Positions 1 through 36,931 of a stretch of 36,931 nucleotides of DNA are shown piece after piece. Position 1 is the stretch's first letter. Each line of letters opens with the position of its first letter. A program made the translations under genes and the position numbers. This DNA comes from Halanaerobiales bacterium. Lineage in GTDB: Bacteria; Bacillota; Halanaerobiia; Halanaerobiales; M55B127. Where the stretch lies: assembly GCA_018334565.1 (NCBI GenBank), contig JAGXLU010000007.1:32886-69816 (forward strand). Reading direction: 5' to 3'. The notes beneath the pieces are model-generated. The model made no database searches and was not told where the DNA came from. It was given only the letters and a program-made list of their open reading frames with translations.

Positions 1-127
1 GGGCGACAATATAGAGATGAATGCAGAACTAATTACTCCGATAGCTATGGAAGAGGGTTTAAGATTTGCGATTCGCGAAGGCGGACGTACTGTGGCTTCT
101 GGTGTTGTAACTGATATAGTTGAGTAA
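1..127 (+). CDS. tuf: Elongation factor Tu, 3' end only
   Basis: This is the last 41 codons of EF-Tu, the GTPase that delivers aminoacyl-tRNA to the ribosome; the reading frame starts at base 2 and stops with TAA at 125-127. The visible tail contains the domain III ending with [18 protein letters not shown], which is highly characteristic of bacterial EF-Tu C termini. The start lies outside the window. The position upstream of rpsJ is the usual str-to-S10 junction, so fusA, rpsG and rpsL probably precede it (inference). Confident call. Confidence 0.96.
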
Positions 128-138
128 GATCAAGCAGA

Positions 139-172
139 AAAGAAGGGGGATTAAATTCCTCTTCTTTAATTG
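139..172 (+). terminator. Hairpin between tuf and rpsJ, weak terminator or attenuator
   Basis: Bases 139-150 (AAAGAAGGGGGA) can pair with 156-167 (TTCCTCTTCTTT) over 12 pairs, two of them G-T, around a TTAAA loop. The following bases are T-rich but interrupted (AATTGTTCTTTAT), so termination may be partial. The position separates the str and S10 units, which suggests an attenuator or terminator with read-through. No clear separate promoter for rpsJ was found here. Confidence 0.5.
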
Positions 173-207
173 TTCTTTATCTTGGTTTGTTTGAAGGAGG
201 GAAGATA

Positions 208-519
208 ATGACCAACCATGAAAAAATTAGAATTAGGTTAAAATCGTTTGAACACGAACTTTTAGATAAATCAGCAGAAAAGATTGTGGGTACTGCTAAA
301 AGAACAGGGGCTGAGGTTTCAGGTCCGATCCCACTTCCAACTAAAAAAGAAATATTTACTGTATTGAGATCTCCTCATGTTCACAAAGATGCCAGAGAGC
401 AATTTGAGATGAGGACTCATAAAAGGTTAATTGATATCCTTGATCCAACTTCAAAAACGGTAGATTCTCTGATGAGATTAGATTTACCTGCCGGTGTTGA
501 TATTGAGATTAAATTATAA
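208..519 (+). CDS. rpsJ: 30S ribosomal protein S10
   Basis: S10 sits in the head of the 30S subunit and, as NusE, also takes part in transcription antitermination. The protein is 103 residues, the normal length, with the family motifs [14 protein letters not shown] at the start and [20 protein letters not shown] in the middle. The ATG at 208 is chosen because it lies 7 bases after AAGGAGGG; an upstream in-frame TTG at 187 would put the Shine-Dalgarno inside the gene. It is the first gene of the S10 operon, followed 21 bases later by rplC. Confidence 0.97.
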
Positions 520-540
520 GGTCAGGAGGTGTACTAAGAG

Positions 541-1161
541 ATGGCTAAGGGATTATTAGGTAAAAAAGTAGGTATGACACAAATATTTGATGAAAAAGAA
601 AATATGGTTCCTGTCACAGTTATTGAAGCAGGCCCCTGTGTTGTAACCGAAAAGCGTACAGAAGAAAAAGACGGATATCAAGCCGTTCAACTAGGCTTTG
701 AAGATATAAAGGAAAACAAGCTTAATAAACCGAAGATGGGACAGTTCAACAAATATGAATTAAAGCCCAAAAAGTATTTAGTAGAATTCAGAGATTTTGC
801 ATCTGATTTAGAAATTGGTGATGAGATAACAGTAGACATCTTTGAAGAAGGTGAGATCATTAAAGTGAAGGGTGTTTCTAAGGGTAAAGGTTTTTCTGGT
901 AATATCAAGAGATGGAACCAAAAAATCGGGCCCAAAACACATGGATCTCACTTTCATAGAGCTCCTGGTTCAATTGGAGCTGTGGATGCCTCTCGCGTAT
1001 TTAAGGGACAAAAGATGCCGGGTAGAATGGGAAATGAAAAAACAACTATTCATAACTTAATGGTTATGAAGGTAGACTCTGAAAGAGGGGTTGTCCTGAT
1101 TAAGGGATCTGTCCCGGGTGCTAAAAAAAGCTTAGTAAGGCTTATTGGATTAGAAAAGTAA
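541..1161 (+). CDS. rplC: 50S ribosomal protein L3
   Basis: L3 is an early-assembling 50S protein whose long loop reaches toward the peptidyl transferase centre. The 206-residue product opens with GLLGKKVGMTQIFDE and carries the loop signature THGSHFHRAPGSIGA and GQKMPGRMGNE, all typical of bacterial L3, and its length is normal. It starts with ATG 8 bases after AGGAGGTG and is followed by rplD after 29 bases, the standard S10 operon order. Confidence 0.97.
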   Translation: MAKGLLGKKVGMTQIFDEKENMVPVTVIEAGPCVVTEKRTEEKDGYQAVQLGFEDIKENKLNKPKMGQFNKYELKPKKYLVEFRDFASDLEIGDEITVDIFEEGEIIKVKGVSKGKGFSGNIKRWNQKIGPKTHGSHFHRAPGSIGAVDASRVFKGQKMPGRMGNEKTTIHNLMVMKVDSERGVVLIKGSVPGAKKSLVRLIGLEK

Positions 1162-1190
1162 AATTTTAGAGATGGAAAGGAGGACATATA

Positions 1191-1820
1191 ATGCCTCAAA
1201 CAATGAAATATAACAGCAAAGGTGAAAAAACTGATGAAATAGATTTATCAGATGACATTTTTGATATTGAAATAAATAAAGAAGTTGTACACCAGGTTGT
1301 GACCGCGCAATTAGCAAAAGTTAGAAGTGGAACTGCTTCTACTAAAACCAGAAGTGAAGTTAGAGGTGGGGGAAGAAAACCATGGAGACAAAAAGGTACA
1401 GGTCGTGCCAGACACGGCAGTATTCGCTCTCCTTTATGGGTTGGTGGAGGAATTACCTTTGGGCCCAAACCTCGCTCTTATAATAAAAAAGTAAATAAAA
1501 AAATGAAGAAGAATGCTCTAAAGTCAGTTTTAACTGACAAAGTAAAAAACGAGGGTGTTATGATTTTAGATGAACTTAAAATGGATGAAATCAAAACACA
1601 GGAAATGGTAAATTTTTTAGATGATTTAGGTTTAAAAGACAGGAAGGTATTAATTTTGTTGCCCGGTAAAGATAAAAATATTTACTTATCAGCACGCAAT
1701 ATTCCTCATGTAAAAACACTAGTATTGGATGGTTTAAATACTTATGACCTCTTGAATAATGAAGTAATTTTAACAACTGAAGAGGCGGTAAGAAAGATTG
1801 AGGAGGTGCTGGGAAAATGA
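1191..1820 (+). CDS. rplD: 50S ribosomal protein L4
   Basis: L4 is a 50S assembly initiator whose extended loop lines the peptide exit tunnel. The 209-residue protein has the conserved loop segment GGGRKPWRQKGTGRARHGS followed by RSPLWVGGGITFGPKPR, which is diagnostic. The ATG follows AAAGGAGG. Its TGA stop overlaps the rplW ATG by four bases (ATGA), so the two are probably translationally coupled. In E. coli L4 represses its own operon, but no matching leader structure was recognised here. Confidence 0.96.
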   Translation: MPQTMKYNSKGEKTDEIDLSDDIFDIEINKEVVHQVVTAQLAKVRSGTASTKTRSEVRGGGRKPWRQKGTGRARHGSIRSPLWVGGGITFGPKPRSYNKKVNKKMKKNALKSVLTDKVKNEGVMILDELKMDEIKTQEMVNFLDDLGLKDRKVLILLPGKDKNIYLSARNIPHVKTLVLDGLNTYDLLNNEVILTTEEAVRKIEEVLGK

Positions 1821-2107
1821 GAGAACCCAGAGATATTTTAATTAAACCGGTAATTACAGAAAACAGTATGCTAAAGATGGAAGAAAACAATACTTATACT
1901 TTTAAGGTAGCAAGAAATGCCAATAAAGTAGAAATAAGAAAAGCTGTTGAAAAAATCTTTGATGTAAATGTAGACAATGTAAATACGATGAATATCCGTG
2001 GTAAAAAACGCAGACTTGGCAGAAATGAAGGAAGAACATCAAGCTGGAAAAAAGCACTAGTAAGATTAGTTGAAGGAGATTCAATAGAAATATTTGAAGG
2101 GCTCTAA
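1817..2107 (+). CDS. rplW: 50S ribosomal protein L23
   Basis: L23 lies at the tunnel exit and is the docking site for trigger factor and SRP. At 96 residues it has the normal bacterial size, with the family opening [14 protein letters not shown], the central [14 protein letters not shown] and the loop [11 protein letters not shown]. It begins inside the end of rplD (4-base ATGA overlap) and is followed by rplB in the canonical order. Confidence 0.95.
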
Positions 2108-2133
2108 TATTGATTGTTAAAGGAGGGGACACA

Positions 2134-2967
2134 ATGGCTATTAAGACTTTTAAACCTACAACTCCTTCCAGGAGATATATGACGGTTTCTTCTTTTGAAG
2201 AAATTACAAAAAAGCAGCCAGAGAAAAGTTTATTAACTACAATTAAAAAAAGTGGTGGGCGTAATGCGAACGGAAGGATAACTTCGAGAAGAAGAGGTGG
2301 AGGACATAAGAGGCGTTATAGGATAATAGATTTTAAAAGAGATAAGGATGGAATACCAGCAACGGTATCTGCCATCGAATATGATCCAAATAGAACTGCA
2401 AGAATTGCACTTTTAACATATGTTGATGGAGAAAAAAGATATATTATTGCTCCCGACAAACTATCAGTTGGGGAAAAAGTAATTTCTGGAGCCGGTGCAG
2501 ATATTGTACCAGGAAATGCTTTGAAACTAAAAGATATTCCAGTTGGAACTATCATTCATAATGTAGAATTACAACCTGGTAAAGGTGGACAGATTGCCAG
2601 ATCAGCTGGTTCTAATGCTCAGATATTGGCTAAAGAAGGAAAGTATACTCACGTGAAAATGCCTTCTAGCGAGGTGCGCTTGATCAGGCAGGAATGTAAG
2701 GCGACTATTGGACAGGTTGGCAATATTAATCATGAGAATATTACACTTGGTAAAGCCGGTCGCAGTAGATGGAAGGGTAAAAGACCGTCTGTGCGTGGTG
2801 TTGTAATGAATCCACATGATCATCCCCATGGTGGTGGTGAGGGTAAATCACCTGCAGGACGTCATCCAGTTACTCCCTGGGGACAAAAGACTATGGGTAA
2901 AAAGACCAGGAAAACTAAGCAATCTGATAGATATATTATTAGGCCCCGCAAAACCAAGAAAAGATAA
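2134..2967 (+). CDS. rplB: 50S ribosomal protein L2
   Basis: L2 is needed for subunit association and peptidyl transfer. The 277-residue product begins [17 protein letters not shown], carries [20 protein letters not shown], and near the C terminus [19 protein letters not shown], which includes the conserved histidine region close to the catalytic centre. ATG 2134 is preferred over the upstream TTG at 2110 because it follows AAAGGAGGGG at a normal spacing. The length is typical of the family. Confidence 0.97.
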
Positions 2968-2989
2968 AGTTTAAAGGAGGGATAGTTTT

Positions 2990-3274
2990 ATGGCTAGATC
3001 AGTTAAAAAAGGACCCTATGTTGAAGAAAAACTTATGGATAAAATAGAAGAGTTTAATGAAAGCGGCAAAAAAGAGGTTATAAAAACATGGTCTCGTAGC
3101 TCAACCATCTTTCCCAATATGGTTGGTCATACAATTGCTGTTCACGATGGAAGAAAACATGTACCAATATTTATAACTGAAGAAATGGTAGGACATAAAT
3201 TAGGTGAGTTTGCGCCTACAAGAATATTTAGAGGACATAGTAGACACACTGAACGTTCTACTACACTTAAATAA
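2990..3274 (+). CDS. rpsS: 30S ribosomal protein S19
   Basis: S19 forms part of the 30S head and, with S13, contacts the A-site tRNA and helps form intersubunit bridges. The 94-residue product shows [15 protein letters not shown], then [19 protein letters not shown] and [16 protein letters not shown], all hallmark segments. It starts at ATG behind AAAGGAGGG and lies between rplB and rplV as expected. Confidence 0.96.
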
Positions 3275-3296
3275 ACACTAAAGGGGGGTTTATATT

Positions 3297-3638
3297 ATGG
3301 AAGCTAAAGCTGTGGCCAAATATGTGAGAGTTTCCCCGCGTAAAACAAGGAGAGTAATTGATTTAATAAGAGGGAAAGATATTGGACAGGCATTGGGTAT
3401 ATTGAGAAACACACCTAATAAGCCTTCAAAAATAGTAGAAAAGGTACTAAACTCAGCAATTGCAAATGCAGAGAATAATCATGATATGCTTGTCGATGAT
3501 TTATATGTAGAAAAATGTTTTGTTGATGAAGGACCAACTATGAAAAGATTCCGTCCAAGAGCAATGGGGCAGGCTAGTCCAATTAATAAAAGGACAAGCC
3601 ATGTTACTGTTATTCTTGAAGATAAGAAGGAGGGTTAA
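3297..3638 (+). CDS. rplV: 50S ribosomal protein L22
   Basis: L22 reaches into the exit tunnel with a long beta hairpin; changes in that hairpin give macrolide resistance in other bacteria. The product is 113 residues, with [20 protein letters not shown] near the N terminus and [20 protein letters not shown] in the hairpin-to-C-terminal part. It starts with ATG behind AAAGGGGGG and ends 2 bases before rpsC, so the two genes are probably coupled. Confidence 0.96.
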
Positions 3639-3640
3639 AT

Positions 3641-4285
3641 TTGGGTCAAAAAGTAAATCCACATGGTCTTCGTGTAGGTATAATTAAAGATTGGGATGCT
3701 AAATGGTATGCTGATAAAGATAATTATTCTGAATTACTACACGAAGATATAGAAATAAGAAAGCATATAAAAAACAAGATGTATGAAGCTGGCATTTCAA
3801 GAGTTGTTATCGAAAGGGCTGCTAATAAATTAAAAATAGATGTTCATACTGCAAGACCTGGAATGGTTATCGGTAGAGGCGGTTCTGAAGTAGACGCCTT
3901 GCGCAAAGATATAGAGAGCAAAACAGGAAAATCTGTTCAGATAAATGTTGTTGAAGTAGACAAACCAGAGCTCAATGCTCAGTTAGTTGCTGAAAATATT
4001 GCTCAACAGTTATTACGACGAGTTTCTTTTAGAAGAGCAATGAAAAAGGCAATGGATAGAGCAATGCAGATGGGAGCAGAGGGTTTTAAAATAATGAGCA
4101 GCGGCAGATTGGGTGGAGCAGAGATGGCTAGAACAGAAGGCTATCAAGAAGGTAGTGTGCCCCTGCATACCCTTAGAGCCGATATAGATTATGGTTTTGC
4201 AGAATCAAATACGACATATGGTAAAATAGGTATTAAAGTTTGGATTAATAAAGGTGAAATATTACCTGAAGTAGATGAAGAATAA
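3641..4285 (+). CDS. rpsC: 30S ribosomal protein S3
   Basis: S3 lines the mRNA entry pore of the 30S subunit. The 214-residue product starts [19 protein letters not shown], has a KH-type RNA-binding segment with [17 protein letters not shown] (about residues 69-85), and ends after the conserved [20 protein letters not shown] region. It is initiated by TTG at 3641, 6 bases after AAGGAGGG, because no ATG fits the conserved N terminus. It is slightly shorter at the C terminus than some relatives. Confidence 0.96.
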
Positions 4286-4312
4286 TAGAATTGTTTGGAA
4301 GGAGGTTTCTAA

Positions 4313-4747
4313 ATGTTAGTACCTAAAAGGGTTAAACATCGAAAACAACAAAGAGGCAGATTGAAGGGAAGAGCCGTAAGAGGTACCGAGATATCTTTTG
4401 GTGAATATGGACTGCGGGCTCTTGAACCTCACTGGATCAACAATCACCAGATTGAAGCTGCCCGTGTTGCTTTGACTAGATATATAAAAAGAGGCGGGAA
4501 AGTCTGGGTAAAGTTATTTCCCGATAAACCTGTTACCGCAAAGCCTGCAGAAACAAGAATGGGTAGTGGTAAAGGTGCTCCTGAAAAATGGGTTGCAGTT
4601 GTAAAGCCCGGTAGGATTATGTTTGAATTGGCCGGTGTATCTGAAGATGTTGCAAAGGAAGCGATGAGACTTGCTTCTCATAAACTGCCAATTAAGACTA
4701 AATTTGTGAAACGTGATGAAACGGATGGTGAGTCCAATGAGAGCTGA
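4313..4747 (+). CDS. rplP: 50S ribosomal protein L16
   Basis: L16 binds near the A-site tRNA elbow and is needed for 50S maturation. The protein has 144 residues with [19 protein letters not shown] at the start, [13 protein letters not shown], and [19 protein letters not shown], which includes the loop near the peptidyl transferase centre. The start follows AAGGAGG. Its 3' end overlaps rpmC by 11 bases. Confidence 0.96.
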
Positions 4748-4940
4748 TGAATTAAGGAACTTAAATGATGCAGAATTAGACCAGAAGATGAGAGAATTCA
4801 AGGAAGAACTTTTTAATCTGAGATTCCAACATGCGACTGCTCAATTAGATAATCCTACTAGGATTCGTGAAGTTAGAAGAATTATAGCTCGCATTAAAAC
4901 TATTAAACGCGAACAGGAACTTGGGATTAATCAAGTTTAG
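4737..4940 (+). CDS. rpmC: 50S ribosomal protein L29
   Basis: L29 is a small two-helix protein beside L23 at the tunnel exit. The 67-residue product [18 protein letters not shown] followed by [19 protein letters not shown] matches the family well. I chose ATG 4737 because family members begin M(K/R)A(D/K)ELR. In-frame ATGs lie upstream at 4713, 4716 and 4725, inside rplP. No strong Shine-Dalgarno precedes the gene (only GGATGGTGAG), which fits coupling to rplP through the 11-base overlap. Confidence 0.92.
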
Positions 4941-4963
4941 TTTGATAAGAAAGGAGATTGATT

Positions 4964-5224
4964 ATGGCAGATATTAATACAAATAAAAAAATACGTACTG
5001 GTATTGTGACCAGTGATAAAATGAATAAAACTGTCACAGTTGCTGTTGAACGCAAAACTCAGCACCCCTTATATAAAAGAGTTGTAAAAAAGACAAAAAA
5101 TTATAAAGCACATGACGAAGAAAATAAATGTAACGAGGGTGATAAAGTACGTATTGTAGAAACTCGTCCCTTAAGTAAGACTAAAAGATGGAGAGTATTT
5201 GAAATTATAGATAAAGCTGAATAA
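4964..5224 (+). CDS. rpsQ: 30S ribosomal protein S17
   Basis: S17 is a primary 16S rRNA-binding protein with an OB fold. The 86-residue product includes [20 protein letters not shown] and [19 protein letters not shown], then [18 protein letters not shown], all typical. The ATG at 4964 follows AAGGAG with good spacing; the upstream TTG at 4958 adds only two residues and is less likely. Canonical position between rpmC and rplN. Confidence 0.95.
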
Positions 5225-5258
5225 TGTTCATTTCAAGATTTAGATAGGAGGGTTCTTA

Positions 5259-5627
5259 ATGATACAGTCTGAGAGCAGACTAAAAGTTGCCGATAATTCA
5301 GGAGCTCGTGAACTTTTATGTATAAAAGTACTAGGTGGATCAAGAAAAAAATATGCCGGTATCGGTGATAAGGTTATAGCGAGTGTCAAAGAGGCTATAC
5401 CTGATGGAATGGTTAAAAAAGGCGAAGTTGTAACAGCCTTGATTGTTAGAACAAAAAAAGAAATGAAAAGAAAAGATGGTTCATATATCAAATTTGATGA
5501 AAACGCAGCCGTTATTATAGATAATAATGAAGATCCTACAGGTACCCGCATTTTTGGACCTGTAACAAGAGAATTGAGAGATAAAAATTATATGAAAATT
5601 ATCTCCTTGGCACCTGAGGTATTATAA
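5259..5627 (+). CDS. rplN: 50S ribosomal protein L14
   Basis: L14 lies at the subunit interface and forms bridges with the 30S. The product is exactly 122 residues, the standard length, starting [20 protein letters not shown], with [16 protein letters not shown] and the C-terminal [20 protein letters not shown]. It follows GGAGGG with normal spacing and is followed 15 bases later by rplX. Confidence 0.97.
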
Positions 5628-5642
5628 AAGGGGGGGATTTTA

Positions 5643-5957
5643 ATGAGAATTAAAAAAGACGATACTGTTGAAGTTATATATGGCAAGGATAAAGGTAAAA
5701 GAGGTAAGGTTTTAAGTGTTGACAGAGACAATGATCGGATTATTGTTGAAGGAATAAATATTGTAAGTAGACATATGCGCCCTACTCAGGATATGCCTGA
5801 AGGTGGAATTCTTGAAAACGAAGGCCCTATCCATATTTCTAATGTTATGCTTGTCTGTCCTCGCTGTGATGAAAGGTCTCGCTTTGGCGTGGATGTTTTA
5901 GATAATGGCAAAAAGGTTAGGGTATGTAAGAGCTGTCAGGAAGTCATAGACAAATAG
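5643..5957 (+). CDS. rplX: 50S ribosomal protein L24 with a four-cysteine C-terminal knuckle
   Basis: L24 is an assembly initiator with a KOW fold. The 104-residue protein shows the KOW segment VEVIYGKDKGKRGKVL, then IVEGINIVSRHMRP and the GPIHISNVMLV motif. After this it carries two CxxC pairs (C72/C75 and C95/C98) that look like a zinc-binding knuckle; this form is known in some bacteria and absent from many others such as E. coli. It starts at ATG behind AAGGGGGGG. Confidence 0.95.
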   Translation: MRIKKDDTVEVIYGKDKGKRGKVLSVDRDNDRIIVEGINIVSRHMRPTQDMPEGGILENEGPIHISNVMLVCPRCDERSRFGVDVLDNGKKVRVCKSCQEVIDK

Positions 5958-5981
5958 ATTTAACGCAAAGGAGGTTTTTGG

Positions 5982-6521
5982 ATGTCTGTTTTAGCCGATA
6001 AATATCGAGAAGAATATCTACCTCAATTAGTCGAAAAATTTGATTATAGTAATGTTATGGAAGCACCTATGCTAAAAAAAGTTGTTGTTAATGTGGGGAT
6101 TGGTGAAGCAAAAGAAGACCCCAAATTATTGGATCAGGTAGTTGAAAATATAGCTAATATAACAGGGCAGCAGCCCACTATAACAAGATCAAAAAGAGCA
6201 ATAGCAAATTTTAAAATTCGAGAGGGAATGCCAATCGGCGTAAAAGTAACCCTGCGCGGAGAATATATGTATGAATTTATATATAAGTTGATCAATATTA
6301 CTTATCCACGTGTTAGGGATTTTAGAGGTATTTCTCCCGATGCTTTTGACGGTAGAGGCAATTATAGTCTTGGACTGGATGAGCACATAGTTTTCCCGGA
6401 AATTAAAATTGATGATGTAGACAAAGTTCATGGTGTTCAAGTAACGATCGTTACTTCAGCGGAAACCGATGAAGAAGCATACGAGTTATTGAGTTTGATG
6501 GGTATGCCATTTAAAAAATAG
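5982..6521 (+). CDS. rplE: 50S ribosomal protein L5
   Basis: L5 binds 5S rRNA and contacts the P-site tRNA and S13. The 179-residue product, the normal length, contains [38 protein letters not shown] and the C-terminal [20 protein letters not shown] follows AAAGGAGG at 8-base spacing. Standard spc operon position between rplX and the S14 gene. Confidence 0.96.
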
Positions 6522-6546
6522 TCCTTAAAAAGGAGGGATTAATTTT

Positions 6547-6732
6547 ATGGCTCGTAAAGCATTAATAGAGAAAGCTAACAAGGAGCCTAAATATTCTACA
6601 CGCAAGGTAAATAGATGTAGTAGATGTGGTAGATCAAGAGGTTACATGAGAAAATTTGATCTCTGTAGGATTTGTTTCAGAGAATTAGCGCATAAAGGTC
6701 AAATACCTGGAGTAAAAAAAGCAAGTTGGTAA
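6547..6732 (+). CDS. rpsZ: 30S ribosomal protein S14, zinc-binding type Z
   Basis: S14 is part of the 30S head. This is the short C+ form, 61 residues, with four cysteines (C24, C27, C40, C43) in the pattern CSRCGR...CRICF that binds zinc, and the usual ending [11 protein letters not shown]. Many Firmicutes carry a second, zinc-free S14 elsewhere for zinc-poor conditions; none is in this window. The gene may also be listed as rpsN. Confidence 0.96.
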
Positions 6733-6754
6733 AATTAGGAAGGAGGATGGTTTA

Positions 6755-7153
6755 ATGAATATTACTGATCCGATTGCAGATATGTTAACTCGTGTCCGTA
6801 ACTCCAATAATGTGAATAAAGATGTTGTTGATATACCTGCTTCTAATTTAAAGATAAATATTGCTAAGACTTTAAAGGATGAAGGTTTTATAAGAGAATA
6901 TAAAATTATAGATAATTATCCTCAGAATAAAGTAAGGATTTATTTGAAGTATGGTAAAGAAGATGAAAAAGTTATAACTGGAATCAAAAGAATTAGCAAA
7001 CCCGGATTAAGAGTTTATGTTAATAAAAATGAAATTCCAAGAGTACTCGGTGGATTAGGTATAGCAGTTATTTCTACTTCCCGAGGAATCTTAACAGATA
7101 AACAAGCTAGAGAAGAAGGTGTTGGTGGAGAAGTTCTCTGCTATGTATGGTAA
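6755..7153 (+). CDS. rpsH: 30S ribosomal protein S8
   Basis: S8 is a primary binder of the 16S central domain and, in E. coli, the translational repressor of the spc operon. The 132-residue product contains [18 protein letters not shown] at the start, [14 protein letters not shown] and the C-terminal [20 protein letters not shown]. It starts at ATG behind AAGGAGG. No spc-type repressor site was recognised. Confidence 0.96.
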
Positions 7154-7195
7154 GAAATTGTTATATTTTAAGAAAAATAGCTGGAGGTGAATTGT

Positions 7196-7726
7196 ATGTC
7201 ACGTATAGGTAAACAACCTGTTAACATTCCAGAAAAAGTCAATGTAAATGTGGAACAAAATAAAGTAACTGTTCAGGGCCCTAAAGGTGAAATAACCAAA
7301 GAATTTAACCCATCTTTTAATGTCAGCATTAAAGATGATGCTGTTGTAGTAGAAAGGCCATCAGATTCAAAAGATGATCGTTCACAGCATGGTTTAATTC
7401 GTAGCTTGATAGAAGGAATGGTTGAAGGTGTAACAGAGGGTTTTTCTAAGAAATTAAAACTAGTAGGTGTGGGTTATAGCGCAAAGGTGCAGTCTAAGGA
7501 CCTAATATTAGAGGTTGGTTATTCTCACCCTATAAAAATAGAAGCACCTGAAGGTATAGACTTTAATGTAGAAAAAGATATTATTACTGTATCAGGTTAT
7601 GATAAACAGTTAGTCGGTGATGTTGCAGCTAATATAAGAGAAACTAGAAAACCTGAACCCTATAAAGGTAAAGGGGTTAGATATGTAGGCGAACACATTA
7701 GAAGGAAAGTTGGTAAAACCGGTTAA
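7196..7726 (+). CDS. rplF: 50S ribosomal protein L6
   Basis: L6 supports the factor-binding region of the 50S subunit. The 176-residue product begins MSRIGKQPVNIPEKVNV, has QGPKGE, and ends with NIRETRKPEPYKGKGVRYVG and a basic tail. ATG 7196 follows GGAGGTGA; an in-frame GTG at 7187 lies within the Shine-Dalgarno and is rejected. The stop is immediately followed by the rplR leader. Confidence 0.96.
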   Translation: MSRIGKQPVNIPEKVNVNVEQNKVTVQGPKGEITKEFNPSFNVSIKDDAVVVERPSDSKDDRSQHGLIRSLIEGMVEGVTEGFSKKLKLVGVGYSAKVQSKDLILEVGYSHPIKIEAPEGIDFNVEKDIITVSGYDKQLVGDVAANIRETRKPEPYKGKGVRYVGEHIRRKVGKTG

Positions 7727-7744
7727 TTGAAGGGAGTGATAATT

Positions 7745-8101
7745 ATGGATAAGAAAACTGCCAGAAAAAGAAGGCACTTCAGGATTAGAAATAGAATGAC
7801 AGGTACTCCTGATAAACCAAGGATGGTTGTAAACAGGAGTTTAAAACATATGTATGTTCAAATTATAGATGATTTGAATGGTCATACTCTTGTTGCCGCC
7901 TCTACAGTTGATAATGATCTTAGAGATCAATTAGAGAAAAGCGGTAATATAGACGCTGCTAAAAAAGTTGGAGAATTAGCTGCTGAAAGGGCTTTAGAAA
8001 AGGACATTCAAAAAGTCGTATTTGATAGAGCCGGTTATAAATATCACGGACGTGTTCAAGCACTGGCTGACGCAGCAAGAGAAAAAGGCTTAGAATTTTA
8101 A
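7745..8101 (+). CDS. rplR: 50S ribosomal protein L18
   Basis: L18 binds 5S rRNA and helps place it in the central protuberance. The 118-residue product has [35 protein letters not shown] and the C-terminal [23 protein letters not shown] 7745 is preferred to the TTG at 7727 because it lies after AAGGGAGTGAT and matches the family length. The next gene, rpsE, follows after 16 bases. Confidence 0.96.
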
Positions 8102-8117
8102 TGAAGGAGGCGAATCC

Positions 8118-8618
8118 ATGAGTAAAATTGATCCAGATAAATTGGATTTAGATGAAAGAGTAGTCAATATAAATCGTGTATCTAAAGTTGTAAAAGGTGG
8201 TCGTAACTTTAGCTTTAGTGCCCTGGTGGTAGTCGGAGATTCCAACGGATATGTGGGGGCAGGTATTGGAAAGGCTAATGAAGTTCCATCAGCCATAGGT
8301 AAAGGTGTAGATGAAGCCAAGAAGCATTTAATTAAAGTTCCACTTGTTGAAACATCTATTCCTCATGAAATAACAGGAGTATTTGGTGCAGGTAGGGTTT
8401 TACTAAAACCAGCTGTAGAAGGTACAGGCGTTATAGCCGGAGGACCGGTTCGTGCGGTAGTTGAATTAGCCGGAATAAACGATATTTTAACTAAATCACT
8501 TGGTTCATCTAATCCTATTAATATGGTAAATGCTACGATAAGTGGTTTGAAAAACTTAAAATCTGCTGAAGATGTAGCGAGATTAAGAGGAAAAACAGTA
8601 GAAGAAATTCTTGGTTAA
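8118..8618 (+). CDS. rpsE: 30S ribosomal protein S5
   Basis: S5 contributes to decoding accuracy and to mRNA entry. The 166-residue product includes [58 protein letters not shown] and the C-terminal GKTVEEILG, all typical. It starts at ATG after AAGGAGGCG. In most bacteria rpmD (L30) comes next; here the stop is followed only 20 bases later by the rplO start. Confidence 0.97.
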
Positions 8619-8638
8619 TTAAGGAGGTGCAGTACATT

Positions 8639-9082
8639 ATGAACTTACATGACTTAAAACCTGCTGAGGGTTCTAAAAAAAGAAAAAGAAGAGTCGGACG
8701 CGGTACCGGTTCAGGTAGAGGTTATACATCTGGACGAGGGGCAAATGGCCAGAATTCAAGATCTGGTTCAAAAACCAGTCTAACTTTTGAAGGTGGGCAA
8801 ACACCTTTATTTAGACAATTACCTAAAAGAGGTTTTAATAATATTTTCAAAAAACAATACAGTATTGTAAATGTATTTCAATTAAATAAATTTGACAAAG
8901 GTACTGAGATTACACCAGAAAGGCTTCTTGAAGCCGGGTTAATAGATAAAATTGCTAAAAATGGTGTTAAGGTTTTGGCTAAGGGTGATTTGAGCAAACA
9001 GTTAGTTGTTAAAGTCCATGCCTTTAGTTCATCTGCAGTCGAGAAGATAGAAAAAGCTGGCGGAAAGGCTGAGGTGATATAA
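8639..9082 (+). CDS. rplO: 50S ribosomal protein L15
   Basis: L15 binds 23S rRNA late in assembly. The 147-residue product begins [18 protein letters not shown] and carries the glycine/arginine-rich [19 protein letters not shown], then [19 protein letters not shown], diagnostic of bacterial L15. ATG 8639 is chosen over the GTG at 8627, which sits in the AAGGAGGTG ribosome site. It directly follows rpsE, without rpmD between, and ends one base before secY. Confidence 0.96.
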
Positions 9083-9083
9083 G

Positions 9084-10352
9084 TTGTTACAGACTTTTAA
9101 AAATATATTCAAAGTCAAAGAATTAAGAAAAAAAGTATTATTTGTATTAGCAATGATGGTTGTATATAGACTGGGTGCTCATATTCCAGTTCCAGGCATT
9201 GATATCAGTATTTTACAGGAACGACTTTTTGCGGGTGGAATTGGAGGAGTTTTCGATTTTCTTGATCTATTCGCTGGTGGAGCATTGAGGAATTTCACCA
9301 TTTTCGCGATGAGTATTACCCCCTATATTACAGCTTCAATTATTCTTAACTTATTAACAGTTGTTATACCCAAACTGGAAGAACTATCCAAGCAGGGTGC
9401 AGAAGGTAGAAAGAAGATAGCTCAGTATACTAGATATGGGACAATTGTACTTGCTGTTATCCAGGCAATTGGAATCACAACTTATATTAATCGGTTTGGA
9501 GCTATTCCTAATCCAACTTTATTTGATTTAATTGTGATTATAGTTAGTTTGACAGCTGGAACCGCTTTTTTGATGTGGTTAGGTGAACAAATTAATGAAA
9601 AGGGTATTGGTAATGGTATTTCTATAATAATTTTTACATCTATTATTTCCAGATTTCCCAGTGACTTTTATGGAACATATGAATTGTTTAGAGCAGGCAG
9701 TATTTCTATCTTGAATATATTATTCTTTATAGTTCTAGCAGTTCTGATTGTTGCGGGTATTATCTTTGTACAGGAAGGTGAAAGAAGAATTCCTGTTCAA
9801 TATTCAAAGAGAATTGTAGGTAGAAAAGTTTATGGGGGCAGAAGCACTCATATTCCCATGAAGGTTAATCAAGCAGGAGTTATACCGGTTATATTTGCTT
9901 CATCTGTACTGCTTTTCCCGGGTGTAATAGCTCAGGTATTACCTTATGATTGGGCAAGTAATGTGGCATCAATGATTCAACCTGGCTCCACCTTATATTT
10001 AATCCTTTATGCATTAATGATCTTATTTTTCACATATTTTTATACAGCAATCACCTTTAATCCAGAAGAGGTAGCCGAAAACATGCAGAAAAATGGTGGG
10101 TTTATTCCGGGAATTAGACCCGGCAAAGCTACCATTAACTATCTAGACAAGATATTGGTAAGGGTTACTCTGGCTGGAGCAGTATTTTTAACCATTGTTG
10201 CCTTGCTGCCTTTTGCTATGGGCCCTCTAACAGGTGTAAATATTAGTTTTGGAGGTACTTCAGTCCTGATTATGACAGGTGTTGCGTTACAAACAATGCA
10301 GCAGATTGAATCACATCTATTAATGAGACATTATGAAGGTTTTATGAAGTAA
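9084..10352 (+). CDS. secY: Protein translocase subunit SecY
   Basis: SecY is the pore of the SecYEG protein-export channel in the cytoplasmic membrane. The 422-residue protein has about ten hydrophobic helices and hallmark segments: GAHIPVPGI near the N terminus, GGALRNFTIFAMSITPYITA in the TM2 region, GIGNGISIIIF, QEGERRIPVQYSKR and the late NGGFIPGIRPGKAT. It starts with TTG one base after the rplO stop, using GAGGTGAT inside rplO as its ribosome site, so it is tightly coupled. Confidence 0.97.
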   Translation: MLQTFKNIFKVKELRKKVLFVLAMMVVYRLGAHIPVPGIDISILQERLFAGGIGGVFDFLDLFAGGALRNFTIFAMSITPYITASIILNLLTVVIPKLEELSKQGAEGRKKIAQYTRYGTIVLAVIQAIGITTYINRFGAIPNPTLFDLIVIIVSLTAGTAFLMWLGEQINEKGIGNGISIIIFTSIISRFPSDFYGTYELFRAGSISILNILFFIVLAVLIVAGIIFVQEGERRIPVQYSKRIVGRKVYGGRSTHIPMKVNQAGVIPVIFASSVLLFPGVIAQVLPYDWASNVASMIQPGSTLYLILYALMILFFTYFYTAITFNPEEVAENMQKNGGFIPGIRPGKATINYLDKILVRVTLAGAVFLTIVALLPFAMGPLTGVNISFGGTSVLIMTGVALQTMQQIESHLLMRHYEGFMK

Positions 10353-10376
10353 TATATAAGTGTAAGGGGGAAAAAG

Positions 10377-11030
10377 ATGAATCTTATAATGCTTGGTTTG
10401 CCGGGGGCAGGTAAGGGTACACAGGCTGATAAAATAAGTTCAAAATATGAAATACCTCATATTTCTACTGGTAATATTTTTAGAAATGCAATAAAAAATG
10501 AAACCAGCCTCGGTAAAAAAGCCAAAAAGATAATTGATTCCGGAAGTCTGGTCCCGGATGAGATTACGAATAACATTGTTCAGGAAAGATTACAAGAAGA
10601 TGATTGTAAGCAAGGATTTATACTAGATGGATTCCCCAGAACTATCAACCAGGCAGAAGCATTAGAACATTTTATGGATAATATGGATAAAAAATTAGAA
10701 TTAGCAATATATATTAATGTAGCGCGAGACGAGTTGATTAAGAGATTGACCATGAGACGAACATGTAAAAATTGTGGTGCTGTTTACCACCTTGAACACA
10801 ATCCACCTGAAAAAAAAGGTATTTGTGATAAATGTGGAGGCAAGTTAATACAGAGGTCAGATGATAAAAAAGAAGTCGTATTACAGAGATTAAAAGTCAA
10901 CGAAGAAAAATTAAAGAGATTGATTGACTTTTATGATAAAAGAGATAAATTAGCTAAAATTAATAGCAATGCAGGTATTGATGAGGTATTTAAAGAGATT
11001 GACCGGATTTTGAAGGAGAAAATTTTATGA
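10377..11030 (+). CDS. adk: Adenylate kinase, long zinc-lid form
   Basis: Adenylate kinase interconverts ATP plus AMP and two ADP. The 217-residue protein has the P loop GLPGAGKGT (residues 7-15), the AMP-site segment [13 protein letters not shown], and a LID with four cysteines (C130, C133, C150, C153) that should hold a structural zinc, as in other Gram-positive long-type enzymes. It follows secY by 24 bases and overlaps map by four bases, the normal Firmicute order. Confidence 0.97.
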
Positions 11031-11776
11031 TAATCTTAAAATCAAAACGTGAGATCCAAATAATGAGAGATGCCAATAAAATAGTTGCACAAACTCATGA
11101 GTACCTTAAAGAGCTAATTAAGCCCGGTATTTCTACAAAAGAAATAGATGAAAAGGGCGAACAATTTATTAGAAAACAAGGTGCAAAGCCATCCTTTAAA
11201 GGGTACATGGGTTATCCGGCTGCAATATGTATATCTATAAATGATGAGGTTGTACATGGCATTCCCCGCTCTGATAGATACTTAAAAGAAGGAGATATAG
11301 TCAGCCTCGATATTGGAACATATTATGAGGGATTTAATGGTGATGCTGCACGTACATTTGCTGTAGGAGAAATATCAGATGAAGCGAAAAAATTAATGGA
11401 TGTAACTGAAAAATCTTTAGAGAAAGCTATAAACAAGGCCTTATGTAATAATCGTTTATCTGATATATCCAATGCAGTACAAACTTATGTGGAAGAAAAT
11501 AATTTCTCTGTGGTAAGAGAATATGTTGGTCATGGTGTTGGTCGAGACTTACATGAAGCACCGCAAATTCCTAACTTTGGTAAACCCGGCCGGGGGCCAA
11601 TTCTAAAAGAGGGCATGACCTTAGCAATTGAACCGATGGTAAACACTGGAAACTTTAAGGTTAAGACTTTAGATGATGATTGGACGGTAGTAACACTAGA
11701 TGGAAGCCTATCTGCTCATTTTGAACATTCTATAGCTATAACGAAAAATGGACCAAAAATACTGAGCAGTTTGTAA
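11027..11776 (+). CDS. map: Methionine aminopeptidase, type I
   Basis: This enzyme removes the initiator methionine from new proteins. The 249-residue product has all the metal ligands expected of the pita-bread fold: D95 ([19 protein letters not shown]), D106, H169 ([13 protein letters not shown]), E202 (AIEPMV) and E233 (HFEHSIAIT). The start is an ATG overlapping the adk stop (ATGA). The KOW-type L14e-like gene that some Clostridia have between map and infA is not present. Confidence 0.97.
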
Positions 11777-11786
11777 TCACTATAGT

Positions 11787-11816
11787 TTGTGTATAATGTA
11801 TGGTTTATGATATAAT
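11787..11816 (+). promoter_or_regulatory. Probable sigma-A promoter before infA
   Basis: TTGTGT (11787-11792), an 18-base spacer and a consensus TATAAT (11811-11816) lie in the 87-base gap between map and infA, the largest gap of the ribosomal cluster after that between tuf and rpsJ. A second TATAAT at 11792-11797 may add to it. This would give infA-rpmJ-rpsM-rpsK-rpsD-rpoA-rplQ its own start point. Confidence 0.5.
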
Positions 11817-11863
11817 ATAATTTAGGCTATATAAGTAAGAAAAACGAGGAGGCTATCAAATAC

Positions 11864-12088
11864 ATGGCTAAGGAAGAACCTATTGAAGTTCAAGGTACGG
11901 TTATTGAGCCATTGCCGAATGCCAAATTTAGAGTAGAGCTGGAAAACGGGCATAAGGTGTTGGCCCATGTTTCAGGCAAAATGAGGATGAATTATATAAG
12001 GATTTTGCCTGGAGATAAGGTTACTATTGAACTTTCACCATATGATTTAAGTCGTGGAAGGATTACTTACCGTCATAAAGCAAAATAA
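11864..12088 (+). CDS. infA: Translation initiation factor IF-1
   Basis: IF-1 is an OB-fold protein that binds the A site of the 30S subunit during initiation. The 74-residue protein includes [40 protein letters not shown] and [13 protein letters not shown], closely matching the family. The start is ATG after GAGGAGG. It is two residues longer than the common 72-residue form, through the N-terminal AKEEP. Confidence 0.97.
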
Positions 12089-12110
12089 TTTGCTTAAGGA
12101 GGGATGAAAG

Positions 12111-12224
12111 GTGAAGGTAAGAGCGTCAGTTAAACCAATTTGTGATAAATGTAAAGTAATAAAACGTAATGGTAAGGTTATGGTGATTTGTGAAAATCCC
12201 AAGCATAAACAGCGTCAAGGATAA
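12111..12224 (+). CDS. rpmJ: 50S ribosomal protein L36, zinc-binding form
   Basis: This small gene encodes 37 residues, beginning [20 protein letters not shown] and ending with [10 protein letters not shown]36 is the smallest 50S protein and the cysteines C11, C14 and C27 with H32 form its zinc site. The start is GTG at 12111, supported by AAGGAGGG at 12096-12103 and by the invariant MKVR(A/P)SVK start of the family. It lies in its usual place between infA and rpsM. Confidence 0.96.
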
Positions 12225-12250
12225 AATATTATTGTTGGAGGTGTAAAATA

Positions 12251-12637
12251 TTGGCACGTATTGAAGGTGTTGATTTACCAAGAAATAAGAGGGTGGAAAT
12301 TGGCCTAACATATATATATGGGATTGGTCGTTCTTCATCTCAAGATATTTTAGAAAATGCAAGTGTAGATTTTGATACAAGGGTAAAAGATCTAACTGAA
12401 GCAGAAATCAGTAAGATCAGAAAAGAAATTGACAAATACCCTGTAGAAGGAGAATTACGTCGAGAAGTAAGGGCAAATATAAAGAGATTGAAAGATATTG
12501 GAAGCTATCGTGGTTTGAGACACCGCAGAGGTCTTCCCGTGAGGGGTCAAAGAACAAGAACAAATGCTAGAACACGTAAAGGCCCTAAAAAAACAGTTGG
12601 AGCTAAACGCAGTAAAGCCCCTGCTGTCAAAAAATAA
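12251..12637 (+). CDS. rpsM: 30S ribosomal protein S13
   Basis: S13 lies at the top of the 30S head and contacts L5 and P-site tRNA. The 128-residue product starts [20 protein letters not shown] and contains the helix-two-turn-helix area [14 protein letters not shown] and the C-terminal [20 protein letters not shown]. The initiation codon is TTG at 12251 behind GGAGGTG; the family N terminus fixes this choice. Confidence 0.96.
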
Positions 12638-12660
12638 ATAAGTGATTAGGAGGTATATTG

Positions 12661-13056
12661 ATGGCTAAGACCAAGAAAAAAAGAGGTCGTGCTAAGAAGA
12701 AAAAAATAAACGTTGATAGTGGAATCGTCCACATTAAATCAACATTTAATAATACTATAATTACAGTAACTGATAAAGAAGGCAATGTAATCCTTTGGCA
12801 TAGTGCCGGGAAAGCCGGTTATGAAGGCTCAAGAAAAAGCACACCCTTTGCAGCTCAAATTGCAGCAGAGGAAGCTGCCCAGGAAGCCAAAGATTTAGGA
12901 TTAAATTCTGTTGAAATATATGTAAAAGGGCCCGGATCTGGACGTGAATCAGCCATTAGATCGATCCAGGCTACAGGTATAGATGTTAGTTTAATTAAAG
13001 ATATAACCCCTATTCCTCATAATGGATGTCGTCCTCCCAAAAGGAGAAGGGTATAA
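12661..13056 (+). CDS. rpsK: 30S ribosomal protein S11
   Basis: S11 lies on the 30S platform near the Shine-Dalgarno helix. The 131-residue product has a basic start ([20 protein letters not shown]), [20 protein letters not shown], and ends with [18 protein letters not shown], the invariant C terminus. ATG 12661 is favoured over the preceding TTG at 12658. The ribosome site is AGGAGGTA. Confidence 0.96.
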
Positions 13057-13098
13057 TAATAAGTTTTATTTTGAAGTAGAACATGGAGGTGTAAAAAA

Positions 13099-13731
13099 TT
13101 GTCAAGATATACAGGTTCAGTATGTAAATTATGTCGAACTGAAGGTGAAAAACTATATCTTAAAGGTGCACGTTGCTATAGTGACAAGTGTGCATTTGAA
13201 AGAAAGCCGAATACGCCTGGCCAACAGGGACAGGGTAGACGAAGAAGAAAGGTCTCTGAATATGGATTACAGCTCAGAGAAAAACAAAAAGTAAGAAGAA
13301 TTTATGGATTACAGGAGAATAAATTTCATAAATATTTTAAAGAAGCAGAAAGAGATAATGGAATTACTGGGGAAGTATTTTTACAACTACTGGAAAGAAG
13401 ACTTGATAATGTAGTTTATAGAATGAGTTTAGCCCGCTCTAGAAATGAAGCAAGGCAGCTTGTTTTACACGGTCATTTTGAAGTCAATGGGAGAAGGGTA
13501 AATATTCCTTCTTATATAATACAGGAGAATGATCAGATAAATGTTAAAGAAGCCAGTTTAAAGAAAGATATATTCCAGGAAATAATTGAAGTCAATTCTA
13601 ATCTAACTCCACCTGAATGGGTGACTGTAGATTTAGAAAATGGAGCAGGATCCGTAGTATCAATGCCTACAAGAGAGGATATTCAATATCCAGTTGAGGA
13701 ACATTTAATCGTTGAGTTTTATTCAAGGTAA
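13099..13731 (+). CDS. rpsD: 30S ribosomal protein S4, four-cysteine form
   Basis: S4 is a primary 16S binder and, in enteric bacteria, the repressor of the alpha operon. The 210-residue product begins [20 protein letters not shown] and has four cysteines (C9, C12, C26, C31) in the arrangement of zinc-type S4 proteins. The S4 RNA-binding domain [20 protein letters not shown] is in the middle. The start codon is TTG at 13099 after GGAGGTG. Confidence 0.96.
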
Positions 13732-13784
13732 TTTGCTCAGTCCTCAGATTTTTATAGACAAGATATAAGGAGGTTTTAAAGTTA

Positions 13785-14729
13785 ATGATAGAGATAGAAA
13801 AACCTCAAATAGAGAGGCTTAAAAGTTCAGATAGATATGGAGAATTCGAAATCTCTCCTCTTGAGAGAGGTTATGGCATAACTCTTGGAAATTCTCTACG
13901 CAGGATACTGCTTTCTTCTTTACCTGGGGCTGCTATTACTTCTATTAAGATAGAGGGTGTACAGCATGAATTTTCCTCAATAGAAGGTGTCAAAGAAGAT
14001 GTTACAGGAATCGTTTTAAATTTAAAGGAAGTTGTCTTAAGATATAAAGGTGAAGAAAAACAGACAATGAATTTAAATGTGGATAGTAAAGGAGAAGTAA
14101 CAGCTGGTGATTTCAGAACCTCAGGTGAAGTTGAAATTATCAATCCTGATCATCATATAGCTACCCTGGCTGAAGACGGCAAAATAATGATGGAAGTAAC
14201 CGTTGAGGGTGGGCGAGGATATGTAGTTGCAGAAGAGAATAAAAAGAACTTCGATAAAATTATTGGATTAATTCCTATGGACTCTTCTTTTAGTCCTATT
14301 GAAAGAGCTAATTTTAGAGTTGAAAACACAAGGGTAGGTCAGGTAACTGACTATGATCGACTCGTAATGGAAGTTGAAACTAACGGCAGTATCACACCTG
14401 ATGATGCTATAAGCCTAGCGGCCAAGATCATGGTAGAACACCTTGAATTGTTCATTAATTTAACAGATGAGATAGAAGATGTTGAAATAATGGTGGAACA
14501 GGAAGAAGAAGAACAAAATAAAGTATTGGATACAACCATTGAAGAATTAGAACTATCAGTACGCTCTTCAAACTGTCTTAAAAGAGCTGGCATAAATGAT
14601 GTGGGTGAACTGGTAGAAAAAAATGAAGATGATTTGATGAATGTAAGAAATCTCGGTAAAAAATCTTTACAGGAGATAAAAGACAAATTAGATGAATTAG
14701 ATCTTGATCTTAAAGAACCAGAGGTTTAA
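13785..14729 (+). CDS. rpoA: DNA-directed RNA polymerase subunit alpha
   Basis: The alpha subunit nucleates RNA polymerase assembly and touches upstream promoter DNA and activators. The 314-residue product has the N-terminal dimerisation domain ([40 protein letters not shown]), an acidic linker (EQEEEEQNK, about residues 237-245) and the C-terminal helix-hairpin-helix domain with [20 protein letters not shown] and [18 protein letters not shown]. Normal length and normal alpha operon position. Confidence 0.97.
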
Positions 14730-14745
14730 AGGAGGTAGATTTAAA

Positions 14746-15093
14746 TTGGCGAAGCGAAGACTAGGTAAAAAAAGTTCTCATAGGAAAGCTATTTTTAAGA
14801 ATCAGTTGATAAGCTTATATAAAAATGATCAGATAAAAACAACCCTGCCTAAAGCCAAAGAATTAAGTCCAATTGCTGAGAAGTTAATAACTACAGCGAA
14901 AAATAATGATGTAAACTCAAGAAGAAAAGCGATGAGTGTATTAACTGATAAAAAAGCTGTGGAAAGGCTTTTTGACGTAATAGCACCCCGCTATAATGAA
15001 AGACAGGGCGGTTATACGCAAATTATCAAGTTATATCCTAGACGTGGAGATTCTTCTGAAATGGCATTACTTAGGCTGGTTGAAGAAGAATAA
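14746..15093 (+). CDS. rplQ: 50S ribosomal protein L17
   Basis: L17 lies near the tunnel exit. The 115-residue protein contains LGKKSSHRKAIFKNQLISLY and TTLPKAKELSPIAEKLIT, then a C-terminal QIIKLYPRRGDSSEMALLRL, all standard. The start is TTG at 14746 behind AAAGGAGG, just after the rpoA stop; a longer in-frame opening from 14704 overlaps rpoA and has no family support. It closes the alpha operon; ecfA1 follows after 31 bases. Confidence 0.95.
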   Translation: MAKRRLGKKSSHRKAIFKNQLISLYKNDQIKTTLPKAKELSPIAEKLITTAKNNDVNSRRKAMSVLTDKKAVERLFDVIAPRYNERQGGYTQIIKLYPRRGDSSEMALLRLVEEE

Positions 15094-15124
15094 TTATCTT
15101 TAGACAATTTAGTAGGTGTAATTA

Positions 15125-15940
15125 ATGAGTTTATTGGATGTCATAGGTGTTGAATTTAAATATCATGGTCAACCTGAACCAGCTTTAAAAAATATAAATT
15201 TTAAAGTAAAACAAGGCGATTTCATTTCTATAATAGGTGCAAATGGTTCCGGCAAATCTACTTTAGCCAAGCTTTTAAATGTGTTATTAAAGCCTAATAA
15301 AGGCGATATATTAGTTGAAGAAATCAATACAAAAGAAAAAGAAAAAATATGGGATATAAGAAAAAATGTTGGAATGGTTTTTCAAAATCCTGATAACCAA
15401 ATTGTAGCCACAATGGTAGAAGATGATGTGGCTTTTGGACTCGAGAATATTGCAATACCCTCTGCTGAAATTAGAAAAAGAGTTGATCATGCCTTAAAAC
15501 TAGTAAATTTAGATGGTTATGAAAGTCATGAAACCCATAAGTTATCGGGAGGGCAAAAACAAAGGCTGGCTATTGCTGGTATTATTGCAATGGAACCCAG
15601 CTGTATAGTTTTAGATGAACCTACTGCAATGCTGGATCCACAGGGAAGAAAAGAAGTAATAGACACAATTAAATTTTTAAACAAAGAAAAAGGCATTACA
15701 ATCATTCTCATTACCCATTTTATGGAGGAAGCAACTGTAGCTGATCGGGTTTATGTTATGAATGAAGGAGAGATTAAATTACAGGGTTCACCTACTGAAA
15801 TTTTTAGAGAGATAGACTATTTAAGAAGTATTAACCTAGATGTTCCCGTTGTAGTGGAAGTGGCCAATGGGCTTAAAAAAGAGGGTATTAACATTCCTGA
15901 TATTCTTACAATTGATGGGTTGGTGGATGCTTTATGTTAA
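15125..15940 (+). CDS. ecfA1: ECF transporter ATPase subunit A1
   Basis: This is one of two ATPases that power the shared energy-coupling factor module for vitamin and metal uptake by different S components. The 271-residue protein has Walker A GANGSGKST (38-46), the Q loop, signature LSGGQKQR (140-147) and Walker B IVLDEP (161-166), with the switch histidine in LITHFMEEA. The paired gene ecfA2 overlaps its 3' end by seven bases and ecfT follows, the common Firmicute arrangement next to the ribosomal cluster. Confidence 0.95.
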   Translation: MSLLDVIGVEFKYHGQPEPALKNINFKVKQGDFISIIGANGSGKSTLAKLLNVLLKPNKGDILVEEINTKEKEKIWDIRKNVGMVFQNPDNQIVATMVEDDVAFGLENIAIPSAEIRKRVDHALKLVNLDGYESHETHKLSGGQKQRLAIAGIIAMEPSCIVLDEPTAMLDPQGRKEVIDTIKFLNKEKGITIILITHFMEEATVADRVYVMNEGEIKLQGSPTEIFREIDYLRSINLDVPVVVEVANGLKKEGINIPDILTIDGLVDALC

Positions 15941-16794
15941 TTGAGTTAAAAAATGTAACCCATATTTATAATCAAAAACAGGGCATAAAGGCTTTAGACA
16001 ATATTAATTTAAAGATAGATGAACATGATTTTATAGGGATAGTGGGTCATACAGGATCTGGCAAGACGACTTTAGTACAGATGTTTAATAGTTTGATCAA
16101 ACCTACTTCTGGAGAAATTTTTGTTGACGGCATTAAAACCACTAAAAAAAATGTTGATCTAAACCGTGTAAGACAAATAGTAGGGTTAGTATTTCAGTAT
16201 CCAGAACATCAATTGTTTGAAGAAACCGTATATAAAGATGTGGCCTTTGGACCAAATAATTTAAAATTAAAAAAAGATGAAATAGATAAAAGGGTCAAAG
16301 TGGCCCTGGATTTAGCTGGTTTAGATTTTGAAGAATTTAAGGACAGATCTCCTTTTAATCTTTCAGGAGGTCAGCAGCGAAGGGTTGCTATTGCAGGTGT
16401 ATTAGCAATGCGGCCTCGTGTATTAATTTTAGATGAACCCTCAGCTGGATTAGATCCTCAGGGTAGAGAAAAACTCAAAGCCCTATTAAAGAGGCTGCAT
16501 AAGAATTATAATATTACTATCATATTGATTTCACATCGGATGGAGGAAATCACACAATTATCAAATAGAGTCATAGTGATGGATCATGGTAAAATAGTTT
16601 TAAATGGGTCTCCCAAAGAAGTATTCAGCTATAAAGAAAAACTTGAAAGTTTATCCTTGGAATTGCCTGAGATCACGGAGATACTTTTCAGATTAAGAGA
16701 AAGAGGTTGTGATATTAGAACCGATATCTTCACAGTAGAAGAGGCGGTTGAGGAAATTACTAAGTTAATGGGGAGCCAAAAAGATGCTAACTGA
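15934..16794 (+). CDS. ecfA2: ECF transporter ATPase subunit A2
   Basis: The second ATPase of the ECF module, 286 residues. Walker A is GHTGSGKTT (38-46), the Q-loop segment is VFQYPEHQLFEETV, the signature is LSGGQQRR (143-150), and Walker B VLILDEP (163-169) is followed by AGLDPQGR. The FQYPEHQLFE segment is typical of EcfA2 compared with FQNPDNQIVA in EcfA1, so the A1/A2 assignment is well supported. It overlaps ecfA1 by 7 bases and ecfT by 11. Confidence 0.95.
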   Translation: MLIELKNVTHIYNQKQGIKALDNINLKIDEHDFIGIVGHTGSGKTTLVQMFNSLIKPTSGEIFVDGIKTTKKNVDLNRVRQIVGLVFQYPEHQLFEETVYKDVAFGPNNLKLKKDEIDKRVKVALDLAGLDFEEFKDRSPFNLSGGQQRRVAIAGVLAMRPRVLILDEPSAGLDPQGREKLKALLKRLHKNYNITIILISHRMEEITQLSNRVIVMDHGKIVLNGSPKEVFSYKEKLESLSLELPEITEILFRLRERGCDIRTDIFTVEEAVEEITKLMGSQKDAN

Positions 16795-17575
16795 TATCAC
16801 AATTGGTCAATATGTACACGGGAATTCTATAGTACACATCTTAGACCCGCGTATCAAAATAATAATTACTATCATATTGATTACCAGCCTTTTTCTTATC
16901 GGTAATTTTTGGGGATTTGCGATTTTTTTAGTCTTTATTTTATTAATTATCAAATTATCACAGTTGCCTGTCAAAAAGGTATTAAAAGGTTTAAAACCTA
17001 TCTTATTTTTAGTTTCATTAACTGTTATTTTACACATCTTTATGACCCGCGGCGGAGAGCTGTTATTTGAGTGGAAATTTATAAGGATTGAAAGCGAAGG
17101 TTTGTACACAGGTACATTTATGGCCAGCCGGATCTTACTATTGATTATGTTTACTTCTCTTTTAACCTTGACAACATCGCCACTTAAGCTGACAGATGGA
17201 ATAGAATATATATTAAAACCATTAAAAAGGTTTGGAATTCCGGCTAGTGAAATTTCGATGATGATGACTATTGCTTTAAGGTTTATTCCTACTCTTATGG
17301 AAGAAGCAGAAAAGATCATGAAAGCTCAAAAAGCCAGAGGTGCTGATTTTGAAAGTGGTAATTTAATCCAGAGAGCTAAAAATCTGATTCCTCTTTTAGT
17401 ACCTCTTTTTATAAGTGCTTTTAGACGAGCTGATGAACTTGCTTTAGCTATGGAGTCACGCTGTTATCAGGGTGGTAAAGAGAGGACCCGTCTACATGTA
17501 ATGAAGATTAAAAGAAGAGATGTAACAGCTATGATTTTATCAATAGCTCTGGCAGTAACTGTAAGCTTTTTTTAG
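16784..17575 (+). CDS. ecfT: ECF transporter transmembrane subunit T
   Basis: EcfT is the membrane scaffold that couples the two ATPases to exchangeable substrate-binding S components. The 263-residue protein starts MLTDITIGQYVHGNSIVHIL, followed by DPRIKI, has several hydrophobic helices and carries the coupling motifs KAQKARGADF and the related AMESRCYQGG; the second has SRC where ARG is common. No S component gene lies next to it, consistent with a group II, shared module. Confidence 0.93.
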   Translation: MLTDITIGQYVHGNSIVHILDPRIKIIITIILITSLFLIGNFWGFAIFLVFILLIIKLSQLPVKKVLKGLKPILFLVSLTVILHIFMTRGGELLFEWKFIRIESEGLYTGTFMASRILLLIMFTSLLTLTTSPLKLTDGIEYILKPLKRFGIPASEISMMMTIALRFIPTLMEEAEKIMKAQKARGADFESGNLIQRAKNLIPLLVPLFISAFRRADELALAMESRCYQGGKERTRLHVMKIKRRDVTAMILSIALAVTVSFF

Positions 17576-17585
17576 GAGTATTAAT

Positions 17586-18323
17586 ATGAATTTTTATAAA
17601 ATTATTCTTGAATATGAAGGTACTAATTACAATGGCTGGCAGCGTCAAAAAAATACAGATAATACAATTCAGCAGATTATGGAAGATAAATTAAAATTGA
17701 TCAATAAGAGCCCAGTAAATGCCATTTCAGCCGGACGTACTGATGCTGGTGTTCACGCAAGAGCACAGGTTGTTAACTTTAAATTAGATGTTGATATACC
17801 TATAAAAAGAGTACCGGCCGCATTAAATAGTGTCTTACCCAATAATATAATATGTAAAGGAGCACAAAAAGTTAATCCCGAGTTTCATTCCCGTTATGAT
17901 GCTCTGGGTAAATTTTACCGATACAGATTAAGTAACAACAATTATGCTTCTGTTTTCACCCGCAATTATGTTTATAATATTAAAAGTTTTATTGATTTTC
18001 AAAAGATAAGAAAAGCAGCCCCGTTATTAGTGGGTACCCACGATTTTGCTTCCTTTCAAAATAGTGGGAGTGATGTATCAAAAACGGTAAGAACTATTAA
18101 AAAAATAGATATTATAGATACAGGAGAAGAATATCATTTTGATATCAAGGGCAGTGGGTTTTTATATAAAATGGTCCGGATTATGATGGGTACTTTCATA
18201 GAAATTGGCCAGGGTAAAATTAAACTGGATGAGCTTGAAAAGATTATAGATGGTCAAAAGCGTCACAGGGCTGGATTTACAGCCCCAGCCAAGGGTCTTA
18301 CTTTAATGAAGGTATATTATTAG
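17586..18323 (+). CDS. truA: tRNA pseudouridine synthase A
   Basis: TruA forms pseudouridine at positions 38-40 of the tRNA anticodon stem. The 245-residue enzyme has the N-terminal IILEYEGTNYNGWQRQ, the catalytic loop AGRTDAGVHARAQV with the nucleophile D53, and the later GTHDFASFQNSG and GSGFLYKMVRIMMGTFIEIG motifs. It follows ecfT by 10 bases, as in many Firmicutes, and ends the run started at the ribosomal cluster. Confidence 0.96.
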   Translation: MNFYKIILEYEGTNYNGWQRQKNTDNTIQQIMEDKLKLINKSPVNAISAGRTDAGVHARAQVVNFKLDVDIPIKRVPAALNSVLPNNIICKGAQKVNPEFHSRYDALGKFYRYRLSNNNYASVFTRNYVYNIKSFIDFQKIRKAAPLLVGTHDFASFQNSGSDVSKTVRTIKKIDIIDTGEEYHFDIKGSGFLYKMVRIMMGTFIEIGQGKIKLDELEKIIDGQKRHRAGFTAPAKGLTLMKVYY

Positions 18324-18327
18324 GTCC

Positions 18328-18356
18328 TTGACATGGTTGAAAAATTGTAATAGAAT
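18328..18356 (+). promoter_or_regulatory. Strong sigma-A promoter for rplM-rpsI
   Basis: A perfect TTGACA (18328-18333), a 17-base spacer and TAGAAT (18351-18356) lie in the 99-base gap after truA. The predicted transcript would begin near 18363, leaving a leader of about 60 bases before the rplM start at 18423. No known L13 leader structure was recognised in that stretch. Confidence 0.75.
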
Positions 18357-18422
18357 TAATTTGGATAATTTTATGAAAAAATGGTAGATAAATATTAATA
18401 TAGATATTAAGGAGGGATAGAG

Positions 18423-18851
18423 ATGACAACATATATGGCAAAACCTAATGAAGTTGAAAAAAAATGGTATGTCGTTGATGCTGAAGATAAAACCTTAGGC
18501 AGATTGGCCTCCAAAATTGCTACGGTATTAAGGGGGAAACACAAACCGGAGTATACACCTCATGTGGACACCGGAGATTTTGTAATCGTCATTAATTCTG
18601 ATAAGGTAAGATTAACTGGAAACAAATGGGATCAAAAAAATCATTATAAACATAGTCAATATCCAGGTGGACTAAAAACCATCACCTATAGAGATCTTAA
18701 AAAGAAGAATCCTAATGAAATTATTAGACATGCGGTTAAAGGTATGGTGCCCAGCAATAAATTGGGCAAAAAAATGATGAAAAAGCTTAAAATATATAAT
18801 AGGCCTGATCATCCACATCAGGCTCAAAAACCGCAGGAATTAGAATTTTAA
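18423..18851 (+). CDS. rplM: 50S ribosomal protein L13
   Basis: L13 is an early-assembling 50S protein. The 142-residue product has [20 protein letters not shown], the segment [40 protein letters not shown] and [13 protein letters not shown] near the C terminus. ATG 18423 follows AAGGAGGG. It pairs with rpsI 26 bases downstream, an arrangement conserved across bacteria. Confidence 0.97.
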
Positions 18852-18877
18852 ACCTAATTAAGAAAGGAGGAAGTTAG

Positions 18878-19273
18878 ATGGCTGCAGAAGTTCAATATTG
18901 GGGAACCGGCAGAAGAAAGACAGCAGTTGCCAGAGTTAGGCTCATACCTGGTAATGGTAACATAATTATAAATGATAGAAACGTTCAGAGTTATTTCAAT
19001 CGCAGATCTTTAATACAGGACCTGATGTCACCACTGGAATTAACAAATTCAACTGATAATTTAGATGTATTAGTTAATGTTAATGGAGGGGGCTTATCGG
19101 GTCAGGCTGGTGCTGTAAGACTGGGTATTGCCAGAGCGTTATTAGAAGTAGATGAGGATTACAGGAAATCACTTAAAAATGCAGGATATTTAACCAGAGA
19201 CTCCCGAATGAAAGAAAGAAGAAAGTATGGTCATAAGAAAGCTCGTAAGTCTCCACAGTTTTCAAAGAGATAA
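18878..19273 (+). CDS. rpsI: 30S ribosomal protein S9
   Basis: S9 reaches the P-site tRNA with its C-terminal tail. The 131-residue product contains [40 protein letters not shown] and ends [11 protein letters not shown], with the functionally important terminal Lys-Arg. ATG 18878 lies 8 bases behind AAAGGAGG. A terminator and then a group II intron follow it. Confidence 0.97.
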
Positions 19274-19302
19274 TCATAAAAATATTATAATATATACTAC
19301 AC

Positions 19303-19332
19303 AAAAGGGAGGGTTATCCTCTCTTTTTTGTT
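19303..19332 (+). terminator. Intrinsic terminator of rplM-rpsI
   Basis: AAAAGGGAGG (19303-19312) pairs with CCTCTCTTTT (19318-19327) over ten pairs, one of them G-T, around a GTTAT loop, and is followed by the T-rich run to 19332. The group IIC intron begins at the very next base, so this hairpin is also the likely insertion target. Confidence 0.85.
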
Positions 19333-19954
19333 GTTTGACAGGCATGTACTTAATCTATAGGGTGAAAGTTCTGAATTCCGAACACGATTTAAAAATTAGC
19401 TGAATACAAGGGTGTCGTGGGCGACCACGAATCTTGAAGGGAGTCTAAAGCAAAATTTCGGTCCGAGGTACTTAAATTACATTTGAGGCTGACTATAACT
19501 GGATGAGTTTGCAACACAAAACAAAATCCTTATCGTGCGAAAGTTATTACAGTAAATGTGACGGATATATGAAATGAAAGATTAAGTACTTAACCTGTGA
19601 GATCTCATGGACACATTATATATGTGGTTGAAATAAGATTTAGCATGAGAAGTCAGTTTCTATCATAGTACTGATACGTCATTAGAAATATTGACTTTGG
19701 AAGGACAGGACGATAATTATTTATTTAGTGGTTAACTTCATAGAGCATGAAGAACACAGCCAACCTTTAATTAGGGCTTCTTAATTGAAAAGGGAATGGA
19801 ATTTCCCAATAAATATTAAGAGCGTGGAGTGTAATATGGGAGTTAATACAATCGAAAGATTTATAGATAATTATTGAACCGCTGTATACGAGATCCGTAT
19901 GTACAGAGGTGTGGGAGGTCGGTAGAGGAGCTAATCATCTACCTCCTACCCGAT
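19333..19954 (+). mobile_element. Group IIC intron without an intact reverse transcriptase
   Basis: A 622-base self-splicing-type intron. It starts with GTTTGACAGGCAT (19333), continues with CTATAGGGTGAAAGT, the CAAGGGTGTCGTGG-GCGA-CCACGA hairpin (GCGA tetraloop, 19408-19430), AATCTTGAAGGGAGTC, GGATGAGTTTGCAACACAAA, ATCATAGTAC and a domain V hairpin at 19878-19910, and ends CTCCTACCCGAT at 19954 with a candidate branch adenosine at 19948. From memory these blocks match the Oceanobacillus iheyensis IIC intron closely. It begins exactly behind an intrinsic terminator, the known target of class C introns. There is no intact ORF of useful length; domain IV is only about 200 bases. The 5' end reads GTTTG where GTGYG is usual. 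Mobility or full activity would need a maturase in trans. Confidence 0.9.
19878..19910 (+). ncRNA. Domain V catalytic hairpin of the group IIC intron
   Basis: ACC-G-CTGTA-TACG-AGATC-CGTA-TG-TACAG-A-GGT folds as a 33-base hairpin: ACC pairs with GGT, CTGTA with TACAG, and TACG with CGTA, leaving a two-base TG bulge on the 3' side and a five-base loop. The CGC at 19880-19882 sits where the catalytic triad is expected, as in other class C introns (CGC instead of AGC). The following hairpin (GGTAG 19921-19925 with CTACC 19939-19943) would be domain VI. Confidence 0.85.
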
Positions 19955-20033
19955 TTCTAATATTTTTAAAAAAGAGGATTATTATTTTATTTATTGAATT
20001 TTATATATAAATATATTAAAAGGAGGGATTGCA

Positions 20034-20855
20034 TTGAGTCTTTTAATGGCAGGTTTATCACCTCATCCACCGCTTGCTATACCGGATATTGGGCAAAGTA
20101 GTTTAAAAAAGGTATCTGATACAATTAAAAGCTTAAAAGAACTGGGGCATGAAATAGTGGAAAGTGATCCTGAACTGTTAATAACAATTAGTCCGCACGG
20201 GGCTGTGATGCGTGAAGCAATCTCTATAATAGATCAAGAAGTAACCAGGGGAGATTTTAGGGACTTTGGTTATAGTAATATCAGTTTTGCAATGGATGTT
20301 GACCTTCATTTTATAGATTTGTTAAAGAAAAACGCAGCAGGGGAAGGTCTTAATACAATTAGTTTACAGGATAGAAATGGGACCCACCTTGATCATGGAG
20401 TTTTAGTCCCCTTATATTATTTAAAACAAGCAGGTTTAAAAGATATTCCATTAGTGGCTATCAATATGACTTTTTGGGATTATTCAGAATTATATAAATT
20501 TGGCAAGATAGTAAATAAAACAATTGAAGAGTGTGATGTTAAAGCTGTAGCAATTGCCAGTGGGGATCTTTCTCATAAACTGAAGCCAGGTGCCCCGGCT
20601 GGATATGATGAAAATGCTGAGAAGTTTGATAAGACCCTAGTTAAGCATATAAAAAATAATGAGTTAGAGAAAATCAAGGACATGAATAAAGGCATGATCC
20701 ATCGGGCAGGAGAATGTGGACACCGCCCTATGGTGATTTTGACCGGCATTTTATCAGAACATACAGTAGAAACTGATTTGAAATCATATGAAGGCCCCTT
20801 TGGAGTTGGTTATGCTGTAGCTAGTTTTAAAGTAATTACAGGAGGGAATACCTAA
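20034..20855 (+). CDS. LigB/Memo-like protein of the AmmeMemoRadiSam cassette
   Basis: A 273-residue member of the class III extradiol dioxygenase (LigB) fold, to which the Memo proteins belong. Visible family features are GLSPHPPLAIPDIG (H11), ELLITISPHGAVMREA (H55), GTHLDHGVLVPLYYL and AIASGDLSHKLKPGAP. In this genomic context such proteins act in the AmmeMemoRadiSam system, not as known ring-cleavage enzymes; substrate and reaction are unknown. TTG 20034 is chosen because AGGAGGG lies 6 bases before it; ATG 20046 is too far away. It ends on the base where the AMMECR1 gene starts. Confidence 0.85.
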   Translation: MSLLMAGLSPHPPLAIPDIGQSSLKKVSDTIKSLKELGHEIVESDPELLITISPHGAVMREAISIIDQEVTRGDFRDFGYSNISFAMDVDLHFIDLLKKNAAGEGLNTISLQDRNGTHLDHGVLVPLYYLKQAGLKDIPLVAINMTFWDYSELYKFGKIVNKTIEECDVKAVAIASGDLSHKLKPGAPAGYDENAEKFDKTLVKHIKNNELEKIKDMNKGMIHRAGECGHRPMVILTGILSEHTVETDLKSYEGPFGVGYAVASFKVITGGNT

Positions 20856-21373
20856 TGGAAGATAAGTATGGTTATGTTGACTTAGCTTATGAAGCAATTC
20901 GTAATTTTATTGAGAACAAACAAAGGATTGAACCACCTTTAGACAAAGAAGCATTTAACAAGAGGGCCGGTGTATTTGTGACCATCAAAAAGGACGGCCA
21001 GTTAAGGGGTTGTATTGGGACTATAGAGCCGGCTGAGGATAATGTGGCTGAAGAAATTATTTCTAATGCGATCAGTGCTGCAACAAGAGATCCCAGATTT
21101 CGTCAACTTAAAAAAGGTGAGTTAGATAAGATTAATGTTTCTGTTGATATCTTGGGGCCGAAAGAAGAGATCGATGATCTTCAAGAATTAAATCCAGACA
21201 AATATGGTGTTATTGTTAAAAAACATTCACGAACCGGTTTGCTACTGCCCAATTTAGAGGGGATTGATTCAGTGAAAAAGCAGATCGATATCGCCTGTAA
21301 AAAGGCAGGAATATATCCAGAAGAGGAGTATAGTCTTGCAAGATTTAAGGTAGATCGCTATGAGCAAAAATAA
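20855..21373 (+). CDS. amrA: AMMECR1-domain protein of the AmmeMemoRadiSam cassette
   Basis: A 172-residue AMMECR1 protein. The signature LRGCIGTIEP is at residues 50-59, with RAGVFVTIKKDG before it and NAISAATRDPRF (71-82) after it; KINVSVDILGP and LLLPNLEGIDS are also typical. The invariant cysteine in RGCIG has been proposed to be functional, but no reaction is established. The ATG shares a base with the TAA of the gene before (TAATG), and the 3' end overlaps the radical SAM gene by 14 bases, a tightly coupled three-gene unit. Confidence 0.92.
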   Translation: MEDKYGYVDLAYEAIRNFIENKQRIEPPLDKEAFNKRAGVFVTIKKDGQLRGCIGTIEPAEDNVAEEIISNAISAATRDPRFRQLKKGELDKINVSVDILGPKEEIDDLQELNPDKYGVIVKKHSRTGLLLPNLEGIDSVKKQIDIACKKAGIYPEEEYSLARFKVDRYEQK

Positions 21374-22349
21374 GGAAGCTGAATTTTATGAAAAAAAAGA
21401 GAATAATAATATTAAGTGTAAACTCTGTCCTCATAACTGTTTAATTCAAGAAGGTGAAAGTGGAATATGTCGGGTAAGAAAAAATAAAGAAGGAACATTA
21501 TATACAAAAAATTACGGTGAAATAAGTTCAATGGGAGTGGATCCGATTGAAAAAAAGCCGCTTTATCATTTTTATCCATCAAAAGGTATTCTGTCTATTG
21601 GAACTTATGGTTGTAATTTTAAATGTTTATTTTGCCAGAACTATACGATAAGCCAAAAAGATCCTCCCACAACATATCATTCTTCTGAAGAAATCATTAA
21701 ACAGGCTAAAAAAAGTAATACCATGGGTATAGCCTATACTTATTCAGAACCAATGGTTTGGTATGAGTATGTTTATGAGACGGCCGTAAAGGCCCATGAA
21801 GAGGGTTTAAAGAATGTTTTAGTGAGTAATGGATATTTAAATCCTAAGCCACTTGAAAAATTAACACCATATATTGATGCTGCTAATATAGATTTAAAGT
21901 CTTTTAATAATGAATTCTATAAAAAATTATGTGGGGGAACCAAAGAACCTGTTTTAGATACAATAAACTATTTATATGGTAAAACTCATCTGGAATTGAC
22001 CACATTAATAATTACAGGGCATAATGATAAATTAAAAGAACTGGAAGAAATATTTAAATGGGTCAAAAATTTAAGTCCTGATATACCGCTACATTTATCC
22101 AGATATTTTCCTAATTATAAGCTGGATGATCCTCCTACAGATCTTAAAAAAATGGAAGAAGCATACCAGCTGGCTAAAAAGTATTTGAATTATGTATATC
22201 TAGGTAATATGAGATCAGATAAAGGACAAAATACTTACTGTCCTAATTGTCATACAGAGGTAATCACAAGACAATATTTTAATACTGAAAACCATCTTCT
22301 CGATGGTAATTGTCCCGAATGTGGAAAAGAGATCTTAAAAAATTATTAG
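21360..22349 (+). CDS. amrS: AmmeMemoRadiSam system radical SAM protein
   Basis: A 329-residue radical SAM protein. The cluster-binding motif is CNFKCLFC (C85, C89, C92). In front lies a second cysteine group C20-x2-C23-x3-C27-x9-C37, and the C terminus has two CxxC pairs (TYCPNCHTE and GNCPECGKE), suggesting extra metal or cluster sites. HLSRYFPNYK and TYSEPMVWYEYV are typical of the AmrS/PflA-like group. Its overlap with the AMMECR1 gene makes joint function likely. The usual annotation of pyruvate formate-lyase activating enzyme would be misleading, since no glycyl radical enzyme gene is nearby. Confidence 0.9.
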   Translation: MSKNKEAEFYEKKENNNIKCKLCPHNCLIQEGESGICRVRKNKEGTLYTKNYGEISSMGVDPIEKKPLYHFYPSKGILSIGTYGCNFKCLFCQNYTISQKDPPTTYHSSEEIIKQAKKSNTMGIAYTYSEPMVWYEYVYETAVKAHEEGLKNVLVSNGYLNPKPLEKLTPYIDAANIDLKSFNNEFYKKLCGGTKEPVLDTINYLYGKTHLELTTLIITGHNDKLKELEEIFKWVKNLSPDIPLHLSRYFPNYKLDDPPTDLKKMEEAYQLAKKYLNYVYLGNMRSDKGQNTYCPNCHTEVITRQYFNTENHLLDGNCPECGKEILKNY

Positions 22350-23068
22350 ATAAAGTTCCATCCGTAGATATAAAGGGTGTAAATTAAATAAAAACCAGCT
22401 CCAAAAAAGGCTGGTGCTAATATAGATTTTTCTGTTCTTTCATAGAGCAGGATTGAGATTAAAGCCAAACTAAAAAAAATGATAATTTTATTAGGTTGTA
22501 AGCGGTAAATCAAAAAAGAAAAAAAGATGGCAGATAAAATTTTAGATATTAATTTTGGTAGTTTGATTTTAAATATCTCGTATACAAAAAGATTAAGCAT
22601 CAGCTGTTCACTTAGGGCGATAATAAAGAAAAGGGGAAAAAGCATTAAAAAAGGCAGAAGGCTTTGCACAAAAGATTGGGTATCATATATATTATAAACC
22701 GGGTGAAAAGACTGAGATATATTGTTTTCAGCCAGGGGAATATTTATAAAAGCAAGAACCAGACTTAAGAGTACTGTAATATAGATGATAAGGGGTATAA
22801 TCTTTTTAAAAGATGACTTAAAGGAAATACCCAGCTCTTTAAAGGAAAGTCCATAGATGAATATAAAGTATAAAAAGAAGAGGCTTATAAAAATAAGTCG
22901 GGCAGCAAAGTTAAATAGAAAATCAAAAAAACCGCTTAAATCCGGGACCTCCATAAAGGCTGCAAAATGGAAAAAACGGTTAAAAAATAAAGCAAAGAAC
23001 CAAATTGCATATATAATTATAATATCCTTATAATTAATCTTGTGTATCCATGCGAATTTATCAGACAT
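22346..23068 (-). CDS. Divergent CPBP-like membrane protein lacking the catalytic residues
   Basis: A 240-residue protein that is almost all hydrophobic, with about six to eight membrane helices. The layout recalls the CPBP (CAAX protease/bacteriocin-processing) family: YGLSFKELGIS at 72-82, then ALSEQLMLNLFVYEIFK (151-167) where EExxxR would be, and TEKSILAPAFFGAG (212-225) where the conserved SxxxxxHxxxN motif would be. The second glutamate is Q, the arginine is N and the histidine is absent, so protease activity is unlikely. ATG follows AAGAGGTGATT on the minus strand. It converges on amrS with a four-base overlap. Function unknown; the family link is inference. Confidence 0.6.
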   Translation of the reverse strand: MSDKFAWIHKINYKDIIIIYAIWFFALFFNRFFHFAAFMEVPDLSGFFDFLFNFAARLIFISLFFLYFIFIYGLSFKELGISFKSSFKKIIPLIIYITVLLSLVLAFINIPLAENNISQSFHPVYNIYDTQSFVQSLLPFLMLFPLFFIIALSEQLMLNLFVYEIFKIKLPKLISKILSAIFFSFLIYRLQPNKIIIFFSLALISILLYERTEKSILAPAFFGAGFYLIYTLYIYGWNFI

Positions 23069-23116
23069 ATTGTAATCACCTCTTAATTATTTTCTTTATA
23101 AATTATCAAAATCCTT

Positions 23117-23146
23117 CTTTATAATTCTCACTATAGCATATATAAT
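23117..23146 (+). promoter_or_regulatory. Possible promoter for cdaA
   Basis: CTTTAT (23117-23122), 18 bases, then TATAAT (23141-23146); another TATAAT lies at 23151-23156. The -35 is poor, so this is a weak call based mainly on the two -10 boxes and on the divergent orientation of the genes on either side. Confidence 0.3.
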
Positions 23147-23188
23147 GTATTATAATGAGTGTTTATATATAAAAGGGGATGGTAAAAG

Positions 23189-23956
23189 TTGCTCTACTCA
23201 ATTATCTCTAATATAGTTGATCTTTTTATTGTTGGAGTAATTATATATTTTCTCCTTAATTTAATCAAAGGCACTCGGGCAGTTCAGTTAATAAAAGGTC
23301 TAGTCTTGATTTTCATTGCTTCTGTTGTGAGTCAACTTTTGAACTTAAATACAGTTCATTGGTTTTTACAAAGTGTATTAACAATGCTCATTGTAGCACT
23401 GCCTATAGTATTTCACCCTGAATTGAGAAGGGCCTTAGAACAGCTGGGCAGAGGGGGTTTTTTAAATAAACAATTGGTGCAGAAATGGTCAGTTAAAGAT
23501 ATTAATGATATAATAATGGCAGCTGATGAGTTGGCTGAAAATAAAATTGGTGCCCTGATTGTTTTTGAGAAGAAAGTGGGGTTACGCACATATATAGAGA
23601 CAGGCACAAAAATAGATGCTAAAATCAGCAAAGAGCTAATAAAAAATCTATTTTACAAATCTGCTCCCTTACATGATGGGGCAGTTATAGTAGGTGAGGG
23701 AAAGATTAAAGCAGCTGGATGTTTGCTCAATCTTTCCAACAAACCAAGTATCAATCCCAAACTGGGGACAAGACATAGAGCAGCGATTGGTATTACAGAA
23801 GAATCCGATGCTTTAGTAATTGTAGTATCGGAGGAGAGTGGTGTAATTTCGCTTGCCCAGGATGGAGAGCTGATTAGATATCTTGATAAATCCAAATTAA
23901 GAGAAATTCTCTTTAAACAATTTATACCTCGCAAAACCAATGATTTCTTTTCCTAA
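23189..23956 (+). CDS. cdaA: Diadenylate cyclase CdaA
   Basis: CdaA makes the second messenger c-di-AMP from two ATP. The 255-residue protein has three N-terminal membrane helices (about residues 8-26, 35-52 and 57-75), then FHPELRRALEQLGRGG and a DAC domain with DGAVIV (163-168) and GTRHRAAIG (193-201), the catalytic signatures. TTG 23189 is the start fitting the membrane helix; its ribosome site is AAGGGGATGG. It overlaps the cdaR frame and is followed by glmM, the conserved cdaA-cdaR-glmM order of Firmicutes. Confidence 0.95.
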   Translation: MLYSIISNIVDLFIVGVIIYFLLNLIKGTRAVQLIKGLVLIFIASVVSQLLNLNTVHWFLQSVLTMLIVALPIVFHPELRRALEQLGRGGFLNKQLVQKWSVKDINDIIMAADELAENKIGALIVFEKKVGLRTYIETGTKIDAKISKELIKNLFYKSAPLHDGAVIVGEGKIKAAGCLLNLSNKPSINPKLGTRHRAAIGITEESDALVIVVSEESGVISLAQDGELIRYLDKSKLREILFKQFIPRKTNDFFS

Positions 23957-23969
23957 AAATGAGGGAGAC

Positions 23970-24362
23970 ATGATGAGAGATTTCTATAACAGATATAAAA
24001 TATTAATAATAGCATTGATGATTGCGGCTGTTCTGTGGTTATATGTTAATTATCAGGAGAATAATCTCAGAGAAAGTTTGGATTTTTCTACTAATCAGCT
24101 TGAACTAGATATTGAAGTTATTAATCTTGAAGATGATTTATATATAAAGGATATATCTGACCAGTATGTATTTATCAAACTAAAAGGATATCGTTTTTTT
24201 AATACATACAGTCAAAGTGATTTTAAAGCCTATATTGATCTGAGCGAGGTAAGAATTGGAGATAATATCAGAAAAATTCATATTCAATTTCCGGAAGAAG
24301 TTGATATAGAAGAGCAAAAACCACTTTTTATAAGGGTTACTATAGAAAAGAATAAAAAATAA
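23970..24362 (+). CDS. cdaR: CdaR-like regulator with a single YbbR domain
   Basis: About 131 residues: a cytoplasmic start MMRDFYNRYK, one membrane helix (ILIIALMIAAVLWLYV) and an external part of about 100 residues that fits one YbbR repeat. CdaR proteins bind and tune CdaA, and usually carry three or four YbbR repeats in about 400-480 residues, so this one is unusually short. ATG 23970 (or 23973) is chosen behind GAGGGAG; an upstream in-frame opening at 23940 lies inside cdaA without a ribosome site. Assigned from context and topology more than from strong motifs. Confidence 0.75.
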   Translation: MMRDFYNRYKILIIALMIAAVLWLYVNYQENNLRESLDFSTNQLELDIEVINLEDDLYIKDISDQYVFIKLKGYRFFNTYSQSDFKAYIDLSEVRIGDNIRKIHIQFPEEVDIEEQKPLFIRVTIEKNKK

Positions 24363-24433
24363 ATTAAGAATCAGCTGTAACAAATGATAAAATAAATATC
24401 AATAATAAAAAAGGTACATTTGAGGTGAAATGG

Positions 24434-25780
24434 ATGGGCAGAATTTTTGGTACAGATGGTGTACGAGGTATTGCTAACAAAGAATTAACCCCGGAATTAG
24501 CTTTAAATTTAGGAAGAGCTGCAGGTATTTTTTTTAAAAAAAATTCCCGGGCCAGGGAAAATTTTTTTGTGTTAATAGCTAAAGACACCCGCATATCGGG
24601 TAGTATGCTAGAAGCTGCTTTAATTGCTGGTTTTAATTCTGTAGGAGTTGATACAGTTAAACTAGATATAATAACAACTCCGGCTGTATCTTATCTGACT
24701 GATCACAGTAAAGCAAGAGGGGGAGTAATGATATCTGCTTCTCATAACCCAGTTGAAGATAATGGGATAAAGTTTTTTAATCATAAAGGATATAAACTAA
24801 CAGACAACCAGGAGTTGGAAATTGAAGAATATATTTTTGGTAAAAAAAGAATAGATATTCCCGTGGGGTTAGCTGTAGGTAACACTATAGAGAATAATGA
24901 ATTGATTAGACAATATAGGCAACATTTGTTTAAGACTGTTGGAGATGATTTAACTAATTTTAAAATTATCTTAGATTGTGCTAATGGTGCCGCTTATGAT
25001 ATTGCTCCCCAAATTTTTAGAAAACTAGGAGCAGATGTAATTGCTTTGAACGATCAATCGAATGGAAATGCAATAAATCAGAACTGTGGATCAACTAATC
25101 CTGAAATGGTGCTTAGTCAGGTAAAAAAGCATGGTGCAGATTTCGGTATTGCCTATGATGGTGATGCAGACCGCCTAATTATGGTTGATGAAAGAGCTAA
25201 TATTATTGATGGTGATCAAATAATGGCACTACTTGCACTCAATATGAAAAAGGAAGGTAAATTGAATAAAAATACATTAGTTACCACCAGATACAGTAAT
25301 CTCGGTCTGCAAGAACTATTAGCAAAACATGAAATAAAAGTTAAAAAGTGCAAAAATGGTGACCGCTATGTATTACAAAAAATGCTTGAAGGAAAATATA
25401 ATCTGGGTGGTGAGAAATCAGGGCATATAATTATGCTGGATTATAACAAAACAGGTGATGGAGTTCTGACATCTTTGAAAGTAGCCTATTATCTCAAAAA
25501 GTATGATCTCAAATTGAGTTATATTGAGGATTTATTTGAAGCTTGGCCTCAGAAGTTAATTAATGTTGCTGTAAAAAATAAAGACAATTTAACTCAAAAT
25601 GAACCTATTAATAAGTTAATAAAAAAAATAAGGAGTGATTACGATAAACAGGGCAGAATATTTGTGAGGGCTTCCGGAACTGAGCCCATAATCAGAATTA
25701 TGATGGAAGCAAAAAATGAAGAAATGATTAAGAAATGGGCAGAAAAAATAAAAGAAAAAGTTAAAGGAGAATTAAATTAA
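24434..25780 (+). CDS. glmM: Phosphoglucosamine mutase
   Basis: GlmM converts glucosamine-6-phosphate to glucosamine-1-phosphate for UDP-GlcNAc and peptidoglycan synthesis. The 448-residue enzyme starts MGRIFGTDGVRGIANKELTP, has the phosphoserine loop MISASHNPVEDNGIKFF (active serine about 103), the metal loop YDGDADR (about 241-247), GGEKSGHIIM, and the phosphate-binding RASGTEPIIRIM near the end. ATG 24434 follows GAGGTGA; the GTG at 24425 is part of that site. CdaA-CdaR-GlmM form a complex in other Firmicutes. Confidence 0.97.
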   Translation: MGRIFGTDGVRGIANKELTPELALNLGRAAGIFFKKNSRARENFFVLIAKDTRISGSMLEAALIAGFNSVGVDTVKLDIITTPAVSYLTDHSKARGGVMISASHNPVEDNGIKFFNHKGYKLTDNQELEIEEYIFGKKRIDIPVGLAVGNTIENNELIRQYRQHLFKTVGDDLTNFKIILDCANGAAYDIAPQIFRKLGADVIALNDQSNGNAINQNCGSTNPEMVLSQVKKHGADFGIAYDGDADRLIMVDERANIIDGDQIMALLALNMKKEGKLNKNTLVTTRYSNLGLQELLAKHEIKVKKCKNGDRYVLQKMLEGKYNLGGEKSGHIIMLDYNKTGDGVLTSLKVAYYLKKYDLKLSYIEDLFEAWPQKLINVAVKNKDNLTQNEPINKLIKKIRSDYDKQGRIFVRASGTEPIIRIMMEAKNEEMIKKWAEKIKEKVKGELN

Positions 25781-25810
25781 GCGAGGAGGTGAAAAATAAA
25801 TAAAAATTAA

Positions 25811-25947
25811 AGCGCCCGGACTCTAGTTGAGAGTTGACGAGGAGGGAATTAATCGATTATCGGCGGATTTTCCCAGGCATTTAAAGGTATTAGGCCTTAA
25901 CTGACTGGAAAAAACCTGTGAGTAATCACAGGGACAAGATCAGGCAG
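25811..25947 (+). ncRNA. glmS ribozyme: glmS ribozyme-riboswitch
   Basis: The 213-base gap before glmS contains the glmS ribozyme core: AGCGCCCGGA at 25811, AGTTGACGAGGAGGG (25832-25846) and ATCGATTATCGGCGGAT (25852-25868), in the order and spacing of the family. A further hairpin CCTGTGA-GTAA-TCACAGG (25915-25932, GNRA loop) fits P4. The expected cleavage is between A25811 and G25812. Glucosamine-6-phosphate would trigger cleavage and thus lower glmS expression. No separate promoter was found, so the glmM-glmS transcript is probably the substrate. Confidence 0.95.
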
Positions 25948-25993
25948 AAATACCAATTGTATAAATATAATTATAGATAATGGAGGTTAATTT

Positions 25994-27820
25994 ATGTGTG
26001 GAATTGTAGGTTATGTTGGTAATAAAAAGGCAGCATCAATTCTATATAATGGATTGAAGCGCCTTGAATATAGAGGTTATGATTCATCAGGTATTGCCGT
26101 TAATGATGGTTTGCATATAGATGTTGTGAAGAGAAAGGGAAAGCTTAAAGACTTAAAAAATAAGATAAAAAATGATATGAATGGTGGGACTATAGGAATT
26201 GGACACACTAGGTGGGCAACTCATGGACAGCCTTCTGATATAAATTCACATCCTCACAGTAACTGTAAGGACAACTTTGTGATTGTTCATAATGGGATAA
26301 TTGAGAATTTTAGACAGATCAAAGATCATCTGATCAAAAAAGGCCATGACTTTAAATCAGAAACTGACACGGAAGTTATTGCACATCTGTTGGAAGAAAA
26401 TAATCAAGGTGATATTTTACAGGCACTGAAAAAAACTGCAGAGCAACTGGAAGGTTCATATGCCATGACAATTTTATCAGCCGATGAACCCAATCGTATT
26501 TATGCTGCCAGAAAAGACAGCCCTTTAATCATCGGTCTCGGAGAAGATGAAAATTATATTGCCTCCGATATACCGGCTTTTCTGGGCCAAACCAGAGACT
26601 TTTATATTTTAGAAGATAATGAATTTGCCGTAATTAAAAAAAATAAAGTTGATATATATAACAATAATTTAGAACAGATAGATAAAAAAGTACACCGGAT
26701 AGACTGGGATCCTGAAATGGCTGAAAAACAGGGATATGAACACTATATGCTAAAAGAAATTCATGAACAACCTGATGCTGTTCGTCGTTTGATGGCACAT
26801 CGGGTTAGCCAGACCGGGATTAATTTAGAAGAACTAAAATTAGATCAGGATTTTTTAAAAAGGTTGAACAAAATTCATATTATAGCTTGCGGTACTGCAT
26901 ATCACTCTGCTTTATTGGGCAAATATATGCTGGAAGATTTAGTTGATCTAAAGGTAGAAACAGATGTGGCATCAGAATACAGATATAGAAAGGTTCCCAT
27001 TGAAAAAGATGATTTAGTCATTGCAGTTAGCCAATCTGGGGAAACATCAGATACTCTAGCAGGATTAAGAATGGCTAAAGAAAAGGGAGCTAAGATTTTA
27101 GTTTTCACAAATACCAGAGGCAGTAGTATAGCAAGAGAAGCAGACCATTTAATGCTATTGAAAGCAGGTCCAGAAATTTCAGTGGCTTCTACAAAAGCTT
27201 ATCTAAATATGATTGGCGCATTTTATATTTTCAGTATATTCCTTGCTTACCAAAAGGCCAAAATAAGCTTAAAAGAATATAAAGAATTGTCTAATGAGTT
27301 AATCAAATTACCCGAGCTTATAGAAGAAGTAATTAAAGATAGCAAGGAAGTGATTAAGAGAAGAGCTAAAAAATATGCAGAAAGTAAAAGTGCTTTCTTT
27401 ATTGGTCGGAATACCGACTATCCTTTGGCCATGGAGGGAGCCTTAAAGTTGAAGGAAATATCATATATTCACTCTGAAGCTTATCCGGCTGGAGAATTAA
27501 AACACGGTGCTTTAGCTTTAATAGAAAAAGGAGTACCGGTGGTAGCGGTAGCTGTGAGAAAAGATATATTTGAGAAGACCTTAAGTAATATAACTGAAGT
27601 GGAGGCCAGACAGGCTGATGTAACTGCAGTTGTCTGTAAAGGAGCACAAGAAATAGAAGATATAGTGGATCATATTATTTATATACCTGATGTTAATCAG
27701 TTATTTGCGGGGGCGCTTGCTATTATTCCTCTGCAGCTTTTGGCTTATTATACAGCCTTGTTAAAAGACTGTGATATTGATCAACCAAGGAATCTTGCTA
27801 AAAGTGTAACAGTTGAGTAA
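25994..27820 (+). CDS. glmS: Glutamine--fructose-6-phosphate aminotransferase
   Basis: GlmS makes glucosamine-6-phosphate from fructose-6-phosphate and glutamine. The 608-residue protein has the N-terminal glutaminase domain (nucleophile C2 in MCGIVGYVG, then EYRGYDSSGIA, GHTRWATHGQP and VHNGIIENF), two SIS sugar-binding domains (ACGTAYHSALLGKYM, SQSGETSDTLAGLR, STKAYLNM; later SEAYPAGELKHGALALIE) and the ending DQPRNLAKSVTVE. Normal length. The ATG lies behind GGAGGT. The gene is controlled by the ribozyme upstream and ended by a terminator downstream. Confidence 0.97.
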   Translation: MCGIVGYVGNKKAASILYNGLKRLEYRGYDSSGIAVNDGLHIDVVKRKGKLKDLKNKIKNDMNGGTIGIGHTRWATHGQPSDINSHPHSNCKDNFVIVHNGIIENFRQIKDHLIKKGHDFKSETDTEVIAHLLEENNQGDILQALKKTAEQLEGSYAMTILSADEPNRIYAARKDSPLIIGLGEDENYIASDIPAFLGQTRDFYILEDNEFAVIKKNKVDIYNNNLEQIDKKVHRIDWDPEMAEKQGYEHYMLKEIHEQPDAVRRLMAHRVSQTGINLEELKLDQDFLKRLNKIHIIACGTAYHSALLGKYMLEDLVDLKVETDVASEYRYRKVPIEKDDLVIAVSQSGETSDTLAGLRMAKEKGAKILVFTNTRGSSIAREADHLMLLKAGPEISVASTKAYLNMIGAFYIFSIFLAYQKAKISLKEYKELSNELIKLPELIEEVIKDSKEVIKRRAKKYAESKSAFFIGRNTDYPLAMEGALKLKEISYIHSEAYPAGELKHGALALIEKGVPVVAVAVRKDIFEKTLSNITEVEARQADVTAVVCKGAQEIEDIVDHIIYIPDVNQLFAGALAIIPLQLLAYYTALLKDCDIDQPRNLAKSVTVE

Positions 27821-27826
27821 ATAAAA

Positions 27827-27863
27827 AATAAGCAGGGGGATTGTCTCCCCCTGTTATTTTTCC
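27827..27863 (+). terminator. Intrinsic terminator after glmS
   Basis: AATAAGCAGGGGGA (27827-27840) pairs with TCTCCCCCTGTTATT (27844-27858), with a strong GC core CAGGGGGA / TCTCCCCCTG and a TTG loop, followed by TTTTCC. It lies 7 bases after the glmS stop. Confidence 0.88.
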
Positions 27864-27873
27864 TTAACTATTT

Positions 27874-27901
27874 TTGACAGTTGACTTAAAAGTTTTATTT
27901 T
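27874..27901 (+). promoter_or_regulatory. Probable sigma-A promoter for acpS-nnr
   Basis: TTGACA (27874-27879), a 16-base spacer and TATTTT (27896-27901), just after the glmS terminator and about 40 bases before acpS. The -35 is perfect and the -10 moderate. Confidence 0.5.
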
Positions 27902-27941
27902 CATTTTTTTAAAAAATATTTTCAAAGGGGTAATTTCTGAT

Positions 27942-28391
27942 ATGAACGCAGAAAACAGACAATCAGATTTGTTTAATTTAAACAATAAAACTGAGCAAGT
28001 AATTGGTTTAGGTATTGATATATTAGAAGTAGCCAGGATTGAAAATATTATTAAAAAAGGTGACAATAATTTTATTAATAGGGTATTTACACCCGGTGAA
28101 ATAGAGTACTGTGAGAGCAAAAAAGATTTTGCCGAATCATTTGCGGTTAGATTTAGTGCAAAAGAGGCCTTTATAAAAGCAGTTGAAAGTGATTATAATA
28201 TTCCCTACAGAGATATTGAAGTGATTAAGAAAGAATCAAAAAAGCCAGCTATAGTTTTATCTGGTTTGGCCCAAAAAGCGGCTGAAGAAAAAAAAGTTTC
28301 AGAAATAATGCTCTCCTTAAGTCATGAAAAAAATTATGTTGTTGCTAATATCATTTTAAAGGGGGTACACATTGATAGTATTAAGTCCTGA
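27942..28391 (+). CDS. acpS: Holo-[acyl-carrier-protein] synthase
   Basis: AcpS moves 4'-phosphopantetheine from CoA to acyl carrier protein. The 149-residue product contains VIGLGIDILEVARIENI (metal ligand D26) and ESFAVRFSAKEAFIKAV (E75), the two family motifs, and ends with MLSLSHEKNYVVANIIL. The N terminus has about 19 extra residues before the usual start of the fold; ATG 27942 has only a moderate site (AAAGGGG, rather far), so a start further in such as TTG 27969 is possible. It overlaps nnr by 20 bases. Confidence 0.9.
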   Translation: MNAENRQSDLFNLNNKTEQVIGLGIDILEVARIENIIKKGDNNFINRVFTPGEIEYCESKKDFAESFAVRFSAKEAFIKAVESDYNIPYRDIEVIKKESKKPAIVLSGLAQKAAEEKKVSEIMLSLSHEKNYVVANIILKGVHIDSIKS

Positions 28392-29886
28392 TGAAATGGC
28401 TAGTTTGGATAAAAAAGTAATAAATAGAGGTTTTCCATCTCTTTTACTGATGGAAACAGCCGGTAGAAGAACAGCTGAAATAATAAAGGGAAAATACAGC
28501 AGAGAACAAAAAATATTAATATTATCTGGACCTGGCAATAATGGAGGAGATGGTCTGGTTGTTGGTAGAATACTTGATATATGGGATTATGATGTTAAAA
28601 TAATAGTAATAGGAAAGTTGGATAAATTAAATGATGATCCCAGAAAAAATTTAAAAATATGTCAACTAAGGAGTATGAAGATTGATTTTTTACCGGCTGA
28701 TATTGATTTATCAGATCTCAAAAATAATATTTTTGAATATGATGTGATTGTCGATAGTTTATTAGGCAATGGTCTAACAGGACAGCTAAGAGAACCATAT
28801 TTACAAATTGTCAAGATGATCAATAGTAGTGGAAAAAACGTTTTATCTGTTGATATACCAACAGGGGTTAATGGTAGTAATGGTAAGATCATGGGAGAGG
28901 CTGTCAGAGCAGAAACAACTGTGACAATGGCTTACAGCAAAGTTGGTCAGTTTATCTATCCCGGTCGGGAGTATATAGGTGAATTAATAGTAATAGATCT
29001 CGGGTTTCCTAAGAATTTAGTTAATTTTAATATGTATAATCATTATACTTTAACATCAAATGAGGCGAAAAGGCTATTACCTAAAAGAGAGGTTACCGGT
29101 CATAAAGGAACTTTTGGCAAAATACTTATTTTGGGAGGGTCTTTGGGATATGAAGGTGCTCCTGTTTTAACAGGTAAAAGCGCTTTAAAGATGGGTTCTG
29201 GCCTGGTCAAGATCCTGACTCCTGTTGATGTATATCAAACAGTCAGTTGTTATTGTGAAGAGATAACCGGTGACTATCTTACTATAGAAAAGTTTGAAGA
29301 GGCTGTTAAAGATTTTAATGTAGTTGCACTGGGTCCGGGTTTGGGAGTGGGAGATTTTCAAAAAAAGTTAGTTAATACGGTGCTTAAAAAGGCTTCAATT
29401 CCTCTAGTTATTGATGCAGATGGTATAAATAATCTCGATTTAGAAATATTAAAAGAGGCTGATAACCAGATTGTATTAACTCCACACCCAGGTGAATTTT
29501 CAAATCTAATAGATGAACCAATTCCTGATGTTCTTGCTAATAGAATTAAATATGTAAGGGATTTCGCCACTCAATATGGGGTCAATATAGTTTTAAAAGG
29601 TGCCAGTTCAATTATTTCAGATCGAGAAGGTAATGTATATATCAACACAACGGGCAATAATGGTCTGGCGACTGCTGGCAGTGGTGATATTTTAACAGGC
29701 ATAATCAGCTCATTGAGTGGACAAAAACTTAATATATATAAAAGTGCAGTCTTAGGAACTTATATACATGGATTAGCTGGAGATTTAGCTGAGCAAAAAC
29801 TTGGTTCTTATTCAATGATAGCTAAAGATATTATAGAAAACATTGCTCCTGCTATTTCAAAAATTTTACGGAGGTGTAAAGAATGA
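28372..29886 (+). CDS. nnr: Bifunctional NAD(P)H-hydrate repair enzyme (epimerase and ADP-dependent dehydratase)
   Basis: This enzyme repairs damaged NAD(P)HX: the N-terminal YjeF_N domain epimerises and the C-terminal ribokinase-like domain dehydrates with ADP. The 504-residue protein shows GPGNNGGDGLVVGR (53-66) and VDIPTGVNGSNG in the first half; then GHKGTFGKILILGGSLGYEG, LGPGLGVG, VIDADGINN, LTPHPGEFSNL and the late GLATAGSGDILTGIISSLSG in the second. The start is TTG 28372 behind AAAGGGGG, inside the end of acpS. It overlaps the CBS gene by four bases. Confidence 0.95.
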   Translation: MIVLSPDEMASLDKKVINRGFPSLLLMETAGRRTAEIIKGKYSREQKILILSGPGNNGGDGLVVGRILDIWDYDVKIIVIGKLDKLNDDPRKNLKICQLRSMKIDFLPADIDLSDLKNNIFEYDVIVDSLLGNGLTGQLREPYLQIVKMINSSGKNVLSVDIPTGVNGSNGKIMGEAVRAETTVTMAYSKVGQFIYPGREYIGELIVIDLGFPKNLVNFNMYNHYTLTSNEAKRLLPKREVTGHKGTFGKILILGGSLGYEGAPVLTGKSALKMGSGLVKILTPVDVYQTVSCYCEEITGDYLTIEKFEEAVKDFNVVALGPGLGVGDFQKKLVNTVLKKASIPLVIDADGINNLDLEILKEADNQIVLTPHPGEFSNLIDEPIPDVLANRIKYVRDFATQYGVNIVLKGASSIISDREGNVYINTTGNNGLATAGSGDILTGIISSLSGQKLNIYKSAVLGTYIHGLAGDLAEQKLGSYSMIAKDIIENIAPAISKILRRCKE

Positions 29887-30338
29887 TTACTGCTAAAGAT
29901 ATTATGACGACTAATGTAATTACAGTAGATCCTGATACAAGTGTAAAGGAAGCGGCTAATTTGATGAGTGAACATAAAATAAGTGGATTACCAGTTGTTA
30001 AAGACAACCGACTTGTGGGGATAGTTACTGAAAATGATCTAATCATCAAAGACAAAAAGCTTCATTTTCCAGAGTATATAAATGTCATAGGTGGTATTAT
30101 CTATTTGGAAAGTTATAAGAAGTTTAAAGACGAATTCAAAAAATTTGCAGCCGTAAAGGTGAAGGAACTTATGACGGAAGATGTTATTACGATTAAGCCC
30201 AATGAATCAATAGAAAATATGGCTACAATAATGCATCAAAAGGATATAAACAGGCTGCCGGTTGTAGATAATGCGGGCGAGTTAATCGGGATTGTTACTA
30301 GAGGTAATATTGTGAAGCATATTGCCATTGAAGAGTAA
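29883..30338 (+). CDS. Protein of two CBS domains
   Basis: A 151-residue stand-alone CBS pair. The first domain (about 1-60) begins MITAKDIMTTNVITVDPDTS and includes GLPVVKDNRLVGIVTENDLI; the second (about 94-148) has VKELMTEDVITIKPNESIEN and RLPVVDNAGELIGIVTRGNI. Such Bateman modules bind adenosyl nucleotides and act as sensors. No output domain is attached, and the partner is unknown. It overlaps nnr by four bases (ATGA) and precedes dcd by 26 bases, so it is part of a nucleotide-related operon. Confidence 0.93.
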   Translation: MITAKDIMTTNVITVDPDTSVKEAANLMSEHKISGLPVVKDNRLVGIVTENDLIIKDKKLHFPEYINVIGGIIYLESYKKFKDEFKKFAAVKVKELMTEDVITIKPNESIENMATIMHQKDINRLPVVDNAGELIGIVTRGNIVKHIAIEE

Positions 30339-30364
30339 TTTAAGACAGGGAGTAGATTTAAGCG

Positions 30365-30907
30365 ATGATTATATCTGATAAAACAATCAAAAATTTAATT
30401 AAAAAAGGGGAACTAACCATAGAACCATTTGAAGGTTATCTAATACAACCTGCTTCAGTAGATTTAAGATTGGGTACTCAGTATTTAAAAATTGATGAAA
30501 ATCAAGTAGAAATTATGACCCTAAATGATAAAATAAATTATAATAAGATAGAAAGTTCTGAGATTGTAATTCCGCCCCACTCTTTTTTGCTGGCAACCAC
30601 AGAAGAATACATTAGACTTCCTGAAAATCTAACCGCCTTTGTGGAAGGCAGGAGTTCAATTGGTAGGATGGGCTTATTTATTCAAAATGCAGGTTGGGTT
30701 GACCCGGGTTTTGCCGGGAAGATTACTTTAGAATTATATAATGCAAACCGTCTACCTATTAAATTGAAAGCGGGACGTAGAATATGTCAATTGGTTATCG
30801 CTAAAATGGACCAAAAAGCAGAGTTTCCCTATCAGGGGAAATACCAGGGACAAAATACAGCGATTGGAAGTAAAGTTTATGAAGATAAAGAGAATATTGA
30901 GAAATAA
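30365..30907 (+). CDS. dcd: dCTP deaminase (possibly bifunctional with dUTPase activity)
   Basis: Converts dCTP to dUTP on the way to dTTP. The 180-residue protein contains IQPASVDLRLG, PPHSFLLATTEEYIRLPENL, the active-site segment VEGRSSIGRMGLFIQNAGWV with DPGFAGKITLELYN, and the closing YQGQNTA. Some relatives also hydrolyse dUTP to dUMP; the sequence alone does not settle which form this is. ATG 30365 has only a weak, distant ribosome site (CAGGGAG). It is the last gene before the helicase. Confidence 0.93.
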   Translation: MIISDKTIKNLIKKGELTIEPFEGYLIQPASVDLRLGTQYLKIDENQVEIMTLNDKINYNKIESSEIVIPPHSFLLATTEEYIRLPENLTAFVEGRSSIGRMGLFIQNAGWVDPGFAGKITLELYNANRLPIKLKAGRRICQLVIAKMDQKAEFPYQGKYQGQNTAIGSKVYEDKENIEK

Positions 30908-30963
30908 TGCTTGCATAAAATTCAAGAAAAACACAGAAAACAATAAAACTAGGAGGTGTTAAT

Positions 30964-33213
30964 ATGCAGAATATTATTATTCGAGATATTAACGAGCATA
31001 TTGGTCCTGGCGACATTGTTGGTGCTTTTATAAATGAGGTTAATATAAGCAGTAATGATATAGGCAATATTAGTATCAAAGATAATATTGCAGAAGTCGA
31101 GGTTAAAAAAAATGTATGTCAAAAAGTTGTAAATGTAATGGATAACAACAAAATTGGTGGAGTAAAAGTTACTATAACAATAGATAATGATGCCGATAGG
31201 CGAAAAAAAATAGAAAAATACTATCAGAAGTTTAGCAATTTAGTAGAATTAGAAAGACAGGAAGAGATGGAGAGGCATGAGATAGAAATTAAAAGATTAT
31301 CTCCCAGAGAAAGAGAAAAAAAAGGCAGGGCTCTTTTAAATTTAAGAGCGAAAGATGATGGTAAAACCTATGATCATAAACACAAAATTAAATTTATGAA
31401 AAAAGAAGTCGGTGATAAATTACCAGATACAGAAATCAGTATCGGGGATTTAGTAATGATTAGTAAAGAAGACCCTTTAAATAATAATAATCCAACCGGT
31501 ACTGTAGCAGAAAAAACCAATTATTCGATAACAGTTGTTTTTGATAAAAAGCTTCAAAATTTTGTTTATGGTGATTCTCTGAGGGTTGATTTATATGTGA
31601 ATGACATTACATTTCAACGTATGCTCGAGGCATTAAAAAAGTTTAAAAATGCTGATAAAAACACAAGATTAGGAGAACTACAGCAGAAAATGCTTGGTTT
31701 AGAAGATGTAAATTGGCGAAAAAATGCGAGGGATAAAATTGAATGGATTAATGAAGAGTTAAATTCTTCTCAGAAAAATGCAGTCAGAAATACTCTGAAA
31801 GCAGAGGACTTTTATTTAATACAAGGTCCACCTGGTACAGGTAAAACAATGACTGCAATTGAGATTATCAATCAAGGTGTTCGACAAGATCAAGAGATTT
31901 TAGCGACTGCTGATTCAAATGTAGCGGTTGATAATATTGTAGAACGGCTGGTTAATATGGGAACAGAGGTCTTAAGATTCGGCCATCCTATAAGAGTTAC
32001 ACCACTTTTGCGTGAACATACCCTTGATTATAAAATTTTGGATCATCCTGATTATAAAAAAGCTGAAGAATTAAGAGAAAAAGCCTATGGACTTATAGAT
32101 AAACAGGATAAATATCAGCATCCTAATGATAGCCTAAGAAGAGGTATGAGCAATGATATGATTATTGAGAGAGCTGGTCTGAATAAAGGAGCTAGAGGGG
32201 TTAAACCCGCTGAGATCGAAAGCATGGCAGAATGGATTGAATTACAACAAGAAATAGATGAGTTGTTTAAAGAAGTTGATCAGCTTGAAAATAAAGCTAT
32301 AAAAGATCTCTTAGATAAGGCAGAAGTAGTCTGTACAACTAATTCAACTTCAGGTTCAGAGCTGTTTTATGATTATAAATTTGATCTGGTTGTTATTGAC
32401 GAAGCAACTCAGGCTACTGAACCAGCATCTCTAATTTCATTTACAAAAGGAGATAGAGTGGTTTTAATTGGTGATCACAAACAGCTTCCTCCTACTATTT
32501 TAAATAAAAAAGCAGCAGAAAAAGGTCTTAATAAGTCCATGTTTGAGAGGTTATATGAAATATATGGAGACAAAATCAGAACAATGTTAGAAATACAGTA
32601 CAGAATGCATGATGATATCATGAACTTTTCTAATCAGGAATTTTATAATGGCAAACTAAAAAGCTCAACCGATGTTGCAGAACATACGCTATGGGATTTA
32701 GGTTTTAAAACGAAGGGGAAAAAATGTTTTACTGATAAATCTTTAAACCCGGATTATCCCATTGTTTTCATTGATACAAAAGAAATGACGGCTGAAGAAA
32801 GATCTCTAAAAGGCTCTAACTCTTATGATAATCCAGTGGAGATGGAAGTGCTTTTAGATATAGTAGATGAAGCTTTGAAATCGAAGTTAAATGCTGAAGA
32901 AATAGCAGTTATAGCACCTTATAAAGACCAGGTAGATTTATTAAAAAAACACAATAATGTAGAAAATTTAGAAATAAACACTGTAGATGGGTTTCAGGGT
33001 AGAGAAAAAGAACTAATACTGGTTTCTTTGGTACGTAGTAACAACAGTAATAATATTGGTTTTTTAAGGGATCTTAGAAGGATAAATGTAACTTTAACCA
33101 GAGCGAAGCGGAAATTAATAATAATTGGAGATAGCAGTACTGTAAAAACACATCAAACCTATGAAAATTTGATTAGTTATATCAAAAAAAATGGTCTGTA
33201 TTATCAACTTTAA
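30964..33213 (+). CDS. SF1 helicase (IGHMBP2/UPF1-like) with an N-terminal DbpA-type RNA-binding domain
   Basis: A 749-residue helicase. The core carries motif I GPPGTGKT (288-295), motif II VVIDEATQATEP (477-487 region, DEAT), motif III GDHKQLPP (503-510), QYRMH (545-549), and the late VDGFQGREKELILVSLVRS and VTLTRAKRKLIIIGD, as in IGHMBP2/UPF1 enzymes. Residues 1-73 resemble the RNA-binding domain found at the C terminus of DbpA/CsdA DEAD-box proteins: GDIVGAFINEVNISSNDIGN, then ISIKDNIAEVEV and a KIGGVKVTITI strand. Residues about 85-215 hold a charged, coiled segment and a beta region like the 1B domain. This suggests a structured-RNA or ribosome target. ATG follows AGGAGGTG. Confidence 0.9.
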   Translation: MQNIIIRDINEHIGPGDIVGAFINEVNISSNDIGNISIKDNIAEVEVKKNVCQKVVNVMDNNKIGGVKVTITIDNDADRRKKIEKYYQKFSNLVELERQEEMERHEIEIKRLSPREREKKGRALLNLRAKDDGKTYDHKHKIKFMKKEVGDKLPDTEISIGDLVMISKEDPLNNNNPTGTVAEKTNYSITVVFDKKLQNFVYGDSLRVDLYVNDITFQRMLEALKKFKNADKNTRLGELQQKMLGLEDVNWRKNARDKIEWINEELNSSQKNAVRNTLKAEDFYLIQGPPGTGKTMTAIEIINQGVRQDQEILATADSNVAVDNIVERLVNMGTEVLRFGHPIRVTPLLREHTLDYKILDHPDYKKAEELREKAYGLIDKQDKYQHPNDSLRRGMSNDMIIERAGLNKGARGVKPAEIESMAEWIELQQEIDELFKEVDQLENKAIKDLLDKAEVVCTTNSTSGSELFYDYKFDLVVIDEATQATEPASLISFTKGDRVVLIGDHKQLPPTILNKKAAEKGLNKSMFERLYEIYGDKIRTMLEIQYRMHDDIMNFSNQEFYNGKLKSSTDVAEHTLWDLGFKTKGKKCFTDKSLNPDYPIVFIDTKEMTAEERSLKGSNSYDNPVEMEVLLDIVDEALKSKLNAEEIAVIAPYKDQVDLLKKHNNVENLEINTVDGFQGREKELILVSLVRSNNSNNIGFLRDLRRINVTLTRAKRKLIIIGDSSTVKTHQTYENLISYIKKNGLYYQL

Positions 33214-33216
33214 GTA

Positions 33217-33245
33217 TTGTAAACCAGATGTTTTCAAGTTATAAT
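33217..33245 (+). promoter_or_regulatory. Sigma-A promoter ahead of mazEF
   Basis: TTGTAA (33217-33222), 17 bases, TATAAT (33240-33245). It starts four bases after the helicase stop. Transcription would begin near 33252 and meet a hairpin terminator at 33277-33307 before the antitoxin gene. Confidence 0.6.
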
Positions 33246-33276
33246 AGTATTGATAAAGAAACAGCATAAATAAAAT

Positions 33277-33307
33277 GGCAGATGAGAATAGGCCGCTCAT
33301 CTGTTTT
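33277..33307 (+). terminator. Hairpin terminator between the mazEF promoter and mazE
   Basis: CAGATGAG (33279-33286) pairs perfectly with CTCATCTG (33296-33303) around a 9-base loop and is followed by TTTTATATTA. It can end transcription from the helicase gene, but it also lies just 25-50 bases behind the promoter at 33217-33245, so it may act as an attenuator of mazEF or yield a tiny RNA. Confidence 0.7.
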
Positions 33308-33335
33308 ATATTAATTCTTTCTGGAGGTGCGGTTA

Positions 33336-33611
33336 TTGGAGAATAAAAAGGAAATTAAAGTCAAGATTTCTAAAGATCTGTTAAAAGATGTGAATGATTA
33401 TATTAAATACCGTAGAGTTACCCGGGATAAGTTTATTAATGACGCACTTACCCATTATTTATGTGAACACAAAAGAATAGAATTGAGAGAGAAGTTGAAA
33501 AAGGGATATATAGAGATGAGTGATATAAATTTAGAATTGGCACACGAGGGATTAAAATGTGATAGTTATTCAATTCAAATTTATGAAAAATGTTTAGTGG
33601 AGTGTGAATAG
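33336..33611 (+). CDS. mazE: Ribbon-helix-helix antitoxin, MazE/EndoAI-like
   Basis: A 91-residue protein. The N-terminal part [20 protein letters not shown], followed by [18 protein letters not shown], fits a ribbon-helix-helix DNA-binding domain of the CopG/EndoAI type, and the C-terminal tail likely wraps the toxin. TTG 33336 is chosen because GGAGGTG lies 6 bases before it; GTG 33327 overlaps that site. Its stop is two bases before mazF. In known systems the antitoxin, with the toxin, represses its own promoter. Confidence 0.82.
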
Positions 33612-33613
33612 AT

Positions 33614-33964
33614 ATGGATTTAAAAAGAGGGGATGTATATTATGCTGACCTCAACCCTGTGGTGGGTTCAGAACAGGGTGGGGTCAGACCTGTTTTGATT
33701 ATTCAAAATGATATTGGAAATAGGTATAGTCCTACAATAATAGTAGCTGCAATTACTTCTAGAATTAATAAAGCACAGCTGCCTACTCATGTTGAGATTT
33801 CAGCCGGTGATTCAAGTTTAGAAAGAGACTCTGTTATTTTATTGGAACAGATTAGAACGATAGACAAAAAGAGGTTAAAAAGTGAAGTTGCTCAATTAGA
33901 TGATGATATTCTAAAAAGAGTAGATTCTGCTATAGAAATAAGTCTTGGCCTGGTTAAACTTTAA
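33614..33964 (+). CDS. mazF: mRNA interferase toxin MazF (EndoA/PemK family)
   Basis: A 116-residue single-strand-specific endoribonuclease. The motif set is complete: [48 protein letters not shown] (with the catalytic arginine region) and [13 protein letters not shown]. It is close to the Gram-positive EndoA group, many of which cut at UACAU, though the site cannot be read from sequence alone. Its position 2 bases after the antitoxin supports a functional toxin-antitoxin pair. Confidence 0.95.
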
Positions 33965-33998
33965 TACATAACTTTTAGCTAATATGGGGAGTGTTAAA

Positions 33999-35015
33999 AT
34001 GTCTAAATATATTGCAGATGTTTATCGCAATAAACTTATTGAAAGTAGGCATAGAGGAGATGCTGCTGTAGTTGAGCCTGATGGTCAAATTAGTTATTTT
34101 TGTGGAAATCCAGAATATAATACATATTTAAGGTCAGCCGCTAAACCGTTTCAAATCTTGCCAGTCATTAATTCTGGAGCTGCTGATTTTTTTAACTTCT
34201 CAAATCGAGAAATAGCCGTGATGTGTTCTTCACATAATGGAGAAGAAAAGCATATAAAAGTTGTCAAAAATATACTAAAAAAAATAGAAGTAGAGGAAGA
34301 TAAACTTAAATGTGGAGTACATGATCCTATTTTTAAAAAAGCAGCCCACCAATTATATTTAGATGGTAAGAAGGCAACTGAAATTTATAATAATTGTTCC
34401 GGAAAACATGCTGCATTACTTTCTTTGTGTAAATATATGGATTGGGACATAAAAGACTATATTAGTCCTACACATCCTGTCCAGAAATTAATGGTAAAGA
34501 CAGTAAGTGAAGTTACCTCCTTAAAAAAAGAGGATATATATCTGGGAGAAGATGGTTGTGGAGTTGTAGTCTTTGGTCTGCCTGTAAAAAATATGGCCCT
34601 CGGCTTTGCCAGACTGGCTAACCCTGATTATTTACCACAACAATATAGAGAAGCTGCTAAAAGAATTACTAAAAGTATGAGTGATCACCCATATATGGTT
34701 GCTGGCAGTGAGAGATTTAATACCGACTTAATTGAAGTTATGGGTAATAAGTTAACTGGTAAAATGGGAGCTGAGGGGGTTTTCTGCTTGGGGTTGTTTG
34801 GTGGATCAGGTATTTGTGTAAAGATAGAAGACGGTAACTACAGGGCTTTAGCACCCGTAATAATAGATATATTAAAAAACATAGGAGTAATTTCTTCAGA
34901 CGAATTGAAAAAATTAAAAAAATACGAGAAACCCATCTTAAAAAATCATCACGACCATAGTGTTGGTTATATCGAATCAGTATTACAACTAAAAAAAGGA
35001 GTTGAAGAATTATGA
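33999..35015 (+). CDS. Asparaginase of the bacterial L-asparaginase II family (PF06089 type)
   Basis: A 338-residue cytoplasmic-looking protein without a signal peptide. It matches the Rhizobium-type asparaginase family: ESRHRGDAAVVEPDG near the N terminus, LRSAAKPFQILPVI, AVMCSSHNGEEKH, YNNCSGKHAALLSLCKYM and EDGCGVVVFGLPVKN. It should hydrolyse L-asparagine to aspartate and ammonia. ATG 33999 follows GGGGAGTG; an in-frame ATG at 33984 is part of that site. It overlaps the amidohydrolase gene by four bases, so both proteins may act on related amide or peptide substrates. Confidence 0.9.
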   Translation: MSKYIADVYRNKLIESRHRGDAAVVEPDGQISYFCGNPEYNTYLRSAAKPFQILPVINSGAADFFNFSNREIAVMCSSHNGEEKHIKVVKNILKKIEVEEDKLKCGVHDPIFKKAAHQLYLDGKKATEIYNNCSGKHAALLSLCKYMDWDIKDYISPTHPVQKLMVKTVSEVTSLKKEDIYLGEDGCGVVVFGLPVKNMALGFARLANPDYLPQQYREAAKRITKSMSDHPYMVAGSERFNTDLIEVMGNKLTGKMGAEGVFCLGLFGGSGICVKIEDGNYRALAPVIIDILKNIGVISSDELKKLKKYEKPILKNHHDHSVGYIESVLQLKKGVEEL

Positions 35016-36172
35016 TTTTAATCAAAGACGCTCAAATTATAACAATGGCCGAAACAAATTTTAAAAGAGGTTCTATATTAATAAAAAATGGCAAAATTGA
35101 TAAAATTGCTGATAAAATTGCTGTAAAAGATGAATATGAAGTTATAGAAGCAAAAAACTTAACTGTAATGCCGGGAATAATTGATGCCCATACTCATCTG
35201 GGAATCGGAGAAGGAGGGGTGGGCTGGGAAGGTCATGATTACAATGAAATGACCGATCCCATCACACCACATCTTAGGGCTATAGATGCTGTCAATCCAT
35301 CCGATGTAGATATCAGTGAAGCTTTAGAAAATGGGATAACAACTATTATGACTGGACCAGGTAGTGCAAATGTTATGGGTGGCGAAAATATGGTTATTAA
35401 GACTAACGGGCAAACCATCGATGATATGATTGTTAAAAATCCAGCCGGTATTAAAGCTGCCTTAGGAGAAAATCCGAAGAGGGTCTATAAAGAGAAAAAT
35501 AAGATTCCTACGACCAGGATGGGTATAGCTGCCGTACTGAGAGAAAATTTAATTAAAGCTGAGGATTATTTAGAAGAAAAAGAGTCAAACAAAAGTGAAA
35601 ATAAACCTTTTCAAAGGGATATAAAGATGGAAAGTTTGATTCGAGTTATTAATAAAGAGATACCTTTAAAAGTTCATGCCCATCGAGCTGATGATATAAT
35701 GACGGCTATCAGAATTGCCAAAGAATTTGATATTGATATAACCTTAGAACATTGTACTGAGGGTCATAAGGTTGCAGAAAAAATTGCTGAAACAGGTATT
35801 CCAGCTATTGTAGGGCCATCTATGACAGGTCGGGTAAAGGTTGAATTGAGTGAATTAAGTTTTAAAACTGCAGGGATTTTGGCTGAAGCTGGAGTAAAGA
35901 TAGCATTAATGAGTGACCATCCTGTTATTCCTGTTAAAAATGCCTTGGTTTATGCTGCATTAGCGGTCAAAGCAGGACTTTCTAAACAAGAAGCATTGAA
36001 AGCAATTACTATCAATCCAGCGGAAATTCTGGGTGTGGATGATCAACTGGGTAGCTTAGAAGTGGGTAAAGATGCTGATATAATAATTTTAAAGGGGAAC
36101 CCATTAAATATCAGTTCTCAAATAGTAAAAGTCTTGATCGATGGTGAAGTAGTAAAGAGAAAGTCTGATTAA
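35012..36172 (+). CDS. Metal-dependent amidohydrolase, imidazolonepropionase-like
   Basis: A 386-residue member of the amidohydrolase superfamily. The metal ligands are visible: PGIIDAHTHLG (H60, H62), VHAHRADD (H222/H224), LEHCTEGH (H247) and MSDHP (D302), followed by the C-terminal composite domain with LGSLEVGKDADIIIL. The substrate cannot be named; relatives act on amides, peptides or ring compounds. ATG overlaps the stop of the asparaginase gene (ATGA) and the ribosome site is AAGGAG. Confidence 0.88.
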   Translation: MILIKDAQIITMAETNFKRGSILIKNGKIDKIADKIAVKDEYEVIEAKNLTVMPGIIDAHTHLGIGEGGVGWEGHDYNEMTDPITPHLRAIDAVNPSDVDISEALENGITTIMTGPGSANVMGGENMVIKTNGQTIDDMIVKNPAGIKAALGENPKRVYKEKNKIPTTRMGIAAVLRENLIKAEDYLEEKESNKSENKPFQRDIKMESLIRVINKEIPLKVHAHRADDIMTAIRIAKEFDIDITLEHCTEGHKVAEKIAETGIPAIVGPSMTGRVKVELSELSFKTAGILAEAGVKIALMSDHPVIPVKNALVYAALAVKAGLSKQEALKAITINPAEILGVDDQLGSLEVGKDADIIILKGNPLNISSQIVKVLIDGEVVKRKSD

Positions 36173-36267
36173 AAAATAACAATTTAAAAGATATCTACCA
36201 TTTTTGAAAAAATAATGGCAAAGTTATATATTTTATAGGGAGAAAACCCGAGGGGCTTGCTTTCTGG
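36173..36267. other. Short spacer before the IS remnant
   Basis: No gene is visible. GGGAGAAAACCCGAGGGG at 36239-36256 has a small inverted repeat (GGG-AGAAAA-CCC) that might be a worn-down end of the following IS remnant or a weak terminator of the asparaginase-amidohydrolase operon; T-rich sequence does not follow, so the second is less likely. Confidence 0.25.
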
Positions 36268-36589
36268 ATGAATGTCGATATTTTAAAGGTAATTCGATAT
36301 TGTTTAAAAAGTATTCTTGCTGATTTATGCAATAAATATCAATATAAAATTTTAGAATTAGAAGTAATGCCAGATCATATACACATTTTCCTATTAGCTA
36401 AACCGACAATAACACCTACTGATATAGTTAGGGCTTTAAAAAGCATTTCTGCAATAAAGCTATTTAAAGAACATCCTAAACTAAAGAAGAAATATAAATA
36501 GTTGAGAGAAGTTGATAGTATTTCGCCACAACAATCTCTAAAAGATTTAGGAATAAAGAGCAAAGAACCCACCCTTTTTTCAAATGGGT
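36268..36589 (+). pseudogene. Remnant of an IS200/IS605-type element (tnpA fragment)
   Basis: The 77-codon fragment carries YQYKILELEVMPDHIHIFLL with the HUH motif (HIH), followed by AKPTITPTDIVRALKSISAI and KLKKKYK, matching the middle of Y1 transposases. It lacks the usual N terminus and, after TAG at 36499-36501, the C-terminal helix with the catalytic tyrosine. The frame continues past the TAG for 29 more codons (to TGA at 36589-36591 region) with a sequence I do not recognise, perhaps from an internal deletion joining another IS gene. A stem CACCC/GGGTG (36570-36590) may be an element end. Confidence 0.8.
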
Positions 36590-36652
36590 GATGAATTTGC
36601 TCGGTCTTGATTATGTCATACCATTTGTAACATCAACAAACTTATATTACAA

Positions 36653-36681
36653 TTGACTTCATAACTTTTTGATTATATACT
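36653..36681 (+). promoter_or_regulatory. Promoter of the IS200/IS605 transposase
   Basis: TTGACT (36653-36658), 17-base spacer, TATACT (36676-36681), only 17 bases before the transposase start codon at 36698; one of the best promoter matches in the window. Confidence 0.6.
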
Positions 36682-36697
36682 ATATGTAAAAAAGTTG

Positions 36698-36931
36698 ATG
36701 GCTATGGGCAACAAAAATAACTTGGTTCACGCACGAACTTGTGTTTATAATGTCGGATATCACATTATCTTTACAACCAAATACCGAAAAAAAGTTTTCA
36801 AAGACGAGATTGAATCTAGCCTTAAAGATATATTATATCAAGTAGCCGATGATAAAGAGTTTATTATCGAAACGATGGAAATAATGCCAGATCATGTTCA
36901 TCTGTTTGCAACAGCTCACCCTAAAATTTCT
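36698..36931 (+). CDS. tnpA: IS200/IS605-family transposase TnpA, 5' part
   Basis: The first 78 codons of a Y1 HUH transposase, cut off by the window end. It shows CVYNVGYHIIFTTKYRKKVF and ETMEIMPDHVHLFATAHPKI, with the HUH motif HVH and no stop or frameshift in the part seen. ATG 36698 is used; ATG 36704 is an in-frame alternative. These enzymes move single-stranded DNA through hairpin ends using a tyrosine near the C terminus, which lies outside the window. Its presence directly after a decayed relative suggests a repeated insertion spot. Confidence 0.9.
   Translation, partial: MAMGNKNNLVHARTCVYNVGYHIIFTTKYRKKVFKDEIESSLKDILYQVADDKEFIIETMEIMPDHVHLFATAHPKIS

Follow-up and report, generated by a model that had tools for sequence, protein, structure and literature searches.

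An intron without a gene of its own lies immediately behind the terminator of rpsI in the 36,931-nt stretch of Halanaerobiales DNA analyzed here (hereafter the window), and the question it raises is how an RNA that encodes no protein could have come to this site. Our reading, to which we give a probability of roughly 0.8, is that it is one copy of a non-autonomous group IIC retroelement that would have lost its open reading frame (ORF) once and been mobilized in trans to sites behind terminators.

Identity and boundaries of the rpsI intron

The first-pass annotation of this DNA had described a 622-base class C intron without a gene at 19333–19954, with domains V and VI at its 3′ end, and both parts of the description hold. 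The features of the intron and its upstream host gene are the following:

18878–19273, + strand: rpsI (ribosomal protein S9), upstream host gene, from the ORF list
19333–19954, + strand: ORF-less group IIC intron, 622 nt, with 5′ GUUUG and 3′ CCCGAU
19415–19588, + strand: conserved part of domain I (DI), Rfam RF02001, with compensatory changes among copies
19663–19713, + strand: domain III (DIII) region (TCATAGTAC ... GGAAGGACAGGACGA), from alignment to the annotated reverse transcriptase (RT)-encoding Anoxybacillus IIC intron
19876–19913, + strand: domain V (DV), from RF00029 and alignment to annotated IIC introns
19913–19954, + strand: domain VI (DVI), from RF00029

The ORF list contains no coding sequence between the end of rpsI (19273) and the next gene (20034). 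In the Rfam search the full RF02001 model (group-II-D1D4-3) matched 19415–19588 with 118.1 bits (E = 7.6e-24), and the full RF00029 model (DV-DVI) matched 19877–19954 with 35.5 bits (E = 4.8e-5 in the 1.1 kb searched), which is under the gathering score of 40. Domain V has the sequence GAACCGCUGUAUACGAGAUCCGUAUGUACAGAGGU and carries the class C triad CGC at 19880–19882, and a bulged A at 19948 in domain VI is the probable branch point. Matches of the Rfam sau-30, L20 leader and snoRNA models over the region were far under gathering and are regarded as chance.

The alignment to class C introns suggested in the first-pass annotation was made with annotated plasmid-borne, RT-encoding IIC introns of Anoxybacillus and Pediococcus, which constitute the actual test; the window intron is colinear with them across DI–DIII and DV–DVI, and its 3′ end can be aligned to theirs. 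A relationship to the O. iheyensis intron had also been claimed, and relative to the sequence that we take to be that intron, colinearity extends over DI, part of DII–III and DV, a comparison that serves as a lead. The size called compact is so relative to ORF-bearing introns only. The GTTTG...CCCGAT ends recur at the edges of other copies, and the flanks diverge outside those ends. Class C introns have the 5′ consensus GUGYG, which is a consensus and not a strict requirement. It is not matched by the GUUUG of the window intron and most copies, and GUUUG is also the 5′ end of L115 and L123, two introns of the same order that encode an RT. On these sequence grounds, 19333–19954 is confirmed as a group IIC intron without an ORF; the missing class C RT marks it as non-autonomous without excluding it from the IIC RNA class.

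Directly downstream of the intron, Memo/LigB-like, AMMECR1 and radical SAM genes stand in a row at 20034–22349, forming an AmmeMemoRadiSam-type cluster. The window also contains a DAC-domain (CdaA-like) gene at 23189–23956 and a glmS ribozyme/riboswitch at 25800–25957 (RF00234, 97.5 bits).

Terminator site and EBS1–IBS1 pairing

The insertion site and the sequences that would recognize it are as follows:

19303–19332, + strand: 5′ exon, rpsI intrinsic terminator (stem-loop 19303–19327) and T-rich tail
19329–19332, + strand: IBS1 (TGTT), complementary to EBS1 and covarying with it over 10 copies
19513–19516, + strand: EBS1 (AACA), from covariation with the 5′ exon
TTTTTTGTT/TTCTAATATT: predicted ligated exon junction

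The intron is located directly behind the rpsI terminator, as had been noted, its start being three bases past the T run and not one: 19329 is the last base of the T6 run, and TTTTTTGTT directly precedes the intron. DNA orthologous to rpsI was present in 30 of the 31 genomes searched, and two genomes of the same genus display the empty site. In G001, rpsI, the terminator and the downstream AAAAGAGGATTATTATTTT are all present without the intron, and in G002 rpsI and the terminator are likewise followed by the same downstream sequence without it. The preference of class C introns for terminators, also brought forward in the first-pass annotation, is evident throughout the family, as a stable hairpin with a T-rich tail is found immediately upstream at 12 of its 14 five-prime junctions vs. 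0.4% of random positions. The two junctions without an upstream terminator are those on contig C75, in a transposase-like ORF, and on C53 of G001. Read by eye, the C75 copy (L019 814 / L008 1501) is a sense insertion in this transposase-like ORF, and the contig ends inside the intron.

The pairing partner of EBS1 is the final tetranucleotide of the 5′ exon, TGTT in the window. Over ten copies AAC is combined with GTT, TAA with TTA and TAT with GTA, a level of covariation reached by 0.14–0.26% of random re-pairings (permutation fraction 0.0014–0.0026; 10 copies). Since the exon end changes with EBS1, the EBS1 variants occupy matching sites.

Copies in the genome and genus

The Halanaerobiales genome is a draft in 94 contigs with a completeness of 97%, and several contig ends are inside intron copies. 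The first-pass annotation had proposed looking for the same intron elsewhere in the genome, and 13 places match it. Full ORF-less copies, 79–97% identical, are found on contigs C39 (the window), C60 (without 17 nt at the contig end), C56, C15 and C38. Partial copies, i.e., 3′ or 5′ parts cut by contig ends, are located on C58, C75, C64 and C46, and there are relics besides. The presence of at least eight related copies in one genome suggests spread by a borrowed protein. ORF-less copies also reside in the same-genus genomes G001, G003 and G004, where those on G001 C31, G001 C53 and G003 C183 are full and the others degenerate. A lone fragment with domain IV and part of DV, devoid of DI, is found at L054 2089–2267 (G001 C7); it corresponds to intron positions 399–577 and is 93% identical.

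When the DI helices are compared copy vs. copy, 20 cells have both-side changes vs. 5.3 in shuffles. The hairpin at 19415, for example, is UCGUGG/CCACGA in most copies and UCCUCC/GGAGGA in C38 and C46. Such compensatory changes in the aligned copies point to an RNA that was under selection during the divergence of the ORF-less copies.

It could be argued that the element no longer moves or splices and is kept only as untranslated RNA or dead DNA behind terminators. Little transcription is expected at the site, and DV is changed in several copies: the triad is CGU in C56 and UGC in C15 and G001 C31, and in C58 the 3′ strand of DV is damaged. However, the CGC triad, DV pairing and EBS1–IBS1 match are all intact in the window copy, and there are recent copies at different sites that are 95–98% identical, so that we consider such a dead element unlikely. 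The triad and DV pairing are also intact in C60, and the triad is kept in C38 and G003. Having kept both, the window copy is among the better candidates for activity and can presumably still splice.

Domain IV and the DIVa arm

Two features make up the part of the intron where an RT gene would be expected:

19711–19868, + strand: domain IV (DIV), 158 nt, no ORF, most conserved domain among copies
19750–19829, + strand: DIVa arm, putative maturase-binding site, homologous to the sequence preceding the RT gene in IIC introns that encode an RT

Domain IV contains no open frame and has stops in all three forward frames, and the earlier proposal that the intron depends on a protein made elsewhere is well supported. 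A single DIV of approximately 158 nt, with the same edges, is common to all dispersed ORF-less copies over three species at differing sites. The ORF was therefore lost once, before dispersal. Alternatively, each ORF-less copy might be an independent relic, left where an RT-encoding IIC intron inserted and lost its ORF in place with no mobilization in trans. Exactly such a relic does exist at L018 (C15:38007–38350), where the 5′ 345 nt are 91% identical to the intron and are followed by a stop-ridden class C RT, and several copies are decaying. Independent deletions, however, would differ between copies, whereas the same DIV with the same edges recurs in all the dispersed ones in three species, which makes independent loss highly improbable.

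Pairwise identity among the copies is 0.895 in DIV vs. 0.823 in DI–III and 0.838 in DV–VI. For site variability in DIV the permutation fraction is 0.0002, and a shift test, which respects neighboring sites, gives 0.008. Among the RT-encoding introns searched, the best match of a model of the ORF-less DIV was in the Anoxybacillus intron L112 at 2599–2696, just upstream of the RT start (24 bits, E = 0.001). A second model, R2, was built from the stretch upstream of the RT in ten RT-encoding IIC introns; it contained no ORF-less sequence, and the introns L130 and L113 were held out. Over the 36.9-kb window its best match was 19750–19829 (25.2 bits, E = 2.7e-4), the next one having 10.7 bits. R2 also matched the two held-out introns directly upstream of their RT as well as most other ORF-less copies, and in L018, the copy with the RT relic, it matched weakly where a DIVa is expected (12.9 bits). 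A six-pair helix, CUUAAU/AUUAAG, runs across the RT-encoding and ORF-less introns with 97% of cells paired and both-side changes in all six pairs. Judged from these matches and the helix, what remains of DIV is the IIC DIVa arm, the element that precedes the RT gene of complete introns. The intron-encoded protein of subgroup IIA introns has DIVa as its critical binding region (PMC2882425), and by analogy with other subgroups the arm would be the RT-binding site here.

Two other explanations of DIV were discarded. A hidden peptide gene is contradicted by the stops in all frames and by frame-shifting indels between copies, and an unrelated inserted element by the finding that within the genus DIV occurs only inside, or as pieces of, the window-type intron. 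The DIV covariance model had no match outside the genus in 59 genomes of the class, its matches being limited to the genus, and a DIV pattern scan of genome-collection contigs recovered only two records, both Halanaerobiales MAGs. DIV was not found in viral contigs, and phage records gave no match.

Proposed mobilization in trans and the missing reverse transcriptase

We propose that in a Halanaerobiales ancestor the RT gene of a IIC intron was lost a single time, in a deletion that would have spared the catalytic RNA and DIVa. The short RNA would then have been spliced and reverse-spliced into DNA of new sites behind intrinsic terminators, chosen by EBS1–IBS1 pairing and the terminator hairpin. 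The RT would have been supplied in trans by an ORF-bearing relative, binding DIVa.

A full-length RT copy elsewhere in the genome, which the first-pass annotation had recommended searching for, did not emerge. Neither this draft genome nor the four sampled genomes of the genus yielded an intact class C RT, and an RT contig of approximately 1.5 kb could be missing from the assembly. Of eight RF02001 matches in the genome, seven belong to the intron family, the exception being a weak 32-bit match on C15. The only cognate RT trace found is the L018 relic, whose closest solved relative is the GsI-IIC RT. Counting against mobilization in trans, then, are the failure to find an intact class C RT and the damage in several copies (C56, C15a, C58); activity may be past.

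Other group II RTs are present in the genome, namely RT genes on C94 and relics on C64, C76 and C66. The intron RNA surrounding them does not match the window intron and the DV types differ, and they were rejected as the cognate RT. One of another class, for instance the C94 RT of 419 aa or the RT2 type, might nevertheless mobilize or splice the intron, given that intact or nearly intact non-cognate group II RTs are at hand and no intact cognate one was found, and that some intron-encoded proteins of Thermosynechococcus drive several introns (PMC2882425). In Thermosynechococcus, however, drivers and driven introns are of one family, the window intron is not matched by the RNAs surrounding the C94 RTs, and a cognate RT contig could be absent from the draft; a driver from another class appears improbable. 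That the ORF-less IIC lineage persisted and spread across the genus after its own RT had died, driven by an other-class RT recognizing DIVa, is likewise quite unlikely.

On C94 (L025 1189–4223, minus strand) a GsI-IIC-like RT gene is interrupted at its YADD motif by a second group II intron, and this inner intron of the nested pair encodes the intact 419-aa RT. At L020 1320–2828 a broken group II RT is accompanied by a downstream HNH-like ORF (weak IscB-like match), a DV-like match and an adjacent ssb-like ORF.

Comparison with known introns

The window intron resembles IIC introns (O. iheyensis, B. halodurans B.h.I1, GsI-IIC type) in the DI core, DIII, DV with CGC, DVI and the short EBS1, in insertion behind intrinsic terminators, and in a DIVa arm homologous to that of RT-encoding members. 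It differs from them in having no RT gene and in starting with GUUUG instead of GUGYG.

The TeI3 introns of Thermosynechococcus elongatus are IIB introns in which one ORF deletion kept DIVa and EBS variants are matched to sites (Mohr et al., 2010, PMC2882425). The Halanaerobiales family is similar in its single ORF deletion before dispersal, many ORF-less copies, retained DIVa and EBS variants that fit their own sites; one shared ORF deletion that keeps DIVa is found here as well. TeI3, in contrast, is IIB and has known driver RTs in the same genome, whereas here the intron is IIC, the sites are terminators, and no related intact driver RT but only an RT relic is found in the draft of 94 contigs. 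To our knowledge, the known multiplied case is IIB. What is added beyond TeI3 is the IIC class, terminator sites, a covarying DIVa, genus-wide spread and a driver of which the assembly examined contains no more than a relic. Relative to the first-pass annotation, the additions are the genus-wide multi-copy family, the retained DIVa, the EBS1–IBS1 covariation and a relic as the only cognate RT trace found.

C.te.I1 of Clostridium tetani is likewise a bacterial group II intron that lacks an ORF, and in its genome, too, no related intact RT gene was found. It resides in a surface-layer gene and undergoes alternative splicing (PMC3919590; discussed in PMC4424553); the window intron differs in belonging to a multi-copy, mostly intergenic family.

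The O. iheyensis intron, whose structure is solved, gains natural RT-free relatives in this multiplied ORF-less IIC family. The family offers EBS1 variants, intact as well as decaying catalytic cores and a conserved DIVa, and makes it possible to test directly which parts a IIC RNA has to retain for mobilization in trans. The covarying DIVa helix can serve in searches for further ORF-less IIC families.

A different family of the phylum is represented at L029 (G064) 1345–1781, minus strand, by another ORF-less IIC intron of approximately 440 nt with shortened middle domains.
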